From positions 1 through 64,000 of the forward strand of contig CANRAU010000001.1 in assembly GCA_947628665.1 (NCBI GenBank): a stretch of 64,000 nucleotides of DNA, in the 5' to 3' direction. A program made the position numbers and the translations under genes. Below, in pieces: positions 1 to 64,000 of this stretch. This stretch comes from an uncultured Clostridia bacterium (GTDB lineage: Bacteria > Bacillota > Clostridia > Oscillospirales > Acutalibacteraceae). Position 1 is the first letter of the stretch. The number at the start of each line of letters is the position of its first letter. The notes under the pieces are model-generated. The model did not search any database, had not been told where the DNA came from, and worked only from the letters and a program-made list of their open reading frames with translations.

Positions 1-704
1 CGCAGGATGTGCTGGGCGAGTATGTGCGGCGCGGATGCGTGGGCGAAGCTCCCACGCTCGTGGATTTCTATAACCGTCTGCGAGCGCAGGACGACGGTGA
101 CGCCGGAGAACTTGCCCTTGCACTGGAGGCTTACGCTACGGGACGGCTCTCTACATTCGCCAAGCAGACGAATATCAACCTGAACAGCCGCGTGATTTGC
201 TTTGACATCCACCAGCTTGGTCGCTCTCTAATGAGCCTCGGTATGCTCGTGCTGTTTGATCATATTCAGCAACGCATGATCCGCTCTCGTGCTACGGGGA
301 TCACGACGTCGGTGATCAACGACGAATTTTATCTCATGCTCGACAAGCGCTTCACCTCGGATTTCTTCTTCCAAATGTGGAAGCGCGGCAGGAAGTACGA
401 TTGCGACTATTCCGGCATTACGCAGAATGTCGAGGATCTTCTGCGCAGTGAGAACGGACGTGCAATTATCAACACGTCCGAGCTGGTCGTGATGCTCAAT
501 CAATCCGCACTGGATGCGGCGCAGCTCTCGGAAATGCTCGATATTTCGCCTGTCCTGCGCGGCTATCTAAAAGACGCAAAGGAGGGTTCGGGGCTTCTCA
601 AATTCGGCGGCGAGATCGTGCCGTTCGAGAATGACATTCCGGCCAAATCGAAGATCTATGGACTGCTCACGACGAAGCCTAACGAAGCGATCTACGACGC
701 TTAG
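1..704 (+). CDS. VirB4/TraE-like conjugation ATPase, C-terminal part (5' end outside window)
   Basis: The reading frame is open from the first bases of the window, so this is the C-terminal third or so of a longer protein; the GTG at position 9 is probably internal. Visible are a Walker-B-like segment (VINDEFYLML, about residue 103 of the visible part) and the downstream SGITQN motif typical of VirB4/TraE ATPases of Gram-positive conjugative elements. These ATPases power type IV secretion of DNA at the membrane. The protein ends normally (LLTTKPNEAIYDA), but no other transfer gene follows: a hairpin and a broken transposase come next, so the element seems to end or to be decayed here. The family is fairly sure; whether the upstream part is intact is unknown. 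Confidence 0.8.
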   Translation, partial: QDVLGEYVRRGCVGEAPTLVDFYNRLRAQDDGDAGELALALEAYATGRLSTFAKQTNINLNSRVICFDIHQLGRSLMSLGMLVLFDHIQQRMIRSRATGITTSVINDEFYLMLDKRFTSDFFFQMWKRGRKYDCDYSGITQNVEDLLRSENGRAIINTSELVVMLNQSALDAAQLSEMLDISPVLRGYLKDAKEGSGLLKFGGEIVPFENDIPAKSKIYGLLTTKPNEAIYDA

Positions 705-722
705 ACCTGATGTAAATCTACA

Positions 723-750
723 GGGGACGCTTTTACGGCGTCCCCTTCTT
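723..750 (+). terminator. Hairpin after the VirB4-like gene, probable weak terminator
   Basis: GGGGACGC (723-730) pairs perfectly with GCGTCCCC (738-745) around a 7-base loop, 18 bases after the stop codon. Only a short pyrimidine run (TTCTT) follows, so termination may be weak. Confidence 0.55.
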
Positions 751-895
751 AACGAAAGCACTTGTTTTTTTCATGCAATCGTGTATACTTACCAAAAGCG
801 GAGAATCCGAGCCGCAAAGCAAGTTGGAACGCAAAAAAGCGGAAAGTCTGCGCCGCAAAGCAGACCTTAAAAAAGCGGAAATCCCTTGCCGTTAA

Positions 896-1522
896 GTGTA
901 TCTGCATGGCGATGGAGCTGCATGGATTAAGACAGGCGCGGAATGGTTCTCCGGCTGCACTTTCGTCTTAGATAGATACCATGCAAACAAAGCGTTAAAA
1001 CAATCCGTGAGCGGTATTTCCGCCGAAGATGGAAGAATGTATCAACGCCAGCTGCGCAAGGCGCTCTACAATGGCGACGAACAGGCATTCAGCGAGGTGC
1101 AGCAAGATATGCTGTATAGATACACCGATCACGCTGAAAATATTTGGAAAAACACGGAATACTTGCGAGCTAACATGGACGCGATCAGCGTGTACAGTCG
1201 GGACAGCGAAGCTTTTAACGGCGGCGCTACAGAGCCGCACGTTAGTCACAAGCTCTCGTCGAGGCTTAGCACACGCCCCATGGCGTGGAGCGAAACGACC
1301 CTAAAAAAATTCGTCCCGATCATCGCTGCGGGCGGCTGTACCTTCGAGCCCAAGGGAACGACGGCCGACGCCCGCGCGGCCAAAAATGTTTTTGGCCGCG
1401 CGAAGCCTACAAGCAAGCCATTTGCGGCCAATTCTTTAGGCGCACCAAATCCTGATTTTGCTTCCAATCTACTCGGTGGCAAGATCACACCGCTCTACAG
1501 AATCTTGAGAAACTACGTCTGA
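896..1522 (+). pseudogene. ISLre2-family transposase, 5'-truncated remnant
   Basis: About 208 residues match the C-terminal half of ISLre2 (UPF0236-type) transposases: YLHGDGAAWIK at the very start, then FVLDRYHANKALK, and later GATEPHVSHKLSSRLS followed by RPMAWS. Full family members are more than twice this length, and the frame upstream of 896 does not continue the domain; instead there is a lysine-rich stretch that ends in a stop at 893-895. The catalytic region is therefore incomplete and no start codon with a ribosome site is present. It is most likely a relic at the edge of the conjugative element represented by the VirB4 end. I could not identify terminal inverted repeats. Confidence 0.75.
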
Positions 1523-1706
1523 ATCTATGCTTTTTAAAAAGTCAAAAGAAATTAAACACCGAGTTCACAATTTTTGTACGCGCCGCACCGCCGTCGTTTC
1601 GTTGGCCGAGCCGCGTGACTTTTGGAAATGGTGTGCCGCAAAACAGGGATTTTGCCCGTTTTATTGTGTCGAATTTGTAAACTTTTGCCATCCGACAGAA
1701 ATTTAT

Positions 1707-1735
1707 TTGAAATGCGGTGCGCGGCATGGTAATAT
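1707..1735 (+). promoter_or_regulatory. Sigma-A-type promoter for the TPR membrane protein gene
   Basis: TTGAAA (1707-1712) and TAATAT (1730-1735) are separated by 17 bases and lie about 36 bases before the TTG start at 1772. Confidence 0.55.
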
Positions 1736-1771
1736 AAAAGGAAAGCAGAGAAATGACAAGGAGGGATTCCT

Positions 1772-3334
1772 TTGGACGACCGCAAAGAGCAGGAAAACGG
1801 CGTACAGCCTGAAAACGACGGCGTACAGCCCGAAAATGACGGCGTACAGTCCGAGAATGACAGTTTGCAGTCCGACGAAAACGGCGAACAAACGCTGCAC
1901 GATGAATTGGAAACGCTTGCCAAGGTGTTTCAGGAGGAACTGGATCGCGCCAAAGCTGAGGCGAAGGACGTCGCCGAAAACGGCGTACCCGATCCCGAGA
2001 TCCTGATTCAAGATTTGGAAGAAATTCCCGACGACGCGCATACGGATGGCGTGACGGAGGAAGTGATCCCGCAGGACGAGCTGTGCGAGCGCTGCAAAGA
2101 GAGGCAGCGCGGCACCAAGCAGCATCCCGATTCCCCGTATTGCGAGGAATGCGACGAACATCTGCGGCGGTATCCGTTTGAATGGCTGCATATTGTCCTT
2201 GTGTTGCTGATTTTGGGCTTCGTGTGTTATGGCGGCTATGTGTTTTCCGGCCATACCGACGCATTCGTCGCCGCCGCAAAGGCTGATCGCTATGCACGCC
2301 AAAATCTGCCCGAATCGGCGCTGGAGAATTACCTGAATGCGGAGAACGTCATGCAGAGTGCGGGCGTCAACGGCGAGATGGTCTACAGTCGGGCTTTGCT
2401 GACGCTCTATCGGTACGGCTATATCAACGCGCTGGATGAATATGCACACCAAATCAGAGGTTGGGAACTGAACCTGCCGCACTTCCGCAAGGTAAAGCAG
2501 GCGCTCGCGAGCGCCAACGCGATGATGGCCACCGCAAACGCCGCAAGTGAACTGGTTTTGACCTATGAGACGACCCCTGCGGCGGACATTCCGTATGACG
2601 AGGTACTTGCGAAGCTGGAAGCGTTAAAAACCACCCAAATCCCCGCCGAGGAATTGACCGAAGCGCAGAGTGAGGAGACGACCGGCGAAACGACCAAGGC
2701 GGCGACCGCAAACGCGCAGAACCCGATGACGTATGACGCGCCTATGGTTGCTTTCTATCAATATTATCTTGCGCTGCTTTGCGAAAAGGATATGGAGACG
2801 CAAATCGGATTTTTGGAGCAGATCCAGTCCGCCGCGCCCGAACGCATTTGGCTGTACGGCGCGCCGCTCGGCGAGCTTTACGCGAAAACGAAGCGGGATA
2901 TTGAACCGCTGTGTACCCGACTTGCAGAGGCCAATGCGCAGGACGATACCCCTGTATTGCTGCATGCGATCGCCAAGCGCATCGAGGGCGATTACGACGG
3001 CGCGATCACGCTTTGCCAGGAGCGCATCGACGCACAGAGCAACATGACTTATGAGTTGTATCGCCAGCAGAGCCTTTGCTATCTGTTGAAGGGCGACTCT
3101 GCCAAAGGCTATGAGGCCGCCAACAATGCGTACCAAAGCACCAGCCCCTCCATACAGCTTTGCAATACCTTGGCGCTTGCGGCGTCTGCAGCAGGGGAGA
3201 ATGAAGCCTACGACGAGGTAAAATCCCTGCTGGAAGGCAGTGGCTATACGGTTTCCAAAGAGGTCACGGAATATCGTGACGGGGCGCGCACCATAGAGAG
3301 CATACTTTCGGAAGGGGATTATGACCTGACATGA
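1772..3334 (+). CDS. Membrane-anchored zinc-ribbon/TPR-like protein, function unknown
   Basis: A 520-residue protein starting at TTG 1772, seven bases after a strong AAGGAGGG site. Order of parts: an acidic N-terminal tail with near-perfect 8-residue repeats (NGVQPEND type, residues about 10-34, DNA repeats of 24 bases); a four-cysteine pair of CxxC motifs (about residues 105-127), likely a zinc ribbon; one hydrophobic segment (about 138-158); then a long alanine-rich helical region resembling TPR repeats. One membrane span would place the tail and zinc ribbon on one side and the helical domain on the other. The next gene overlaps by four bases, so the two are translationally coupled and probably act together. 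I do not recognise a named family. Confidence 0.75.
   Translation: MDDRKEQENGVQPENDGVQPENDGVQSENDSLQSDENGEQTLHDELETLAKVFQEELDRAKAEAKDVAENGVPDPEILIQDLEEIPDDAHTDGVTEEVIPQDELCERCKERQRGTKQHPDSPYCEECDEHLRRYPFEWLHIVLVLLILGFVCYGGYVFSGHTDAFVAAAKADRYARQNLPESALENYLNAENVMQSAGVNGEMVYSRALLTLYRYGYINALDEYAHQIRGWELNLPHFRKVKQALASANAMMATANAASELVLTYETTPAADIPYDEVLAKLEALKTTQIPAEELTEAQSEETTGETTKAATANAQNPMTYDAPMVAFYQYYLALLCEKDMETQIGFLEQIQSAAPERIWLYGAPLGELYAKTKRDIEPLCTRLAEANAQDDTPVLLHAIAKRIEGDYDGAITLCQERIDAQSNMTYELYRQQSLCYLLKGDSAKGYEAANNAYQSTSPSIQLCNTLALAASAAGENEAYDEVKSLLEGSGYTVSKEVTEYRDGARTIESILSEGDYDLT
1799..1870 (+). repeat. In-frame 24-base tandem repeat (about three units)
   Basis: Three successive units beginning GGCGTACAGYC encode the acidic NGVQPEND-like repeats in the N-terminal tail of the TPR membrane protein. 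Units differ at a few third positions, so this is a coding minisatellite rather than a CRISPR-type array. Confidence 0.7.
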
Positions 3335-3897
3335 AAACGATATATTTGATCGTAAAATACTTCACGGTCGTCGGGACTTTCCTGCAGGCGTTTTTCGAGC
3401 ATTTCACCTGCCGCTTCTATGAGGTGCTGATCGAGGACGCCCGTTACCTGCGCGCGGACGAGCTGTGCGGCCATGTGGAGCATGAACTGATCCGCAAGCG
3501 TTCCACGGCGTTCGGCGTGAGCTTTTTCCCGTTTTTGTTCAATTTGATCGTGGGACTGGCGCTTACGTCGGTCGGCGCGGTGCATGTGTACTATCTCGGC
3601 GAATTCTTTACGTCGGGCGGCGTACCGCATTTTGTCAACTTCCTGTTCTTATGGGTCGGCATATCGGTGCTGACGAACCTGTTCCCGCAGATCGAGGACG
3701 TCTTACAGCTCAAAGATCTGATCTACGGCAAGGGCAAATCCAATTGGGCGGTCAAAATCTTTGCCGCGCCGATTTTCGGGATTTTGTACGCGGGGGCGTA
3801 TTTGCAGGCCTGCGGCGCAACGCTGCTGACGAGTATAGCATTCTCGTTCGCACTGCCGTATATACTCGCCGCCATTCTGCCGCATTTGGTCGGCTGA
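3331..3897 (+). CDS. Polytopic membrane protein, function unknown
   Basis: A 188-residue protein whose ATG overlaps the stop of the TPR membrane gene (ATGA). A soluble N-terminal part of about 55 residues is followed by roughly four hydrophobic segments (about residues 60-85, 100-118, 142-160 and 163-185). The stretch SVLTNLFPQIEDVLQ looks like a conserved loop seen in small zincin-like or M50-related membrane proteins, but no HExxH motif is present, so I do not assign protease activity. The overlap with the upstream gene suggests one complex. A strong bidirectional terminator follows, which closes a two-gene operon. Confidence 0.7.
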   Translation: MKTIYLIVKYFTVVGTFLQAFFEHFTCRFYEVLIEDARYLRADELCGHVEHELIRKRSTAFGVSFFPFLFNLIVGLALTSVGAVHVYYLGEFFTSGGVPHFVNFLFLWVGISVLTNLFPQIEDVLQLKDLIYGKGKSNWAVKIFAAPIFGILYAGAYLQACGATLLTSIAFSFALPYILAAILPHLVG

Positions 3898-3932
3898 CCG
3901 TACTCGTTTCCCGCCAATTGTTCGATCATGCA

Positions 3933-3963
3933 AAAAGCGCACCGATTTTTTCGGTGCGCTTTT
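3933..3963. terminator. Bidirectional intrinsic terminator between the membrane protein and carD
   Basis: AAAAGCGCACCGA (3933-3945) pairs perfectly with TCGGTGCGCTTTT (3951-3963) around a T5 loop. The A and T runs on both sides suit termination in both directions for these convergent genes. Confidence 0.85.
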
Positions 3964-4013
3964 GGATTTGATGTGTTTGAATGTCCATGGACAAGGTTGC
4001 CCTGCCGCCGAAA

Positions 4014-4514
4014 TCAGGCCTGCTTTTCGATCTGCCCCGTAATGAACGGGACGACCTCCTCGGGCGTGATATCCAACACGGCGGCGAATTCCTGATACAG
4101 AATATCCTCGGCTTCGGCCATGGCTCTTTCGTCCGCCTGATGGAAACGGTTTCCGCGGCTTTGCACCTCTTCCCGCTTAAAATACAGCGTCTTGATCATA
4201 CGGATGAGCTCTCTGTGGTCGCCGCGTCGCAGGATCTCCGTCTGCGCCTCCTTGCGCTGCCCGTCATTTTCGATCCAAGTGCCGATCTCGTTGGGCATTT
4301 CCCGAATCAGAGAAAACACGTCGTCCGCAGTCAGCAGACGGCGCATGGAGATTTTATCGCTGTCCACGGGGCAATATATGGTGGTGTTCGGGTCGTGTAC
4401 GGGCTGCAGAACATAATATCGGTGCGTCTCCTTACCGAATTTTCGGTCACAGATGTCTGTGATTTTGCAAACGCCCGATTGGCCGTACATGACCGTGTCG
4501 TTGACTGTATACAT
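4014..4514 (-). CDS. carD: CarD/CdnL-family transcription regulator
   Basis: A 166-residue protein with an N-terminal CarD/TRCF RNA-polymerase-interaction domain (MYTVNDTVMYGQSGVCKITD, then a conserved YYVLQP segment) and a helical C-terminal domain. CarD proteins bind the beta subunit of RNA polymerase and stabilise open promoter complexes, often at rRNA and stress genes. The frame is open for another 39 codons upstream, but the ATG at 4514 is chosen because a GGAGGG site precedes it at proper spacing and the family starts with this motif. It is monocistronic and convergent with the upstream membrane operon. Confidence 0.88.
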   Translation of the reverse strand: MYTVNDTVMYGQSGVCKITDICDRKFGKETHRYYVLQPVHDPNTTIYCPVDSDKISMRRLLTADDVFSLIREMPNEIGTWIENDGQRKEAQTEILRRGDHRELIRMIKTLYFKREEVQSRGNRFHQADERAMAEAEDILYQEFAAVLDITPEEVVPFITGQIEKQA

Positions 4515-4704
4515 TCGGAATCCCTCCGCTTTCCTATTATACGCCTTTCGGCGGCGCGGCGTAATAGGCTTTTTCACCAAAAATACGCTTGGGGGATTCG
4601 CCCGTTTCTGCGCAAAAAAGAAAAGGAACAAAATACCTGTATTTTTGCTTTACGCGCATAATCGCAGAAATCTTTCGCAAACTAAACGCGGAGGTGAACA
4701 GAAA

Positions 4705-4878
4705 ATGACAGACAAGGAATTGCTTTACGTGGAGGATGCGCTCGGGCACGAACAATATTTTCAAACCCGCTGCCAGGAGGTATTCGGCCAGCTGCAGGAC
4801 GCCGATTTGAAAATGTGCGTGCAGCAGATCACACAGAAGCACAATCAACTGTTCCAGAGCTTTTACGGCTTGCTTTAA
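4705..4878 (+). CDS. Small spore-coat-like protein (57 aa)
   Basis: A short gene starting at ATG 4705 after a GGAGGTG site. The protein (MTDKELLYVEDALGHEQYF...) is helical, hydrophilic and similar in style to the small CotF-like coat proteins that pair with a larger CotF protein; the next gene, 12 bases downstream, encodes such a protein. A role as structural coat or forespore component is inferred from that pairing. No catalytic motif is visible. Confidence 0.65.
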   Translation: MTDKELLYVEDALGHEQYFQTRCQEVFGQLQDADLKMCVQQITQKHNQLFQSFYGLL

Positions 4879-4890
4879 GGAGGGAAAATC

Positions 4891-5145
4891 ATGGATGACA
4901 AAAATTTGGTAGAAGGTATTCTGCTTTTGGAAAAGGGCGTTTGCGATTTGTATCTGCACGGTACGCTCGAATCGCCGACAGGGCATGTGCATCAAACCTT
5001 TTCCGATGCGCTGAACCAGTCGCTTTGCATACAGGATACGCTTTATGAAAAAATGGCGCAGAAGGGCTGGTATGCGCCCGAACAGGTCGAGCAGAACAAG
5101 GTCAACGGCGTAAAGCAGAAATTCTCGCCGCAGTCCGCGCAGTAA
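4891..5145 (+). CDS. CotF-like spore coat protein
   Basis: An 84-residue protein from ATG 4891, preceded by AAGGAGGG. The pattern of a helical bundle ending in YEKMAQKGWY is typical of the CotF family, structural proteins of the endospore coat; the LYLHGTLESPTGHVHQTFSDAL segment corresponds to the family's central helices. It follows the 57-residue coat-like gene closely and ends just before a terminator, so the pair forms a two-gene unit. Expression under a sporulation sigma factor is expected from the family, but I did not find a convincing sigma-E or sigma-K promoter. Confidence 0.75.
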   Translation: MDDKNLVEGILLLEKGVCDLYLHGTLESPTGHVHQTFSDALNQSLCIQDTLYEKMAQKGWYAPEQVEQNKVNGVKQKFSPQSAQ

Positions 5146-5152
5146 CGACAAA

Positions 5153-5203
5153 AGCAGAAAAAAGGACATGCTTTGCAGATTTTGCAAACACGTCCTTTTT
5201 GCT
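5153..5203. terminator. Bidirectional terminator between cotF-like gene and agrB
   Basis: AGCAGAAAAAAGGAC pairs with GTCCTTTTTGCT across an interior that also pairs (TTTGCA with TGCAAA). It lies between convergent genes and has A and T tracts on the two sides. Confidence 0.75.
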
Positions 5204-5821
5204 TTACGGTGTGTCGGGAAATTGGTTTTCAGAAGCATGTCGTTTTCGGTAGGCGTGCTGTACCGCGCCGAGGCTCACGAGCACCGCCGCCAGCCCCACG
5301 GCAAGGCCGATGGGCAGGAAAAGGGCGCGTACCCGCAGCAAAAATGCTGCTGCAAACACCGCGTCCGCCGCGAAAAGCAAAATCAGGGTTCGCTTGCGGA
5401 AGTATTTGCGTTCGCTGTGATCCAACGGCTTTTGGGGCGTGTCCAGCGGCGAAAACAGCACGATCGGCACAGTCCCGAGTACGATGGGAAGCAGGATCAG
5501 CCAATCCAAGGAAGCGCCCTGCATCCATTTCAAGACGAACAGATTGCCGAGAAGCGCTGTACACGAAAACAGCTGGCAGCGAAGCTCCGTTTTGGCATGG
5601 TAACCGCCCGCATACTGCCGCAGCGGACAAAAAACGGCAAAAAAGAGCAGCGTCTGCAGGGGAATGCGCAGCAAAAGCCCTACGATACCCGCCAGCAGGA
5701 AAAAGAACAGGTCTGAAAGTACGATGAAAAACCCGTACACATAAAGCTCGCGCTCGCCCTCGTCGATCTGTCCGCGACGAATGAGGGCGCACACGAGCTT
5801 TTCGGCTACTTTACCGAACAT
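5204..5821 (-). CDS. agrB: AgrB-like autoinducer-processing cysteine protease
   Basis: A 205-residue polytopic membrane protein of the AgrB family, which cleaves the C-terminal tail of AgrD and forms the thiolactone ring of the autoinducing peptide. The catalytic pair is visible in RQYAGGYHAKTELRC: His75 and Cys82, seven residues apart as in characterised AgrB. Four to six hydrophobic segments flank it. ATG 5821 is preferred because MFGKVAEKLVCALIRRGQI matches usual AgrB N-termini; a TTG at 5836 in frame is an alternative. The start lies inside the end of agrD, so translation is coupled to the peptide precursor. The response genes agrA and agrC are on the other strand about 0.7 kb away. Confidence 0.92.
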   Translation of the reverse strand: MFGKVAEKLVCALIRRGQIDEGERELYVYGFFIVLSDLFFFLLAGIVGLLLRIPLQTLLFFAVFCPLRQYAGGYHAKTELRCQLFSCTALLGNLFVLKWMQGASLDWLILLPIVLGTVPIVLFSPLDTPQKPLDHSERKYFRKRTLILLFAADAVFAAAFLLRVRALFLPIGLAVGLAAVLVSLGAVQHAYRKRHASENQFPDTP

Positions 5822-5966
5822 CCTTATGCTTGGCAAAGTCTTTCAGCGCAGCGGGAGCTTGCGGCTGATAGACCCAATTGCACGAGGTCTGGTTCGCATC
5901 GCGCCGCAGCGCCTTTTCGGCACGCTTTTTCATTTGCTGCGTAAGCTGTGCAGTCATGCTTTTCAT
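5811..5966 (-). CDS. agrD: AgrD-like cyclic lactone autoinducer peptide precursor (51 aa)
   Basis: A 51-residue gene from ATG 5966, with an ideal AGGAGGT site (5974-5980 on the minus strand) just upstream. The protein has a charged amphipathic N-terminal helix (MKSMTAQLTQQMKKRAEKAL), then NQTSCNWVYQPQAPAALKDF. The TSC...YQPxxPxxL pattern is the signature of clostridial cyclic lactone autoinducers: Cys29 would close a five-residue ring with Tyr33 (C-N-W-V-Y) and the acidic/proline-rich tail is removed by AgrB. The stop (5811-5813) lies beyond the start of agrB, so the two are overlapped and coupled. The gene is short enough to be missed by length filters. The exact N-terminal cleavage site cannot be told. 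Confidence 0.9.
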   Translation of the reverse strand: MKSMTAQLTQQMKKRAEKALRRDANQTSCNWVYQPQAPAALKDFAKHKDVR

Positions 5967-6125
5967 ATCGTTTACCTCCTATTTATTAAGATAAAAAAAG
6001 TGTAAGTCGAAATCGGGTCGTTCACAAGATGCTCAGTCAAAATGCAGAAAAAAGGCGAAAAAAGGCAAAAAGTTGAAGGAACACAAAGTTTTTCGGCGCT
6101 TGCAGACGGCAAAATACATAATTTC

Positions 6126-6154
6126 TTGTCATTTCCGATATAATGTGATAAAAT
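6126..6154 (+). promoter_or_regulatory. Sigma-A-type promoter for the XRE gene beside agrD
   Basis: TTGTCA (6126-6131) and TAAAAT (6149-6154) with 17 bases between, about 30 bases before the start at 6184. It lies in the intergenic region shared with the divergent agrDB genes. Confidence 0.6.
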
Positions 6155-6183
6155 ATTACAAAAATAACGGACGTGTGACCAAT

Positions 6184-6495
6184 ATGCAATCATCACAACT
6201 TGACCTCGAGCGGATGGGCATACGGCTTCGACAAAAACGCAAAGCCAAAGGGCTTCGGCAAAAAGAGTTGGCAAAGCTTGTAGAGTTGTCCGAAACGCAC
6301 ATATCGAACTTGGAGCGGGGACGGTATCTGCCGTCTCTTCCATGTCTGCTGCGCCTTTGCGACGTACTCGGCGAAACGCCCGATTATTATTTATTCGGCC
6401 TGCTTCCCCGACCGTATGCGAGCGCACCCGCTTCTATGGATGAGCGGGAAACGGCGGAACACGGCGTGCAGACGGCGCAAATCACCGAACATTGA
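6184..6495 (+). CDS. XRE-family DNA-binding regulator in the agr locus
   Basis: A 103-residue protein with an N-terminal HTH_3 domain (about residues 8-62: LRQKRKAKGLRQKELAKLV, then SETHISNLERGRYLPSL), followed by a short tail rich in acidic residues. It has no effector domain. The gene is divergent from agrDB and 72 bases upstream of agrA on the same strand, so it is well placed to repress or tune the agr promoters. The start at ATG 6184 gives the usual family N-terminus; GTG 6175 is an alternative. The ribosome site is weak. Confidence 0.82.
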   Translation: MQSSQLDLERMGIRLRQKRKAKGLRQKELAKLVELSETHISNLERGRYLPSLPCLLRLCDVLGETPDYYLFGLLPRPYASAPASMDERETAEHGVQTAQITEH

Positions 6496-6567
6496 CATCT
6501 TTCGCGTTTTGTGATACCGTATTCCCAAAGTCATGCGGAACGAAACAGCGGGTTTGGGGGTGTAGCC

Positions 6568-7275
6568 TTGAATATCCTGATTTGTGACGACGACGCGCAG
6601 TACGCCGAGGACGTTCGGCAACATGTGGAGCAATATATGCGCGAGCATTCGCTCGAGCCTTCTGTTTTCACAACGACCGATCCGAAATCCATTCTGCGGA
6701 GAAATACGGTATACGATCTCGCGTTTTTGGATATTCGTATGCAGGAGGTCAACGGTATTTCCGTTGCGCGGGAGTTAAAACGCCGCAACAATAAGGTCTT
6801 ACTGTTTTTTATTACCGCCTTTAACGGCTATCAGGATACGGCCATGGATATGCGTGCGTTTCGCTTTTTTGAAAAGCCTTTTGACCCGCAGCGCCTGTAT
6901 AACGGCTTGGATCGCGCGCTGGAATACATAGACAGGGTTTATGTCGATGTCTATGTGCGGGACGCGGACGAGCGGGTGCAAAAGCGTATTCCGATCAACG
7001 ACATTGTTTTGGTCAAAACCGAAAATCGAAAGACCTATCTGCGCACCAAAGACGCAGAATACGTGACCTACGGCTCTCTCGACGAATGGGAGGGGAAGCT
7101 GGCGACGCGCTATTTTTATCGGGTACACCAAAGCTATTTGGTCAACCTGCATTATGTAACGGAATATCAGCATACACAGCTGTATTTGCGAGACACGATC
7201 CGCGTACCTATCCCGTCACGGCGGCAGACGGAATTTCGGCAGTATTGGTTTGAGTATCTGAAAAGGAGGCGGTGA
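6568..7275 (+). CDS. agrA: AgrA-like LytTR response regulator
   Basis: A 235-residue regulator: a receiver domain at the N-terminus (acidic cluster ICDDD at residues 5-9, phospho-acceptor Asp55 in AFLDIRM, conserved Lys in FFEKPF) and a LytTR DNA-binding domain from about residue 130 (YLRTKDAEYVTYGSLDEWE, YFYRVHQSYLVNL). It starts at TTG 6568 after a GGGGGTG site; the frame is open further upstream, but the receiver fold begins exactly here. Phosphorylated by the AgrC kinase encoded three bases downstream, it should activate the agrDB promoter on the opposite strand and other targets. The arrangement fits a complete quorum-sensing circuit. Confidence 0.92.
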   Translation: MNILICDDDAQYAEDVRQHVEQYMREHSLEPSVFTTTDPKSILRRNTVYDLAFLDIRMQEVNGISVARELKRRNNKVLLFFITAFNGYQDTAMDMRAFRFFEKPFDPQRLYNGLDRALEYIDRVYVDVYVRDADERVQKRIPINDIVLVKTENRKTYLRTKDAEYVTYGSLDEWEGKLATRYFYRVHQSYLVNLHYVTEYQHTQLYLRDTIRVPIPSRRQTEFRQYWFEYLKRRR

Positions 7276-7278
7276 TCG

Positions 7279-8592
7279 ATGCTTTCCAAACTGCCCATTG
7301 TCGGCGCATATCTTGCGGAGCTTGTGATCGCCTATCTCTTCTTTTTGCAGCAGGGCGCTGAGCAGCAGCCTAAACGCTGGGTTCGCTGGGGCATTGGGAT
7401 AGGGATGTTCGGCCTTGGCCTGACATTCTATTTTTTGTTTAAGAATTTTTGGGTCAATACGGTTGTTGAATTTTTAATCACCCTTTTGTTTGCCCATTTT
7501 GCCTTTCGGATCTCGTGGCCGCGCGCGGCGTTCGGTTCTCTGATTTTGCACGCTTTAAGCATTTTGACAGAACTGCTTGCCATGTTGGCGCTGGGACGCA
7601 TCATGCCCGTCGATTTGAATGTTCTGCTTGCACAGCCCGCGTATTCCGCGTTGATGACGGCAATCAGTAAGACGCTGTTCTTCACAGTGACCGTTCCGCT
7701 TGCCCGCCTGACCGCGCAGAAGGGCGAAACAGCGGCACGCGTTCCCGCGGCGTTTTACCTGTACCCGTTGACCAGTTCGCTGTCTATCAGCGTGATCGCC
7801 TGCATTTGCGCCGCCTATAGCGTTACGGGCGCGTATCTGGTTGCGGTTCTCGTACTCAGCGTGCTGATGACGGTGTCCGCATTCCTGATTTTTGTAATGT
7901 ATCAGAGTCAAGCGCAGCGGGAAAAGCAGCTGCATATTTTGGAACGGCAAAACGAAAAGGAACAGACGGACAGAACCTACTACGACATTCTCGAAAAGCA
8001 GAATGCCGACCTGATGGTATATGCGCACGATGCCAAAAAGCACCTTGCCGCGATTCGGGAACTGAACCAAAACCCGCAGATCGAGACGTATCTTTCCACC
8101 ATGACCGAGCAGCTGCGGCAATATAGCAGCATTGGGCACAGCGGCAACCGTATGCTGGATATTGTCTGCAACAAATATGCGACCGAGTGTGCGTCCAAAA
8201 AGATCAGTTTCGATTTGGACATTCGTTTGGCGAATTTCCACTATATGGAATATTTCGACTTGGTCACGCTGTTCGGCAATATGCTGGACAACGCCGTGGA
8301 GGCGGCCGCGTGTTCCGTCGAAAAGCGGATCTCTTTGTACACCGATCACTGCAACACCTATGATGTGATCGTTCTGACCAACAGCTGTGACAAAGCGCCG
8401 ATCTCCAACGGGCGCAAGCTCGCCACGACCAAAGAGAATCCCGCCCTGCACGGCATGGGCATGGAGAGCTTCAACCGCATCCTCCAAAAGTACGGCGGCG
8501 ATTACGATTGGGAATACGACGCCCGCGCCCGCGAATTTACGCTGACCGCCATGGTGCTTCCGCCCAAATCCGAACGCTCTTTGGCGGTGTGA
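7279..8592 (+). CDS. agrC: AgrC-like sensor histidine kinase (GHKL ATPase)
   Basis: A 437-residue membrane kinase. The first 210 residues hold six or seven hydrophobic segments, the peptide-sensing part; a coiled linker follows (HILERQNEKEQTDRTYYDIL); the phospho-acceptor is His250 in YAHDAKKHLAAI, and the C-terminal GHKL ATPase shows the N box (LFGNMLDNAVEAA) and the G box (HGMGMESF). It starts at ATG 7279 after AAGGAGGCGGTG, three bases past agrA, so the pair is an operon. It should sense the cyclic peptide made by AgrDB and phosphorylate AgrA. A terminator follows. Confidence 0.92.
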   Translation: MLSKLPIVGAYLAELVIAYLFFLQQGAEQQPKRWVRWGIGIGMFGLGLTFYFLFKNFWVNTVVEFLITLLFAHFAFRISWPRAAFGSLILHALSILTELLAMLALGRIMPVDLNVLLAQPAYSALMTAISKTLFFTVTVPLARLTAQKGETAARVPAAFYLYPLTSSLSISVIACICAAYSVTGAYLVAVLVLSVLMTVSAFLIFVMYQSQAQREKQLHILERQNEKEQTDRTYYDILEKQNADLMVYAHDAKKHLAAIRELNQNPQIETYLSTMTEQLRQYSSIGHSGNRMLDIVCNKYATECASKKISFDLDIRLANFHYMEYFDLVTLFGNMLDNAVEAAACSVEKRISLYTDHCNTYDVIVLTNSCDKAPISNGRKLATTKENPALHGMGMESFNRILQKYGGDYDWEYDARAREFTLTAMVLPPKSERSLAV

Positions 8593-8649
8593 CCGACGCG
8601 CCGGTTCAAAACAAATTTGTATCTCACAAAAATTCCGAACAAAGAAAAA

Positions 8650-8689
8650 CCGAAGCAAGAGACGGCAGTTCCTTGCTTCGGCTTTTTTT
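8650..8689 (+). terminator. Intrinsic terminator after agrC
   Basis: CCGAAGCAAG (8650-8659) pairs with CTTGCTTCGG (8672-8681), followed by a T7 run. Confidence 0.85.
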
Positions 8690-8703
8690 AAGTTGCGGCG
8701 GCA

Positions 8704-8919
8704 TTATTCTCTGAAAGCGGATTTGATCTCATCGAGACTGAAGTCCAGCGCCTGCGCCAGCCGAAAAGCCGTGGTCAGACGCGGTTCAGCCTTGCCCATT
8801 TCCAAATCCTGGTAATGGCGGTCGCTGATCTCTACAGCCTCCGAGACATCCCTTTGCTTCAAATTCAATTCCTTACGCCGCTGATACAGTGTGTGCGCAA
8901 AAGCGCTTTTGACAGACAT
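8704..8919 (-). CDS. Small XRE-family regulator (71 aa)
   Basis: A single HTH_3 domain protein: FAHTLYQRRKELNLKQRDVSEAV, then the recognition helix region SDRHYQDLEMGKAEPRL and LAQALDFSLDEI. No other domain is present. The start at ATG 8919 follows a GAGGAG site; the frame runs 23 codons farther upstream without a better site. It has its own promoter and is convergent with agrC. A link to the agr system is possible by position only. Confidence 0.82.
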   Translation of the reverse strand: MSVKSAFAHTLYQRRKELNLKQRDVSEAVEISDRHYQDLEMGKAEPRLTTAFRLAQALDFSLDEIKSAFRE

Positions 8920-8959
8920 TGTGATTCCCCACTCCTCTTTCGGTACGTTCCCCCCAAAC

Positions 8960-8988
8960 AGTATACGCCTATACCGCCGCACCTGCAA
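8960..8988 (-). promoter_or_regulatory. Promoter for the small XRE gene
   Basis: On the minus strand TTGCAG (8988-8983) and TATACT (8965-8960) are 17 bases apart, about 40 bases before the start at 8919. Confidence 0.6.
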
Positions 8989-9132
8989 TGTTTTTTAAAA
9001 AATACATTTGCATTTAATTCTATGTGTTTTTTCAAAAAAGCAAACGAACTATACTTCTACTTGTGAAAAGTTATAAATTATCACTATATGTTTTGTGAAA
9101 AAAGCGAAAAAGAATACCGATGTATGAAAACC

Positions 9133-9161
9133 TTGCAAACGGCGGTAAAATAGAGTATACT
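9133..9161 (+). promoter_or_regulatory. Promoter for the 593-residue membrane protein gene
   Basis: TTGCAA (9133-9138) and TATACT (9156-9161) are 17 bases apart, giving a leader of roughly 80 bases before the TTG start at 9246. Confidence 0.65.
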
Positions 9162-9245
9162 GTATTTGTTGACATGGCGGTTTGCGGCAGACGAACCCGT
9201 TGCGCCAAAACCGCAGACAAAACGGAACAAAAGGGAGATGTTATT

Positions 9246-11027
9246 TTGGAACCCATCAATGTGGATTTTACCGGCGGCGGCAAACGCGATGACGGCAAAA
9301 ACAGCACGGTTGCGGATATTTTTATTCCGCCTGAGCATGCAGGCAAAAAAATCGCGATCAATGTAGTTTTGACGGTAATTTTGGCGGCGGCGCTGTATTA
9401 TTTCATGATCCCGGCGCTGAATTTCAAGGCCGTGGAGCTGTATTTGTACGTGGTGTTCGTCTGCATGATCTACCTCGCGCTTTCGGTGCTGTCGACCAAG
9501 CTGTTTGCGCACCCCGAATACGGCCCCTATGTGCGTCGGCGCGCGCGCGTACCCGTGATCGTCATCGGCGTTTTGGCTGTTGTGGGTCTTGTCGGGTATT
9601 TGTGCGGCGCGACCTTTTTCCGCGCATCCTCCTACAGCAAGCTCCTGACCGTGCAGGACGGCGACTTCGCGCAGGACGTTGCGGAAGTCGATTTTTCGAG
9701 CGTCCCGCGGCTGGATGCGGACTCGGCTCGGAACATCGCCACGCGGACTTTGGGCAAAATCTCCGATTACGTTTCGCAGTTTGTGGTTTCCGATTACTCT
9801 ACGCAAATCAACTATAAAGGCACGCCCGCGCGCGTGACGTCGCTGGCCTACGGCGATATTTTCAAGTGGTTCCGCAATACAAAAGAGGGGCTTCCCGCCT
9901 ATATCATTGTGGATATGACGACGCAGAAAGGAGAGATCGTGCGTCTCGAGAACGGTATGCGCTATACGCCCTCGGAGCATTTCAACCGCTACCTGCTTAG
10001 ACACCTGCGTTTCCGCTATCCGACGCTGATGTTTGATACGCCTTCTTTTGAGATCGACGAAAACGGCCAGCCGTATTGGATCGTACCCGTACTCGATAAA
10101 ACCATCGGTCTGTTCGGCGGTACAGACGTCATCGGCGCGGCGGTCGTGGATGCGGTCAGCGGCGACGTGCAGTTGATCTCCACCAGCCTGACGGGCGAAT
10201 CCAAGCTCCCGACCGACGAATTTGTCACCGACGAGAAGTGGCAGTGGATCGACCGTGTGTATTCCGTCACGATCCTTGATGCGCAGTACAATTATTACGG
10301 CAAGCTGTCGGGCGGCTTTATCAATTCCGTCATTGGGCAGGAGGGCGTGAAGATCACAAGCTCCGGCTCCAATTATCTGGCGCTCAACGACGACGTATAT
10401 ATGTATACGGGCGTGACCTCCATAACCTCCGACCAGTCGATCATCGGCTTCGTGCTGCTCAACCAGCGCACCAAGGAGACCAAGTACTATTCCGTCTCGG
10501 GCGCACTGGAGATCGCCGCGCAGAATTCGGCACAGGGCGCGGTGCAGCAGTACGCCTACAAGGCGACCTTCCCGCTGCTTCTGAATATCAGCAGCGAGCC
10601 GACCTATTTTATGGCGCTCAAGGATTCCAGCGAATATGTCAAAATGTACGCCATGGTCAATGTCAAGCAGTCCACGATCGTTGCCACAGGCCGCGATTTG
10701 ACCGAATGCACCGAGAATTATGCCGCAGAACTGAAACGCAACGGCGTGAATCTCAACATTGACGTCAGCGAAATGGGCGATGAGAACACAGCGACAGACA
10801 ATACGCCCAAGACCAAAGAGGTCAGCGGCACGGTCACAGAGCTGCGTTCGGTCGTGACGGGCGGCGAGACGTATTTCTATATCCGTTTGGATGCGGACAA
10901 CACGTATTACAAAGTATCGGTTGCAAACGCCGAAAAGGTCGTTTTGCTAAACGTCGGCAGCACGGTCACCTTCACCGTCGCGGCGGATGCAAGCGGTGAG
11001 ATCGTCGAAGTTGTATCTATGAAATAG
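9246..11027 (+). CDS. Large membrane-anchored extracytoplasmic protein, function unknown
   Basis: A 593-residue protein. After a hydrophilic N-terminus, three hydrophobic segments lie at about residues 36-56, 65-88 and 103-121; the remaining 470 residues are a soluble, beta-rich region with many aspartates and tyrosines, ending in an OB-like beta segment (about 515-593: VSGTVTELRSVVTGGETYFYI...). The middle part (GLPAYIIVDM, GTDVIGAAVVDAVSGDVQ) recalls PepSY-like or peptidase-propeptide folds, but the match is not strong enough to name. TTG 9246 is chosen because AAGGGAG precedes it at good spacing; the frame is open 42 codons upstream, across the promoter. It is monocistronic with its own promoter and terminator. 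Confidence 0.7.
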   Translation: MEPINVDFTGGGKRDDGKNSTVADIFIPPEHAGKKIAINVVLTVILAAALYYFMIPALNFKAVELYLYVVFVCMIYLALSVLSTKLFAHPEYGPYVRRRARVPVIVIGVLAVVGLVGYLCGATFFRASSYSKLLTVQDGDFAQDVAEVDFSSVPRLDADSARNIATRTLGKISDYVSQFVVSDYSTQINYKGTPARVTSLAYGDIFKWFRNTKEGLPAYIIVDMTTQKGEIVRLENGMRYTPSEHFNRYLLRHLRFRYPTLMFDTPSFEIDENGQPYWIVPVLDKTIGLFGGTDVIGAAVVDAVSGDVQLISTSLTGESKLPTDEFVTDEKWQWIDRVYSVTILDAQYNYYGKLSGGFINSVIGQEGVKITSSGSNYLALNDDVYMYTGVTSITSDQSIIGFVLLNQRTKETKYYSVSGALEIAAQNSAQGAVQQYAYKATFPLLLNISSEPTYFMALKDSSEYVKMYAMVNVKQSTIVATGRDLTECTENYAAELKRNGVNLNIDVSEMGDENTATDNTPKTKEVSGTVTELRSVVTGGETYFYIRLDADNTYYKVSVANAEKVVLLNVGSTVTFTVAADASGEIVEVVSMK

Positions 11028-11055
11028 CGACGTAGATAGTTTCTGTCTAAAGTGA

Positions 11056-11093
11056 AAAAATCCCTGTACGGCATGTGCTGTACAGGGATTTTT
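11056..11093 (+). terminator. Intrinsic terminator (convergent) after the membrane protein gene
   Basis: A 14-base perfect stem AAAAATCCCTGTAC (11056-11069) with GTACAGGGATTTTT (11080-11093). It lies between convergent genes and can serve both. Confidence 0.88.
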
Positions 11094-11168
11094 GTGTTGT
11101 CGGATCGTCCGCGTGCGCGGCGAACAGCCGCAGATCGTTCTCGCGTCAAGCGATGTTATGGGGATTTC

Positions 11169-12284
11169 TCAAGCCTTCAACGCTTCCCGCGTGATCGCCT
11201 GCATTTCGGGCATTTTCTTTTCCATGTCCCAAGCGAGCTTCAACTGCGCACGGCAGCGCACCAAATTGTGCTGTGGATACGCGACGGAAAAATACACGTC
11301 GCCGTTTAAGTAGTCCGTTAAGAAGCGCATACCGCATTCCAGCGTGATCAGCTTGGCCGAAAAGGGCAGGTATTCGATTTCGCACGGCGAAAGGCTTTTT
11401 TTCGCGCTGTGCAGATACCCCTCGGTATATGCGCGGTACAGCGGCAGGCTCAAAGAGACTTTGGATACGTCCGGCTCGTCTTCTTCGGCGGTGCTCGCGC
11501 CGAAGCGGATGCTGTCGCCGAAGTCGTAAAGCGCCAGCCCCGGCATCACGGTATCCAGATCGATAATACACAGGCCGAGATTCGTCTTTTGGTCGAATAG
11601 GATGTTGTTGAGTTTGGTATCGTTGTGCGTCACCCGAAGCGGCAGCTTTCCCGCCTCGATCAAATCGAGAAGCACATGGGTATCCGCCTCGCGCTGCAAA
11701 AGGAAGTCGATTTCGCTTTGCACTTCGGCGCACCGCCCGACGCGATCCTCCCGAATGGCGCGCTGCAAATCCAAAAACCGCGAATAGGTGTTATGGAAAT
11801 CGGGGATCGTTTCCCGAAGATCTTCGATCGGATAATCGGCCAGTGTGTTCTGAAAAGCGCCGAACGCCGCGCCCGCGTTGTAAAACACGGTGCTGTCGTC
11901 CACGCGGCTGCAGGTGTAGACCCCATCGACATGGCGATAGCAGCGCCAGCAATTCCCCTTGTCGTCGCGCGCATAGTATTTTCCGTCCTTGGCGGGCAGA
12001 AAGTCGAGCGTCTCCCGGTAAGGGTCGCCGCCGCGCGCGCGAATCTTGCGCTGTAAAAACGAGGTCACGCCGAGAATGTTTTCCATCAGGGCATCCGGGT
12101 CTTTGAAAACGAACGTATTGATCTTTTGGATCACATAAGCGTTCTGCGCGCCGTTTTCCTCGGCAAAACGCAGCACAAAGGTGGAATTGATATGCCCGTC
12201 GTTCAGTGTCTTATAGCCCAGGAAAGCGCCCGTCAGGCCGAAGCTGTCCTGCACGAACGCCAAATTTACGAATGGCTCTTTCAA
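11169..12284 (-). CDS. nahK: N-acetylhexosamine 1-kinase-like phosphotransferase (APH fold)
   Basis: A 371-residue aminoglycoside-phosphotransferase-fold kinase. The catalytic motif RVTHNDTKLNNILFD (about residues 219-233), the metal-binding CIIDLDTVMPG and YDFGDSIRFG match the anomeric kinase NahK, which phosphorylates GlcNAc/GalNAc at C1 in the lacto-N-biose/galacto-N-biose pathway. Its usual phosphorylase and epimerase partners are not nearby, so the physiological sugar is uncertain; the length agrees with NahK. TTG 12284 is preferred over ATG 12314 and GTG 12293 because GGAAAGG lies ten bases before it. The gene has a good minus-strand promoter and is divergent from pyrH. Confidence 0.75.
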   Translation of the reverse strand: MKEPFVNLAFVQDSFGLTGAFLGYKTLNDGHINSTFVLRFAEENGAQNAYVIQKINTFVFKDPDALMENILGVTSFLQRKIRARGGDPYRETLDFLPAKDGKYYARDDKGNCWRCYRHVDGVYTCSRVDDSTVFYNAGAAFGAFQNTLADYPIEDLRETIPDFHNTYSRFLDLQRAIREDRVGRCAEVQSEIDFLLQREADTHVLLDLIEAGKLPLRVTHNDTKLNNILFDQKTNLGLCIIDLDTVMPGLALYDFGDSIRFGASTAEEDEPDVSKVSLSLPLYRAYTEGYLHSAKKSLSPCEIEYLPFSAKLITLECGMRFLTDYLNGDVYFSVAYPQHNLVRCRAQLKLAWDMEKKMPEMQAITREALKA

Positions 12285-12385
12285 GCGAAACACGCCTTTC
12301 CAAGAAGTGTGCATAATGCAAGTCGCGCGCCGCGGCTGTGTATTTTTTTCGCATTTGCGGCGCGGGGGACTCGGTTTCTTAAACC

Positions 12386-12414
12386 ATTGTATACTTTTTT
12401 TCGTCTCCCGTCAA
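12386..12414 (-). promoter_or_regulatory. Promoter for the nahK-like gene
   Basis: On the minus strand TTGACG (12414-12409) and TACAAT (12391-12386) are separated by 17 bases. Confidence 0.7.
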
Positions 12415-12484
12415 GAAACGTCCGAATTCGGCAGTTTCCGCTTAAAAGACGTTCCGCCGAATGCCTATTTCAGGAAAAAATATC

Positions 12485-12513
12485 TTTACATGGCGGCTTT
12501 TATACGATAAAAT
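12485..12513 (+). promoter_or_regulatory. Promoter for the pyrH operon
   Basis: TTTACA (12485-12490) and TAAAAT (12508-12513), 17 bases apart, about 36 bases before the pyrH start. Confidence 0.65.
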
Positions 12514-12555
12514 AAATGGCATAAAGATGTTTACTGTAGATACGGAGGAATTTCC

Positions 12556-13260
12556 ATGGAAGCAGTCTATAAACGCATCCTTTTGAAACTCTCGGGCGAA
12601 GTGCTTGCGGGGCATCAGGGACACGGCATTGACTTTGATACCGTGCAGGAGATTTGCAAGTGGGTCAACGAAACCGCGCGCCTCGGCGTGCAGATCGGCC
12701 TTGTCGTCGGCGGCGGGAATTTCTGGCGCGGAAGAAGCTCCGGCAATATGGACAGAACCCGCGCGGATCACATCGGGATGCTTGCGACCGCGATGAACGC
12801 GCTTGCGCTTGCGGATGCGCTTGAGCAATACGGGTTGCAGGTGCGCGTGCAGACGGCCATTGATATGCGGCAGGTCGCAGAGCCGTATATCCGCAACCGC
12901 GCCATCCGCCATCTGGAAAAGGGGCGCGTGGTCATTTTCGGCTGCGGCACGGGCAACCCCTTCTTCTCGACCGATACGGCGGCCGCGCTGCGTGCGGCGG
13001 AGATCGACGCGGACATCATCTTTAAGGCCACCAATGTGGACGGCGTGTATGACAAAGACCCCCACCGCTTTGCGGATGCGGTCAAATACGAGACTTTAAG
13101 CCATACCGAGGTGCTTGCCAAAGGGCTTGCGGTCATGGACGCGACGGCGGCTTCGCTTTGCCGCGACAACGGAATTCCGATTTTGGTTTTTAACCTTTCC
13201 GACCCGCAGAACATCGTGCGCGCCGCAAAGGGTGAAAATATCGGTACGATCGTAAAATAA
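12556..13260 (+). CDS. pyrH: UMP kinase
   Basis: A 234-residue amino-acid-kinase-family enzyme that phosphorylates UMP to UDP in pyrimidine nucleotide synthesis. Visible are the phosphate-binding N-terminus [23 protein letters not shown], the [20 protein letters not shown]-type segment and [20 protein letters not shown]. The length is that of bacterial PyrH. ATG 12556 follows GGAGG. It opens the conserved block pyrH-frr-uppS-cdsA-dxr-rseP-ispG-polC; the usual upstream rpsB and tsf are absent here, replaced by the divergent nahK-like gene. Confidence 0.96.
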
Positions 13261-13303
13261 ACCGCGTACTTTTCTTACTTTTATTATACAGGAGGCAAGA
13301 TTT

Positions 13304-13858
13304 ATGCAACAGGTATTTGATTTGGCGAATGAAAAAATGGAAAAAAGCCTGAACGCGCTGCACAACGAGTTTGCGTCGATGCGTGCCGGCCGTGCTTCGG
13401 TCTCGCTGCTCGACAAAATCAATGTGGATTATTACGGCGTGCCTACGCCCATCCAGCAAATGGCGGCGGTTTCGGTCTCCGAAGGGCGCATCCTCTGCAT
13501 CCAGCCGTGGGACGTCAGTACCATTGCCGCGATCGAGCGGGCGATTCAGGCGTCGGACTTGGGCGTAAACCCGCAGGATGACGGCAAGATCATCCGGCTG
13601 ATTTTCCCGCCTCTGACCGAGGAAAAAAGACGCCAGCTTGCCAAAGAGGCCTCCAAATTCGGCGAGGAGACGAAGGTCGCCGTGCGTTCCGTGCGCCGCG
13701 ACTGCATCGACAAGCTGAAAAAGATGAAAAAGGACAGCGAGATCACCGAGGACGACCTGAGAAACGGCGAGGAAAAAATGCAGAAGATCACCGACTCCTT
13801 TATCAAAAAGGTCGATGAAATGGTCACCGCCAAGGAAAAGGATATTATGGAGATCTGA
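13304..13858 (+). CDS. frr: Ribosome recycling factor
   Basis: A 184-residue RRF, which with EF-G splits post-termination ribosomes. The typical N-terminal helix (EKMEKSLNALHNEFASMRAGRAS) and the VSEGRILCIQPWD, IRLIFPPLTEEKRR and AVRSVRRDCIDKLKK segments are present. ATG 13304 follows an AGGAGG site. It is 43 bases after pyrH and 25 before uppS, in the same direction. Confidence 0.96.
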   Translation: MQQVFDLANEKMEKSLNALHNEFASMRAGRASVSLLDKINVDYYGVPTPIQQMAAVSVSEGRILCIQPWDVSTIAAIERAIQASDLGVNPQDDGKIIRLIFPPLTEEKRRQLAKEASKFGEETKVAVRSVRRDCIDKLKKMKKDSEITEDDLRNGEEKMQKITDSFIKKVDEMVTAKEKDIMEI

Positions 13859-13883
13859 GTGCGTTTGCACGAGGTAACGGATT

Positions 13884-14618
13884 ATGGATCAAGCGCAATT
13901 ACCTGTATTTTCCGTTTTGCCGCAGCATGTCGGCATCATTATGGACGGAAACGGCCGCTGGGCAAAGCAGCGGGGCTTACCGCGGTATAAGGGGCATATC
14001 GAGGGAGCGAAAACCTTTCGGAAGATCGGGGAATTCGCAGGGGATCTGGGCATTCATTGCCTGACCTTTTATGCGTTTTCCACCGAGAACTGGAAGCGTC
14101 CACCCGAGGAGGTCGCGGCGATCATGGATCTGTTCCGCGAGTACCTGCGCGAGCTGGACGACCGCAAGGCCGAAAATGAGGAAAAGGGCATCAAGGTCAA
14201 TTTCATCGGCGACCGCACGGGCATCCCACGCGACATTCTCGCCATGATGGCGCACAGCGAACGCATCACGCGCAAAAAAGACCATGTGATTTTAAATATC
14301 GCAGTCAATTACGGCGGGCGGCAAGAGATCGTCCACAGCGTGCGGGAGCTTGCCAAAGAGATCGAAAAAGGTCGTTTGAAGGCGAAAGACATCACGGAGC
14401 AGATGATCTCCGATCACCTGTACACGGCGGGACTGCCCGACCCCGATCTGATCATTCGCCCCAGCGGCGAATATCGGCTGTCGAATTTCCTGCTTTGGCA
14501 GTCGGCCTATGCGGAGTTCTGGTATTCCGATATTCTTTGGCCGGATTTTACCGAAGCGGATTTCACGAAAGCCCTGCGCGCTTTTGAACAGCGCAATCGG
14601 CGCTTCGGCGGGGTGTAA
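13884..14618 (+). CDS. uppS: Undecaprenyl diphosphate synthase (cis-prenyltransferase)
   Basis: A 244-residue cis-prenyltransferase that builds the C55 lipid carrier for peptidoglycan and wall polymers. The catalytic HVGIIMDGNGRWAKQRGLPR (Asp about residue 21), FYAFSTENWKRP and the C-terminal IRPSGEYRLSNFLLWQSAYAE motifs are intact. The usual arginine-rich RTSGE motif reads RPSGE here, a common variant. The gene lies between frr and cdsA, as in most Firmicutes. Confidence 0.95.
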   Translation: MDQAQLPVFSVLPQHVGIIMDGNGRWAKQRGLPRYKGHIEGAKTFRKIGEFAGDLGIHCLTFYAFSTENWKRPPEEVAAIMDLFREYLRELDDRKAENEEKGIKVNFIGDRTGIPRDILAMMAHSERITRKKDHVILNIAVNYGGRQEIVHSVRELAKEIEKGRLKAKDITEQMISDHLYTAGLPDPDLIIRPSGEYRLSNFLLWQSAYAEFWYSDILWPDFTEADFTKALRAFEQRNRRFGGV

Positions 14619-14692
14619 CAGCCGAATATGCGCTTTGTGCCGAGCCCATTTCGGCGCTTTTGGGTGTCAAGAGAAAATATGGAGGCATTTTT

Positions 14693-15559
14693 ATGCTTAA
14701 ACGAATTGTGGTCGGTGTGCTTGCCGCACTGTTTGCCATTCTGATCATTGCGTTCCGCAGTACGCCGGCGCTGTCTATCGTCCTCGCCTTTTTTGCGGGC
14801 GTGGCGGCATTCGAGATCGAACGCTGCGGCAAGCTGCAAAACAAAGCGATCATGGGGGTGAGCGTGGCGTTTGCCGCGCTTGTGCCGCTCTATTATGAAT
14901 ATGCGGCGGAACTGCAAAGTATAGGCGTGCATATCCCCGTATCCGTCGTGGCGACGGTCTACATCCTGCTTTTGTTTATTCTGATGCTGACGGATTACGA
15001 GCATACGAAGTTTGAGGACGTCGCGACGGTCATTTTGGCGTCCGTCCTGATGCCGTGGGCGTTTTCCACGCTGATTTTCTTTAACGACATCGACGCGCGC
15101 TTTCCGGAAGCTTATGACGGGCATTACGGGCTGTTCTTTATTTTGTTCGGCCTGTTCTGCGCGTGGCTTACGGACAGCTTCGCCTATTTTTCGGGGCGTT
15201 TCCTCGGAAAACACAAGCTGTGTCCGAAAATCAGCCCCAAAAAGACGGTGGAGGGCGCTGTGGGCGGCGTACTCGGCTGTGTGCTGAGCTGTGTGATCCT
15301 GTTTGCCATATTCGACAACCGCATCTTTACGATACATAGCATGCGTTATTTAGAGGTCATCCTGCTGTCCGCAGGGCTGTCTGTCATCGGTATGTGCGGG
15401 GACTTAAGCGCCTCCGTCATGAAGCGGAATTTCGGTGTAAAGGATTTCGGCAATTTGTTCCCCGGCCACGGCGGCGTGATGGATCGCTTTGACAGCGCGC
15501 TGTTTGTGCTGGCGGCGCTGTACGCGTCGATTTTGGTGACGCGGACGGTATTTGCATAA
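14693..15559 (+). CDS. cdsA: Phosphatidate cytidylyltransferase
   Basis: A 288-residue integral membrane enzyme that makes CDP-diacylglycerol from phosphatidic acid and CTP, feeding phospholipid synthesis. About eight hydrophobic segments are followed by the family signature near the C-terminus: SASVMKRNFGVKDFGNLFPG, then HGGVMDRFDS. KISPKKTVEGAVGG is also conserved. ATG 14693 follows GGAGG; the open frame begins 11 codons earlier without a site. Confidence 0.94.
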   Translation: MLKRIVVGVLAALFAILIIAFRSTPALSIVLAFFAGVAAFEIERCGKLQNKAIMGVSVAFAALVPLYYEYAAELQSIGVHIPVSVVATVYILLLFILMLTDYEHTKFEDVATVILASVLMPWAFSTLIFFNDIDARFPEAYDGHYGLFFILFGLFCAWLTDSFAYFSGRFLGKHKLCPKISPKKTVEGAVGGVLGCVLSCVILFAIFDNRIFTIHSMRYLEVILLSAGLSVIGMCGDLSASVMKRNFGVKDFGNLFPGHGGVMDRFDSALFVLAALYASILVTRTVFA

Positions 15560-15631
15560 AACCAGAGCGAAAGGAACGCGAACGGGCGCAAAACGATTTT
15601 GCACAAAGCCCGTATCGCACGGCAAAAACGT

Positions 15632-16792
15632 ATGGAAAAGACAAAGGCACTATCCATATTGGGCTCGACCGGCTCTATTGGCGTCCAAAGTCTTGACGTT
15701 GCCCGCAAATGCGGGTATACCGTCGAGGCTTTGACTGCTTATTCGGACACAAAAGGGATGGAAGCGCAGATCCGCGAATTTCACCCGAAAACGGCGGCGA
15801 TGGCGTCCGAAAGTGCGGCGCGGGATTTGCAGGTGCGCGTGGCGGATACCGACACCAAGGTGCTTTCGGGGGAAGAGGGCGTTTGCGCCTGCGCGGCCGA
15901 AAGCGCGGCGGATACGGTACTCAACGCCGTGGTGGGCATGGCGGGGCTGAAACCCACGCTTGCGGCAATCGCGGCACACAAAAAGCTGGCGCTCGCCAAC
16001 AAGGAAACGCTGGTGGCGGGCGGTCAGCTCGTGATGCAGGCGGCGCGCGACAACGGCGTGGCGGTCTTGCCCGTGGATTCCGAGCACTCCGCGATCTTTC
16101 AGGCGCTTCAGGGCGCGCCCGCGAACCGTGCGCTCAAAAAAATCATTTTGACGGCTTCCGGCGGGCCGTTTTTCGGCAAAACGCGCGAAGAACTGCAAAA
16201 CGTGACCGTGGCGGACGCGCTCAACCATCCGAATTGGCATATGGGCGCGAAGATCACGGTGGATTCCGCCACGATGATGAACAAGGGACTGGAGCTTATT
16301 GAGGCGGTTTGGCTGTTTTCGGTTTCGCCCGACGACGTGGAGGTCGTCATTCACCGCGAAAGCATCGTCCATTCCGCAGTCGAGTACACCGACAATTCCG
16401 TGATCGCACAGCTGGGGCTTCCCGATATGCGCATCCCCATTCAGTATGCGCTCACCTACCCCGAACGCTTTGCGTCGCCGGTGGGGGAGTTGTCGCTCGC
16501 CGAGATCGGCAGACTGACCTTTTTTGCACCCGACTATGACGTGTTCCGATGCATAAATCTTTGCAGAACTGCAATAAATAAAGGGGGACTGCTCCCTGCG
16601 GCGGTCAATTCCGCCAACGAGCAGGCAAACGCCATGTTCCGCGCCGGCGAGATCGGGTTTTTGGAGATCGCCGACCGTGTGGAGCGTGTATTTGAAAACG
16701 CGCCGCAGAAAGAGCGGTATACGTTGGAAGATATATTGGAAACCGACCGCTGGGCAAGAGAGGCCGTTCGGGCGGTCGGCGGCAAGAGGTGA
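15632..16792 (+). CDS. dxr: 1-deoxy-D-xylulose-5-phosphate reductoisomerase
   Basis: A 386-residue enzyme of the MEP isoprenoid pathway; it converts DXP to MEP with NADPH. The nucleotide-binding LGSTGSIGVQSLD lies near the N-terminus, followed by LANKETLVAGG, the metal and substrate residues in DSEHSAIFQAL, ASGGPF and NHPNWHMGAKITVDSATMMNKGLE, and the C-terminal NSANEQANAMF helix. ATG 15632 matches the family start; a TTG at 15599 would add 11 residues. Neither has a strong ribosome site. The next gene overlaps its stop codon. Confidence 0.95.
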   Translation: MEKTKALSILGSTGSIGVQSLDVARKCGYTVEALTAYSDTKGMEAQIREFHPKTAAMASESAARDLQVRVADTDTKVLSGEEGVCACAAESAADTVLNAVVGMAGLKPTLAAIAAHKKLALANKETLVAGGQLVMQAARDNGVAVLPVDSEHSAIFQALQGAPANRALKKIILTASGGPFFGKTREELQNVTVADALNHPNWHMGAKITVDSATMMNKGLELIEAVWLFSVSPDDVEVVIHRESIVHSAVEYTDNSVIAQLGLPDMRIPIQYALTYPERFASPVGELSLAEIGRLTFFAPDYDVFRCINLCRTAINKGGLLPAAVNSANEQANAMFRAGEIGFLEIADRVERVFENAPQKERYTLEDILETDRWAREAVRAVGGKR

Positions 16793-17880
16793 GAACGATT
16801 TTACTGCGTATAACATGGGGCGCCGTTTGGGGCAAGGTGTGGACGATCGCCGTCGCCCTGCTGTTTTTCGGTGTCATCATCATGATCCATGAATTCGGGC
16901 ATTTTATCTGCGCGAAGCTGTGTGGCGTGCGGGTCAATGAATTTGCGCTCGGCATGGGTCCTGCGATATTCAAACGTAAAAAAGGCGACACGCAGTATGC
17001 GGTGCGGCTGTTCCCCATCGGCGGATTCGTGGCGATGGAGGGCGAGGACGGGCAGAGCGACGACGCACGCGCGTTTCACAGGAAGCCCGTTTGGCAGAAA
17101 ATTCTGATCGTGGTCGCGGGTGCGACGATGAACCTGATTTTGGGGTTCATTTTGATGATCCTGTTGCTGTCGACCTCTACGGAGCTCATCGGCACGAACA
17201 CCATTAAGGAATTTTACCCCGACGCGGTCAGCGAGCAGTACGGCTTGCAGGCGGGCGACCGCTTTGTGAAGATCGACGGGCATCGCGTCTGGTCGGAGAA
17301 GGATCTGAGCTTTTTGCTGTCCCGCAGTTCGGACGGCGTGTTTGATTTTACGGTCGAGCGCGACGGCGAATTGGTCGAACTGGACGACGTGCATTTTGCG
17401 ACCGAGGAATACGAGGGCATGACGCTCATCCAATATGATTTTGTCATCATCGGCGAGCCGCCGACCGTGTGGCTGGTGCTGAAAAACGCCGTTACGCAGT
17501 CGGCTTCCATCGTGCGCACGGTCTGGCTGAGTTTGTTTGACCTCGTGACGGGGCGTTACGGGATGTCTGTGCTTTCGGGGCCCGTCGGGACGATGGATAT
17601 TATCGCCGATGTGACCGCGCAGGCGGCGTCGTCGGGCAATTTGGAAAATCTCCTGACGATCATGGCGTTTATCACCATCAATGTGGGCGTGGCGAATTTA
17701 CTGCCCCTGCCTGCGCTTGACGGCGGTCGTCTGCTGTTCTTGCTGATCGAGGCCGTGCGCCGCAAACCCGTCAATCCGAAATACGAGGGCTATGTACACG
17801 CGGCGGGTCTGGCGCTTTTGATGCTTTTGATGGTCGTGGTGACCTTTAACGATATTCTGCGCATTGCGCGCGGCGGATAG
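16789..17880 (+). CDS. rseP: RseP-family site-2 zinc metalloprotease
   Basis: A 363-residue intramembrane protease that cleaves anti-sigma factors and remnant signal peptides. The zinc site is IMIHEFGHFICAK (HExxH, about residues 34-38) with the third ligand in LLPLPALDGGRLLFLL near the C-terminus; a PDZ domain sits between (about 125-195: GLQAGDRFVKIDG). Four membrane segments are visible. It starts at GTG 16789, overlapping the dxr stop, so the two are coupled. The start MRTILLRITWG adds about 20 residues before the first membrane helix, slightly more than usual. Confidence 0.93.
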   Translation: MRTILLRITWGAVWGKVWTIAVALLFFGVIIMIHEFGHFICAKLCGVRVNEFALGMGPAIFKRKKGDTQYAVRLFPIGGFVAMEGEDGQSDDARAFHRKPVWQKILIVVAGATMNLILGFILMILLLSTSTELIGTNTIKEFYPDAVSEQYGLQAGDRFVKIDGHRVWSEKDLSFLLSRSSDGVFDFTVERDGELVELDDVHFATEEYEGMTLIQYDFVIIGEPPTVWLVLKNAVTQSASIVRTVWLSLFDLVTGRYGMSVLSGPVGTMDIIADVTAQAASSGNLENLLTIMAFITINVGVANLLPLPALDGGRLLFLLIEAVRRKPVNPKYEGYVHAAGLALLMLLMVVVTFNDILRIARGG

Positions 17881-17893
17881 GAGAAAGGGCTTT

Positions 17894-18946
17894 ATGACGG
17901 AACGCAGAAAATCGAAAGCCGTAAAGGCGGGGAACGTGCAGATCGGCGGTGGCGCGAAGGTCAGCGTACAGTCGATGCTCAACGTGCCTGCGGAGGACGC
18001 AGCGGGCAATGTGCGGCAGGCTGTGGCGCTCGAACAGGCGGGTTGTGAGATCGTGCGCCTGACCGTGCCGAACCGCGAAGCGGTCAAAACGCTTGCGGCG
18101 GTGAAAGAGGCCGTGTCCATCCCCGTGGTCGCCGACATTCATTTTGACTACAAATGCGCGCTCGAAAGCGTGGCGGCGGGCGCGGATAAAATTCGCATCA
18201 ATCCCGGCAACATCGGCGGTGAGGATCGCGTCAAAGCGGTGGCGGACGCCTGCCGGTTACATAACGTACCCATTCGCATCGGTGTGAATTCCGGCTCGCT
18301 CGAAAAGGAGCTTTTGGCGAAATACGGTTCGCCCACGCCCGACGCACTTTGCGAAAGCGCTCTGCGGCACGCGGCGCTTTTGGAAAAATACGATTTTGAC
18401 GACATCGTCATTTCCATGAAGTCCTCCAATGTAGGCCGCATGGTCGAGGCTTACCGCAAAATCGCCGAGCAATGCGTCTATCCGCTGCACGTCGGCGTGA
18501 CCGAGGCGGGGACACAGCACATGGCGCTCGTGAAATCCGCGGCGGGCATCGGCGCACTGCTGCTTGACGGCATCGGCGATACCATCCGCGTTTCCATGAC
18601 CGCCGACCCCACAGAGGAAGTCGCGGCGGGCTTCGATATTTTAAAGGCTGTGGGCTTAAAAACCGATTGTCCGCAAATCGTTTCCTGCCCGACCTGCGGC
18701 AGAACGAAAATTGATTTGATTGCTCTTGCAAACGAAGTCGAACAGCGGCTGAGCGCCTGCAAAAAGCCGATCACCGTAGCCGTGATGGGCTGTGTGGTCA
18801 ACGGCCCGGGCGAAGCGCGCGAGGCCGACATCGGCATTGCGGGCGGGGACGGCTGCGGGCTGCTGTTTCGGCACGGCGAGGTGCTTCGCAAAGTGCCCGA
18901 AAACGAGATCGTAGACGCTTTGCTTGCCGAAATTGAAAAAATCTGA
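17894..18946 (+). CDS. ispG: 4-hydroxy-3-methylbut-2-enyl diphosphate synthase
   Basis: A 350-residue iron-sulfur enzyme of the MEP pathway (GcpE). An N-terminal TIM barrel (VSVQSMLNVPAED, PVVADIHFDYKCAL, KIRINPGNIGG) and a C-terminal domain with the 4Fe-4S ligands CPTCGRTKIDL and VMGCVVNGPGEA are complete. The length is that of the bacterial form. ATG 17894 follows a GAGAAAGGG site. It is the second MEP pathway gene in the operon, two genes after dxr. Confidence 0.95.
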   Translation: MTERRKSKAVKAGNVQIGGGAKVSVQSMLNVPAEDAAGNVRQAVALEQAGCEIVRLTVPNREAVKTLAAVKEAVSIPVVADIHFDYKCALESVAAGADKIRINPGNIGGEDRVKAVADACRLHNVPIRIGVNSGSLEKELLAKYGSPTPDALCESALRHAALLEKYDFDDIVISMKSSNVGRMVEAYRKIAEQCVYPLHVGVTEAGTQHMALVKSAAGIGALLLDGIGDTIRVSMTADPTEEVAAGFDILKAVGLKTDCPQIVSCPTCGRTKIDLIALANEVEQRLSACKKPITVAVMGCVVNGPGEAREADIGIAGGDGCGLLFRHGEVLRKVPENEIVDALLAEIEKI

Positions 18947-18961
18947 ACCGACGGGAATCCT

Positions 18962-21900
18962 ATGACGAATTTTTACGAGCTTTTTCCGGAGTGCCAGGAC
19001 GCGCTCCAAACCTATGACGCGGTGCTTCGCACGGCGCAAATTGAATCCTTGGAGCATAACACCGAGCAGGGCGAGCTTATGGTGACGGTGCGGTTTGCGC
19101 GTTTGGTTTCGAGCCGTTCGTTAGGGGCAATCGAGGCGGCGCTGACCGAGCATCTCGGCGGTGCGGCGCAGGTGCGCATTTTGCCGAAATTTGACGCTTC
19201 GCTCTTAGGTGCAAAATACGTTTCGGAGCTTATCCTTTATCTCAAAAAGCAGATCGCGGTGGCCAACGGCTTTTTGGACGACAGCGAATGGACGTTTGAA
19301 GGCGCGCTTGTCACGGTGACCTTGCAGCACGGCGGCCGTTCGATTTTGGAGGACGCGCAATGCCAAAAGGCGATAGAGGACTGCATCGAGGCGCGATTTG
19401 ATACGCGCGTACACGTCGAATTTGACGAATTGCAGATCGACATTGAACAGGAATTGCAGGCCGTCCAGCGGGATTTGGATCGGCAGCAGCTCGAACAGGC
19501 CGCCGCGGCGGCGGTCGAGCGGCAGTATGCGTCCGGCGCAAAGGTGCAAAAGCCGGAGAACGGGGCGCAGGACGGCGCGCCGCAGCAGGCGCATATCGTC
19601 AAGGAAGGCGTTCCCTATTATTTGGAGAGCGTCAAGCCGATTTTCGGCAACGTGATCCGCAAAGACCCCATTCCGATCGCAGATATTGAACTGCCCGAGG
19701 AGGGCGAGGAGAACGCCGTTACCGTTTGGGGACGCATTTTCGGCTTCGAGGAGCATACCAGCAAAAAGGGACGCCACAAAATCATCCATTTCTATATCAC
19801 CGACAATACATATTCCTTCACGGTGGCGACGGTACTCAAAATCGAATTGAGCGAGGAACTGCTGGACAAGCTGCACGACGGCGTACACGTACTGCTTAGC
19901 GGGAACGTGAAGTATGACGCCTACCGGCAGGAACATGTGATCGAGCCGCGCGCCATCAGCACCGTGCAAAAAATCGAAAAAGAGGACAACGCGCCCAAAA
20001 AGCGTGTGGAACTGCATCTGCATACCAATATGTCGCAAATGGACGGTATGACCCCCGCGAAGAAGCTGGTGGAACGCGCCATACGCTGGGGGCATAAGGC
20101 GATCGCCATTACCGACCATGGCTGTGTGCAGAGCTTCCCCGACGCCATGAACGCCGCCAAGGGAAAAATCAAGATCATTTACGGCGTGGAAGCGTATTTT
20201 ATAGACGATCTGAAAGAGCCCGATAAAAACTACAAGGAACTGCGCTCGTATCACCAGATCATTTTGGTCAAGAATGCGACGGGGCTGAAAAACCTTTATC
20301 AGCTCATCTCCATGTCGAATACGAATTATTTCTATAAGCGTCCGCGTACGCCGAAATCGGAGCTGATCAAGCACCGCGAGGGGCTGATCATCGGCTCTGC
20401 GTGCGAGGCGGGGGAATTGTACCGCGCGGTGCTGGAGGAACGCCCCGAAGCGGAAATTATGGAGATCGCGCGCTTTTATGATTATCTTGAGATCCAGCCC
20501 ACGGGCAACAACCGCTTTATGATCGCGTCGCACAGCGACCCCAACGCCAAAAATCCCGACCGCAACCGTGAATTTGACAAAATCACCTGCGAAGCGGATA
20601 TTGAAAACGTCAACCGTAAAATCATAGCGATCGCCGACAAATTGGGCAAGCCCGTCGTCGCGACCTGCGACGTGCATTTTATCGATCCGGAGGACGCGAA
20701 GTTCCGCGCCGTTTTAATGGCGGCGCAGAAATACAGCGATGCGGACAACCAAGCGCCGCTGTACTTCCGCACTACGCAGGAGATGCTCGACGAATTTGCC
20801 TATCTCGGCGAGGAAACCGCGCGGGAGATCGTGATCGACAATCCCAACAAGATCGCCGATATGGTCGAGGAACTGCGCCCCTTCCCCGACGGTACATATC
20901 AGCCGTCCATTCCCGGCAGTGAGGAACAGCTGCGCGAAATTTGCTGGAGCAAGGCAAAGGAATGGTACGAGTACCAAGGCGAAATCCCCGAAATTGTTTC
21001 TTCGCGCCTGAAACGCGAGTTGGAGTCCGTGATCGAAAACGGATTTGCCGTGCTGTATATCATCGCGCAAAAGCTGGTCTGGGATTCGGAGGCGCACGGC
21101 TACCACGTCGGCTCGCGAGGGTCGGTCGGTTCGTCCTTTGTGGCGACTATGGCGGGCATTTCCGAGGTGAACCCCTTAGCGCCGCATTACCGCTGTCCGC
21201 ATTGCCGCTATTCCGAATTTTATACACACGGCGAATACCAGTCGGGCTTTGATATGCCGCCGAAGGATTGCCCGCATTGCGGCACGCCGATGATCCGCGA
21301 CGGACATGAAATTCCGTTTGAGACGTTCCTCGGCTTCCACGGCGACAAAGCACCCGATATAGACCTCAATTTCTCGGGCGAATACCAGGGTAAGGCGCAC
21401 CGCTACACCGAGGAACTGTTTGGCAGCTCGCACGTATTCAAGGCGGGTACGATCGCCACCGTGGCGGATAAAACGGCTTACGGCTATGTGAAAAACTATT
21501 TGGAAGAGCGTTCGCTGCACGTCAACCGCGCCGAAGAACAGCGGCTGACCGATGGGTGTACGGGCGTCAAGCGCACCACGGGACAGCACCCCGGCGGCAT
21601 GGTCGTTGTGCCGAACGAATATGACGTATGTGATTTCACACCCGTGCAGTATCCGGCGGACGACACCGAAAGCGATATGGAGACGACGCATTTCGATTTC
21701 CATTCCCTGCACGACACGATTTTAAAGCTGGACATTCTCGGCCACGATGTGCCCACGCTCTATAAGCATTTGGAGGATATGACGGGCATCAATGTGATGG
21801 ATGTGGACGTCTGTGACCCGAATATCATTAAGCTCTGCACCAGCCCCGAACCGCTGGGCGTGACCGAGGAGGATATTCAATGGAAAACGGGTACGCTGTC

Positions 21901-22801
21901 CATCCCCGAAATGGGTACGCCCTTCGTCTGCCAAATGCTTTTGGAGGCGCAGCCCAAGACGTTCTCCGACCTTTTGCAGATCTCGGGTCTGTCGCACGGC
22001 ACGGACGTTTGGACGGGCAACGCGCAGGATCTCATTCGCAATAAGACCTGCGACATTTCCGAAGTGATCGGTACGCGTGACAGCATTATGGTGTACCTGA
22101 TCCACAAGGGGCTGGACTCCGGTCTTGCCTTCAACATCATGGAAAAGACCCGTAAGGGCATTGTCGCCAAAATAGGCTTTCCCGAGGGCGCAGAAGAGGC
22201 CATGCGCGCCTGTAATGTCCCCGAGTGGTATATGGATTCCTGCCGCAAGATCAAGTATATGTTCCCCAAAGCCCATGCGGCGGCATATGTCATTGCGGCG
22301 CTGCGGCTCGGATGGTACAAAATTTATCGGCCGCTGGAATATTATGCGGCGTTTCTGACCGTACGCGGCGGCGATTTGGACGCGGCGACCGTTGTGCAGG
22401 GGCATGCGGCGGTGCGCGCGCGGCTCGATCTGCTCAACGGCAAAATCAGGGACAAATCCGCCACGGCCAAGGAAAAAGAACAGTTTACCGCCATGCAGGT
22501 GGTCAATGAAATGATGGCGCGCGGTGTGGAGCTTTTGGGCGTGGACGTATACAAGTCCAAAGCCACGGCATACACCTTAGAGGACGGCAAAATTCGTCTG
22601 CCGTTCAGCGCCCTTTCGGGCATCGGCGACAGCGCGGCATACCCCTTGGAAGCGGCGCGCAGCGACGGCGAGGGCGAATTCCTCTCCATCGACGATTTTG
22701 CACGGCGCGCCAAGGCGGGCAAGAGCATTGTGGAAATGCTCGAAGCCTGCGGGGCGTTCGGCAATATGCCCAAAACCACGCAGCTTTCCCTGTTTTCCTG
22801 A
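18962..22801 (+). CDS. polC: PolC-type DNA polymerase III alpha subunit lacking the exonuclease insert
   Basis: A 1279-residue PolC, the main replicase of low-GC Gram-positives. Order: N-terminal domain; OB domain (about 225-340); PHP domain with ELHLHTNMSQMDG (about 350); polymerase with zinc ribbon YRCPHCRY...CPHCGTP (about 743-775) and catalytic PDIDLNFSGEYQ (about 798); C-terminal clamp motif QLSLF. In canonical PolC a DEDD proofreading exonuclease of about 170 residues interrupts the PHP domain (FDxETTG motif). Here the PHP passes straight from YGVEAYFIDDLKEPDKN to YKELRSYHQIILVKNATGLKN (about residues 408-440), and no exonuclease motif exists anywhere; the shortfall in length matches the missing domain. 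It ends the pyrH operon. Confidence 0.95.
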   Translation: MTNFYELFPECQDALQTYDAVLRTAQIESLEHNTEQGELMVTVRFARLVSSRSLGAIEAALTEHLGGAAQVRILPKFDASLLGAKYVSELILYLKKQIAVANGFLDDSEWTFEGALVTVTLQHGGRSILEDAQCQKAIEDCIEARFDTRVHVEFDELQIDIEQELQAVQRDLDRQQLEQAAAAAVERQYASGAKVQKPENGAQDGAPQQAHIVKEGVPYYLESVKPIFGNVIRKDPIPIADIELPEEGEENAVTVWGRIFGFEEHTSKKGRHKIIHFYITDNTYSFTVATVLKIELSEELLDKLHDGVHVLLSGNVKYDAYRQEHVIEPRAISTVQKIEKEDNAPKKRVELHLHTNMSQMDGMTPAKKLVERAIRWGHKAIAITDHGCVQSFPDAMNAAKGKIKIIYGVEAYFIDDLKEPDKNYKELRSYHQIILVKNATGLKNLYQLISMSNTNYFYKRPRTPKSELIKHREGLIIGSACEAGELYRAVLEERPEAEIMEIARFYDYLEIQPTGNNRFMIASHSDPNAKNPDRNREFDKITCEADIENVNRKIIAIADKLGKPVVATCDVHFIDPEDAKFRAVLMAAQKYSDADNQAPLYFRTTQEMLDEFAYLGEETAREIVIDNPNKIADMVEELRPFPDGTYQPSIPGSEEQLREICWSKAKEWYEYQGEIPEIVSSRLKRELESVIENGFAVLYIIAQKLVWDSEAHGYHVGSRGSVGSSFVATMAGISEVNPLAPHYRCPHCRYSEFYTHGEYQSGFDMPPKDCPHCGTPMIRDGHEIPFETFLGFHGDKAPDIDLNFSGEYQGKAHRYTEELFGSSHVFKAGTIATVADKTAYGYVKNYLEERSLHVNRAEEQRLTDGCTGVKRTTGQHPGGMVVVPNEYDVCDFTPVQYPADDTESDMETTHFDFHSLHDTILKLDILGHDVPTLYKHLEDMTGINVMDVDVCDPNIIKLCTSPEPLGVTEEDIQWKTGTLSIPEMGTPFVCQMLLEAQPKTFSDLLQISGLSHGTDVWTGNAQDLIRNKTCDISEVIGTRDSIMVYLIHKGLDSGLAFNIMEKTRKGIVAKIGFPEGAEEAMRACNVPEWYMDSCRKIKYMFPKAHAAAYVIAALRLGWYKIYRPLEYYAAFLTVRGGDLDAATVVQGHAAVRARLDLLNGKIRDKSATAKEKEQFTAMQVVNEMMARGVELLGVDVYKSKATAYTLEDGKIRLPFSALSGIGDSAAYPLEAARSDGEGEFLSIDDFARRAKAGKSIVEMLEACGAFGNMPKTTQLSLFS

Positions 22802-22904
22802 GCGCGCGGCGGGCGGAGAACCCAACCATGCAGACGGGCGGTCTCGCGGTTGGCGGCAGATATGGTCGCCTATGCACATAGCTTGCGCGCGTGAAAATTT
22901 GGGA

Positions 22905-22933
22905 TTGACTTATGTACTTTATTGTGCTATCCT
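22905..22933 (+). promoter_or_regulatory. Promoter for the histidine operon
   Basis: TTGACT (22905-22910) and TATCCT (22928-22933) are 17 bases apart. The leader of about 80 bases contains a GC-rich hairpin (GCGTTC at about 22946 with GAACGC at about 22975) without a T run; I see no T-box or other named riboswitch. Confidence 0.6.
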
Positions 22934-23019
22934 ATTAGCACGCTAAAGCGTTCGGCGCGTCGGTACGGCGCGCGAACGCGGCAGGGATTCCCATTCCGAA
23001 AGGATTTTTTACGCATACC

Positions 23020-24216
23020 ATGAAGAACTACAGCAAATCCACCCCCGAGGGGACAAGAGATTATTTGTTTGAAGAAAGCGACGCGCGGCGTTTGGTCGAG
23101 CGGGAATTGGCGACGCTGTTTAAAGATCGCGGCTACCGCAGGATCATTACGCCTACGCTGGAATTTTTCGACGTATTCAACCGCGAAAGCGCGGGCGCGC
23201 TCCCCGAAACGCTCTATTCCATGACTGATACCTACGGCCGGCTTTTGGTGCTGCGTCCCGATTCGACGCTGCCCATCGCCCGCGTGGCGGCAACGCGCCT
23301 GAAGGGCGCAAAGCTGCCCATTCGGCTGTACTACAATCAAAATGTGTTTACAAGGCAGCCCCGCCTTTCGGGACACAGCGACGAGGTCGCCCAGACCGGG
23401 ATCGAGCTCATCGGCGCAAAGGGACTGCGCGCGGATTTAGAGGTCATCACCATGGCGCTGGAGGCGCTCGCACTTTCCGGCGCGCCCGACTATAAGCTGG
23501 AGATCGGCCACGCGGGATATTTCCATGCGCTTTGCGCGGCGCTCGGCGCGAAGCGCGACACGGCGGAATCCATTTACGACTGCTTGGAGAGCAAAAATTA
23601 TGTCGCGCTCCAATCGGTATTGGATACGCTTGGGAACTCGCCCGTTACGGCGGCTCTGCGGGAATTGCCGCAGATGTTCGGCGGCGCGGAAATTTTGAAG
23701 AATGCCGCAGACTGCGGCGGCGAGTCCGCGCAAGAGGCGCTTACCTACCTTGCGACTTTGTATGAACGCTTGGAGAAAGCGGGCTATGCCGACCGCGTGA
23801 TTTTGGATTTGAGCCTTGTGCATCGCAGCAATTATTATACGGGCATCATTTTCCGCGGATACACCGAGGGCAGCGGCGCGACCGTGCTTGCGGGCGGACG
23901 TTACGACGGGCTGATCCGCGAATTCGGCGAAGACCTGCCCGCGACGGGCTTCGGCATTCAGACCGACGCCCTGGCGCGCGCAAAGCTCCTGCGCGGTGAG
24001 ATCGCCCCGCCCGCTGCGGCGGAAATTCTGATTTTCGGCGAGGACGGCTTTGAAACCGAAGCGCTGCGCCTGCAAGCGGAGCTGACAAAGGCGGGCAAAT
24101 CTTCCGAATACAGCGTCAGCGCCGATTTGGAACAGGCTATAGCCTATGCGCGTGAAAATGCGATCTCCCGTTTGTATACGGTCGGTCGGCAGGGTACAAA
24201 GGAGGTCGTGCTGTGA
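23020..24216 (+). CDS. hisZ: ATP phosphoribosyltransferase regulatory subunit HisZ
   Basis: A 398-residue class-II histidyl-tRNA-synthetase-like protein that binds and activates short HisG but lacks tRNA charging. The motif-2-like region (LRPDSTLPIARVAATR, LYYNQNVFTRQ) and the histidine-pocket-like segment GGRYDGLIREFGEDLPATGFG are visible, while the anticodon-binding domain of true HisS is not. It stands first in the operon and overlaps hisG by four bases. A GAAAGGA site lies somewhat far (about 14 bases) from ATG 23020. Confidence 0.93.
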   Translation: MKNYSKSTPEGTRDYLFEESDARRLVERELATLFKDRGYRRIITPTLEFFDVFNRESAGALPETLYSMTDTYGRLLVLRPDSTLPIARVAATRLKGAKLPIRLYYNQNVFTRQPRLSGHSDEVAQTGIELIGAKGLRADLEVITMALEALALSGAPDYKLEIGHAGYFHALCAALGAKRDTAESIYDCLESKNYVALQSVLDTLGNSPVTAALRELPQMFGGAEILKNAADCGGESAQEALTYLATLYERLEKAGYADRVILDLSLVHRSNYYTGIIFRGYTEGSGATVLAGGRYDGLIREFGEDLPATGFGIQTDALARAKLLRGEIAPPAAAEILIFGEDGFETEALRLQAELTKAGKSSEYSVSADLEQAIAYARENAISRLYTVGRQGTKEVVL

Positions 24217-24848
24217 GAAAGCTGCGCATCGCCCTGACCAAGGGCAGACTGGAACGCCAGACGGTCGCGCTGTTTGAGGCTGTGGGTCTTGATTGCACCG
24301 AGCTTCGCAACAAGGGCAGACGGCTTATTTTGCCCGTCGGCGAATATGAAACGGTGCTTGCCAAGGCGGCGGACGTCATCACCTATGTGGAACACGGCGT
24401 ATGCGACATCGGCATCGTCGGCAAGGATACAATCTTGGAAAACGGCAAGAGCTTTTACGAGGTCTGTGATCTTGAGATCGGCAAATGCGACTTCTGTCTC
24501 GCGGGCAAGGTCGGCGGCGACTTCTACGACGGCTATAATGTCAAGCGCGTCGCCACCAAGTACCCCAATGTCACCAAGGCGTTCTTTGCGGACAAGGGGA
24601 TGGACGTCAAAATCATCAAAATCGAAGGCTCGGTAGAATTGGCGCCGCTTTTGGAGCTTTCGGACGCGATTGTGGACATCGTCGAAACCGGCACGACTTT
24701 AAAGGAGAACGGGCTGGAAGTGTATGAAAAGATCATGCCCGTTTCGGCACGCGTGATCGTCAATACGGCGAGCATGAAGCTGCGCCGCACCGAGATCGAC
24801 GCGTGTATTTCCAAACTCGAACAGGCAAAACGGGAGGCAGTTTTATGA
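24213..24848 (+). CDS. hisG: ATP phosphoribosyltransferase, short form
   Basis: A 211-residue catalytic subunit for the first step of histidine synthesis (ATP plus PRPP). It is the short form without the C-terminal allosteric domain, which fits the HisZ partner encoded directly upstream. Visible are RIALTKGRLE, the DIGIVGKDTI segment and the PRPP loop DAIVDIVETGTTLKENGL. GTG 24213 overlaps the hisZ stop; its own stop overlaps hisD. Confidence 0.96.
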   Translation: MRKLRIALTKGRLERQTVALFEAVGLDCTELRNKGRRLILPVGEYETVLAKAADVITYVEHGVCDIGIVGKDTILENGKSFYEVCDLEIGKCDFCLAGKVGGDFYDGYNVKRVATKYPNVTKAFFADKGMDVKIIKIEGSVELAPLLELSDAIVDIVETGTTLKENGLEVYEKIMPVSARVIVNTASMKLRRTEIDACISKLEQAKREAVL

Positions 24849-26128
24849 TAGGCATGGCAAAAGCGGACGGCGTTGCCGAACGCAGACTTTTGGAGCAGCT
24901 GAAAACGCGCAGCGGCGAGATCGACCGCTCGGTCACGGCGGCGGTGTCGGATATTCTGTTTCATGTACAGCAGTACGGCGATACCTCCGTGCGCGAATAC
25001 ACCATGAAATTTGACGGCGCAGTGCCCGAATCGTTTGAAATCCCCCGCGAGGAACTGGAGGGCGCGCTCGAAGCGTGCAAGAGCGAATTTGTCTATGCCC
25101 TTTACAAAGCGGCGGACAACATTCGAGACTTCCATATGCGGCAAAAACAGCAAAGCTGGATAGAGCCGAAAGAAAACGGCGTGATCTTAGGACAGCGCAT
25201 CCGCGGTCTGCAGCGCGTCGGCATCTATGTCCCCGGCGGCACGGCGGCGTACCCGTCAAGCGTGCTGATGAACGCCATTCCCGCAAAAATCGCAGGCGTG
25301 AAGGAGATCGTTATGGTCACGCCTCCCGGCAAGGACGGCAAACCGAATCCCGATATTTTGGCGGCGGCGAAGATCGCGGGCGTGGATCGCGTCTTTTTGA
25401 TCGGCGGCGCGCAGGCGGTCGCCGCACTCGCTTATGGCACGGAGACCGTGCCGAAGGTCGATAAGATCGTAGGCCCGGGCAACATTTACGTGGCCACGGC
25501 GAAAAAACTGCTGTACGGAACGGTCGATATCGACATGATCGCCGGGCCGTCCGAAATCCTGATCGTGGCGGATGAAACCGCAAATCCGCGTTTTCTGGCG
25601 GCGGATCTGATGAGCCAGGCCGAGCATGACGTATTGGCGAGTGCGATCTTGCTTACGACCAGCGAACGCGTCGCGAACCGCACGCTTGAAGAACTGGAGC
25701 GGCAAATGCAGACCCTCTCGCGGCGGGACATCATCGAACGCTCGCTCGATGATTTCGGCGCGATCATCGTTTGCAATACCATGGAGGAAGCGGTTTCCTT
25801 TGCCAACGAGTTAGCGCCCGAGCATTTGGAGCTTGCGGTGCAGAATCCGATGGACTATCTCGGAAAGGTAGACAACGCGGGCAGTGTATTTTTGGGGCAT
25901 TATTCCCCTGAACCGCTCGGCGATTATTACGCGGGACCCAACCACGTTTTGCCCACGGGCGGTACGGCACGGTTCTTCTCGCCGCTTTCGGTGGACAGCT
26001 TCGTCAAAAAGACGGGCTTTATGTATTATACCGAGCAGGCTCTGCGAGAGGCGAAGGACGACATTGTGTGTCTGGCCGAGGCCGAGGGCTTGACCGCCCA
26101 CGCCAATTCCATTGAAGTCCGATTTTAG
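24845..26128 (+). CDS. hisD: Histidinol dehydrogenase
   Basis: A 427-residue zinc enzyme that oxidises histidinol to histidine in two NAD-dependent steps. Family motifs are GIYVPGGTAAYPSSVLM, VGPGNIYVATAKK, AGPSEILIVADE, the zinc ligands in MSQAEHD, and NHVLPTGGTARF. ATG 24845 overlaps the hisG stop (ATGA), and GGGAGG precedes it. Position in the operon, after hisG, is usual. Confidence 0.96.
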   Translation: MIGMAKADGVAERRLLEQLKTRSGEIDRSVTAAVSDILFHVQQYGDTSVREYTMKFDGAVPESFEIPREELEGALEACKSEFVYALYKAADNIRDFHMRQKQQSWIEPKENGVILGQRIRGLQRVGIYVPGGTAAYPSSVLMNAIPAKIAGVKEIVMVTPPGKDGKPNPDILAAAKIAGVDRVFLIGGAQAVAALAYGTETVPKVDKIVGPGNIYVATAKKLLYGTVDIDMIAGPSEILIVADETANPRFLAADLMSQAEHDVLASAILLTTSERVANRTLEELERQMQTLSRRDIIERSLDDFGAIIVCNTMEEAVSFANELAPEHLELAVQNPMDYLGKVDNAGSVFLGHYSPEPLGDYYAGPNHVLPTGGTARFFSPLSVDSFVKKTGFMYYTEQALREAKDDIVCLAEAEGLTAHANSIEVRF

Positions 26129-26153
26129 AATGGGAAAGAAGTAACCGAAAAAT

Positions 26154-27215
26154 ATGTTTCAGCTTAATGACAAAATCAAAAATTTAAAGCCGTATGATCC
26201 CATCGAGGGCAAGTACCCCATTCGGCTCGACGCAAACGAATCGTTCATTCCGCTTTCGCAGGAAATGAAAGCGGAAATTTCGGAGGCGCTGCAATATACG
26301 CACTTGAACCGCTATCCCGACCCCTACGCCAATGAAGTCCGCGCGGGCTTTGCGGCGTATTTCGGCGTGCCGAAGTCTTGCGTCATGGCGGGCAACGGCT
26401 CGGACGAGGTCATTACGGTCATTATGAACGCGTTTTTGCAAAAGGGCGATACGGTGGTGACCCTCGCGCCCGATTTTTCCATGTATGCGTTTTACGCGTC
26501 GATCACGGAATGCAAAACGGTGACGGTGCAAAAGCGCGCGGATGATACGGTGGACGTGGATGCGGTGATCGAAACGGCCAACCGCGAAGGGGCGCGGATG
26601 ATCGTGTTTTCCAACCCCTGCAATCCCACCTCTTTGGTACTGCCGCGCGAGGAGGTGCGGCGTCTGGTGCGGTCGGTTTCCGCGCTTGTGGTCTTGGATG
26701 AAGCCTATATGGATTTTTCCGACCAGAGCCTGCTCTCGGAATTTGCCGATTATGACAATCTCCTGATTTTAAAGACCTGCTCCAAGGCCATCGGCATGGC
26801 GGGCATTCGTTTGGGCTTCGCGGTCGGCAGAGAAGCGCTCATCGATGTGCTGCAGGCGGTCAAATCGCCCTACAATGTCAATGTGCTGACGCAAACGGTG
26901 GGTGCGGTTCTATTTTCGCACCCCGACTATATCCGCACTTCGGTGCAGCGCATTTTGGAATCGCGCGACGAGCTGTTTGCAGGGCTGCAAGCGCTTGCCG
27001 AGCGGTTTCCGCAGGAACTGCGCCTCCAAAAGCCCGACGCCAACTTTGTGTATATGCGCTGTCGGGACGCAGGTGCGCTTTTCGCCCATTTGAAAGAAAA
27101 GGGCATCGTCGTCCGCTGTATGGGGGGATGCCTGCGTATCACGGCGGGGCGCAATTATGAAAATGAAGCGGTCATCCGCGAGATCGAAGGCTTTTTGAAA
27201 GGGGAAACGGCATGA
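26154..27215 (+). CDS. hisC: Histidinol-phosphate aminotransferase
   Basis: A 353-residue PLP-dependent class I/II aminotransferase. PLP-site residues are in GNGSDEVI, FSNPCNPTS, VVLDEAYMDF and the Schiff-base lysine segment LKTCSKAIGMAGIRLGF. It transfers the amino group in imidazole-acetol phosphate to histidinol phosphate. The stop overlaps hisB by four bases. Membership in the his operon decides between HisC and related aromatic aminotransferases. Confidence 0.94.
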   Translation: MFQLNDKIKNLKPYDPIEGKYPIRLDANESFIPLSQEMKAEISEALQYTHLNRYPDPYANEVRAGFAAYFGVPKSCVMAGNGSDEVITVIMNAFLQKGDTVVTLAPDFSMYAFYASITECKTVTVQKRADDTVDVDAVIETANREGARMIVFSNPCNPTSLVLPREEVRRLVRSVSALVVLDEAYMDFSDQSLLSEFADYDNLLILKTCSKAIGMAGIRLGFAVGREALIDVLQAVKSPYNVNVLTQTVGAVLFSHPDYIRTSVQRILESRDELFAGLQALAERFPQELRLQKPDANFVYMRCRDAGALFAHLKEKGIVVRCMGGCLRITAGRNYENEAVIREIEGFLKGETA

Positions 27216-27793
27216 GAACGGCAAGTGTGCAGAGAACGTCCAAAGAGACCGACATAGCGCTGGAGCTTTGCTTGGACGGCGGCGCGGCGGATGTGCATAC
27301 GGGGATCGGCTTTTTCGACCATATGCTTACGGCCTTCGCCGTACACGGCGGCTTTGGCTTGCAGCTTCGCTGCCAAGGGGATTTGGAGGTAGACAGCCAC
27401 CATACGGTGGAGGATACGGGCATCGTGCTCGGGCAGGCGTTCAAAAAGGCGCTCGGCGACAAAAGCGGGATCGCGCGCTACGGCAGCTTTTTTGTCCCGA
27501 TGGATGAGGCGCTCGGCTTTTGTGCCGCAGACGTCAGCGGACGGCCTTTCCTCGTGCTGGAAGCGGATTTCCCCGAAGCGCAGGTCGGCGCGTTTGATAC
27601 GTGCCTGTGTACGGAATTTTTCCGTGCGTTCGCTGTGAATGCGGGGCTGACGCTGCACCTGCGCGTGCCTTACGGCGGCAATTCGCACCATATGATCGAA
27701 GCGCTCTTTAAAGCGTGCGCGCACGCCCTGCGCATCGCCTGTGCCGAAACGGGCAGCGGTGAAACGCTCTCCACAAAAGGAATGCTCGATTAA
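27212..27793 (+). CDS. hisB: Imidazoleglycerol-phosphate dehydratase
   Basis: A 193-residue manganese-dependent dehydratase, monofunctional (no phosphatase domain). The repeated metal-binding motifs are TGIGFFDHMLTAFAVHGG and DSHHTVEDTGIVLGQAF, and later VPYGGNSHHMIEALFKA. ATG 27212 overlaps hisC. In most operons hisH follows; here the next gene is hisA after a 51-base gap. Confidence 0.95.
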   Translation: MRTASVQRTSKETDIALELCLDGGAADVHTGIGFFDHMLTAFAVHGGFGLQLRCQGDLEVDSHHTVEDTGIVLGQAFKKALGDKSGIARYGSFFVPMDEALGFCAADVSGRPFLVLEADFPEAQVGAFDTCLCTEFFRAFAVNAGLTLHLRVPYGGNSHHMIEALFKACAHALRIACAETGSGETLSTKGMLD

Positions 27794-27844
27794 ATCGGCG
27801 TATGCGGCTTCTACCTGAGGAAAGGAACGGATGAAGGACAGGAT

Positions 27845-28561
27845 ATGATTATTTTCCCCGCAATCGATATTCAAAACGGAACCTGCGTGCGCCTGTATAA
27901 GGGCGATATGCAGTCCGCCGAAAAGGTGGCGGAAAGCTACCTGGATACGGCGGCCGCGTTCCAGGCGGCGGGCGCACAGTGGGTCCACATGGTCGATTTG
28001 GACGGCGCGTGCGAGGGTACGAGAAAAAACGCCCATGTGTTTACCGAGGTCGCCGCAGGCACAGCCTTACGCGTGGAGGTCGGCGGCGGCATTCGCAGTA
28101 TGGCCGACGTCGAATACTATCTTTCGCGCGGCGTTGCCCGCGTGGTCATCGGCTCGGCGGCGGTGAAAGACCCGTCGTTTGTGCGTGAGGCGTGCTATGC
28201 TTACGGGGAGCGCATCGCAGTCGGCATTGACGCGCGCGGCGGCTTCGTCGCGACGCAGGGGTGGCTGGAAACGAGTACCGTCTCTTACCTGACGCTTGCC
28301 AAAAAAATGGAGCAGGCGGGCGTGCGTACCGTCATTTTCACCGACATCGACCGCGACGGTATGCTTTCGGGTCCGAATTTGGAACAGCTTGCGGCGCTGT
28401 GCGAAGCGGTCGATATGGACGTCGTCGCAAGCGGCGGCATTCGCCATTTGGAGGATATTTGCAAGCTCCGGGACGCGGGACTGTACGGCGCGATCTGCGG
28501 CCGCTCCCTTTATAAAGGGACGCTTTCTCTGACGGAAGCGCTCAAGGCTTGTGAAGGTTAG
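27845..28561 (+). CDS. hisA: ProFAR isomerase HisA
   Basis: A 238-residue TIM-barrel isomerase (1-(5-phosphoribosyl)-5-[(phosphoribosylamino)methylideneamino]imidazole-4-carboxamide isomerase). The first catalytic Asp is in FPAIDIQNG, and VHMVDLDGA, RVEVGGGIRS and the second catalytic Asp in FTDIDRDGML are intact. HisA is distinguished from HisF by FPAIDI and by VDLDGA; only one of the two paralogues is present here. hisI follows with a one-base gap. Confidence 0.93.
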   Translation: MIIFPAIDIQNGTCVRLYKGDMQSAEKVAESYLDTAAAFQAAGAQWVHMVDLDGACEGTRKNAHVFTEVAAGTALRVEVGGGIRSMADVEYYLSRGVARVVIGSAAVKDPSFVREACYAYGERIAVGIDARGGFVATQGWLETSTVSYLTLAKKMEQAGVRTVIFTDIDRDGMLSGPNLEQLAALCEAVDMDVVASGGIRHLEDICKLRDAGLYGAICGRSLYKGTLSLTEALKACEG

Positions 28562-28570
28562 GTGAACCGT

Positions 28571-28903
28571 ATGGACTTAGACCGATTTTTCGTAAAATCC
28601 GAGCTGATCCCCGCCATCGTGCAGGAGGACGGTACGGGTGAAGTGCTGATGCTCGCGTATATGAACCGCGAATCGCTGCAAAAGACGCTCGAAACGGGCT
28701 ACACATGGTTTTACAGCCGTTCCCGACAAAAGCTGTGGAACAAGGGCGAGACTTCGGGGCATGTGCAAAAGGTCGTGGCCTTATATGGCGACTGCGACGA
28801 TGACACGCTGCTTGTCCGCGTTCGGCAGACAGGGCCTGCCTGCCACACGGGGCATAAGAGCTGCTTTTTCAATACGATTTTGGAGGAAAAGACCGATGCA
28901 TGA
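28571..28903 (+). CDS. hisI: Phosphoribosyl-AMP cyclohydrolase
   Basis: A 110-residue zinc/magnesium enzyme that opens the adenine ring of PR-AMP. Typical motifs are [32 protein letters not shown], the metal-binding GDCDDDTLL and [13 protein letters not shown] 28571 is chosen over GTG 28562 because AGGTGA is properly spaced before it. hisE overlaps its end by eight bases, so HisI and HisE are encoded by separate, coupled genes. Confidence 0.95.
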
Positions 28904-29222
28904 TATTTTGGAGGAACTGTACGCGATCGCCCTTTCCCGCCGCGCGCACCCGCAGGAGGGTTCGTATACCTGCTATCTTTTTGACCGGGGCTTGGATAAG
29001 ATCCTCAAAAAGCTCGGCGAGGAATGCACGGAGACGGTCATTGCCGCCAAGAACGGCGTAAAGGATGAAACGGTGGGCGAGATCTCCGATCTGCTTTACC
29101 ATTTGGCGGTCATGATGGCCAATGAGGGCATCGACCCCGCCGAGGTCAAGGCGGAGCTTGCGCGCCGACACTTAAAAGAGGGGAATTTGAAAAAATTCCA
29201 TGAGGTTGATAAAAATACTTGA
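28896..29222 (+). CDS. hisE: Phosphoribosyl-ATP pyrophosphatase
   Basis: A 108-residue all-alpha MazG-fold pyrophosphohydrolase: [31 protein letters not shown] and [15 protein letters not shown] carry the acidic metal-binding residues. It catalyses the second step of histidine synthesis. ATG 28896 lies inside hisI after a TGGAGG site. It is the last his gene here; a peptidase gene follows after 15 bases. Confidence 0.94.
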
Positions 29223-29237
29223 TCGGGAGGACACTTT

Positions 29238-30704
29238 ATGTGGGTTCTATGGACAATTCTCGGCATTTTGGGCGTATTCCTGATCGTGACGCTCGTGCGC
29301 GCGGCTTTTTGGAAGCCCGAGGCGGTCAACAGTGAACCTCTGCCCGAGGAAGCGGTGGACGTTGAGAAATACCGCAGGGATTTGAGCGACGCCATCAAAA
29401 TCAAAACCATTTCCAACGTCGATATCGAAAAGGTGGATTGGGATGCATTCCAACAACTGCACGCGCTTTTCCGCGAGCGCTTCCCGCTGGTTTTTGAAAA
29501 CCTGCAATGCGAGGACATTTCGCTGGCCAGCCTTTTGTTTACGTGGGAGGGTACAGATCCGAATTTAGAGCCGATCGCACTGCTCGCGCATCAGGATGTC
29601 GTGCCTGTTGCGGCGGGTACAGAGGGCGATTGGACGCATCCGCCCTTTGACGGCGTGGACGACGGGGAATTCATTTGGGGGCGCGGCGCGCTGGATATGA
29701 AAAACCACCTCATCGCCGTGCTGGAAAGCGTCGAAAGCCTGCTTGCCGAAGGGTTCCGTCCCACGCGCACGGTGTATTTGTGCTTCGGCCATGATGAGGA
29801 GATCGTCGCGGCCAAGACCTCGGGGGCGGGCAGTATTGCCGAAACGCTCCAAGCGCGCGGCGTACATTTGGACAGCGTCATTGACGAGGGCGGCGCGATT
29901 TTGAATTTGAACGCGGGGCGCATTCTCAACAAAAAGTTAGCGGGCGTCGGCATTGCCGAAAAGGGCTATGCGGATTACCGCGTTTCGGTAAAAGCCAAGG
30001 GCGGGCATTCCTCACAGCCGCCCGCGCATACCGCGCTCGGCGAGATCGCGGACGTCATCCACGACTTGGAAGCGCATCCTTTCAAGGCGACAATGCCCGC
30101 GTTCGTTTATGAGCTGTTTACCAAGATCGGCAAAAATGTCAGCTACCCGGCGCGCCTTGTGACCTGCAATCTGTGGCTGTTTAAGCCGCTCATTACCGCG
30201 ATCATGAAACGCATTCCGCCCGCCGCGTCGCTCATCCACACCACCACCGCCGTCACCATGGCCGAAGGCAGTCCTGCCGCCAATGTGCTGCCGCAGACCG
30301 CATCGGTCACCGTGAATTTCCGCATGATGCCCGGCACGACAATCCAAAACGTGGAAGAACATATCCGCGCGTGCGTGCGCAATAAAGCCATCGGGGTCGA
30401 ATATTTAAAGGGCAAAGAGGCGTCCAAAATTTCGCCGACTGACAGCCGTTCGTTTAAAATCCTCGAAACGCTCTGCACCCGCACAAATCCGGATATGCTC
30501 GTCGCACCCTACCTTGTGATGGGCGGCACGGATGCGTACCACTATGAAGAAGTCTGCGACTGCATTTACCGCTTTTCGCCGTTCGTGATGGATACTGCGC
30601 TTTTGCTGACCACACACGGCACGAACGAGCGGCTTCCCATCGTCTGCATGGGCGATGCGCTGCGGTTCTTCAAACGCTATATCCGTATGATGTCCGCCGA
30701 ATAA
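29238..30704 (+). CDS. M20-family metallopeptidase, PM20D1/carboxypeptidase-S-like, membrane-anchored
   Basis: A 488-residue protein with one N-terminal hydrophobic segment (about 2-26) followed by an M20 dizinc hydrolase. Ligand motifs are LLAHQDVVPVAAG (His, Asp), WGRGALDMKN, GHDEEI (Glu), and a dimerisation domain with GGHSSQPPAHTALG. The fold and the DPNLEPIALLAHQD spacing point to the PM20D1/carboxypeptidase S branch, which hydrolyses N-acyl amino acids or peptides. It follows hisE by 15 bases with a GGGAGG site, so it may be read with the his operon. A paralogue lies at 60272-61714. Confidence 0.88.
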   Translation: MWVLWTILGILGVFLIVTLVRAAFWKPEAVNSEPLPEEAVDVEKYRRDLSDAIKIKTISNVDIEKVDWDAFQQLHALFRERFPLVFENLQCEDISLASLLFTWEGTDPNLEPIALLAHQDVVPVAAGTEGDWTHPPFDGVDDGEFIWGRGALDMKNHLIAVLESVESLLAEGFRPTRTVYLCFGHDEEIVAAKTSGAGSIAETLQARGVHLDSVIDEGGAILNLNAGRILNKKLAGVGIAEKGYADYRVSVKAKGGHSSQPPAHTALGEIADVIHDLEAHPFKATMPAFVYELFTKIGKNVSYPARLVTCNLWLFKPLITAIMKRIPPAASLIHTTTAVTMAEGSPAANVLPQTASVTVNFRMMPGTTIQNVEEHIRACVRNKAIGVEYLKGKEASKISPTDSRSFKILETLCTRTNPDMLVAPYLVMGGTDAYHYEEVCDCIYRFSPFVMDTALLLTTHGTNERLPIVCMGDALRFFKRYIRMMSAE

Positions 30705-30733
30705 TTCTTTTTTTGATGAGGGAGGTAAGTCCT

Positions 30734-31696
30734 ATGGCAACGCGTACATTGGTCGATTTTCGCGCCGAATACAATATTTGGCGAAAGGATCTGGCGCAGA
30801 AACTCGGTATATCCGAAGCGCAGTTGGAGCGTTTGGAGCTGACGGGCGAAGTGCCGCAGGCAATCGTCGATACGCTGACGGCGGTCTACGACCTGCCCGA
30901 GACTTATTTTACCGAGGATGCAGACCTTGCGCGCGCCATACAGGCGGCGGCTCTGCGCAAATCCCCGAAGCGGCCGCTCGCTTATTTTTGCAAGGTATCG
31001 GTCGTTTGGTATGCGCTGCTCATGCTTGCGGCGTTTGTGTTCGTCCTGCCGACGGCGCTGATGAAAGCGCCAAACCATGTGATGTCGTCTATGTTTTATG
31101 TGACGGAACGGTTCTGCTTTTGGGCGATCGTCGCCTTTTCGGGAATATACCTCGGCTCGCATATTCTGCAAAAAACCAATTTTCGAGGAGACGTCGGCAC
31201 ATACGAGTTTTTGTATCCGTATTTTTTATCCACCCTGGCGCTTTCCGGCATTTGGGGGCTTCGCAGATGGTTCGCGCCCAACGCCTCGTTTATCGGCGCC
31301 CTGTTCGCGGGCGGGGGCTGGACGTCTGTCGCCCTGCTTTTGGGCGTGATCGTCCTGTCGGTTTTGCTGTGCGTGTTTCTTGTTTTGTTTTTGGATACCG
31401 CCGCGTTGGAACGCGGCGTGCAGAAGCAGAAACGCTTGTGGATTTTGTGTGCCGTCGTGCTGGTCGTGCAGGGTCTGTCCCTCGTGCTGTATCTTTTCGA
31501 CGATACCCTGCATGGCGAATTTTGCATCCTGCGCACCTGTTTGCTGCTGATCGTGCTTGGCGGCGTGCTGTTCGGTACGAAGTATCTGCCGCAATTCAAA
31601 AGTCTTTGGTATACGGTGTTGCCCTTGACGGCTATGCTCCTGCCCGAGCTTTTGATTTTGGGAAACGGCATCCTGCATTTGAGCGAAACGGCTTGA
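30734..31696 (+). CDS. HTH-domain polytopic membrane protein
   Basis: A 320-residue protein: a short HTH-like N-terminus (RAEYNIWRKDLAQKLGISEAQLERLE, about 8-60) followed by about seven hydrophobic segments from residue 95 onward. This layout (XRE-like head fused to a membrane domain) occurs in clostridial regulators that may sense envelope state, but the HTH is degenerate and no ligand domain is known. ATG 30734 follows GGAGGT. The function is unknown. Confidence 0.72.
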   Translation: MATRTLVDFRAEYNIWRKDLAQKLGISEAQLERLELTGEVPQAIVDTLTAVYDLPETYFTEDADLARAIQAAALRKSPKRPLAYFCKVSVVWYALLMLAAFVFVLPTALMKAPNHVMSSMFYVTERFCFWAIVAFSGIYLGSHILQKTNFRGDVGTYEFLYPYFLSTLALSGIWGLRRWFAPNASFIGALFAGGGWTSVALLLGVIVLSVLLCVFLVLFLDTAALERGVQKQKRLWILCAVVLVVQGLSLVLYLFDDTLHGEFCILRTCLLLIVLGGVLFGTKYLPQFKSLWYTVLPLTAMLLPELLILGNGILHLSETA

Positions 31697-31767
31697 GGAA
31701 AAGCATTCCCAAAACGGCCGATTCGCATGCGGGCGGCGGACGGGAAAGATTTTTATCATTTTGCACA

Positions 31768-31816
31768 GAACAGAATACGGCGTAGCGTCTGTATGGCGCT
31801 GCGCCGTATTCTGTTC
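31768..31816. repeat. Long perfect-stem inverted repeat
   Basis: GAACAGAATACGGCGTAGCG (31768-31787) pairs with CGCTGCGCCGTATTCTGTTC (31797-31816) with a single wobble. No T run follows, so it is more likely a palindromic repeat or a weak bidirectional terminator between two convergent genes. It also marks the boundary with the AT-rich SLOG/XRE segment. Confidence 0.7.
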
Positions 31817-31845
31817 ACACTTCTGTAAGGGCTTTGTGCATGCAT

Positions 31846-32343
31846 CTAAAATAGTGCGGTATTTACCACCTTAAGACCTCTTGCCTTTGCGTAGTTCACG
31901 GTATAGCTTGTCCCGCTGTTTGCTTTGGTCATATAGGCAACACATACTGAAGAATGGTTAACCAAATGTCTGTTGCGGCGATAGTAGGCACCAAAAGTAT
32001 ATCCAGAGGCGAGTACGACGACCTTTGATGCCTGTTTTTTTAACCTGTGGTATTGCTCTATCTCTGCCCATGTCCAGTTTCCTTCATTTTCGTATTGCTT
32101 ATCAAAGGGCAATACGAGAATAAGATGGATTTGCGGGTATGTGACTTTCAGCTTTAATACTACTTCCGATGCCAAGGCGTCAAAGCCGCGAGCCCCGCCA
32201 GCCCCAAAATATAAGTAGCCTTTTTGTATCAACGCTTCAACTGTTTTCGTTAATCTGCGCTCTATTTCTGCAATCGCTTCGTCCATTTGCCTATGCCCTG
32301 TAAAACAAGCTGTTTTCTCCCGTATTTCATCCGCTTTGCCCAT
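31846..32343 (-). CDS. SLOG-superfamily protein, DUF1273/YpsA-like
   Basis: A 165-residue Rossmann-like protein with the SLOG signatures ACFTGHR (about residues 11-17) and YFGAGGARGFDALASEVVL, later SGYTFGAYYRRNRHLVNHSS and YMTKANSGTSYTVNYA. DUF1273/YpsA proteins are predicted to bind nucleotide-derived ligands; in Bacillus YpsA affects cell division, but the biochemical role is unknown. ATG 32343 follows GGAGG; the frame is open upstream into AT-rich DNA. It is divergent from an XRE gene, and both are clearly less GC-rich than the neighbours, suggesting acquisition. Confidence 0.82.
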   Translation of the reverse strand: MGKADEIREKTACFTGHRQMDEAIAEIERRLTKTVEALIQKGYLYFGAGGARGFDALASEVVLKLKVTYPQIHLILVLPFDKQYENEGNWTWAEIEQYHRLKKQASKVVVLASGYTFGAYYRRNRHLVNHSSVCVAYMTKANSGTSYTVNYAKARGLKVVNTALF

Positions 32344-32461
32344 GTTTTGTCCTCCATTCTGTTTAGATGTGTTACAATTTAATACTCTGTTTGCCAAATT
32401 ATAGCATTGTATTGCTATAAATGGCAATATAATGCTATAAATCAATACTGAAAAGTGTGAT

Positions 32462-32475
32462 ACCCTAAATAGGGT
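32462..32475. promoter_or_regulatory. Palindromic operator-like site before the XRE gene
   Basis: ACCCTA (32462-32467) and TAGGGT (32470-32475) form a perfect palindrome 7 bases before the ATG at 32482, over the likely ribosome site. It sits in an AT-rich promoter region with two GCTATAAAT motifs. It is a candidate autoregulatory site for the XRE protein. Confidence 0.5.
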
Positions 32476-32481
32476 GATTTC

Positions 32482-32709
32482 ATGCAGACAAAATATGAGC
32501 AGGAATATATCCGGTTTGGTCTGAAAGTGCAGTATTACCGCAAACTGCGCGGAATGACACAGGAAGCCTTTGCAGAAAAGGTTGGTATATCGTGGTCACA
32601 CCTTGCTAAAGTGGAAAGTCCGACCCGCGCCTTCGGCGTGTCTATGGAAACGCTGTTTTCGATTGCCGAAGTCCTCGATATTCCGGTTTCCAAACTGTTT
32701 GAAGCATAA
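32482..32709 (+). CDS. XRE-family DNA-binding regulator (75 aa)
   Basis: A single HTH_3 domain: GLKVQYYRKLRGMTQEAFAEKVG, then SWSHLAKVESPTRAFGVSMETL and LDIPVSKLFEA. It starts at ATG 32482. The gene is divergent from the DUF1273-like SLOG gene and probably regulates it and itself through the palindrome just upstream. Similar XRE genes are common cargo on mobile elements. A strong terminator follows. Confidence 0.82.
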   Translation: MQTKYEQEYIRFGLKVQYYRKLRGMTQEAFAEKVGISWSHLAKVESPTRAFGVSMETLFSIAEVLDIPVSKLFEA

Positions 32710-32711
32710 TG

Positions 32712-32766
32712 AAATCGCTTGCAGCTGTCTCCCCGACGAGTATCGACAGCTGCAAGCGATTTTATA
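32712..32766. terminator. Strong bidirectional terminator (XRE / spoIID)
   Basis: An 18-base perfect stem AAATCGCTTGCAGCTGTC (32712-32729) with GACAGCTGCAAGCGATTT (32745-32762) and a T-rich end; it lies between convergent genes. Confidence 0.85.
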
Positions 32767-32784
32767 GTTTGGATTGGTTCGGGG

Positions 32785-33792
32785 TCATTGCAGGGAAGCA
32801 CCGGGATAGTAATGCGCCAAAATTTCTTTATAATCCGCACCCTGCCGCGCCATGTAATCCGCGCCGTACTGGCTCATGCCCACAAAATGCCCGCTACCCG
32901 TTACCGAGAACGTGAATGTGCCGTCGGAAAAGGAAACGGTGAACGCAGGGGATCGAAGTCCCAAAAGGGTGCGAAGCTGCTGCCCCGTCATCGTCTTGCC
33001 GCCGACGGTCACGGCGGTCACCGTACCCGTTTTGTTTTCGGAAACCTGCAAATCACCCGAAAACCATGTTGCGGGGTCGTCGCCGAGCGCAATTTCGGCG
33101 TCAGCGCGCAGCTTTTCTTTGACCTCCTGTGCGCTGAGCTTTGTTTCGAGGGTAAGCTCCGGCGAAAGCCGATCTCCCGTGCTTGTGACCGACTGCAAAT
33201 AGGCGACGTCGTTCCCCCAAATCGTTTTGGCGCTTTCCGTGCGCCCGGGACAGAGCGCGAAATACGCCGCCGTGATCGGTGCGCCGTCATAGGTCAGGGT
33301 TTGTCCGAGTACGGCCTGTACGGCGGAGGTCACTTTGTCGTTGTATATTGCGTATTTCTCGCCCCATTTTTCTTTTCTGGCGGCCTCGTCCAAATACCCT
33401 TGGTGCGTTCCCGCGTCGTCTGTGATGTCCGCCTTGCCCGCTTTGCCGTCGGGATTTTGCTGCAAACGCCGCAGATTGGTATAGGCGGCGACCGTCTGCG
33501 CTTTGAGCGCTTCTTCATGGCAGTTCGCGGACATTTCGCACGCCACGCAGCCGACCAGATATTCGAGCGTATCCATTTCCACGACGCGGTTGCTCGCCGT
33601 TTGCAGCACCGAAACGGTTTGGCTGTCGTCCTCGCTTTCTTCCGTATCTTTTGCCGCTATGGATTCTTTCAGCGCTGAAAAGCTGTCTTTTACATTGTCC
33701 GCCGAAAAGCCGTTCAAGTCGAATACCGCCACGGGTGAGACGAACATGGCCAGCGCCAGCACAAGACATAAAATGCCGTAGGTTTTCATCAT
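32785..33792 (-). CDS. spoIID: Stage II sporulation protein D (peptidoglycan hydrolase)
   Basis: A 335-residue protein with an N-terminal membrane anchor/signal segment (ILCLVLALAMFVSPVAVFDL) and a SpoIID domain: MDTLEYLVGCVACEMSANCHEEALKAQTVAAYT, GTHQGY, YFALCPGRTESAKTIWG, and the C-terminal GSGHFVGMSQYGADYMARQG. SpoIID is a lytic transglycosylase that thins septal peptidoglycan during engulfment. ATG 33792, with ATG 33789 next to it, follows GGAGGGA. It shows that the organism retains endospore formation genes. No obvious sigma-E promoter was recognised. Confidence 0.9.
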   Translation of the reverse strand: MMKTYGILCLVLALAMFVSPVAVFDLNGFSADNVKDSFSALKESIAAKDTEESEDDSQTVSVLQTASNRVVEMDTLEYLVGCVACEMSANCHEEALKAQTVAAYTNLRRLQQNPDGKAGKADITDDAGTHQGYLDEAARKEKWGEKYAIYNDKVTSAVQAVLGQTLTYDGAPITAAYFALCPGRTESAKTIWGNDVAYLQSVTSTGDRLSPELTLETKLSAQEVKEKLRADAEIALGDDPATWFSGDLQVSENKTGTVTAVTVGGKTMTGQQLRTLLGLRSPAFTVSFSDGTFTFSVTGSGHFVGMSQYGADYMARQGADYKEILAHYYPGASLQ

Positions 33793-33828
33793 GACTCCCT
33801 CCGTCCCGGATTTTACTGTGAACATCGG

Positions 33829-33857
33829 TTGACTTTATGCATAAATTGCGATACAAT
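33829..33857 (+). promoter_or_regulatory. Promoter for the citrate synthase gene
   Basis: TTGACT (33829-33834) and TACAAT (33852-33857), 17 bases apart, give a leader of about 70 bases before ATG 33933. Confidence 0.68.
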
Positions 33858-33932
33858 AATATATCGGTTAAAAGGGGTCTTTAGGCACAGAATCTGTGCA
33901 TGACCTTCGCTTTTCACAAAGGAGACCATCGG

Positions 33933-35345
33933 ATGCCTGCATATATTTCACCGATTTCCAACGATGCTCTTTCTAATTTATGCAAAGAGCTTTTAAAAAA
34001 TAACCAAATCGCGGCGGAGGATTACGGACGCTTCGATGTCAAACGGGGCTTGCGCAACGCCGACGGTACGGGCGTTATGGCGGGGCTTACGCGAATTTGC
34101 TCGGTCGAAGGGTATTACATCGACGACGGCGAACGCGTCCCGAAAGAGGGGCGGCTTGTCTATCGCGGGATCAATATGAGCGATATTGTCGAAAGCTGCG
34201 AACGCGAGAATCGCTTCGGCTTTGAAGAGGTCGTTTGGCTGTTGCTGTTCGGCGATTTGCCCACGCCTGTGCAGTTACAGCGCTTCAGCGCGATCTTGGC
34301 GGAGTGCCGCGAACTGCCCGACGAATTTATTGAGGACATGATCATGAAAGCGCCCTCGCCCGACATTATGAACAAGGTCGCGCGCGGGGTGCTGGCGCTG
34401 TATTCCTATGATGCGAATCCCGACGATACCTCGATTGAGAACGTCCTGCGCCAGTCCATACAGCTCATTGCGCAGATCCCGACGATCATGGCGTATGCCT
34501 ATCAGGTCAAACGCCGCGTATACGATCATAAGAGCATGTATATCCATCAAAATAAAAAGACGCTCAACACGGCGGAGTCGATTTTGCATTCGATCCGTGC
34601 CGACCGTAAATTCACCGCCGAGGAGGCAAGACTCCTCGATTTGTGCATGATCATCCACGCGGAGCACGGCGGCGGCAACAATTCCACGTTTACCGTCCGC
34701 TGCATCACTTCCTCCGGAACGGATACATATTCCGCCATCGCCGCGGGCATCGGCTCTTTGAAAGGCCCGAAGCACGGCGGGGCGAATATCCGTGTACATC
34801 GCATGGTGGATGACCTCAAAGCCCATGTTTCCGACCCCACGAACGAGGGGCAGGTCGCCGATTATCTCGTCAAATGCATACAAAAGCAGGCGGGCGACGG
34901 CTCGGGGCTGATCTACGGTATGGGACACGCGGTGTACACGCTTTCCGACCCGCGTGCAAAGCTGCTGAAGCAAAAGGCGAGCGAATACGCTGAAAAATAC
35001 GGATTTCAGGATGATTTCCGCACGCTGGAGCTGATCGAAACGCTCACGCCCGAGCTGCTTGCGAAGTACAAGGGCGAAAAGAAAAAAATCTGCGCCAATG
35101 TCGATTTGTACTCGGGGCTGATCTACGATATGCTGCGTATTCCGCAGGATCTGTTCACGCCGCTGTTTATGTCCGCACGCATTGCGGGCTGGTCGGCGCA
35201 CCGCATAGAAGAGCTTACCACGGGCGGCCGTATCATGCGCCCCGCATATAAGAGCGTATCGCTGCCGCGCGATTTTGTATCCGCCGCTGACCGCGCGGAC
35301 GACCATGCCGTCCCTGCGAAGTATATCCCCACGGAGGAACGCTGA
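33933..35345 (+). CDS. Citrate synthase
   Basis: A 470-residue citrate/2-methylcitrate synthase. Catalytic residues are in IIHAEHGGGNNSTF (His), GPKHGGANIR (His) and the downstream YGMGHAVYTLSDPRAKLL; the final segment RIMRPAYKS binds substrate. It condenses acetyl-CoA and oxaloacetate, and in such anaerobes probably serves glutamate synthesis in an incomplete cycle. The extended N-terminal part of about 70 residues is typical of the longer clostridial type. ATG 33933 follows AAAGGAGA; the open frame begins 11 codons upstream. Confidence 0.94.
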   Translation: MPAYISPISNDALSNLCKELLKNNQIAAEDYGRFDVKRGLRNADGTGVMAGLTRICSVEGYYIDDGERVPKEGRLVYRGINMSDIVESCERENRFGFEEVVWLLLFGDLPTPVQLQRFSAILAECRELPDEFIEDMIMKAPSPDIMNKVARGVLALYSYDANPDDTSIENVLRQSIQLIAQIPTIMAYAYQVKRRVYDHKSMYIHQNKKTLNTAESILHSIRADRKFTAEEARLLDLCMIIHAEHGGGNNSTFTVRCITSSGTDTYSAIAAGIGSLKGPKHGGANIRVHRMVDDLKAHVSDPTNEGQVADYLVKCIQKQAGDGSGLIYGMGHAVYTLSDPRAKLLKQKASEYAEKYGFQDDFRTLELIETLTPELLAKYKGEKKKICANVDLYSGLIYDMLRIPQDLFTPLFMSARIAGWSAHRIEELTTGGRIMRPAYKSVSLPRDFVSAADRADDHAVPAKYIPTEER

Positions 35346-35390
35346 ATTTATCTCGGAACGAATCGTTCCTTTGAAGAGAGGCTATGCTGT

Positions 35391-36323
35391 ATGCAGAAAA
35401 AAAGTATACCCAAAACGGAAAAAATCAACGGCCTTGTGCTGTTGCTCGTGTTCGGTGCGGTGTTGGTCGCCGCAGTCCCGCTGCGCACGGTGCAGTTGTT
35501 TACCAATGTCGAGGAACACACGGGCTTTTTCATCCATGAAAATTGGACGGTCGGCGTGATGTACGCCGTTTTGGCAGTCGCGGCGGCGGCGCTTTTCCTG
35601 TTGCCGATGTTTTCCGCAAGGATACCCGCTTCGCGCCCCGTCGTGCGCAAAAACCTGCCCATGGCCGTCACGTCGTTTTTATTTGCGGCGGGTCTTGCTT
35701 ATGACGTGCTGCTCTGTATTTTAAAGATCTCTCGTCTGTTTGCAGCCATGACGTTCGCCGAAGCGCAGGGACTTTATACCCTGCTGTTTTCCAACGGCCT
35801 GCTTGCGATGCTTCTGCAGGCAGTCTGCGGCGCGGCGGCGTGCGTGTTTATGGTGCTGTTTGCCTTTGCGTATCTCGGTCGGGCTCCGGTCTATGCGCAG
35901 CATAAGCTGCTTGCGCTTACACCGTTGCTTTGGACGCTGTTCCGTATGGTTCTGCGCTTTATGACCAAAATCAGCTTTACCGTGGTTTCGGAACTGCTGA
36001 TCGAGCTTGCCATGCTCGCGTTTATGATGCTGTTCTTTATGTCCTTTGCACGCATTTGCGCGCAGATCACGCAAAAGGGCGAAATGCGAAATGCCGTTCG
36101 CTGCGGCCTGCCTGCGGCGTTCCTCGCACTGCTGATCGGCATAACGCGGTGGATCTGCACCATTTCGGGACATTCGGCGCTTTTGGCGGACGGCTTTGCT
36201 TTCTCGCCGGTCGAGCTCGGCTTCGGGCTGTTCGCGATCGTCTATATTTTTGTGCATATGCGGTACGGCCGCCCCGCGTCGGAGGATGACCTGCCGACCG
36301 AGGGCGAATCCGCCGAGCCGTAA
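35391..36323 (+). CDS. Polytopic membrane protein, function unknown
   Basis: A 310-residue protein with about eight hydrophobic segments spread evenly from residue 12 to 295 and charged cytoplasmic ends (acidic C-terminal tail EDDLPTEGESAEP). It has no recognisable transporter or enzyme motif. It lies 46 bases after the citrate synthase gene and 13 bases before an AEC transporter on the same strand, so it is probably co-transcribed with them. Confidence 0.7.
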   Translation: MQKKSIPKTEKINGLVLLLVFGAVLVAAVPLRTVQLFTNVEEHTGFFIHENWTVGVMYAVLAVAAAALFLLPMFSARIPASRPVVRKNLPMAVTSFLFAAGLAYDVLLCILKISRLFAAMTFAEAQGLYTLLFSNGLLAMLLQAVCGAAACVFMVLFAFAYLGRAPVYAQHKLLALTPLLWTLFRMVLRFMTKISFTVVSELLIELAMLAFMMLFFMSFARICAQITQKGEMRNAVRCGLPAAFLALLIGITRWICTISGHSALLADGFAFSPVELGFGLFAIVYIFVHMRYGRPASEDDLPTEGESAEP

Positions 36324-36335
36324 AGCGAGCGATCT

Positions 36336-37271
36336 ATGTTTTTACAGAATGTGCAGACGGCGGGGATGCAGATCGCCATTTTATATGTGCTGGTCGCCGT
36401 CGGATTTGTGTGCGACAGGCTTTCGGTGTATACGGAAAAGGCCGCGCGGCTGACCAATGACCTGATGTTTTACATCGTAACGCCCGCGATCATCCTGCGT
36501 TCCTTTACGACCATGGCGTATACGCCCGAAACGCTTCACGCGCTGCTGCTCTCGTTTTTGGGCGGTACGGCGCTGCATGTGCTGGCGATTTTGCTGTCCC
36601 TGCCGTTTTTTCGGAAGGGCGACAAGCGCACGTCGAGCGTATATCGCTTCGCCTGTATATACGGCAACGTCGGCTACATGGTACTGCCGCTCGCAAACGC
36701 CGTTTTAGGCGAGAAAGGCGTGTTTTTCTGCTCGGGCGTGCTGATCCCGTTCAATATTTTCCTGTTTACCCACGGCGTTCGGCTCATGTCGTCGCATAAG
36801 GGAGAAAAGACGGGCTTTTCGGTGAAACAGCTGATTTTAAATCCCGGTGTGATCTCGGTGCTTCTGGGACTGCCCCTGTTTTTGCTGTCCGTTTCCCTGC
36901 CGCGCGTCCTCTCGGAACCCATCGGGCATTTGGCGAGCTTGAATACGCCGCTCGCCATGCTGATGTTCGGCACCTACCTTTCCAAAACCGATCTGCGGCA
37001 TTTGTTTGTGCGTCCGCAGATGTATCTTGCCGCGCTTCTCAAGCTGATCGTACTGCCTGCGGTGCTGCTCGTGGGCTTTAAGCTGTGCGGCATTTCGGGC
37101 GAGCTTTTGACGGCCATGCTCATCTCGGCGAGCGCGCCGACGGCCAACACCACGGTGATGTTCGCCGCGAAATACGATTGCGATACCGAAGCGGCCTCGC
37201 AGACCGTTGCGGTGGTGAGCTTTTTGTCGGTGCTGACCATGCCGCTGTTTATTGCGGCTGCACAAATGTAA
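36336..37271 (+). CDS. AEC-family permease
   Basis: A 311-residue membrane protein with ten hydrophobic segments in the two-repeat arrangement of the auxin efflux carrier family (VGFVCDRLSVYTEKAARLTNDLMFYI..., GNVGYMVLPLANAVLGEKG, TPLAMLMFGTYL, SASAPTANTTVMFAAKY). Bacterial members carry malate, malonate or other organic acids. Its placement after citrate synthase hints at a dicarboxylate or citrate-related substrate, but that is inference. Confidence 0.85.
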   Translation: MFLQNVQTAGMQIAILYVLVAVGFVCDRLSVYTEKAARLTNDLMFYIVTPAIILRSFTTMAYTPETLHALLLSFLGGTALHVLAILLSLPFFRKGDKRTSSVYRFACIYGNVGYMVLPLANAVLGEKGVFFCSGVLIPFNIFLFTHGVRLMSSHKGEKTGFSVKQLILNPGVISVLLGLPLFLLSVSLPRVLSEPIGHLASLNTPLAMLMFGTYLSKTDLRHLFVRPQMYLAALLKLIVLPAVLLVGFKLCGISGELLTAMLISASAPTANTTVMFAAKYDCDTEAASQTVAVVSFLSVLTMPLFIAAAQM

Positions 37272-37334
37272 ATAGACACGGTATATGCCGTATAAACTGC
37301 ATAGACTGCATATACTTTTACCGGAGGGATATTT

Positions 37335-37658
37335 ATGAAACTTGTCATTGCCATCGTCAACAGCGAGGATGCGTCCGCCGTGCTGTCGGAACTGACGGCC
37401 GCAGGGCATAGTGTGACCAAGCTGTCCACTTCGGGCGGATTTCTGCGCGCGGGCAATGTGACCATGATGATTGGCGCAGAGGACGACAAGGTGCAAAATG
37501 TGCTGTCCATTATCGAGGAATTCAGCAGCAAACGCAAACAGCAGGTGCCGCTCAATTCCACCTACATCGGTGATTCGCTGATCTCCGTACCCGTAGAGGT
37601 CACGGTCGGCGGCGCGACGGTATTTGTGCTGGACGTCGAGCAGTTTTATAAGCTATGA
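37335..37658 (+). CDS. darA: Cyclic-di-AMP receptor, PII-like (DarA/PstA)
   Basis: A 107-residue PII-like trimeric signal protein. The N-terminal strand MKLVIAIVNSEDASAVLSEL and the loops TKLSTSGGFLRAGNVTMMIG and IGDSLISVPVEVTVGGATVFVLDVEQF are those of DarA (YaaQ), which binds c-di-AMP. Its targets are unknown. The stop overlaps the holB start (ATGA), and ricT follows, the same neighbourhood as in Bacillus. Confidence 0.92.
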   Translation: MKLVIAIVNSEDASAVLSELTAAGHSVTKLSTSGGFLRAGNVTMMIGAEDDKVQNVLSIIEEFSSKRKQQVPLNSTYIGDSLISVPVEVTVGGATVFVLDVEQFYKL

Positions 37659-38521
37659 GCCTTGACCGTTTTCCCCTCTCGAATGCCGACAGGCGTTTTT
37701 TGGAGCAGGGCTTAAAGACCGATACCTTTCGGCAGACGTTGCTCCTGGAGGGCGGCGACGATGAAACGCGCCATATGCTTGCGCTGTACCTTGCAAACGC
37801 GCTGGTTTGCGAGGGCGCGGGGGAGCGTCCGTGCGGGCGTTGCAAGGCGTGCGTCAAATGCGCGGCGCACAGTCACCCCGATGTGCGGCTGTATGCGCCC
37901 GAAAAGAAAAACGCGACCTTTCGCGTCGAGGTCTGCCGGCAGATCCGGCAGGACGCATTCGTCGTCCCCAACGACGGTGATAGCAAGGTCTATATTTTGG
38001 AGGACAGCCAGAATATGAACGACAGCAGTGAAAATGCACTGCTGAAAATTTTGGAAGAACCGCCGAAGGGCGTATATTTTCTGTTGACCTGTACCGACCG
38101 CTCGGCGATGCTTCCCACGATCCTCTCGCGCGCCACGGTGGTGACGCTGCTCGGCGAAGCGATCCCCCGGCGCGAGACGCTGGATGCGGCCTTGGATATT
38201 GCCAAAGCCGCCGCCCAAAACGAATTGGCGCTTTTAAAGGCGAGCGCCGCGCTCCCCAAGGAGCGTGAACAGATCTGCGAGGTGCTGCAATGCCTTTGTG
38301 ATGTGTTTGAGGACGCGCTCATACGCAAAAGCGGCGCGGCGGGGACGGATGCGTTCACCCCGGCGGCGGAAATCCTCGCGCAGCAATTTACAAAACCCAA
38401 AATTTACGCGCTGTACAGGACGGCGCTTCAACTGCTGCGGGACGCGGAACACAACGCCAATGTCAATCTTTTGCAGACAGGCGTGTGCTATCGGCTCAGA
38501 CGCGCGGCGGAAAATCGATAA
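37655..38521 (+). CDS. holB: DNA polymerase III delta' subunit
   Basis: A 288-residue AAA+ clamp-loader subunit. The zinc module CEGAGERPCGRCKACVKC and HSHPDVRLYAP, the AILEDSQNMNDSSENALLKILEEPP segment (sensor and SRC-like region) are visible. It is shorter than the Bacillus protein. Delta' helps load the sliding clamp together with tau/gamma and delta. It overlaps darA and is followed by ricT. Confidence 0.92.
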   Translation: MSLDRFPLSNADRRFLEQGLKTDTFRQTLLLEGGDDETRHMLALYLANALVCEGAGERPCGRCKACVKCAAHSHPDVRLYAPEKKNATFRVEVCRQIRQDAFVVPNDGDSKVYILEDSQNMNDSSENALLKILEEPPKGVYFLLTCTDRSAMLPTILSRATVVTLLGEAIPRRETLDAALDIAKAAAQNELALLKASAALPKEREQICEVLQCLCDVFEDALIRKSGAAGTDAFTPAAEILAQQFTKPKIYALYRTALQLLRDAEHNANVNLLQTGVCYRLRRAAENR

Positions 38522-38533
38522 AAGGAGAAACCT

Positions 38534-39397
38534 ATGGCTGAGGTTGTCGGAATCAGATTCAAGGACGTCGGTAAGGTCTATTACTTTGACCCCGACTCCA
38601 CACAGTTTAAAATGGGCGACCGCGTGATTGTTGAGACGGCGCGCGGGGTGGAATGCGGCGAAATTGCGCTTCCAAACCGCGAAGTCCCCGACGAAGAGAT
38701 CGTTAAGCCCCTGCGGCATATCATTCGCGCCGCGACACAGGAGGATCTGCAAACCCTTGCGGAACACAGGGAAAAGGAGAAACAGGCGTTTGCCGTCTGT
38801 GAGGAAAAAATTCGGGAGCATCAGCTCGACATGAAGCTGGTCGCCGCCGAATACACATTCGATTCCGGTAAGATTTTGTTCTATTTTACCGCAGACGGAC
38901 GCGTGGATTTTCGCAATTTGGTCAAGGATTTGGCGGGGGTGTTCCGCACGCGTATCGAGCTTCGGCAGATCGGCGTGCGCGATGAGTCGAGAATGCTCGG
39001 CGGATTCGGCATGTGCGGCAGACCCTTCTGCTGCAGTTCCTTTTTGGGCGATTTCCAGCCCGTTTCCATAAAAATGGCGAAGGAGCAGGGCTTGTCGCTC
39101 AATCCCACGAAAATCAGCGGAACTTGCGGGCGGCTGATGTGCTGTTTAAAATATGAGCAGGAGGCTTACGACCATCTCCTGCGGCACACGCCGAAGGTCG
39201 GCGCGATCGTGGAAACGGCGGAGGGCAGAGGCACGGTCATCGAGAACAACCTCTTGACGGGAATGCTTAAAATTCGTTTGGATCGCCGCCCCGACGCCGC
39301 GCCCGTGATCTATGATCGGCACGACGTGCGGGTGATCCGCGACGCGCAGATCCGCGTGGAAAAGACGGAATTGGAAACTCTCAAGGGAATTGAATAA
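38534..39397 (+). CDS. ricT: PSP1-domain protein RicT (YaaT)
   Basis: A 287-residue protein with the PSP1 C-terminal domain. Conserved stretches are FGMCGRPFCCSSFLGDFQPVS and KISGTCGRLMCCLKYE; the cysteines ligate the iron-sulfur clusters of the RicA/F/T (Y) complex that promotes RNase Y-dependent mRNA maturation and, in Bacillus, sporulation and competence. Both cysteine motifs are intact. ATG 38534 follows AAAGGAGA, 12 bases after holB. Confidence 0.93.
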   Translation: MAEVVGIRFKDVGKVYYFDPDSTQFKMGDRVIVETARGVECGEIALPNREVPDEEIVKPLRHIIRAATQEDLQTLAEHREKEKQAFAVCEEKIREHQLDMKLVAAEYTFDSGKILFYFTADGRVDFRNLVKDLAGVFRTRIELRQIGVRDESRMLGGFGMCGRPFCCSSFLGDFQPVSIKMAKEQGLSLNPTKISGTCGRLMCCLKYEQEAYDHLLRHTPKVGAIVETAEGRGTVIENNLLTGMLKIRLDRRPDAAPVIYDRHDVRVIRDAQIRVEKTELETLKGIE

Positions 39398-39403
39398 AAA
39401 GAC

Positions 39404-39431
39404 TTGATATTTTAGAAATATATGTTAGAAT
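39404..39431 (+). promoter_or_regulatory. Promoter for the ferredoxin gene
   Basis: TTGATA (39404-39409) and TAGAAT (39426-39431), 16 bases apart, 32 bases before ATG 39464. Confidence 0.55.
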
Positions 39432-39463
39432 GAAAATAAATTTTAACGAGGGAGGTCACACAG

Positions 39464-39634
39464 ATGGCATATCATATTTCCGATGACTGCATTTCCTGCG
39501 GCGCTTGCGCGGCAGAGTGCCCGGTCGAGGCGATCTCTGAGGGAGACGGCAAATACGTAATTGACGCGGATACCTGCATTGACTGCGGGAGTTGCGCCGA
39601 CACCTGCCCGGTTTCTGCGCCGCAGGCTGAGTAA
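39464..39634 (+). CDS. 2[4Fe-4S] ferredoxin (56 aa)
   Basis: A 56-residue clostridial-type ferredoxin starting at ATG 39464 after GGGAGG. It has the two canonical cluster motifs CISCGACAAECPVEAI and CIDCGSCADTCPVSAP, symmetrical halves, and acidic linkers. It carries low-potential electrons to hydrogenases, Fe-S enzymes or the ferredoxin-thioredoxin-reductase-like protein encoded at 50.5 kb. The gene is monocistronic with its own promoter and terminator and sits at the left edge of the low-GC insert. Confidence 0.94.
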   Translation: MAYHISDDCISCGACAAECPVEAISEGDGKYVIDADTCIDCGSCADTCPVSAPQAE

Positions 39635-39650
39635 TTTACCTAAAAGAAAG

Positions 39651-39681
39651 AAGACCGTCGCTTTTTGCGGCGGTCTTTTTC
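39651..39681 (+). terminator. Terminator after the ferredoxin gene
   Basis: AAGACCGTCGC (39651-39661) pairs with GCGGCGGTCTT (39667-39677) (one wobble) followed by T5. Confidence 0.85.
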
Positions 39682-39711
39682 CTTTGCAAAAATCTTGCGT
39701 TGCTCCAAGAA

Positions 39712-39761
39712 AGAAGTCCGATATGTATGAAGAGAATACATATCGGACTTCTGAAATTTTT
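39712..39761. terminator. Second hairpin terminator, left edge of the low-GC insert
   Basis: A 17-base perfect stem, AGAAGTCCGATATGTAT (39712-39728) with ATACATATCGGACTTCT (39736-39752), followed by GAAATTTTT. It may terminate the minus-strand genes of the insert or form its border. Confidence 0.7.
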
Positions 39762-39796
39762 AGCACGACTTTTATCAAAATAAAGGCTTTTCACAG

Positions 39797-40471
39797 TTAT
39801 TTACTATATGTATATTGTTCTATATATAATCCAACCGGTTGATCTGTACGCGCATCTCTTTGCACGAATTCACCGGTCCATTGATTATATATATCAAATG
39901 TAGTGCGTCGATACAAGGGATAAACCCTTATATCTAAGTATTTTCCGGCAGACACCGTCACTGAAAATTCTTTTGAAATCGTATATGTATCCGTAATGTC
40001 ATATCCAACAGCCGCCTTTACTGTGCTGTTCCCGATGCTAACACCAATTGACTTCTTTACGGCTTTACTTTGCGTAAATGTCGTTGAAATGGTAGCCGGT
40101 CCCTGATAAATATCATGCTCATATTCATGCACATAATAAAAATCCGGAGTTCTTACGACAACATTTTCAATTCTGTACACGAACGCTCGCGGTTTCGGCG
40201 CAAAAGAATTATGATTATCTGCGCTGACATATTCGTTTCCGACATAAAAAGATTGTGCATAGCATTCCAGGTGGTACCCCTCGGGAATTTGCAAATTTTT
40301 CATTTGTACAATCTTTTCAAGTGCATCTTGGTCTGTGATACATATATTCTGTGTTTCTTCTGCATGAATGTCGACATTGGATGCATTTATGTCGGTTACC
40401 GCATACGTGAGAACAGCGGAATATATACAAAAAATCAAAGGCAAGAAAACGGATACAAATTTTTTTACCAT
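39797..40471 (-). CDS. Secreted beta-rich protein, function unknown
   Basis: A 224-residue protein with a signal peptide (MVKKFVSVFLPLIFCIYSAVLTYA, likely cleaved after about residue 24). The C-terminal half is beta-rich with alternating small and polar residues (KSIGVSIGNSTVKAAVGYDI, then TISKEFSVTVSAGKYLDIRVYP), a pattern found in many secreted Firmicutes proteins whose role is unknown; pore-forming or adhesive functions are possible but unproven. The gene is markedly AT-rich. It is 29 bases downstream of a membrane-anchored XRE regulator on the same strand, so they probably form one unit. Confidence 0.75.
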   Translation of the reverse strand: MVKKFVSVFLPLIFCIYSAVLTYAVTDINASNVDIHAEETQNICITDQDALEKIVQMKNLQIPEGYHLECYAQSFYVGNEYVSADNHNSFAPKPRAFVYRIENVVVRTPDFYYVHEYEHDIYQGPATISTTFTQSKAVKKSIGVSIGNSTVKAAVGYDITDTYTISKEFSVTVSAGKYLDIRVYPLYRRTTFDIYNQWTGEFVQRDARTDQPVGLYIEQYTYSK

Positions 40472-40500
40472 AATGAATTCTCACTGTCTGAATTTTATTT

Positions 40501-41073
40501 TTATGCTTTTATTTTGATTTTCATAACTGCTAAGGATACAACACCGTAAATCATCAAACAAACAGCTATGCCTGCAAGCCAAAACAGATGGTAGGTAGAT
40601 AAAAACGGCAGAAAGGCATGTACTTCTATTCGTGTCGTTACAATATCCTTCTCCGGTACCCAATCGGGCGTGGAAATATCGTATGCAAAACCGATGTCCT
40701 CTCGCGAAACCTCCTGCTTGCTTTCCATATACGACGGCACAACCGTGGACAGAACTGCTAATGTGCCGAGAATCAAAATGCCGCATATGATGGACAACAC
40801 AAAAGCCCATTTTTTCATATGCTTGGGTTTCTTCTTTTCCGTGTTGCTCTCCTGCAAAACAGCCTCCGATTCTTTCGCCTGTTCATTCAGTAAATAATCG
40901 CAGGATACCGAAAACAGCGTACTTAATTTATATATCTTTTGAAGCTCAGGTACAGACTCGTCCAATTCCCATCTTGAAACAGCCTGCCGCGACACCTCAA
41001 GTTGTTCTGCCACATAATCCTGCGACCAACCGTTTGCCTTACGGTGCTTATAAATTTTTTCTCCTATCGTCAT
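40501..41073 (-). CDS. XRE regulator with transmembrane C-terminal domain
   Basis: A 190-residue protein: an HTH_3 domain at the N-terminus (IGEKIYKHRKANGWSQDYVAEQL, SRQAVSRWELDESVPELQK), a linker, a hydrophobic segment (about 88-110: WAFVLSIICGILILGTLAVLS), an extracytoplasmic segment of about 45 residues and a second hydrophobic segment (about 163-183). Such membrane-tethered XRE proteins can couple an outside signal to DNA binding. ATG 41073 starts the unit that ends with the secreted protein. AT-rich composition separates both from their surroundings. Confidence 0.82.
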   Translation of the reverse strand: MTIGEKIYKHRKANGWSQDYVAEQLEVSRQAVSRWELDESVPELQKIYKLSTLFSVSCDYLLNEQAKESEAVLQESNTEKKKPKHMKKWAFVLSIICGILILGTLAVLSTVVPSYMESKQEVSREDIGFAYDISTPDWVPEKDIVTTRIEVHAFLPFLSTYHLFWLAGIAVCLMIYGVVSLAVMKIKIKA

Positions 41074-41219
41074 TATGTACCACCTCTGCCTTTATTGTAC
41101 TATACATATAGGATAATCGCAATAAAATTGCGCTTGCGCTTTGTCAACGGGCAGTTGCGCTTTGCTTGGAGAACGCTGTTTTCACAAAGCTCTCCCTTTT
41201 CATTTCCCATATTTTGTGT

Positions 41220-41231
41220 TATAATCTCCGT
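41220..41231 (+). promoter_or_regulatory. -10 box directly before trmN6, possible leaderless start
   Basis: A consensus TATAAT (41220-41225) ends six bases before the ATG at 41232, and no ribosome site lies between. With a usual start distance, transcription would begin at or beside the A of the start codon. The -35 (TTTTCA, 41197-41202) is weak. Confidence 0.5.
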
Positions 41232-41987
41232 ATGACTGAAATCACGCTTTTTGAAACGGAACATATTGAATATTTAGGCGATTCGGTCGGCGTGATCGTC
41301 TCGGACGCGCATACCTTCGGGACGGACGCCATGCTGCTGGCGGATTTCGCCGCGCCGAAAAAGAAAACCGTCGCCTGCGACCTCGGCACGGGCTGCGGGA
41401 TCATCCCGATGCTTTGGCTGCGCGACGGGCTTTGCAGCCGCATAGACGGTGTGGAAATTCAGAAGCAGGCGGTCTCGCAGTTTCGGCGTTCCATAGCGGC
41501 CAATAAGACCGAGCGCGTGTTTGCACATTCGGCCGATCTGCGCGCGCTTGACGGGGTGCTTCCGAGCGGGCGGTATGATCTTGTGACGATGAACCCGCCT
41601 TATAAAGCGTTGCGCGCGGGGCGCGAAAGCGCATTGCCGCAGGAAAACATTGCGCGGCACGAAACGCTGTGTACGCTGTCGGACGTCGCGGCTTCTGCGG
41701 CAAGACTGCTCAAATACGGCGGGCGGTTTTGTCTGTGCATTCCCCCCGAGCGCCTGTTTGAAGCCATGCACATGATGGAAACCCATGCAATCGAACCCAA
41801 ACGCCTGCGCACGGTCGCCAAGAATCCCGACAGCGCGCCGTGGCTTTGCCTTTTGGAGGGGCGGCGCGGCGGCAAACGCGGCCTGCGGATAGAACCAGGC
41901 CTGTTTTTGTATACGGCGGACGGAAACCCATCGGCGGAATTGCACCGCATCCACAGAGATTACAGCAAAGGAGCGCAGCAGGTATGA
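41232..41987 (+). CDS. trmN6: tRNA1(Val) (adenine37-N6)-methyltransferase-like protein
   Basis: A 251-residue Rossmann-fold SAM-dependent methyltransferase. The SAM loop VACDLGTGCGIIPMLW (motif I), the acidic residue in IDGVEIQKQ and the catalytic TMNPPYKA (NPPY, adenine N6 methylation) are intact; the family is YabB/YfiC. ATG 41232 is the only sensible start and has no ribosome site (see the adjoining -10 box). rsmI overlaps its stop. In Bacillus this pair follows ricT directly; here the low-GC insert intervenes. Confidence 0.9.
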   Translation: MTEITLFETEHIEYLGDSVGVIVSDAHTFGTDAMLLADFAAPKKKTVACDLGTGCGIIPMLWLRDGLCSRIDGVEIQKQAVSQFRRSIAANKTERVFAHSADLRALDGVLPSGRYDLVTMNPPYKALRAGRESALPQENIARHETLCTLSDVAASAARLLKYGGRFCLCIPPERLFEAMHMMETHAIEPKRLRTVAKNPDSAPWLCLLEGRRGGKRGLRIEPGLFLYTADGNPSAELHRIHRDYSKGAQQV

Positions 41988-42805
41988 GCGGAACGTTATT
42001 TGTCGTCGGTACGCCTATCGGCAACCTCTCCGATTTCTCCCCGCGCGCGCTGGAAACGCTGCAAAGCTGTGATTTCATTGCGGCGGAGGACACGCGTGTG
42101 ACGCTGAAGCTCCTCAACCGATTTGGAATCAAAAAACCGATGCTCAGCTATTATGCGCACAACTGCCGCGAACGCGGAGAACAGATTTTGTCCCGTATTT
42201 TGGCAGGGGAAAGCTGTGCGCTGGTCACGGACGCGGGAATGCCCGCGATCTCCGACCCCGGCGAGGATCTGGTCGCGCTGTGCCATGCACACGGCGTGCG
42301 TGTGGAGGCTGTTCCCGGCCCTACGGCGTTCGCCACGGCGGTGGCGGTATCGGGTCTGCCCGCAAAACGGTTTACCTTCGAGGGCTTTTTGAGCGTCAAC
42401 AAGCCCGAACGCCGCGCACATTTGGATGCTTTGCGCGCGGAAACGCGCACCATGGTCTTTTACGAAGCGCCGCATAAACTCCTATCCACGCTGTGCGATT
42501 TATACGACACATTCGGCGACCGCGAATTGGCGCTCGTCAAAGAATTGACGAAAATCCACGAAACGATCGAGCGGACGACGCTGTCTGCGGCGTGTGCAAA
42601 ATACCGCGACACACCCCCAAAAGGGGAATTCGTGCTGGTCGTGGGGGGCGCGCCGGAGACACCGGCCACCACATGGACGCTCTCCGGCGCGGTACAGTAT
42701 GCGCGCGGGCAGATCGAAGCGGGGCTTTCCGTGAACGAAGCCGCCAAAGCCGCCGCAAAGATAAGCGGCCTTAAAAAAAGCGAGATTTACAAGGAATTGC
42801 TGTAA
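41984..42805 (+). CDS. rsmI: 16S rRNA (cytidine1402-2'-O)-methyltransferase
   Basis: A 273-residue SAM-dependent enzyme of the tetrapyrrole-methylase fold that modifies C1402 of 16S rRNA. The N-terminus MSGTLFVVGTPIGNLSDFS, AAEDTRVTLKLLNRF, ALVTDAGMPAISDPG and AVPGPTAFATAVAVSGL are characteristic. ATG 41984 overlaps the stop of the methyltransferase gene (ATGA), so they are coupled. Confidence 0.95.
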   Translation: MSGTLFVVGTPIGNLSDFSPRALETLQSCDFIAAEDTRVTLKLLNRFGIKKPMLSYYAHNCRERGEQILSRILAGESCALVTDAGMPAISDPGEDLVALCHAHGVRVEAVPGPTAFATAVAVSGLPAKRFTFEGFLSVNKPERRAHLDALRAETRTMVFYEAPHKLLSTLCDLYDTFGDRELALVKELTKIHETIERTTLSAACAKYRDTPPKGEFVLVVGGAPETPATTWTLSGAVQYARGQIEAGLSVNEAAKAAAKISGLKKSEIYKELL

Positions 42806-42818
42806 ACGGGGGAAGAAT

Positions 42819-43421
42819 ATGGAATACTGGTATTTGTGGGTGATCTTCGCTTTGCTTTGCGTGGCGACGGCGTTCGTCCTGCACAAGGCTTCACACGCCC
42901 TGCATCTGCACAACGACGAGAAAGAAAAGGCATTCCGCGAAATTGAGCGCTATAAGGCGCTGAAAGCGGAATTTCGGGACGCCAACGCCGAAAAAGCGCG
43001 CGAAACCGATCCCGAAACGCTGCTGACCGCCATGTATGCGATTTTGGAGGCGCGGCTGGAACGCGCCGACGACCCCGACGCGTGCTTTGTCTCCATGACA
43101 GCCGCCCAACAGTACGCTTATACCATGCACTACTTTTTGGAGGATGTGGACGAGAGCCTTTCCCATTTCTTTCACTACAACGGCGAACCGATGCGCGCCG
43201 TCCCCGCGCAGGCCCTTGAAGCCATCGGTGAACCGACGCTCGCCGCCGTCGTGCGGGATATGTACGCCATGTTCGATGAAAGCCGCGAGGACGTCTCGTT
43301 GGATACGCAGGCGGAAGCCGATTATGACCGCCGTTTTCTGGAGAGCTATGACCGCGCCCGCGTTTTAGAGCATTGCAAGCAGTTTATCACGGAAAATTTG
43401 ACCGACATTTTATCGGCGTAG
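42819..43421 (+). CDS. Hypothetical membrane-anchored protein
   Basis: A 200-residue protein with one N-terminal hydrophobic segment (about 3-20: YWYLWVIFALLCVATAFVL), a charged helical region (about 30-65) and an acidic alpha-helical domain rich in tyrosine and aspartate. No family is recognised. It is 13 bases downstream of rsmI and shares its direction, so it is probably in the same transcript. The following gene is convergent. Confidence 0.68.
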   Translation: MEYWYLWVIFALLCVATAFVLHKASHALHLHNDEKEKAFREIERYKALKAEFRDANAEKARETDPETLLTAMYAILEARLERADDPDACFVSMTAAQQYAYTMHYFLEDVDESLSHFFHYNGEPMRAVPAQALEAIGEPTLAAVVRDMYAMFDESREDVSLDTQAEADYDRRFLESYDRARVLEHCKQFITENLTDILSA

Positions 43422-43452
43422 GACAGAAATGAACCCCTTTTTGATGTAGGCG

Positions 43453-44070
43453 TTACGCATCCTTCTTTGGTTGGAGCATGGCCGCAAATTCTCTTTGCAG
43501 CAGCGCCTCGGCGCGCGTGACGACCGCCTGCAGGGAGAAGGGTGCGCCGGCGGTCGGATTTACGCCGGATTCGGCGGGGCAAAGCCGTATGTGCAAAAGG
43601 GAATCCAGCGCCGCCGCACTGAGCGCGTCGGCGGCGGACGGTGTGAACACGCTTTTTAAATCTCCCACCGCGCCTGTCCCCATGGCGTTTACGATGACGC
43701 GGTAAACGGCCAGCGTAAAATAGTCGAGCAGCGCATCCTGCGCCCCCTTTTCCGAAGGCAGTCTGTCGTGCAGCAGGGCGGCCGCGCGAAGCAGGGCGTC
43801 GCCCGTCTGCCTCTGCTCTCTGGAAAGCCTCCTGTCCTCTCTGCTTTCGTCGGAGCGAAAATCATTGCCGCGCATCCCGAGCAGCTCGTCACAGCTTACT
43901 TCGTAAAAGGCGGCGGCTCTGCACAAAAATGCAAGGCCGCATTCGCGAATGCCCCGCTCGTAGTGGGAGAGCAGGGCGGCGGAAACGCCGAGTCTTTCGG
44001 CGGCTTCCTTTTGCGTCAAGCCCCGTTCTTGACGCAGAGCGGACAGTTTTGCGGAAAATACTGTGTTCAT
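43453..44070 (-). CDS. XRE-family regulator with C-terminal helical domain
   Basis: A 205-residue protein: HTH_3 at the N-terminus (FSAKLSALRQERGLTQKEAAERL, SAALLSHYERGIRECGLAFL), then a charged linker and an alanine-rich helical domain of about 110 residues that could bind a ligand or mediate dimerisation. ATG 44070 follows GAGGTG. A 17-base palindrome lies between this gene and the divergent phosphatase gene, suggesting autoregulation and control of that neighbour. Confidence 0.82.
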   Translation of the reverse strand: MNTVFSAKLSALRQERGLTQKEAAERLGVSAALLSHYERGIRECGLAFLCRAAAFYEVSCDELLGMRGNDFRSDESREDRRLSREQRQTGDALLRAAALLHDRLPSEKGAQDALLDYFTLAVYRVIVNAMGTGAVGDLKSVFTPSAADALSAAALDSLLHIRLCPAESGVNPTAGAPFSLQAVVTRAEALLQREFAAMLQPKKDA

Positions 44071-44081
44071 AACGCACCTCA

Positions 44082-44098
44082 CTATACGATATGTATAG
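44082..44098. promoter_or_regulatory. Palindromic operator between XRE and phosphatase genes
   Basis: CTATAC (44082-44087), five bases, GTATAG (44093-44098): a perfect palindrome 12 bases before the XRE start and about 47 bases before the phosphatase start. It resembles operators of small repressors and probably binds the adjacent XRE protein. Confidence 0.55.
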
Positions 44099-44144
44099 AT
44101 TATACCAAGAAGTCAACAATTTGTATACACAAAAAGGAGAAAAG

Positions 44145-44846
44145 ATGAAAACGTATCAAATTCATTTGATCCGTCATGCGCTCACGCAGGGCAATTTGGC
44201 GGGGCAGTATATCGGACACACCGATTTGGATGCGACCGATGCGGGACTGCGGCAGATCAACGACATCAAACGGGAATACGGCGGCTATCCCGAGGTGGAC
44301 GCGGTGTTTTCCAGCCCTTTAAAGCGCTGTCTGCAAACGGCGAAGCGCATTTACCCCGACCGTGAACCGATCATCCTTGAAGGCTTATCCGAATACGACT
44401 TCGGCGAATTCGAGGGCAAGACCGCCGACGAGCTGAAAGACGAGGAGGCTTTTCAGGTATGGCTCGCGGGGACAAGTCCCGAAACGCCGCTGCCCTTCGG
44501 CGAGAGCCAGGCGGCGTTTAACGAGCGCGTTTGCTCGACCTTTGTACAAATTATCGACGGTATTGTGAAAGCGGGTGTGAAAAGCACGGCCGTCGTCACC
44601 CATGGCGGCGTGATCATGGCGTTGATGGCGGCTTTCGCGCTGCCCGAAGCGCCCATGCACGAGTGGATGACGCCGAACGCCTGTGGATATACGCTGCGCA
44701 TCGACCCGTCCCTTTGGCTGCGCACGGGGAAATTGGAGGCTTTCTCGGAATGTCCCGCCCTGCCGTTGAGCGAAGAGCAGGAACGCGCGTTGTGGGATTA
44801 TTATCCCGAAGATATACCCGTGCCGGGCGATCCCCAAAACCCGTAA
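44145..44846 (+). CDS. Histidine phosphatase superfamily protein (phosphoglycerate mutase-like)
   Basis: A 233-residue branch-1 histidine phosphatase. The catalytic RHG-like motif reads LIRHALTQGN, followed by LDATDAGLRQ, VFSSPLKRCLQTAKRI and the second histidine in AVVTHGGVIMAL. Members dephosphorylate sugars, cobalamin precursors or other small phosphates; the substrate is not evident from context. RHG is replaced by RHA here, as in some relatives. ATG 44145 follows AAGGAG. It is divergent from an XRE regulator across a palindromic operator. Confidence 0.82.
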   Translation: MKTYQIHLIRHALTQGNLAGQYIGHTDLDATDAGLRQINDIKREYGGYPEVDAVFSSPLKRCLQTAKRIYPDREPIILEGLSEYDFGEFEGKTADELKDEEAFQVWLAGTSPETPLPFGESQAAFNERVCSTFVQIIDGIVKAGVKSTAVVTHGGVIMALMAAFALPEAPMHEWMTPNACGYTLRIDPSLWLRTGKLEAFSECPALPLSEEQERALWDYYPEDIPVPGDPQNP

Positions 44847-44931
44847 GGATCGCTGTCTCGGTTCTTGCTAAAATGCCTATATTCCGTCGGCGCTTCGGGC
44901 TGGATTCCGTCATTTTTCAGGAGAATGCGTA

Positions 44932-44960
44932 TTGCGAAATGGGGCGCGCGGTGTTACAAT
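44932..44960 (+). promoter_or_regulatory. Promoter for the hexuronate operon
   Basis: TTGCGA (44932-44937) and TACAAT (44955-44960), 17 bases apart, about 37 bases before the uxuA start. Confidence 0.6.
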
Positions 44961-44996
44961 AAATGGGAAAATCAGGTATAAAGGATGTGAAAGCCA

Positions 44997-46073
44997 ATGC
45001 AAATGACGTTTCGCTGGTTCGGCGGCGATAAGGATACTGTCAGCTTAGAGCAGATCCGGCAGATCCCGGGCGTTGTGGGCGTCGTACCCGCACTGCATTA
45101 TCTTCCTGCGGGCGAGGCTTGGCCGCTTGCGGATATTTTCCAAATGAAAGCGGAGATCGAAAAAGCGGGGCTTACGATGGAGTGCATCGAAAGCGTCAAC
45201 GTCCATGAGGACATCAAAATCGGTCTGCCCACGCGCGAGCGGTATATCGAGAATTACAAAGAGAGCATCCGCAACCTCTCGAAAGCGGGCGTAAAGGTGA
45301 TTTGCTACAACTTCATGCCCGTGTTTGACTGGACGCGCACCGACCTTGCCATGCAGATGTGCGACGGCGCGACCTGCCTTGCCTACGACGGTACGCAGAT
45401 CGAGGGCAAATCGCCCGAGCAGATGTTCAAGGAGATTGACGACCGTTCCAACGGCTACGCAATGCCCGGTTGGGAAACCGAGCGTATGCCGGAAATCAGG
45501 GAACTGTTCCAAAAATACAAATCGGTCACGTCCGAGGACTTGTGGCGCAATCTCATCTATTTTCTCGAGCAGATCATGCCCGTCTGCGAAGAATGCGACG
45601 TCAAAATGGCGATCCATCCCGACGATCCGCCATGGGGCATTTTCGGCTTGCCGCGCATTATTACGGATTTGCAGGCGCTCAAAAGATTGCTTGCCGCCGT
45701 ACCCAGCAAATACAACGGCTTGACCTTCTGCACGGGTTCGCTCGGCGCGAATCCGCAAAACGATCTGCCCGCAATGATCCGCGAGGTCGGCGACCGCATT
45801 TATTTCGCGCATTTGCGCAATATCCGAATCGAGGATCGGCATTTTAACGAGACCGCACACGAGAGTGCAGACGGTTCTTTGGATATGTACGCCATCGTGC
45901 AGGCTTTGCAGGACGTTGGCTTTGACGGGTATATCCGCCCCGACCACGGCAGAATGATCTGGGGGGAGGTCGCTCGTCCCGGGTACGGGCTGTATGACAG
46001 AGCGCTCGGCGCGGCATACCTCAACGGACTTTGGGAAGCCGTCGAAAAACAGAAAGCGGGGAACAGGGCATGA
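44997..46073 (+). CDS. uxuA: Mannonate dehydratase
   Basis: A 358-residue TIM-barrel enzyme that dehydrates D-mannonate to 2-keto-3-deoxygluconate. Family motifs are [67 protein letters not shown] and [12 protein letters not shown]. It stands first in the operon uxuA-uxuB-kdgK-eda-pduL-bioY. The next gene overlaps its stop. The upstream isomerase uxaC is not in the window. Confidence 0.95.
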
Positions 46074-46921
46074 TGATCCATGAGAATTTAAAGGGCAGAG
46101 TGGCCGTGGTCACGGGCGGCGGCGGCGTGCTGTGCGGGGATTTCGCAAAAGCGCTCGGCCGTCAGGGCGTCAAGGTCGCTGTACTGGATTTGAACGAAGC
46201 GGCGGCGCAAAAGGTCGCGGATGAGATCGTCGCGGCGGGCGGCGAGGCGATCGCGGTCGGCTGTAACGTGCTGGAACCCGAAAGTATGCAGAAAGCGCGC
46301 GACGAAGTCACCGAAAAGCTCGGCACTTGCGATATTCTGCTCAACGGCGCGGGCGGCAACAACCCGAAAGGCACAACCACCAAGGAAACGCTTGAAGCGG
46401 TCGATCTGCTCGAAAAGAACAGCGAGGTCAAGACCTTTTTTGACCTTGACCCGCAGGGCATTTCCTTTGTATTCAATCTGAATTTTCTCGGGACGCTCAT
46501 CCCGACGCAGGTGTTCGCCCGCGACATGGCGGGGAAGGAACACAGCTGTATTGTGATGATCACTTCGATGAACGCGTTTCGTCCGTTGACCAAGATCCCT
46601 GCATATTCCGCCGCAAAAGCGGCTGTGGCGAATTTCACCCAGTTTATGGCGGTGCATTTTGCCGAGGTGGGCATTCGCGTCAACGCCATTGCCCCTGGAT
46701 TTTTCTCGACCAATCAAAACAAGACGCTCCTTTGGAACGCCGACGGCACACCCACCGCGCGCACGGGCAAAATTTTGGCCGCAACGCCGATGAAGCGTTT
46801 CGGCGAGCCGGAGGAATTGGAGGGCTCTCTGCTGTTCCTCTGTGACGAAAGCTATTCCGGCTTCATTACCGGCACGACCATTGCGGTGGACGGCGGCTTC
46901 AACGCCTATTCGGGCGTATAA
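46070..46921 (+). CDS. uxuB: SDR-family D-mannonate oxidoreductase (fructuronate reductase)
   Basis: A 283-residue short-chain dehydrogenase. The nucleotide loop [18 protein letters not shown], the NGAGG segment and the catalytic tyrosine and lysine in [13 protein letters not shown] are clear. SDR enzymes next to uxuA in Firmicutes (YjmF type) reduce D-fructuronate to mannonate with NAD(P)H, replacing the long-chain UxuB of enteric bacteria. ATG 46070 overlaps the uxuA stop; a second ATG follows directly. Function is assigned largely from the operon. Confidence 0.88.
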
Positions 46922-47002
46922 GCAAAGTGCGGAGCGAACGCGCCTTGCAAGCAAAGCAGGGCGTTGCTCCGATTTAAAATTTGGCATAAAGGAACGAAAA
47001 GT

Positions 47003-48100
47003 ATGGATCTACAGTTAAAAGCGCCGGGTACGTATACGTATGACATGATCTCACTGGGCGAGATCATGTTGCGCCTTGACCCCGGCGACGGGCGCATCAA
47101 AACCGCACGCAGCTTTCGTGCGTGGGAGGGCGGCGGCGAATACAACGTCGCGCGCGGACTTCGTCGCTGCTTTGGGCTGAAAACGGCGGCGGTCACGGCC
47201 TTGGCCGACAACGAGGTCGGCAGACTGGTCGAGGATTTCATGCTGCAAGGCGGCGTGGACACTTCGCTCATTCGTTGGGTACCCTATGACGGCATCGGCA
47301 GAACCGTCCGCAACGGCCTGAACTTCACCGAACGCGGCTACGGCATTCGCGGCGCGGTGGGCGTATCCGACCGCGGGCATACCGCAGCTTCGCAGTTAAA
47401 GATGGGCGACATCGATTGGGAATACATTTTCGGCACGTTGGGCGTGCGGTGGCTGCATACGGGCGGGATTTTCGCCGCGCTTTCCGATACCACGGCGGAC
47501 GTGGTGATCGAGGCGGTCAAGACCGCGAAAAAATACGGTACGGTCGTGTCCTATGACCTCAATTACCGCCCCTCTCTTTGGAAGGACATCGGCGGCAAGG
47601 AAAAGGCGCAGGCGGTCAACCGTGAGATCGCCAAATACATCGACGTCATGATCGGCAACGAGGAGGATTTCACCGCCTGCCTCGGGTTTGAGATCGAGGG
47701 CAACGACAAAAACCTGAAATCGCTTAATATTGAGGGCTATTACAAAATGCTCGGCGAGGTCATTCGGGTGTATCCGAATTTCAAAGCCATTGCCACCACC
47801 CTGCGCACGGTCAAAACGGCGACTGTCAACGACTGGAGCGCCATTTGCTATGCGGATGGCAAGGTATACAACGGGCTTTCGCTCCCGGGACTTGAAATTT
47901 ATGACCGCGTCGGCGGCGGCGACAGCTTCGCTTCGGGGCTGATCTACGGGCTGATGACCACGGGCGACCCGCAAAAGGCGGTCAACTACGGCGTGGCGCA
48001 CGGCGCACTTGCCATGACGACGCCCGGCGACACATCCATGGCGTCGCTGAAAGAAGTCGAGAACATCATCGGCGGCGCAGGCGCGAGAGTGCAGAGATAA
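47003..48100 (+). CDS. kdgK: 2-keto-3-deoxygluconate kinase (PfkB family)
   Basis: A 365-residue ribokinase-like sugar kinase. ISLGEIMLRLDPG at the N-terminus, WEGGGEYNVARGL for the substrate and the anion hole/catalytic base in RVGGGDSFASGLIYGL (usually DTxGAGD) define PfkB; the neighbourhood makes KDG the likely substrate, giving KDPG for Eda. It is longer than usual by some 30 residues, mainly from an N-terminal strand and an insert near residue 230. An AAAGGAA site precedes ATG 47003. Confidence 0.9.
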   Translation: MDLQLKAPGTYTYDMISLGEIMLRLDPGDGRIKTARSFRAWEGGGEYNVARGLRRCFGLKTAAVTALADNEVGRLVEDFMLQGGVDTSLIRWVPYDGIGRTVRNGLNFTERGYGIRGAVGVSDRGHTAASQLKMGDIDWEYIFGTLGVRWLHTGGIFAALSDTTADVVIEAVKTAKKYGTVVSYDLNYRPSLWKDIGGKEKAQAVNREIAKYIDVMIGNEEDFTACLGFEIEGNDKNLKSLNIEGYYKMLGEVIRVYPNFKAIATTLRTVKTATVNDWSAICYADGKVYNGLSLPGLEIYDRVGGGDSFASGLIYGLMTTGDPQKAVNYGVAHGALAMTTPGDTSMASLKEVENIIGGAGARVQR

Positions 48101-48131
48101 CCGCCGCTTGACGAAATCATAGGAGGAACAC

Positions 48132-48788
48132 ATGGATAAGGAAAAAATTATCGGCCGTATTTTGGACTGCGGCATTGTCGCCGTGGTTCGTGCGGAATCC
48201 GTTGACAAGGCCATTCGCATCACGGACGCGTGTATCGAGGGCGGCGTGGCGGCCATTGAGCTGACCTTTACCGTGCCGCACGCCGACAAGGTGATCGAAG
48301 AATTGGCAAAGCGGTACACCCCCGAGCAGATCATCCTCGGCGCAGGTACGGTTTTGGATGCGACCACGGCGCGCATCGCCATGCTGTCGGGCGCGGAATA
48401 CATCGTCAGCCCCGCTTTGGATTTGGATACCCTGCATTTGTGCAACCGCTACAGAGTGCCCATGATGCCTGGCATTATGAGCGTGCGCGAAGGGCTTCTC
48501 GCTATGGAACACGGTGCGGACATTTTGAAGGTATTCCCCGCCGATCTCTTCGGCCCGAAAATCATCAAGGACATCAAAGGGCCGATCCCCTATGCGAAAA
48601 TGATGCCCACGGGCGGCGTGAACGCAGACAACGTCGGCGAATGGATCAAAGCGGGCGCGGTAGCCGTCGGCGCGGGTTCGTCGCTGACCGCCGGCGCGAA
48701 GACGGGCGATTATCAAAAGATCACCGAGACCGGCAGACGCTTTGTGGAAAACATTCGGATCGCGCGCGCCGAAATGGCGGGCAAATAA
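48132..48788 (+). CDS. eda: 2-dehydro-3-deoxyphosphogluconate aldolase (KDPG aldolase)
   Basis: A 218-residue class I aldolase. GIVAVVRAE, IELTFTVPHAD (Glu), GAGTVLDA, EYIVSPALD, and the Schiff-base lysine in ADILKVFPADLFGPK, then MPTGGVNADN are all present. It splits KDPG into pyruvate and glyceraldehyde 3-phosphate, the last step of hexuronate breakdown. ATG 48132 follows AGGAGG. It is followed by pduL. Confidence 0.95.
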   Translation: MDKEKIIGRILDCGIVAVVRAESVDKAIRITDACIEGGVAAIELTFTVPHADKVIEELAKRYTPEQIILGAGTVLDATTARIAMLSGAEYIVSPALDLDTLHLCNRYRVPMMPGIMSVREGLLAMEHGADILKVFPADLFGPKIIKDIKGPIPYAKMMPTGGVNADNVGEWIKAGAVAVGAGSSLTAGAKTGDYQKITETGRRFVENIRIARAEMAGK

Positions 48789-48824
48789 TTTGCGGTTCGC
48801 CCAACACAGAAGGAGAGTTTATAA

Positions 48825-49397
48825 ATGGAAAAAACAGTTTTGATCGAGACGTCAGCACGCCATGTACACGTCACCAAAGAAACGCTGGAGACGCTGTTCG
48901 GCAAAGGCTACCAGCTGACCAAAAAGAAAGACCTGTCCCAGCCCGGGCAGTTTGCCTGCGAAGAACGCGTACAGGTCATCGGGCCTAAGGGCAGTTTTCC
49001 TGCGGTTTCGATTTTAGGGCCTGAACGTCCCGCCGATCAGGTGGAGATCTCCGCTTCCGACGCACGCACGCTCGGCGTGACCGCACCCGTGCGCGAATCG
49101 GGTGATATTGCGGGTAGTGCGCCGTGCAAGCTGGTCGGCCCGAAGGGCGAGGTCGAGCTTTCCGAGGGCGTGATCGTCGCCAAACGGCATATCCATATGA
49201 CGCCCGAGGACGCCGCGCGTTACGGCCTTACGGATAAGCAGGTCGTTTCGGTCAAGATCCAATCGGCCGAGCGTTCCCTCATTTTCGGCGATACGGTCGT
49301 TCGCGTCAGCCCCAACTATGCGCTCGCCATGCATATCGATACGGATGAATCCAATGCGGTGATGGCGCCCGCCGGAACGCTGGGTGTTATTCTGTGA
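48825..49397 (+). CDS. pduL: PduL-type phosphate acyltransferase
   Basis: A 190-residue zinc-dependent phosphotransacylase. The two metal-binding histidine motifs SARHVHVTKE and AKRHIHMTPEDA and the tandem beta-barrel pattern are complete. PduL converts acyl-CoA and phosphate to acyl phosphate. No microcompartment shell genes are near and the N-terminus has no extension of the kind that targets shells, so here it probably serves as a cytosolic phosphotransacetylase downstream of pyruvate. AAGGAGAG precedes ATG 48825. bioY overlaps its stop. Confidence 0.93.
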   Translation: MEKTVLIETSARHVHVTKETLETLFGKGYQLTKKKDLSQPGQFACEERVQVIGPKGSFPAVSILGPERPADQVEISASDARTLGVTAPVRESGDIAGSAPCKLVGPKGEVELSEGVIVAKRHIHMTPEDAARYGLTDKQVVSVKIQSAERSLIFGDTVVRVSPNYALAMHIDTDESNAVMAPAGTLGVIL

Positions 49398-50014
49398 GCG
49401 GCGCAAAGGGACAGGGAAACGCGTCCGTAAAAGCCGTTTCGCACAGTCGGGAGGTCGTGCTGTGCGGCGTGTTTGCGGCGATTACGGCGGTGCTTTCGCA
49501 GATCTCCGTACCCATAGGCCCTGTGCCAATCTCCTGTTCGCTGATCGCGGTGTATTTGACCGGACTGCTGTTGCCTGCGCGCGCCGCCGTGCTTGCACAG
49601 GCGGTTTATCTGCTGCTCGGTACGATCGGCGTCCCTGTATTTGCCGGATTTCAATCTGGCGCTGCGCGGCTGGCAGGCCCTACGGGCGGTTATTTGCTCG
49701 TATATCCCATCCTGTCGGGGTTGCTCGCCGTATGTATGATGCTTTATGACCGCAAGCTCGCCGGCAAGGCGCTCGCAGCGCGCGCCGCTTATCTGACGGC
49801 GATACTGCTTTTGGCGCTGCTTGTCTGCTATGCGGGCGGCACGGCGTGGTTTATGGTATTCTCCGGCAACAGCTTTCGGCAGGCACTGACGCTTACGGTG
49901 CTTCCGTTCCTTGCGGGGGACGCGGCAAAAATCATCCTTTGCGTGATTTTTACGATTTCTGCAAGGGCGCGGCTGATTGAAGTCATGCGCGGAAAACGCA
50001 GCGCTTCGCGGTGA
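49394..50014 (+). CDS. bioY: Biotin transporter BioY (ECF S-component)
   Basis: A 206-residue membrane protein with six hydrophobic segments; ITAVLSQISVPIGPVPISCS, VFAGFQSGAARLAGPTGGYLLVYP and the C-terminal FLAGDAAKIILCVI match BioY. With an ECF energising module (encoded elsewhere) it imports biotin. GTG 49394 overlaps the pduL stop. The link with hexuronate breakdown may reflect a need of biotin enzymes acting on pyruvate, but that is inference. Confidence 0.92.
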   Translation: MSGAKGQGNASVKAVSHSREVVLCGVFAAITAVLSQISVPIGPVPISCSLIAVYLTGLLLPARAAVLAQAVYLLLGTIGVPVFAGFQSGAARLAGPTGGYLLVYPILSGLLAVCMMLYDRKLAGKALAARAAYLTAILLLALLVCYAGGTAWFMVFSGNSFRQALTLTVLPFLAGDAAKIILCVIFTISARARLIEVMRGKRSASR

Positions 50015-50163
50015 TCGGCAAGGATCGCAGGCGGACGGGATTTTTCATGTCCGGCACAGATTTTCTGTTTTTCGGGACGTTTTGCACGGCATAACGCCCC
50101 GTTTTATTTTGGCCGCCGCCCGATTCCTGTACATGCCGTTGCCCGATTTTCTTACGCGCGGCC

Positions 50164-50216
50164 TTGACAAGTGCGGATAGATGTGTTACACTGCAATTAG
50201 TTAGCACAAGCTAACT
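50164..50216 (+). promoter_or_regulatory. Promoter with palindromic metal-type operator
   Basis: TTGACA (50164-50169) and TACACT (50187-50192) are 17 bases apart. Directly after lies AGTTAGC (50199-50205), four bases, GCTAACT (50210-50216), a perfect palindrome within a TTAG...GCTAACTGAA context that resembles DtxR/MntR-family boxes. A repressor here would block transcription of the two small genes that follow. Confidence 0.65.
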
Positions 50217-50233
50217 GAATGGGGGATATACAT

Positions 50234-50488
50234 ATGGTTAAAATCACCATGCAGATCGACGGGATGGCCTGCGGGATGTGCGAGGCGCATATCAACGAAG
50301 CGGTTCGTGCGGCGTTTCCCGTCAAAAAGGTTCGTTCCTCCTACCGCCGAGGGCTTACCGAGATCGTCGCCGAAACGCCGATCGACGAATTTGAACTGCG
50401 CGCGGCGGTGGAAAAAACGGGATACCGTGTGATTGATGTGCGCACAGAGCCGTATGTCAAAAAGGGACTTTTCCCAAAAGCGCAATAA
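50234..50488 (+). CDS. Heavy-metal-associated (HMA) domain protein
   Basis: An 84-residue ferredoxin-like-fold protein with the metal-binding motif GMACGMC (about residues 11-17) at the usual first loop: KITMQIDGMACGMCEAHINEAVR. CopZ-like proteins shuttle Cu(I) or other soft metals. ATG 50234 follows GGGGGA; the frame begins five codons upstream. The C-terminal tail is about 15 residues longer than CopZ. No P-type ATPase is adjacent. An operator-like palindrome precedes it. Confidence 0.85.
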   Translation: MVKITMQIDGMACGMCEAHINEAVRAAFPVKKVRSSYRRGLTEIVAETPIDEFELRAAVEKTGYRVIDVRTEPYVKKGLFPKAQ

Positions 50489-50506
50489 CACACAAGGGGG
50501 CTTATA

Positions 50507-50704
50507 ATGAAAGTCACGCTCAATCGGGATGCGGATGTGGTGCGCACCGTTCGGGAGGGTCTAAAGCGAACGGGCGGGTATTGCCCCTGCCGCCTTGCCC
50601 ATACAGAGGACAATAAATGCATGTGTAAGGAGTTCCGCGAGCAGATCGCCGACCCCGAATTTGAAGGGTACTGCCACTGTATGCTCTATTACAAATCCAA
50701 ATAA
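50507..50704 (+). CDS. Ferredoxin-thioredoxin reductase catalytic-domain-like protein
   Basis: A 65-residue protein with three paired-cysteine motifs, GGYCPCRLA, NKCMCKEF and GYCHCMLYY, the pattern of the catalytic (beta) subunit of ferredoxin-thioredoxin reductase, which holds a 4Fe-4S cluster next to a redox disulfide. It is shorter than the plant and cyanobacterial enzyme, and no variable (alpha) subunit is seen. It may reduce thioredoxins with electrons from ferredoxin. ATG 50507 follows AAGGGGG; it is 18 bases after the HMA gene, so both share the palindromic promoter. Confidence 0.88.
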   Translation: MKVTLNRDADVVRTVREGLKRTGGYCPCRLAHTEDNKCMCKEFREQIADPEFEGYCHCMLYYKSK

Positions 50705-51173
50705 ACGAAAAGCCAAATAAACGTAAAGCCATCAGGCCGCTTCGGCGACCCGATGACTTCAGCGTGTAAAAAAGTATGCACCATTTGGCAATATGCATAA
50801 AAGAAGCAAGATTATGGGGAACCCCCGGCGAGGGGTGCGGGTGTCCGGTGGACACCTCTGCCGAAGGCAGAAGCACCGACCGAGCCGACAGGCGAGAATC
50901 CCCACCGAAAAACAGTCCACTGGACTGTTTTTCGCCCCTCCTGCGCTCTTTATGGGCAAAGATTTCGCAGCCTGCGGGCTGCGATGGGGGCGCCGCCCCT
51001 CAACCCCTAACCCTTTTGTCTGCTTCGCAGACATTTCCCCTGACAGGGGAATTACCTTTTGAAAAAGGCGGGCGAAAACTTTTGGTTATTTTGCTATCGC
51101 AAAACAGTTTATCGACACACTGAAGCCATCGGGACGTCCCCTGCGACCCGATGGCTTTTTACCTGTTGCTATT
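50705..51173. repeat. Gene-free cluster of about ten short hairpins, flanked by two similar terminator-like repeats
   Basis: No coding frame is supported in these 470 bases. Hairpins seen in order: ACCCC/GGGGT (50821-50836), GTGTCC/GGACAC (50841-50855), TCTGCC/GGCAGA (50857-50871), AAAAACAGTCC/GGACTGTTTTT (50908-50932), CGCAGCC/GGCTGCG (50966-50983), a GGGGCGCCGCCCC run (about 50987-50999), GTCTGC/GCAGAC (51018-51032), TTCCCCTG/CAGGGGAA (51035-51051) and TTTTGC/GCAAAA (51089-51104). At both ends are related hairpins with AAGCCATC...CCCGATG (50726-50757, decayed; 51123-51160, intact). It looks like a mosaic intergenic repeat inserted at or near a terminator. Confidence 0.65.
51123..51160. terminator. 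Terminator between the hairpin cluster and the GH38 gene
   Basis: AAGCCATCGGG (51123-51133) pairs perfectly with CCCGATGGCTT (51147-51157), followed by T runs. Confidence 0.8.
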
Positions 51174-54100
51174 TTACGCCTCGTTTTTCCCTTTGTTGCG
51201 GTCGGTGAGGAAATTGTCCTTATCGCCGAGCATAAATACGGTTTTGGCAAGCTGGTAGTCGAGCTTTTCCTTTGCCGTCATGCGGAAGGTACACGGACGT
51301 TTGGGCGGCACGCGGTCATACAGCGTGGTGGCAAGCGCCGCGCCGACCTTTTTTTCGGAAACGCTTATGGCGGCGATCAAAATATCCGCATCTTTTGGGA
51401 GCGTCAACGTTTTTGCGCCGTTCACCTCCAGCGTGCATGTATACAGGCAAAACGGCTTGGCATACAGATCGCCATCCTTCGTGTGACAGTGCGTGACTTC
51501 AAATCCCAAACGTGCATCCTTGATGTAGGCGGTCTCCCCAAAATCATAGAGATCCCACGCCGCAAACCGTTCAAACGCGTCTGTCACCCGAACGTCGTGC
51601 GCGGTTTCGTCGGCGAAAAAGCGCGCCGATTTGTCCCCGCCGAGCGACGCGAGCAGCAGATGCACCGTTTCGGTGTCGGCGGGCAGGGAAATGGTTTGCC
51701 CGCGGCAGAGCAGAGCGTTTTTCGGCGTGTCGGCAAAGACGAACCGCACGCCGCCGCAGACCGCCTCTTTGGGCAGCACTTCCTTTGCGGGGCAGATCGG
51801 CAGTTCGCCTGCGGAGAGCGTCGAATGGATCGTAAATGCGACCGTGTCCATCGGCAGCTCCAACGGCACGCAGGAGGACTTCGCCTGCGCAGGGCTTCGC
51901 AGCTTCAACAAGAACGATTTGATCGCATAGGGCGCAAGGTCAAATACCAACGCGCCGTTTTCGACCCTTGCGGGGGCTTTATATTCTTCCGAAGCATAAA
52001 TTTCGGCTGCGGATTCTATACCTGCCCCCAGGGTGAAGCGGACGCCCGTGTGCGCCTGCTTTGCGCCCTCGTTAAAGCGCACGACAATGCCGTCCCCGTC
52101 CTCGGACAGCTTCGTTGCACGAAGCAGTACGGCGGGTTCACTTAAAGCGCCGAACGAATAGGCCGTACCCAAATCGCCGTCATGCCGATCACACAAAAAC
52201 GCCGCCATCGGCTGCACGAAGCGTTTGGCCGCGCGCTGTGTGGGCGCGCCGACCTTGCCGCTGTGCGAAAACAGGGCGAATGAATAGCGGTTCAGCCCCA
52301 GATCCATCATGGATTGCATGGAGTCTATGCGGTAATTGCGTTTGGGCGTGTGCAGAACGGTCATGCGCAGCGTGTTGTCGTCGCGTTTGTCCCAGCCGTA
52401 TTTGCATTCGCTGAGTACCGAAACGCCGAACGTACCGCTTTTATCGGTCAAATCCGCCCACTTTTGCGCGGGGACTTCAAACAGCTTTTCGCACATATTG
52501 CCGCGCTCTATAGCGCCCAGCCCCAAATCAAAGGTCGCCGTGTCGTTTTGGCAGGTGAATGAAAAATTCTGCTTGGCGAGCGTTTGCAGGCTCTGCCATT
52601 CGATCTCGCTTTGCACACGGACGATCTCGCCGCCCGCCGTCAGAGAAATGACGAAGCGGAATTCCGAGCGGTCGTCCCGCTGCACCACGCGCAGCGCCGC
52701 GCACGCAGGACCGTTTTCGAGAATTTCGACTGAGCAAAGGCGCGGGATGCGGTCATGTGCTTTGTTGATCTCCGCAAAATTTAGTTCCCACGCAGGCCAT
52801 GCCTTCGACCCCGTATAAGCGAACAAACCAAGCGTAATGGGGGCTTTCAACAATTCGCGGTTTCCGAGCGTTTTGTCGACGATCGACGCAATATCGCCGT
52901 TTTCGTTTAAGGTGACGATGTATTTGGCATTTTCTAAGGCGTTTTTGCAGACGCGCAGCCCCGTGTCGGCGGTGCAGGGCGTGTCGGCCGTTTGCAGATC
53001 GTATACGCGCGCGCCGAGCGCGGGGACGTCCGCCAGGAAAAGAACCTGCGTTTTGCCGTCCGCCGTCGTGCGGCTTTGGGCGAGGACTTCCGTACCCCGA
53101 TCATCGAATACGCGCGCAAAGCCCGAAATCGGCGCGCACGAAAGGGCGACGACCTCGGTGCGGGCAAATTCGTCGGGATTGTGTACGCAAACCGCCTGTC
53201 CTTTGCAGAAATCGGTCTGCATCCGTGCGGCAAGTCCCGCTGTCGAAGCTTCGTATTCGGTCGTGAATTGGTTCATGGAAAGGGCATAATCGTTCCAGCT
53301 GCGGCGATAGACGCGCTGTACGCTGGTACCCGGAATATCGTCGTGGAATTGGTGGGCGATAAAGCGCTTCCAAGCGGTATCCAGCGTCGCCTTGGGGTAA
53401 GGCAACGCACCGAGGAACTGCGCAGTCACGGCGGCACGCTCCGCCATATCCGCCAACTCCTCGCAGCGGCGGTTCCAGCGTTTGCCGACCGCGCGCGAGG
53501 TGTAGCCGCCCACGGCGTGGTTCTGCATGACCAGCTCGTTTTGCCAAACGGGGAGCTTGGCGCGCTGTTCGTCGGAAAGCTGCGTGTCTATATCGCGATA
53601 AATTTGATCCGCCGAAGCCGCCACGACCTCTGTGTCGCTGTGCGCGTTCTTCGCGATCTCCTCTTCCACAAAACGCACGCTTTTCTCCTTGGGCGCGCCG
53701 CCGCGATCGCCGATACCGTGAAAAACATACGTCCAGTCCAAATCGAATTTTTCGTTTTCGCGCAGCTTCTCCGTGATAAAATCCCAGTCCCGTAAAGCCG
53801 TAAGCGTGAAAAAGTAATCGTGCGGATTGCACACGGCGTAAATTTGCTCGCCGTCCACGCCCTGCCAGCGGCCGATGTCAAAGGGAATGCCGTAGGCAGA
53901 CCCCCAGGCGAGCTTTTGCGTGGTGAAGCCCTTTAAATGCGCGTGGTGCGCTATGGAGGGCAGCGCCCAGCCGAACCCGAAGCAGTCGGGCAGGTAAATA
54001 TCGACGCTGCGCTTGCCAAATGTCTTTGCAAAGTAGCGGTTGCCGAATAAGATATTGCGGAACAACGCTTCGGGACTCGGAACGTTCACGTCACCGTTTT

Positions 54101-54365
54101 CGTAAGCCGAACCGCAGACATTCCAACGCCCCGCCGCAACATAGGCTTTGAGCTTTTCAAACAGTTCGGGGTAGTATTCCTCCATCAGCTCATAGCGGTA
54201 AGCGCCCTCAAAGGAAAAAGTGTAATTTGGGTATTTTTCCAATAGATAAAAATTATCTGTCAATGTGCGCCGCAGATAATTTTTAACTGTCTCCTCGAAA
54301 TCCCAACTCCAAACGGTGTCGAGGTGCGCGGTGGCGACGGTGTAAATACGCTTCTTTTTGCCCAT
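51174..54365 (-). CDS. Glycoside hydrolase family 38 alpha-mannosidase
   Basis: A 1063-residue protein of GH38. The N-terminal catalytic barrel starts with TVATAHLDTVWSWDFEETV (zinc ligands His, Asp), then the nucleophile region YLPDCFGFGWALPSIAHHA and HQFHDDIPGTSVQRVYR; C-terminal beta-domains follow. GH38 enzymes release alpha-mannose from glycans, retaining the anomeric configuration. There is no signal peptide, so it acts inside the cell on imported oligosaccharides. ATG 54365 follows GAAAGG. It is third in the operon GH4-PfkB-GH38. Confidence 0.92.
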   Translation of the reverse strand: MGKKKRIYTVATAHLDTVWSWDFEETVKNYLRRTLTDNFYLLEKYPNYTFSFEGAYRYELMEEYYPELFEKLKAYVAAGRWNVCGSAYENGDVNVPSPEALFRNILFGNRYFAKTFGKRSVDIYLPDCFGFGWALPSIAHHAHLKGFTTQKLAWGSAYGIPFDIGRWQGVDGEQIYAVCNPHDYFFTLTALRDWDFITEKLRENEKFDLDWTYVFHGIGDRGGAPKEKSVRFVEEEIAKNAHSDTEVVAASADQIYRDIDTQLSDEQRAKLPVWQNELVMQNHAVGGYTSRAVGKRWNRRCEELADMAERAAVTAQFLGALPYPKATLDTAWKRFIAHQFHDDIPGTSVQRVYRRSWNDYALSMNQFTTEYEASTAGLAARMQTDFCKGQAVCVHNPDEFARTEVVALSCAPISGFARVFDDRGTEVLAQSRTTADGKTQVLFLADVPALGARVYDLQTADTPCTADTGLRVCKNALENAKYIVTLNENGDIASIVDKTLGNRELLKAPITLGLFAYTGSKAWPAWELNFAEINKAHDRIPRLCSVEILENGPACAALRVVQRDDRSEFRFVISLTAGGEIVRVQSEIEWQSLQTLAKQNFSFTCQNDTATFDLGLGAIERGNMCEKLFEVPAQKWADLTDKSGTFGVSVLSECKYGWDKRDDNTLRMTVLHTPKRNYRIDSMQSMMDLGLNRYSFALFSHSGKVGAPTQRAAKRFVQPMAAFLCDRHDGDLGTAYSFGALSEPAVLLRATKLSEDGDGIVVRFNEGAKQAHTGVRFTLGAGIESAAEIYASEEYKAPARVENGALVFDLAPYAIKSFLLKLRSPAQAKSSCVPLELPMDTVAFTIHSTLSAGELPICPAKEVLPKEAVCGGVRFVFADTPKNALLCRGQTISLPADTETVHLLLASLGGDKSARFFADETAHDVRVTDAFERFAAWDLYDFGETAYIKDARLGFEVTHCHTKDGDLYAKPFCLYTCTLEVNGAKTLTLPKDADILIAAISVSEKKVGAALATTLYDRVPPKRPCTFRMTAKEKLDYQLAKTVFMLGDKDNFLTDRNKGKNEA

Positions 54366-54383
54366 GTTTACACTTTCCTTTCT

Positions 54384-55301
54384 CTATTTTCGGTATTTTT
54401 CCGCATATGTAAGCAACTGCGTCTCGGTCACGAAGCCGCGCAAAGCTCCCACCTCAGTCACGCACTTGCCGCCCGTGATATTGCCGAATAAAATACAGTC
54501 GCGAAGCGGCCTTTCGTGGTAAAGCCCATACAAAAAGCCCGCCAAAAACGCGTCGCCCGCCCCCGTGGAATCCACGCGGGAAAATTCCGCGATCGACGGC
54601 ACGCGAGTGAACTCGCCGTTTTCCAAGCCTAAGCAGCCGTCGCTGTCCAATTTAATGACGACGCGCTCGAAATAGACGGATAAAATTTCCGCCGCCCGCT
54701 CCACCGTCGGCGCGCCTGTGATTTGGAGCGCTTCTTTTCGGTTGGGCGTGTAGTAATCGGCGATTTGCAGGTACTTTTCCCAGCGTTTTAGGGACATTTC
54801 GTCATCCCAACCGCTGTCCAGCACCAACAGCGTACCGTCCGCCTTGCATTTTTCGTACACGGGCAAAAATGCGTCGGGCTGCATTTCCATGACCTTCGCG
54901 CCTTTGCAAAGAGCGTATGCCGCCTCCAATTCGTTGTCCGACGGGACGTAATCCCCGCCGTAGGAAACAAAGGTGCGATCCTTGGGGGTGATCATCGCGG
55001 TGCTGATGTTCAGCGGCATACCGCCCGATTTGGATAGATTGCACGGCGAAATGCCCGCTTTTCGGTATTCGGCTTCTGCAAATCGGGAGAACAGATCGTC
55101 ACCGAGCGCGGTCGCAAGGCGCACGGGAATGCCGAGACGGCCGAGATGCGTCATGGTGGCGGGAACGCCGCCGCCCAATTGCAGGGAAAAGTCCCCGCTG
55201 TAGAGTTCTTCGCCCTCTTTGGGCAAACGCGCAAGCCCCGAATAAAGCAGGTCGATATTGGTGCTGCCAATTCCGGCGGCAAAGCATTTATCGCCATCCA
55301 T
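54384..55301 (-). CDS. PfkB-family sugar kinase
   Basis: A 305-residue ribokinase-like kinase: AAGIGSTNIDLLYSG at the N-terminus, LQLGGGVPATMTHLGRLG and the C-terminal DSTGAGDAFLAGFLYGL (Asp catalytic base). The substrate is unknown; its place between two glycosidases suggests a released hexose or a hexosamine. ATG 55301 follows GGGGGT and overlaps the end of the GH4 gene by 14 bases, so translation is coupled. The open frame begins 13 codons upstream. Confidence 0.88.
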   Translation of the reverse strand: MDGDKCFAAGIGSTNIDLLYSGLARLPKEGEELYSGDFSLQLGGGVPATMTHLGRLGIPVRLATALGDDLFSRFAEAEYRKAGISPCNLSKSGGMPLNISTAMITPKDRTFVSYGGDYVPSDNELEAAYALCKGAKVMEMQPDAFLPVYEKCKADGTLLVLDSGWDDEMSLKRWEKYLQIADYYTPNRKEALQITGAPTVERAAEILSVYFERVVIKLDSDGCLGLENGEFTRVPSIAEFSRVDSTGAGDAFLAGFLYGLYHERPLRDCILFGNITGGKCVTEVGALRGFVTETQLLTYAEKYRK

Positions 55302-56652
55302 CGCTGTACCCCCGATTGTGCGCAATGTACTGGTCCGCAAGCGTTTTGGCCAAAGAGTAGGAATTGACCAGCGGATGCAGGGTCAGCGCCTGTACGGCCT
55401 TATCGCGGCTCTTTTGCCGAATGGCGGCGGAAGCGAGCCGTTCATAAATTTTCACGCGGCGGATAAGCTCTAAATTCTGCTCGTCCACCGCCGCAAAACG
55501 GTGCGGATAACAGCCGTCGCGGTCAATGTCGCAGGTGATCTCCACCACGTCATCGTCCAAAAGTCCCGGGATCGCGCCCCGATTGGGGACGCATAGGATC
55601 ATACTGCCGTGCGTGCCGCTTTGCGCGATCTCCATGAATTTCAACGCAACACCCGCATAACCGCCCGCATCTTTTTCGTAGGGGTCAAAGCGCCATGCGC
55701 CCTCGCGCTTCACGCCCGTTTCCTCGGCCATATATTGATTTTCCCGCATCCCGTACCACTTGTTGAACACCGAAAGACAGCGGTCAAAATCGCGCTGTGC
55801 GTCTAATTTAGACAGTTCTGCGGTCATATGGCGGTTGATCTCCGCGATCTGTTCGCCGCGCGTCTGCTTCGCGTGCAAAATATTGGCGACCGCCTTTTCG
55901 CGGTAGTAATAATAATACAGATACTCATTCAAAATGCAGTTTCGGTCGCGCAGAAGCGCCTTCTCAAAATAGCGCATATCCGTTTTGCGGTATGCCTCGT
56001 CATTTTCGATCAGTTCCGGAATGATCTCGCGGCCGTCGAGCGTGATGCTGCTGAAAAAGGAGAGGTGATTCAGGCCGTACACTTCAGCCGACAGCCGTTC
56101 GACGGGTACGCCGTAGAGCGCGGCAACGCTGTGAAGCATCCCCGACGGCGCGTCGCAAATGCCGTAGGTGAAGTCATAGCCCATATCGAAAAGCGCCTGC
56201 GATACCAGCCCTGCGGGATTGGTGAAATTAAAGACCTTGACTGCGGGCTTTGCGTATTTTCGGATCAGCTCGCAGTAGCCCGCGAGCGCAGGCACGCTGC
56301 GCATGGCAAAGGAAAAGCCCGCCGCGCCCGTCGTTTCCTGCCCGAGTACGCCGAGGTCTAAAGCGATCCGCTCGTCCCGAACACGCATATCGTCCTCGCC
56401 CACGCGAATGGTGGTGATGACATAATCCGCATCGCGCACCGCGGCGACGGCGTCCGTCGTCAGCGTAAAGCGTAGCGTCGGACACAGCAGAAAGGCCACT
56501 TGCTTTGCCATTTCCCCGTAAATGCGGAGCTTTTCGGGATTGTTATCCATAAAGCAAAGCTCGTCGATTTGCAGCTTTGCCGCCTTTTGCGCAATGCTTT
56601 TGGCGAGAAACATCGAGCGCACGCCGCCCCCGCCGATGACCGTCCATTTCAT
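55288..56652 (-). CDS. Glycoside hydrolase family 4 enzyme
   Basis: A 454-residue NAD- and Mn-dependent glycosidase. The dinucleotide-binding WTVIGGGGVRSMF opens the protein; NFTNPAGLVSQAL, the metal ligand Cys in GICDAPSGML and His in GLNHLSFFSS match GH4. Members act on 6-phospho-alpha/beta-glucosides, alpha-galactosides or alpha-glucuronides. With no PTS gene nearby the substrate cannot be decided. It is the first gene of the minus-strand sugar operon; ATG 56652 follows GGAGGT. Confidence 0.9.
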   Translation of the reverse strand: MKWTVIGGGGVRSMFLAKSIAQKAAKLQIDELCFMDNNPEKLRIYGEMAKQVAFLLCPTLRFTLTTDAVAAVRDADYVITTIRVGEDDMRVRDERIALDLGVLGQETTGAAGFSFAMRSVPALAGYCELIRKYAKPAVKVFNFTNPAGLVSQALFDMGYDFTYGICDAPSGMLHSVAALYGVPVERLSAEVYGLNHLSFFSSITLDGREIIPELIENDEAYRKTDMRYFEKALLRDRNCILNEYLYYYYYREKAVANILHAKQTRGEQIAEINRHMTAELSKLDAQRDFDRCLSVFNKWYGMRENQYMAEETGVKREGAWRFDPYEKDAGGYAGVALKFMEIAQSGTHGSMILCVPNRGAIPGLLDDDVVEITCDIDRDGCYPHRFAAVDEQNLELIRRVKIYERLASAAIRQKSRDKAVQALTLHPLVNSYSLAKTLADQYIAHNRGYSDGWR

Positions 56653-56724
56653 ACTTGACCTCCGAAACCGTCGAGACTGTTGTTATGTTCAGTATATCGT
56701 GTTTTTGTGGGGAAATATAGGATA

Positions 56725-56759
56725 TAAAACGACGTAATTTTCGATTTTATGTCGTTTTA
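56725..56759. promoter_or_regulatory. Inverted repeat in the divergent sugar-gene region, likely operator
   Basis: TAAAACGAC (56725-56733) and GTCGTTTTA (56751-56759) are perfect inverted repeats 17 bases apart, centre to centre about 26 bases. They lie between the GH4 operon start and the GH27 promoter and could bind one regulator controlling both. Confidence 0.6.
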
Positions 56760-56788
56760 GATTTATATTTTCCGTTTGCGCCTTTCGA

Positions 56789-56817
56789 TTGACTTTGTAA
56801 GGGCGGCATATTATAAT
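56789..56817 (+). promoter_or_regulatory. Promoter for the GH27 gene
   Basis: TTGACT (56789-56794) and a consensus TATAAT (56812-56817), 17 bases apart, 41 bases before ATG 56859. Confidence 0.75.
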
Positions 56818-56858
56818 GTTTCCATAAAAGTGAACGCTTTACGGGGAGAGAAAAGGAA

Positions 56859-58169
56859 ATGCCTGACCATAAACGCTTAGCCAAAACGCCGCCGCTCGGC
56901 TGGAACAGCTGGGACTGCTTCGGCGCGGGGGTGACGGAGGCACAGCTGCGGGAAAACGCGGATTATATGGCGAAAAATTTAAAGGCCTACGGCTGGGAAT
57001 ATATCGTTTGCGACATTCAATGGTATGAGCCGAAGGCCGTGGATAACGATTACAATGCGTTCACAGAGCTTTCCATGGACGCTTACGGGCGGTTGTTGCC
57101 CGCCGAAAACCGCTTCCCGAGCGCGGCAAACGGGCGGGGATTTGCGCCCATTGCCGATTATGTGCATGGGCTGGGGCTGAAATTCGGCCTGCATATGATG
57201 CGCGGCGTGCCGCGGCAGGCGGTTGCGCAGAACTGCCCGATATGGGGTACTAAGACGACTTGCCGCGAGATCGCGCATCCGTTTTCCGTGTGCGCATGGA
57301 ACACCGATATGTACGGCTTAAAAAACTGCGCGGCGGCGCAGAGCTATTACGATTCCGTGATCGAGCTGTATGCATCCTGGGGCGTGGATTTTATCAAATG
57401 CGACGACATTTGCGTAACGGAATTTCGCAAGTGGGACGAACCCTATTCGGCGTATTATGAAATCGAAATGCTGAGGCGTGCCATAGACCGCTGCGGCAGG
57501 GATATTGTGCTGTCCCTGTCTCCCGGGCCTGCGGTACGCGACCGCGCCCGGCATTTGCAGGCGCACGCGAATATGTGGCGGCTTACAGGGGATTTTTGGG
57601 ATCAATGGCCGAAGCTCTATGCCATGTTTGATACGTGCCATGCGTGGGAGGGCGTCCCGAAGGCGGGTGGCTGGCCGGACTGCGATATGCTGCCCATCGG
57701 GGTTTTGTCCAAAAACGGCGTCTGCGGCGGCCCGCAAAACCGCAAAACGCAGTTCACGCTTTCCGAGCAATACACGCTCATGAGCCTTTGGGGCATTTTT
57801 AAAAGCCCTTTGATGATCGGCGGCAATCTGCCCGAAATGGATGCGTTTACGCTGTCTCTTTTGACCAATACGGCGTATATGCGTATGCACCGCGAGTGCT
57901 ACGGCGCCAAACAACTGCTTCGCGATGAACGCGGCGGCAAGGGGACGATCATTTGGACGGCCAACGGGAAGCAATGCAAGTATATGGCCGTATTCAACAC
58001 GGCAGACAAAGCGCGCAAGGTGCAGGTTTTCCTGGACGACATTCTCATGCCCGATACCGCGTATACGGTGTATGACATTTGGCAAAACAGGACGCTCGGC
58101 ACATACAAAAACCGCTGTCCGCTTACGGTAGACCCCCACGGCGCAAGGCTTTTGCGCATAGAAGCATAA
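56859..58169 (+). CDS. Glycoside hydrolase family 27 alpha-galactosidase-like enzyme
   Basis: A 436-residue clan-D glycosidase: TPPLGWNSWDCFGAGVTE at the N-terminus, the nucleophile region VDFIKCDDI, the acid/base region GWPDCDMLPIGV and a C-terminal beta-domain. GH27 releases alpha-galactose (some members alpha-GalNAc or beta-arabinopyranose). No signal peptide is seen, so it works in the cytoplasm. ATG 56859 follows GGGGAGAG. It is transcribed divergently from the GH4 operon, probably under a common operator. Confidence 0.92.
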   Translation: MPDHKRLAKTPPLGWNSWDCFGAGVTEAQLRENADYMAKNLKAYGWEYIVCDIQWYEPKAVDNDYNAFTELSMDAYGRLLPAENRFPSAANGRGFAPIADYVHGLGLKFGLHMMRGVPRQAVAQNCPIWGTKTTCREIAHPFSVCAWNTDMYGLKNCAAAQSYYDSVIELYASWGVDFIKCDDICVTEFRKWDEPYSAYYEIEMLRRAIDRCGRDIVLSLSPGPAVRDRARHLQAHANMWRLTGDFWDQWPKLYAMFDTCHAWEGVPKAGGWPDCDMLPIGVLSKNGVCGGPQNRKTQFTLSEQYTLMSLWGIFKSPLMIGGNLPEMDAFTLSLLTNTAYMRMHRECYGAKQLLRDERGGKGTIIWTANGKQCKYMAVFNTADKARKVQVFLDDILMPDTAYTVYDIWQNRTLGTYKNRCPLTVDPHGARLLRIEA

Positions 58170-58188
58170 CGCCGTTCATTTTGAAAGT

Positions 58189-58230
58189 TCGCCCGTCCCG
58201 CCGAAAGGCCGAACGGGCGGCGATTTTTTC
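58189..58230 (+). terminator. Terminator after the GH27 gene
   Basis: CGCCCGT (58190-58196) pairs with ACGGGCG (58213-58219) with an inner GCC-GAAA-GGC hairpin; a T6 run follows at 58224-58229. Confidence 0.75.
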
Positions 58231-58380
58231 GGCGCATTTGCCCCTTGCGCAGAGTACATAGAGCCATTGTACGGCAAAATTCGATTTTCTTTTTGCGATT
58301 TTCCCTTTTTCTATAGATTTTTTCTGAAATTGTGATAAAATTAACACAGTCCAAATAAATTTACATACGGAGGCATGTAC

Positions 58381-58872
58381 ATGAGCAAAATTCAGAACAC
58401 GCCGAAAAACACGTTTTTCCTGATCGAAGCGGTCAGAGGCCAAATGGAGCAGCGCGCGCAATGGCTGTATCTGCTGTGCGACGAAGCGGGCAAACGCGGC
58501 CTTGACTGGTGGGACGTCGGCAGTAGCGCGGTCAAACGTTGCGGACTGCATCAGGGTGCGAATCTTGTGCAAAAGGGCGGTACAAAGAGCTTGACGGGGC
58601 TTCGGAAGACACTGTTTACGCGCCCCGCGCAGTGGATGTTTGAAATGGACGTCAAACGCTGCGACGACGACCATTTGGATATCGACTTCCACTATTGCCC
58701 GCTGGTCAAGGGCTGGCAGAAAATGGGCTGCACCGATGAGCAGATCGCGCTGCTTTGCGACATTGCCATGTGCGGCGATCAGGGCATCGGCGAGTCCTAC
58801 GGCTGCGTACTCGATCTGCCCAAAGCCATATCCAAGGGCGACGACGTTTGCCAGCTTCGCTATCACAGATAA
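58381..58872 (+). CDS. L-2-amino-thiazoline-4-carboxylic acid hydrolase-like protein
   Basis: A 163-residue protein resembling the ATC hydrolase family: FEMDVKRCDDDHLDIDFHYCPLVKGWQKMG, then LCDIAMCGDQGIGESYG with conserved Cys and Asp. The founding enzyme opens a thiazoline ring to S-carbamyl cysteine, but most relatives are uncharacterised and lie next to sugar or amidohydrolase genes. ATG 58381 has the better spacing to GGAGG; ATG 58375 overlaps that site. A GPH transporter gene follows after 18 bases. Confidence 0.78.
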   Translation: MSKIQNTPKNTFFLIEAVRGQMEQRAQWLYLLCDEAGKRGLDWWDVGSSAVKRCGLHQGANLVQKGGTKSLTGLRKTLFTRPAQWMFEMDVKRCDDDHLDIDFHYCPLVKGWQKMGCTDEQIALLCDIAMCGDQGIGESYGCVLDLPKAISKGDDVCQLRYHR

Positions 58873-58890
58873 TTCGGGGGAACAGAAAAC

Positions 58891-60270
58891 ATGAAAACCA
58901 TATCGAACAAAGCCATATGGCTGTACTGCGCGCCCGAATTTGCGGTAGGCCTTTTTACCGCCATGGTGAGCAACTATTTGATCTATTTTTATCAGCCCTC
59001 CAAGGAGTCGGGAATTCCCACACTCATTACGCAGGGCGCAATTTTTCTCGGCGCGTTGACGCTTATGGGACTGATTCAGGTCGTCGCGCACATTATTGAC
59101 GCGGTCACAGACCCGCTGGTGGCGTCCTGGAGCGACAAGAGCAAGAACAAAAACGGCAGACGCATCCCCTTTATGCGAAAATACGCCATTCCGTTCGGGC
59201 TTTCGGCGCTGTTGATCTTTTGCGCGCCGCAGAGTGCGCCGGGTCTTGTGAACAACCTGTGGGTCGCCGTATTTATGTGGGGCTATTACATATTCTATAC
59301 GCTGTATATGATCCCGCATAACGCGCTTTTCCCCGAAATGATCAAAGATCAGGGAAAGCTGGTCAACGCCTACACCCTTTGCTCCATGCTGTTCGTTGTG
59401 GGCAGCGCGCTGGGCTATGTTACGCCGCTGCTCGTCAGCCTGATGAAACGCGCGGGGCTCGAGACCCTTTGGGCGTGGCGGGCGACATTTGCCATCTTCA
59501 CGCTGATCGGCGTTGTTTTGCTGCTGCTGCCCGGACTTACCATCAAAGAGACGGAGTATGTGAATTCCGTCCGACCGTCCACGCCGCTGCTTGCGTCGCT
59601 CAAACACGCGTTTTCCAATCCGCATTTCCGCCGCGTTACGCTCGGCCAGCTTTTTGAGGGAACGGCGCTGTCGTTCTTTGAGGCGTGCATCATGTATTAT
59701 GTCACGTCGCTTATGGGATTGCCGGAAGAATCCTCCGTGACGATCCTTGCCATATCCATTGCGGGTTCGCTGCTTTTGTATCCGTTTATCAACAAGTGGG
59801 TGAAGAAAAAAGGCAAAAAGAAGCCGATGCTCCTCGGCTGTGCCGTATTTACCGTGGCGGAATTCGTCATGTGCTTTGCGGGCAGTATCCCGGGGAATCC
59901 CATGGTCATCGCGTGTATCTTCGCGCTGTTCGTTTCGTTCCCGTTTGCGGTTCTGAATATTATCCCCAGCTCTATGATGGCGGACGTCATTCAGTACGAT
60001 ACGATCCAGAGCGGCGTCAATCAGGAGGGCGTTTTCGGCGCGGCGCGCAGCTTCGTGACCAAGGTGGGGACATCCCTTGCCATGATGATCGTACCCTCTT
60101 TGACGATCATCGGCGCGGCGGCAGGCGAAAACATCGGAAAAACAGGCCTGAAGCTCACGGCGGTGGTCGGTGGCGTATTCTGCGCGATCGCGGTGATCGT
60201 GTATGCGGGTTATAAAGAGAAAGACGTCCTCGGTGTGATCCGCGCCGCAAGAGAGAAACAGGAGCAGTAA
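58891..60270 (+). CDS. GPH-type sugar:cation symporter (MFS)
   Basis: A 459-residue transporter with 12 predicted membrane segments. The glycoside-pentoside-hexuronide signatures are DAVTDPLVASWSDKSKNKNGRRIPFMRKYA after helix 2 and the mid-loop region, followed by MMADVIQYDTIQSGVNQEGVFGA. Substrates of the family are glycosides, pentoses or hexuronides, driven by Na+ or H+. A second link to sugar use is the GH27 gene just upstream. It starts at ATG 58891. Confidence 0.92.
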   Translation: MKTISNKAIWLYCAPEFAVGLFTAMVSNYLIYFYQPSKESGIPTLITQGAIFLGALTLMGLIQVVAHIIDAVTDPLVASWSDKSKNKNGRRIPFMRKYAIPFGLSALLIFCAPQSAPGLVNNLWVAVFMWGYYIFYTLYMIPHNALFPEMIKDQGKLVNAYTLCSMLFVVGSALGYVTPLLVSLMKRAGLETLWAWRATFAIFTLIGVVLLLLPGLTIKETEYVNSVRPSTPLLASLKHAFSNPHFRRVTLGQLFEGTALSFFEACIMYYVTSLMGLPEESSVTILAISIAGSLLLYPFINKWVKKKGKKKPMLLGCAVFTVAEFVMCFAGSIPGNPMVIACIFALFVSFPFAVLNIIPSSMMADVIQYDTIQSGVNQEGVFGAARSFVTKVGTSLAMMIVPSLTIIGAAAGENIGKTGLKLTAVVGGVFCAIAVIVYAGYKEKDVLGVIRAAREKQEQ

Positions 60271-60271
60271 G

Positions 60272-61714
60272 ATGGCATTTGTCTATATTCTCATAGCCGC
60301 CGTTGCGGCGCTTTTGGCCGTACTGCTCATTCGTACCGTGCGCTGTAAGCAAAAGGCGCGGCATTTGGCGCCCGAAAAAGAAAACGTCTCGAAAGAGCAG
60401 TGCGAAGCATACGCCGAGCGGCTTGCGCAAATGATCCGCTGCCAAACCGTATCCGTGGAAGGGGCGTATGACGATACCGAATTTGCCAGGCTGCGCGAAG
60501 TCGTGGAGCAGCTTTTCCCGCTGGTGACGGCAAAAATGGAGAAGCTGACCTTTTCGGAGGATTGCTGGCTCTATCGTCTGGCGGGCAGAGACACCTCCCG
60601 CAATATGATGGTGATGTCGCACCACGATGTCGCGACCGTGAGCGGTTCGTGGGAACACGCACCCTTTGGCGGCGAGATCGCGGACGACAGACTTTGGGGC
60701 AGGGGAACGGTTGATACCAAAACGCCCCTGTTCGCCGAGTTTTCCGCCTTGGAGGAGCTTTTGGCGGAGGGTTTTGTGCCGCCCTGCAATGTGTATCTCT
60801 GTTCTTCGCACAACGAGGAGATCGCAGGGGACGGCGCGCCCGAAGCGCTTCGGTATTTTGAGGAAAATCACATTACCTTTGAACTGATTTTGGATGAAGG
60901 TGGCGCGATCATTGACGCGCCCATGGGCGGGATCGAATGCAAATGCGCCATGATGGCCATTCACGAAAAGGGGCGCTTTTCGGTGGAATGCACGGCGGCG
61001 GAGGGCGCGGCGCACACGGGGCTTGCCGCCAATCCCGAAACACCCGTGGTGCGGATGTCCCGCTTTATTACGGACATCAACTCGAAAAACCGGTTTATTC
61101 GGCGGATGTATCCGGAGGTTCGCGCGATGTTCGAGGGCCTTGCGCCGTACAGCGCGTTCCCGTTGCGACTGGTCTTTGCGAATTTGTGGCTGTTTGCGCC
61201 GCTGCTCAAGGTGCTGATCCCGAAAATCAATGCACAGGCCGCCGCGATGATCGGCACGATGTGTTCGTTTACGGAAGTCCATAGCGGCAAGGCGGAGGAC
61301 GGCACGTCCAATGTGTGTACGGCAACGGCGTCTTTACGCTGCGTTAATGACGAGGATCTGCGGCATGATCTGGAAGCGTTTCGGCAGGTCGCCGCAAAGT
61401 ACGGCGTTACCGTGGAGGAGAAGCAGGGCAACGAATACCACCGCCCTGCGGATTTCACGCGCGAGCAGTTTGCCTACGTGCAGCAATGCATCGGCGAGAT
61501 CTTCCCGCACGTCGGCGCAGCGCCGTTTATTCTGCCTGCGGGTACGGATGCGCGGCATTTCAGCGACATTTGCCCGTGCGTGGTGCGCTTTGCGCCGATC
61601 GATATCGACGCGCAGCAGTACGCCTCCGTACACAGTCCCAATGAAAATATCAGCCTGAAGGCCATCGGCAACGCGGTCGCTTTTTATAAGCATTTCTTAA
61701 AAAATTATCCGTAA
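60272..61714 (+). CDS. M20-family metallopeptidase, membrane-anchored (second paralogue)
   Basis: A 480-residue protein: N-terminal hydrophobic segment (about 2-22), then M20 motifs MVMSHHDVATVSG, WGRGTVDTKTP, HNEEIAGDGAP (Glu) and a dimerisation domain. It resembles the peptidase at 29238 in length, anchor and motif spacing. It lies one base after the symporter gene and shares its transcript, so hydrolysis of an imported N-acyl or glycosyl-peptide substrate is possible. The substrate is not known. Confidence 0.87.
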   Translation: MAFVYILIAAVAALLAVLLIRTVRCKQKARHLAPEKENVSKEQCEAYAERLAQMIRCQTVSVEGAYDDTEFARLREVVEQLFPLVTAKMEKLTFSEDCWLYRLAGRDTSRNMMVMSHHDVATVSGSWEHAPFGGEIADDRLWGRGTVDTKTPLFAEFSALEELLAEGFVPPCNVYLCSSHNEEIAGDGAPEALRYFEENHITFELILDEGGAIIDAPMGGIECKCAMMAIHEKGRFSVECTAAEGAAHTGLAANPETPVVRMSRFITDINSKNRFIRRMYPEVRAMFEGLAPYSAFPLRLVFANLWLFAPLLKVLIPKINAQAAAMIGTMCSFTEVHSGKAEDGTSNVCTATASLRCVNDEDLRHDLEAFRQVAAKYGVTVEEKQGNEYHRPADFTREQFAYVQQCIGEIFPHVGAAPFILPAGTDARHFSDICPCVVRFAPIDIDAQQYASVHSPNENISLKAIGNAVAFYKHFLKNYP

Positions 61715-61717
61715 CGA

Positions 61718-61750
61718 AAATCGGCGGCGAAACTTTTTCGCCGCCGATTT
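61718..61750 (+). terminator. Terminator after the second M20 gene
   Basis: AAATCGGCGGCGAA (61718-61731) pairs with TTCGCCGCCGATTT (61737-61750) around a short T-rich loop. Confidence 0.82.
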
Positions 61751-61767
61751 CTGCATGAAAAAAAGGC

Positions 61768-61796
61768 TTGACAATGGGCATACTACATTGTATAAT
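61768..61796 (+). promoter_or_regulatory. Consensus promoter for tRNA-Gln
   Basis: Perfect TTGACA (61768-61773) and TATAAT (61791-61796) with 17 bases between. Confidence 0.9.
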
Positions 61797-61816
61797 ACCT
61801 CTTGCAATTTGCAAAT

Positions 61817-61890
61817 AGCGGTATTGTGTAATGGTAGCACAGCGGACTCTGACTCCGTATGTAGAGGTTCGAATCCTTTTACCGCTGCCA
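61817..61890 (+). tRNA. tRNA-Gln (anticodon CUG)
   Basis: A 74-base cloverleaf with encoded CCA: acceptor AGCGGTA with TACCGCT; D arm GTG...CAC; anticodon stem GCGGA/TCCGT with loop CTCTGAC giving anticodon CTG; T arm AGAGG-TTCGAAT-CCTTT. The discriminator is G, usual for glutamine. It stands alone between its own consensus promoter and a strong terminator. Confidence 0.93.
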
Positions 61891-61892
61891 CG

Positions 61893-61930
61893 TCGCGGCA
61901 AGTCCTTGGACTTGCCGCGATTTGTTTTTT
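61893..61930 (+). terminator. Terminator after tRNA-Gln
   Basis: TCGCGGCAAGTCC (61893-61905) pairs perfectly with GGACTTGCCGCGA (61908-61920), followed by TTTGTTTTTT. Confidence 0.9.
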
Positions 61931-62024
61931 ATGTGCCATGGCTTCGCTCGACGGATTTTCCGAGGGGGGGAAAACCGGCATATTTCGGCTGAGAGGGGGA
62001 CTCCCGTAAAACCGAATTCTTCGC

Positions 62025-62843
62025 TTACGACACGAGAGAATAAGACGCAATATATTCCGTGTCGGCGTCTGTTGGGATGCTCGGCTTTTTGATCTCGAAG
62101 CGGACGTGCAGTCCGTTTTCTTCCGCACAAAGGGCAAAATGGCAAAGCGCGATCCCCAAATCGACCTTTTGAATATCGCTTGCCGCAGGGGGCGCCGCGC
62201 CCTTTTTCCGCCGCAGATAAAAATGTACGGCGTCCGAATCCGCCACAGCGCGCCACGGTTGTCTGTTGACCGCCGACGGCGCCCATCGAACCGCCTCGAG
62301 AGGTTTCAAGAGCTTTCCTGCGGCCTGCTCGGTCAGCGGCTTTTCAAAGCTCCCGTCGAAAAACAGGGCTTCAAACGGCAGGCGGCTGTCCGCATGGATC
62401 GCTTTGCGCATGACGTTTTCCCGCAGGGACATCCTCTCGGACGCATACCCTAAGGGGCTGACGCAGAGCATCATTTCCTTTTCGCCAAGCGCCATGGCGC
62501 GCTCAAAGGCGGGGCGATCCAACGTCCCCGCGATCCAAACCGTGCCGATTCCCAGCGACTGCGCGTACAGCACGAACCGTTCAAACGAATATCCGAACGC
62601 TTCCTCGGCGTGCGGTACACGCTCCACTTTTGCGCCCACATAAAGCTCCGTTCCCATGATCACGGGACTGGACAGCCCCTGCTTTTGGGCGTCCAGCAGT
62701 TGAAATGTTACGGGGATGCCGTATGGGTTTTCGATCTTCTCCATAAATGCGATGAGCTTTTCCGTATCGGTGGGGTCGATCGTTCTTCCGTCAAAGGTTC
62801 GGACGCTTCTCCGCGCGTGAACCAGTTCTGTCATATTGGCCAT
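62025..62843 (-). CDS. Nitroreductase-fold protein (TM1586-type)
   Basis: A 272-residue protein with two half-domains of the nitroreductase fold. The FMN-binding N-terminal motif HARRSVRTFDGR, LGIGTVWIAGTLDR, and in the second half AVRWAPSAVNRQPWRAV, DLGIALCHFAL are visible; such fused single-chain forms belong to the TM1586-type family. Members reduce nitro or quinone compounds with FMN, but true substrates are unknown. ATG 62843 follows AAAGGAG. The gene is convergent with the tRNA. Confidence 0.87.
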   Translation of the reverse strand: MANMTELVHARRSVRTFDGRTIDPTDTEKLIAFMEKIENPYGIPVTFQLLDAQKQGLSSPVIMGTELYVGAKVERVPHAEEAFGYSFERFVLYAQSLGIGTVWIAGTLDRPAFERAMALGEKEMMLCVSPLGYASERMSLRENVMRKAIHADSRLPFEALFFDGSFEKPLTEQAAGKLLKPLEAVRWAPSAVNRQPWRAVADSDAVHFYLRRKKGAAPPAASDIQKVDLGIALCHFALCAEENGLHVRFEIKKPSIPTDADTEYIASYSLVS

Positions 62844-63043
62844 GAGGGCGCTCCTTTCCTGCGTTTCTGCCGCCATTTTACTCCAAAAGCCCAAGCGTGT
62901 CAATCTGCCGCCGGCCTCGTCGGGATGCAGATTCCCGTGGACGCTCGTATTGCGTTTCGGGCGGCCTTATGCTAAAATATAAGCGGAAAAGCTCCGATTG
63001 ATTCTGCATAAATCAAAAGAATTTCCACGAAAGGCGGCGCGCG

Positions 63044-63712
63044 ATGCTCAAGGCTGTCATTTTTGATATGTACGAAACGCTCATTACGCAATATCAAAGT
63101 CCCGTGTATTTCGGCGCGCAGATCGCGGCGGACGCGGGTATAGAGGAGGAGCGATTCCAAAAGCTGTGGCGGCAGACGGAGCATGACCGAACGATCGGCA
63201 ATATGACGCTGGAAGAAGCCCTGCAAATGATCCTGCAAAAAAATCGGTGCGATTCCGAAGCATTGCGCAGCGCCATTATCCGAAAGCGTGTACAGGCAAA
63301 GGAAGCCTGCTTTCGGCATTTACATAGGGAGATCCTTCCGATGCTTTGCGCTCTTAAAAAGAAGGGATTGCTGTTAGGGGTTATCAGCAACTGTTATTCC
63401 GAAGAGGTCTATGCCATTCGCAGGAGCGTTTTGTATCCGTATTTTGACACGGTATGCCTGTCCTATGAGCAGGGACTGTGCAAGCCGGATGCAGAAATAT
63501 ACAGAATATGCATGAAAAACCTGGGCGTGCAAGCCGACGAATGCCTGTATATCGGCGACGGGGGTTGTTTGGAATTGGAAGCGGCAAAAGAGGTCGGTAT
63601 GCGGGCTGTACAGGCCGTTTGGTATTTGCCGCAGAGCCTTACGCGCCATTCGGGCAGAAAAGCGGATTTCCAACAGATCGAAAATCCACTGGCCGTTTTG
63701 GACGTCCTTTAG
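63044..63712 (+). CDS. HAD-superfamily hydrolase
   Basis: A 222-residue haloacid-dehalogenase-like protein. The nucleophile motif reads FDMYETL (Asp, with Tyr replacing the usual second Asp), followed by motif II GVISNC, motif III CKPDAEIY (Lys) and motif IV YIGDGGCLELEAA. A helical cap lies between motifs I and II. The Tyr in motif I is seen in dehalogenase-type and some phosphatase members, so phosphatase activity is likely but not certain. ATG 63044 has only a weak purine-rich site. Confidence 0.82.
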   Translation: MLKAVIFDMYETLITQYQSPVYFGAQIAADAGIEEERFQKLWRQTEHDRTIGNMTLEEALQMILQKNRCDSEALRSAIIRKRVQAKEACFRHLHREILPMLCALKKKGLLLGVISNCYSEEVYAIRRSVLYPYFDTVCLSYEQGLCKPDAEIYRICMKNLGVQADECLYIGDGGCLELEAAKEVGMRAVQAVWYLPQSLTRHSGRKADFQQIENPLAVLDVL

Positions 63713-63775
63713 CCGCTTGCAAAATGGTTTTCTTTTTCTATCTTTTTGCAAAATGCCTTTATTGCGCGCAATATG

Positions 63776-63809
63776 GCACGCAAAACCGACCGAACCGGTT
63801 TTTGCGTGC
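63776..63809. terminator. Hairpin after the HAD hydrolase gene, probable terminator
   Basis: GCACGCAAAACCG (63776-63788) pairs with CGGTTTTTGCGTGC (63796-63809) with one extra T. No T run follows, so efficiency is uncertain. Confidence 0.55.
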
Positions 63810-63832
63810 ATTAAAGAGGGGAGTATGTTTTT

Positions 63833-64000
63833 ATGAAGTGTAAAGTTTGCGGCGCGGAAAGTGGGAAATATCCGCTTTGTTATGCATGCAACGTCAAAAA
63901 AGAGCAGGGGCTGATTATCAAATGCAGCGTCTGCAATCAGTGGCATTATAAAGATGCAGATTGCCCAAAAGCGGATGCCCCTGCTGAAGAACGGTATTTG
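63833..64000 (+). CDS. Zinc-ribbon protein, N-terminal part (3' end outside window)
   Basis: The visible 56 residues start at ATG 63833 after GAGGGGAG. They contain two CxxC pairs in the order CKVCGAES, CYACN, CSVCNQWHY and DADC, a typical zinc-ribbon/treble-clef head with the sequence KYPLCYACNVKKEQG between. Such heads precede nuclease, NERD or uncharacterised domains in Clostridia, but what follows lies outside the window, so function cannot be told. Confidence 0.7.
   Translation, partial: MKCKVCGAESGKYPLCYACNVKKEQGLIIKCSVCNQWHYKDADCPKADAPAEERYL

Follow-up and report, generated by a model that had tools for sequence, protein, structure and literature searches.

A PolC replicase without its DEDDh exonuclease in an uncultured clostridium from a lineage in which such enzymes are common

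The stretch of DNA analysed here (the window, 64,000 nucleotides from an uncultured Clostridia bacterium) encodes a PolC-type replicase that a first-pass annotation had described as complete except for the DEDD proofreading exonuclease usually set into its PHP domain. If this description is right, two questions follow: whether the domain is truly missing from the gene, and what would then proofread for the enzyme. The analysis shows that the domain has truly and cleanly been lost; losses of this kind have been published before and are common in this lineage.

The polC gene and the joint in place of the exonuclease

The polC gene is an unbroken open reading frame that encodes a complete PolC (Table 1). 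The reading frame, Pfam and an alignment of 120 PolC sequences together confirm an otherwise complete enzyme that lacks the DEDD exonuclease. Pfam recognised PolC N-terminal domain II, the PHP, polymerase and finger domains and HHH_6 in the protein, with no match to the RNase_T exonuclease. The zinc ribbon, PDIDLNF and the QLSLF motif, which we take to be clamp-binding, are present as annotated. The protein exceeds the PolC equivalog cut-offs of NF001688 (1468 bits; cut-off 873) and TIGR01405 (1326.6; cut-off 1043.45), and it carries the PolC-specific N-terminal domain (PF11490); a DEDDh Exo domain within the PHP domain, usual in the PolC type but not universal, is missing. The NCBIfam PolC model was matched in two stretches, at model positions 6-174 and 372-1211 of 1211, and because the match skips the positions between 174 and 372, the Exo part is absent from the window PolC. 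Among solved structures, the best sequence matches are Geobacillus PolC 3F2B and entry 9QPC, a PolC from E. faecium according to the available part of PMC12592400.

Table 1. Features of the polC locus, in window positions.
Feature	Position	Strand	Evidence
polC: DNA polymerase III alpha, PolC type, without DEDDh Exo domain, 1279 aa	18962..22801	+	ORF, Pfam, NCBIfam, solved-structure sequence match
PolC N-terminal domain II, PF11490, residues 85-197	19214..19552	+	Pfam
Region upstream of the PHP domain, aligns with the start of Geobacillus PolC 3F2B (limits approximate); presumably OB fold	19664..20005	+	
PHP domain, first half, ligands H352, H354, D361, H386, E410	20006..20191	+	alignment
Joint AYFIDDLKEPDKNYKELRSY, residues 411-430, at the exonuclease site of Exo-bearing relatives	20192..20251	+	alignment; model predicts short link between two PHP strands
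PHP domain, second half, ligands H431, C481, D570, H572	20252..20680	+	alignment
Polymerase and finger domains	20927..22159	+	Pfam, motif positions
Zinc ribbon with CPHC pairs	21194-21289	+	motif position
PDIDLNF (residue 798)	21353-21373	+	motif position
LDILGHD	21728-21748	+	motif position
HHH_6 helix-hairpin-helix, residues 1188-1271	22523..22774	+	Pfam
QLSLF, C-terminal, residue 1274	22781..22795	+	motif position
Upstream genes: phosphatidate cytidylyltransferase-like (under curated cut-off), dxr, rseP, ispG	14660..18946	+	

One PolC was found in the genome; the other C-family match is DnaE, so that the Exo-less PolC has a partner DnaE1 (frame of 1181 aa, contig C4). Downstream of polC lie hisZ, hisG, hisD and hisC, and the dxr/rseP/ispG neighbourhood is, we assume, the usual chromosomal setting of polC. 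In this gut clostridium near Candidatus Fimenecus, the enzyme is an ordinary chromosomal PolC present as a single copy. Antisense to polC runs a 490-aa open frame (19205-20677, minus strand), presumably a by-product of codon usage.

The PHP domain had been read as running straight from YGVEAYFIDD to ATGLKN, and the sole sequence between YGVEAYFIDD (20180-20209) and NATGLKN (20273-20293) is indeed LKEPDKNYKELRSYHQIILVK. From E410 to H431 the window protein has 21 residues, counted with E410 included (20 residues in between), compared with about 213 in Exo-bearing PolC of related genera, which have an otherwise identical domain set and are at closest about 59-64% identical to it. In one of these (L103), EAYFIDDL is followed by the exonuclease and then by DFKKLPAYH; the window counterpart is EAYFIDDLKEPDKNYKELRSYH. 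Across the 120-row alignment, made without nine loci (DnaE rows, fragments or split rows, and one duplicate), the stretch falls into two size classes, of 11-40 residues (63 rows, the value 11 coming from a truncated row) and of 198-217 residues (57 rows). The gap between the classes, about 190 residues, is near the size of about 170 originally given for the exonuclease. Nine named relatives, with 71-82% identity to the window PolC, have the same 21-residue joint; the stretch measures 20-40 residues in the other untruncated Exo-less rows and 17-58 residues in ten Exo-less PolC from other families.

The available part of PMC12592400 places the exonuclease of PolC between PHP strands 3 and 4. A predicted model of the window PolC (mean pLDDT 84.3, pTM 0.73) has a closed PHP domain in which two strands (model residues 205-215 and 231-237; model numbers are protein numbers minus 199) are connected by a short link, and mean pLDDT in the link region is 88-91 per ten residues. 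We conclude that the inserted DEDDh exonuclease has been lost and that the flanking PHP strands are joined via a short loop. That an assembly collapse or a frameshift made the Exo-less frame is practically ruled out, because the same joint is found in the nine named close relatives, which come from other records, the frame is unbroken, and short stretches recur in the further Exo-less rows and in other families; the deletion is clean and in frame, as first annotated.

Occurrence and number of losses

The rarity that the first-pass annotation implied does not hold. Exo-less PolC was described by Timinskas et al. 2013 (PMC3919608), and in the available part of that paper it makes up 6% of PolC, and 16% in the group with both PolC and DnaE1. 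It is reported there from Clostridia and Negativicutes, except for one extra copy in Thermotogae; the proteins are still classed as PolC, and the PHP metal site is conserved in the PolC group. The window enzyme is like these in having no Exo in its PHP domain, in its pairing with DnaE1, in its origin in Clostridia and in its conserved PHP site, and differs in coming from an uncultured lineage near Candidatus Fimenecus. A literature search on PolC and exonuclease in Oscillospirales found no paper, and a search on the absent exonuclease gave no title about this lineage among the matches listed. The kind of enzyme is thus already published and is common in the window's family, of which the window provides a further member; the present analysis adds a count of changes on a tree, a survey of exonucleases and a comparison by RpoB.

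Among 100 genomes of the window's family, 33 are Exo-less, 52 are Exo-bearing and 15 have no strong PolC match, with some fragments among them, so the Exo-less share of PolC-bearing genomes is 33/85. A class-wide sample gave 21 Exo-less genomes, from nine family codes, among 130 with a PolC row (16%), and an order sample gave 13 of 109. All of these tallies were read from match limits and frame lengths; ten Exo-less cases beyond the window's family were verified by sequence.

In five further genomes of the class-wide sample, from families f54 and f57, the match is odd; the four whose sequences were retrieved all have unrelated insertions. In the two from f57 (L196, L197), PolC is about 1650 aa long with 328 residues at the Exo position; neither insert matched the Exo profile, and that of L196 had no Pfam match. 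The 151-162 residues at this position in the two from f54 (L198, L199), which likewise did not match the Exo profile, may be what is left of a decayed exonuclease; in the class survey, two more f54 genomes lack a PolC row. Tests of the f54 and f57 insertions for descent from Exo gave no match by HMMER or hhalign (two sequences each) or by Pfam (one each). Second, shorter PolC-like frames of 794-900 aa, matching only the post-Exo part, occur in three genomes (L065, at G073:C16; G127:C9; G193:C52).

We counted changes on a tree of 95 PolC from which the Exo columns and the columns before residue 235 were removed, and which left out six truncated rows, the long-branched Exo-less L066 (G069) and 38 near-duplicates. 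The tree has 11 changes with the odd insertions scored as Exo-less, 10 without the four odd rows and nine forced by well-supported branches, and a first tree (FastTree, 114 rows, six truncated rows left out) has six, counts that cannot by themselves tell loss from gain. We infer loss, since Exo occupies the same position in the Bacilli outgroup and in most other families. The Exo-less rows of the window's family fall into four groups: one of 24 rows that includes the window, two of 9 and 4 rows, and G091 by itself. However, an RpoB tree places the Exo-bearing G009 and G002 inside the window's group and G041/G046 apart from G086/G093; since its groups partly differ from those of the PolC tree, the exact number of losses is uncertain. 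The DEDDh exonuclease has apparently been lost many times in Clostridia.

The PHP metal site and remaining proofreaders

All nine PHP ligands of the pattern HHDHEH[C/H]DH are kept in the window PolC (residues 352, 354, 361, 386, 410, 431, 481, 570 and 572). The alignment has HHDHEHCDH in 61 of the 61 Exo-less rows in which all nine positions are readable, two more rows being truncated, and a complete set in 56 of 57 Exo-bearing rows; the row with an incomplete set is from Bacilli. The set is also complete in all 20 PolC taken from other families, of which 10 are Exo-less, 6 are Exo-bearing and 4 carry odd insertions, and in all 20 DnaE1 examined, half from Exo-less genomes, the window's own included, and half from Exo-bearing ones. 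The PHP domain of C-family enzymes can be kept for structure. As the ligands are equally intact in Exo-bearing Clostridia, their conservation is no proof that PHP has taken over proofreading.

According to the available part of PMC5636811, in Geobacillus PolC the exonuclease is set into a PHP loop whose length is 18 residues in the Taq and 29 in the Mtb polymerase, in both of which PHP is active, and 9 in that of E. coli, in which it is inactive; Geobacillus PolC has one PHP ligand mutated and no PHP exonuclease. In contrast to Geobacillus PolC, the window PolC has a short loop, whose limits may be counted differently, and all ligands. The best fold match of our predicted model is 3F2C (TM 0.93 by target length, 0.86 by query length). 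This engineered Geobacillus kaustophilus PolC (3F2B/3F2C) is 49% identical to the window PolC, starts at about its residue 235, and likewise has a short linker and no exonuclease. However, its exonuclease was cut out by engineering for crystallisation (available part of PMC12592400) and one PHP ligand is mutated (PMC5636811, likewise in part), whereas the window PolC combines a natural loss with a full set of ligands. Mycobacterium tuberculosis DnaE1 also has nine PHP ligands, a short PHP loop and no DEDD exonuclease, but it is of the DnaE type and its PHP activity has been measured, as far as the available part of PMC5636811 goes, whereas that of the window PolC is predicted.

The most probable explanation, in our judgement, is that one redundant proofreader was lost while the PHP exonuclease, a putative activity read from sequence, and mismatch repair remain. 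In Clostridia there would be several redundant proofreaders, the DEDDh exonuclease among them, which would have allowed its loss; the zinc-dependent PHP exonuclease of PolC, of DnaE1 or of both would now proofread, backed by mismatch repair. The first-pass annotation had offered proofreading in trans or by PHP, and PHP is the best supported of its options because all nine ligands are intact in both PolC and DnaE1. For the loss of a redundant proofreader we count the 6 of 29 Exo-less genomes without an RNase_T match at E<=0.01; MutS1 is found at E<=1e-60 in 58 of 59 genomes, the window's own included. Against it we count the longer RpoB branches in Exo-less groups described below, which would fit incomplete compensation.

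In these enzymes nature has repeatedly deleted a proofreading domain of the replicase, and close Exo-bearing relatives can serve as controls. The working of the PolC and DnaE1 system is called open in the available part of PMC3919608, and Exo-less PolC enzymes allow a direct test of whether PHP alone suffices for PolC fidelity.

Mutation rate, demotion of PolC and exonucleases in trans

A higher mutation rate, the other option of the first-pass annotation, is hinted at by RpoB branch lengths, which fall short of a demonstration. If the loss were uncompensated, Exo-less lineages would tolerate a raised rate, which we consider unlikely. With RpoB as an independent gene, the Exo-less group lies farther from the shared ancestor in six of seven contrasts (ratios 1.50, 2.38, 1.88, 1.32, 1.21, 0.93 and 1.25; median 1.32; Wilcoxon p = 0.031), but a sign test gave p = 0.125, and an eighth contrast (f27/f53), strongly opposite, was discarded as other tips lay inside it. 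In the RpoB set G071 and G246 had no match, G155 was dropped for a wrong frame, and several frames were partial. Root-to-tip paths of DnaE1 and PolC are also longer in the Exo-less among 17 genomes, and PolC branch lengths point the same way in three of four family contrasts, G091 versus G084 being opposite. Median genome size is 1.8 Mb in 29 Exo-less and 2.35 Mb in 30 Exo-bearing genomes, kinship not corrected. However, protein branch length is a poor proxy for mutation rate, some of the contrast groups, which were defined on the PolC tree, do not form clean sister clades in RpoB trees, and in the three larger family contrasts the Exo-less genomes are also smaller, so that drift and genome reduction are confounded with it. 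The faster RpoB evolution of Exo-less groups is thus a suggestive but confounded lead. Tentatively, it could be taken further: Clostridia would repeatedly strip the DEDDh proofreader from their replicase, PHP would be the sole replicative proofreader in small genomes that keep no recognisable DEDDh RNase_T (G041, G046, G086 and G093), and faster genome-wide protein evolution would mark a convergent change in mutation rate.

About as doubtful as an uncompensated loss is a demotion of PolC, an idea raised for bacteria with PolC and DnaE1 in the available part of Timinskas 2013 (PMC3919608). DnaE1 would copy most of the chromosome and PolC proofreading would be minor, so that the exonuclease, and sometimes PolC itself, is lost. 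Seven of the 15 family genomes without a strong PolC match are at least 90% complete, and eight of nine genomes of order family f9 have no PolC match at E<=1e-70, the ninth having a broken fragment only; those seven and these eight, all at least 90% complete, apparently rely on DnaE1 alone. The PolC/DnaE1 distance ratio is 1.21 between Exo-less (45 pairs) and 1.12 between Exo-bearing genomes (21 pairs), but the difference is smaller than one standard deviation, and the ratio for mixed pairs is 1.25. Moreover, the window PolC has kept its polymerase, zinc, clamp and PHP residues, its gene lies in the usual setting, and a DnaE1 partner of this kind is also present in the 10 Exo-bearing genomes that were examined.

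Proofreading of PolC in trans by a separate DEDDh exonuclease is less likely still. The candidate is a 295-aa protein on contig C4, about 7 kb from dnaE1; it is the sole RNase_T protein in the genome at E<=10 and is KapD-like by rank, under that model's cut-off. A search of the genome with the DnaQ profile TIGR00573 gave no match at E<=10, so the suggestion of DnaQ in trans finds no support. That profile detects the PolC Exo of three Exo-bearing relatives and has matches in 10 of 14 control genomes; it misses the KapD-like protein, and remote DnaQ relatives could escape it.

The search for exonucleases covered 66 of the 100 family genomes (29 Exo-less, 30 Exo-bearing and 7 without PolC). KapD-like proteins occur in 22/29 Exo-less and 25/30 Exo-bearing genomes (p = 0.53); they were labelled by sequence score in the 22 Exo-less genomes and G009, and only by ORF length and rank in the remaining 24 Exo-bearing ones. 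Compensation by this exonuclease is unsupported since it is not enriched in the Exo-less. Stand-alone DnaQ-like proteins occur in 6/29 Exo-less and 2/30 Exo-bearing genomes, the latter two (G001, G077) identified by ORF length only, and the difference is not significant (p = 0.15). This count excludes a match in Exo-less G047 and one of two extra matches in Exo-bearing G001, both of which look to us like Cas2-DnaQ fusions; with the likely fusion of G047 included, the Exo-less count becomes 7/29 (p = 0.08). Six of the 29 Exo-less genomes have neither a KapD-like nor a DnaQ-like protein, and none of these six, which are those without RNase_T, matches TIGR00573 at E<=10.

Four small Exo-less genomes of 1.0-1.4 Mb (G041, G046, G086 and G093) have no RNase_T match at E<=0.01; they form one clade in the PolC tree and not in the RpoB tree, and G086 in addition lacks a MutS1 match at E<=1e-60. 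Among the seven genomes at least 90% complete whose PolC match is not strong (G008, G037, G043, G044, G056, G076 and G080), three (G043, G076 and G080) have a stand-alone exonuclease with a high score against the PolC Exo profile.
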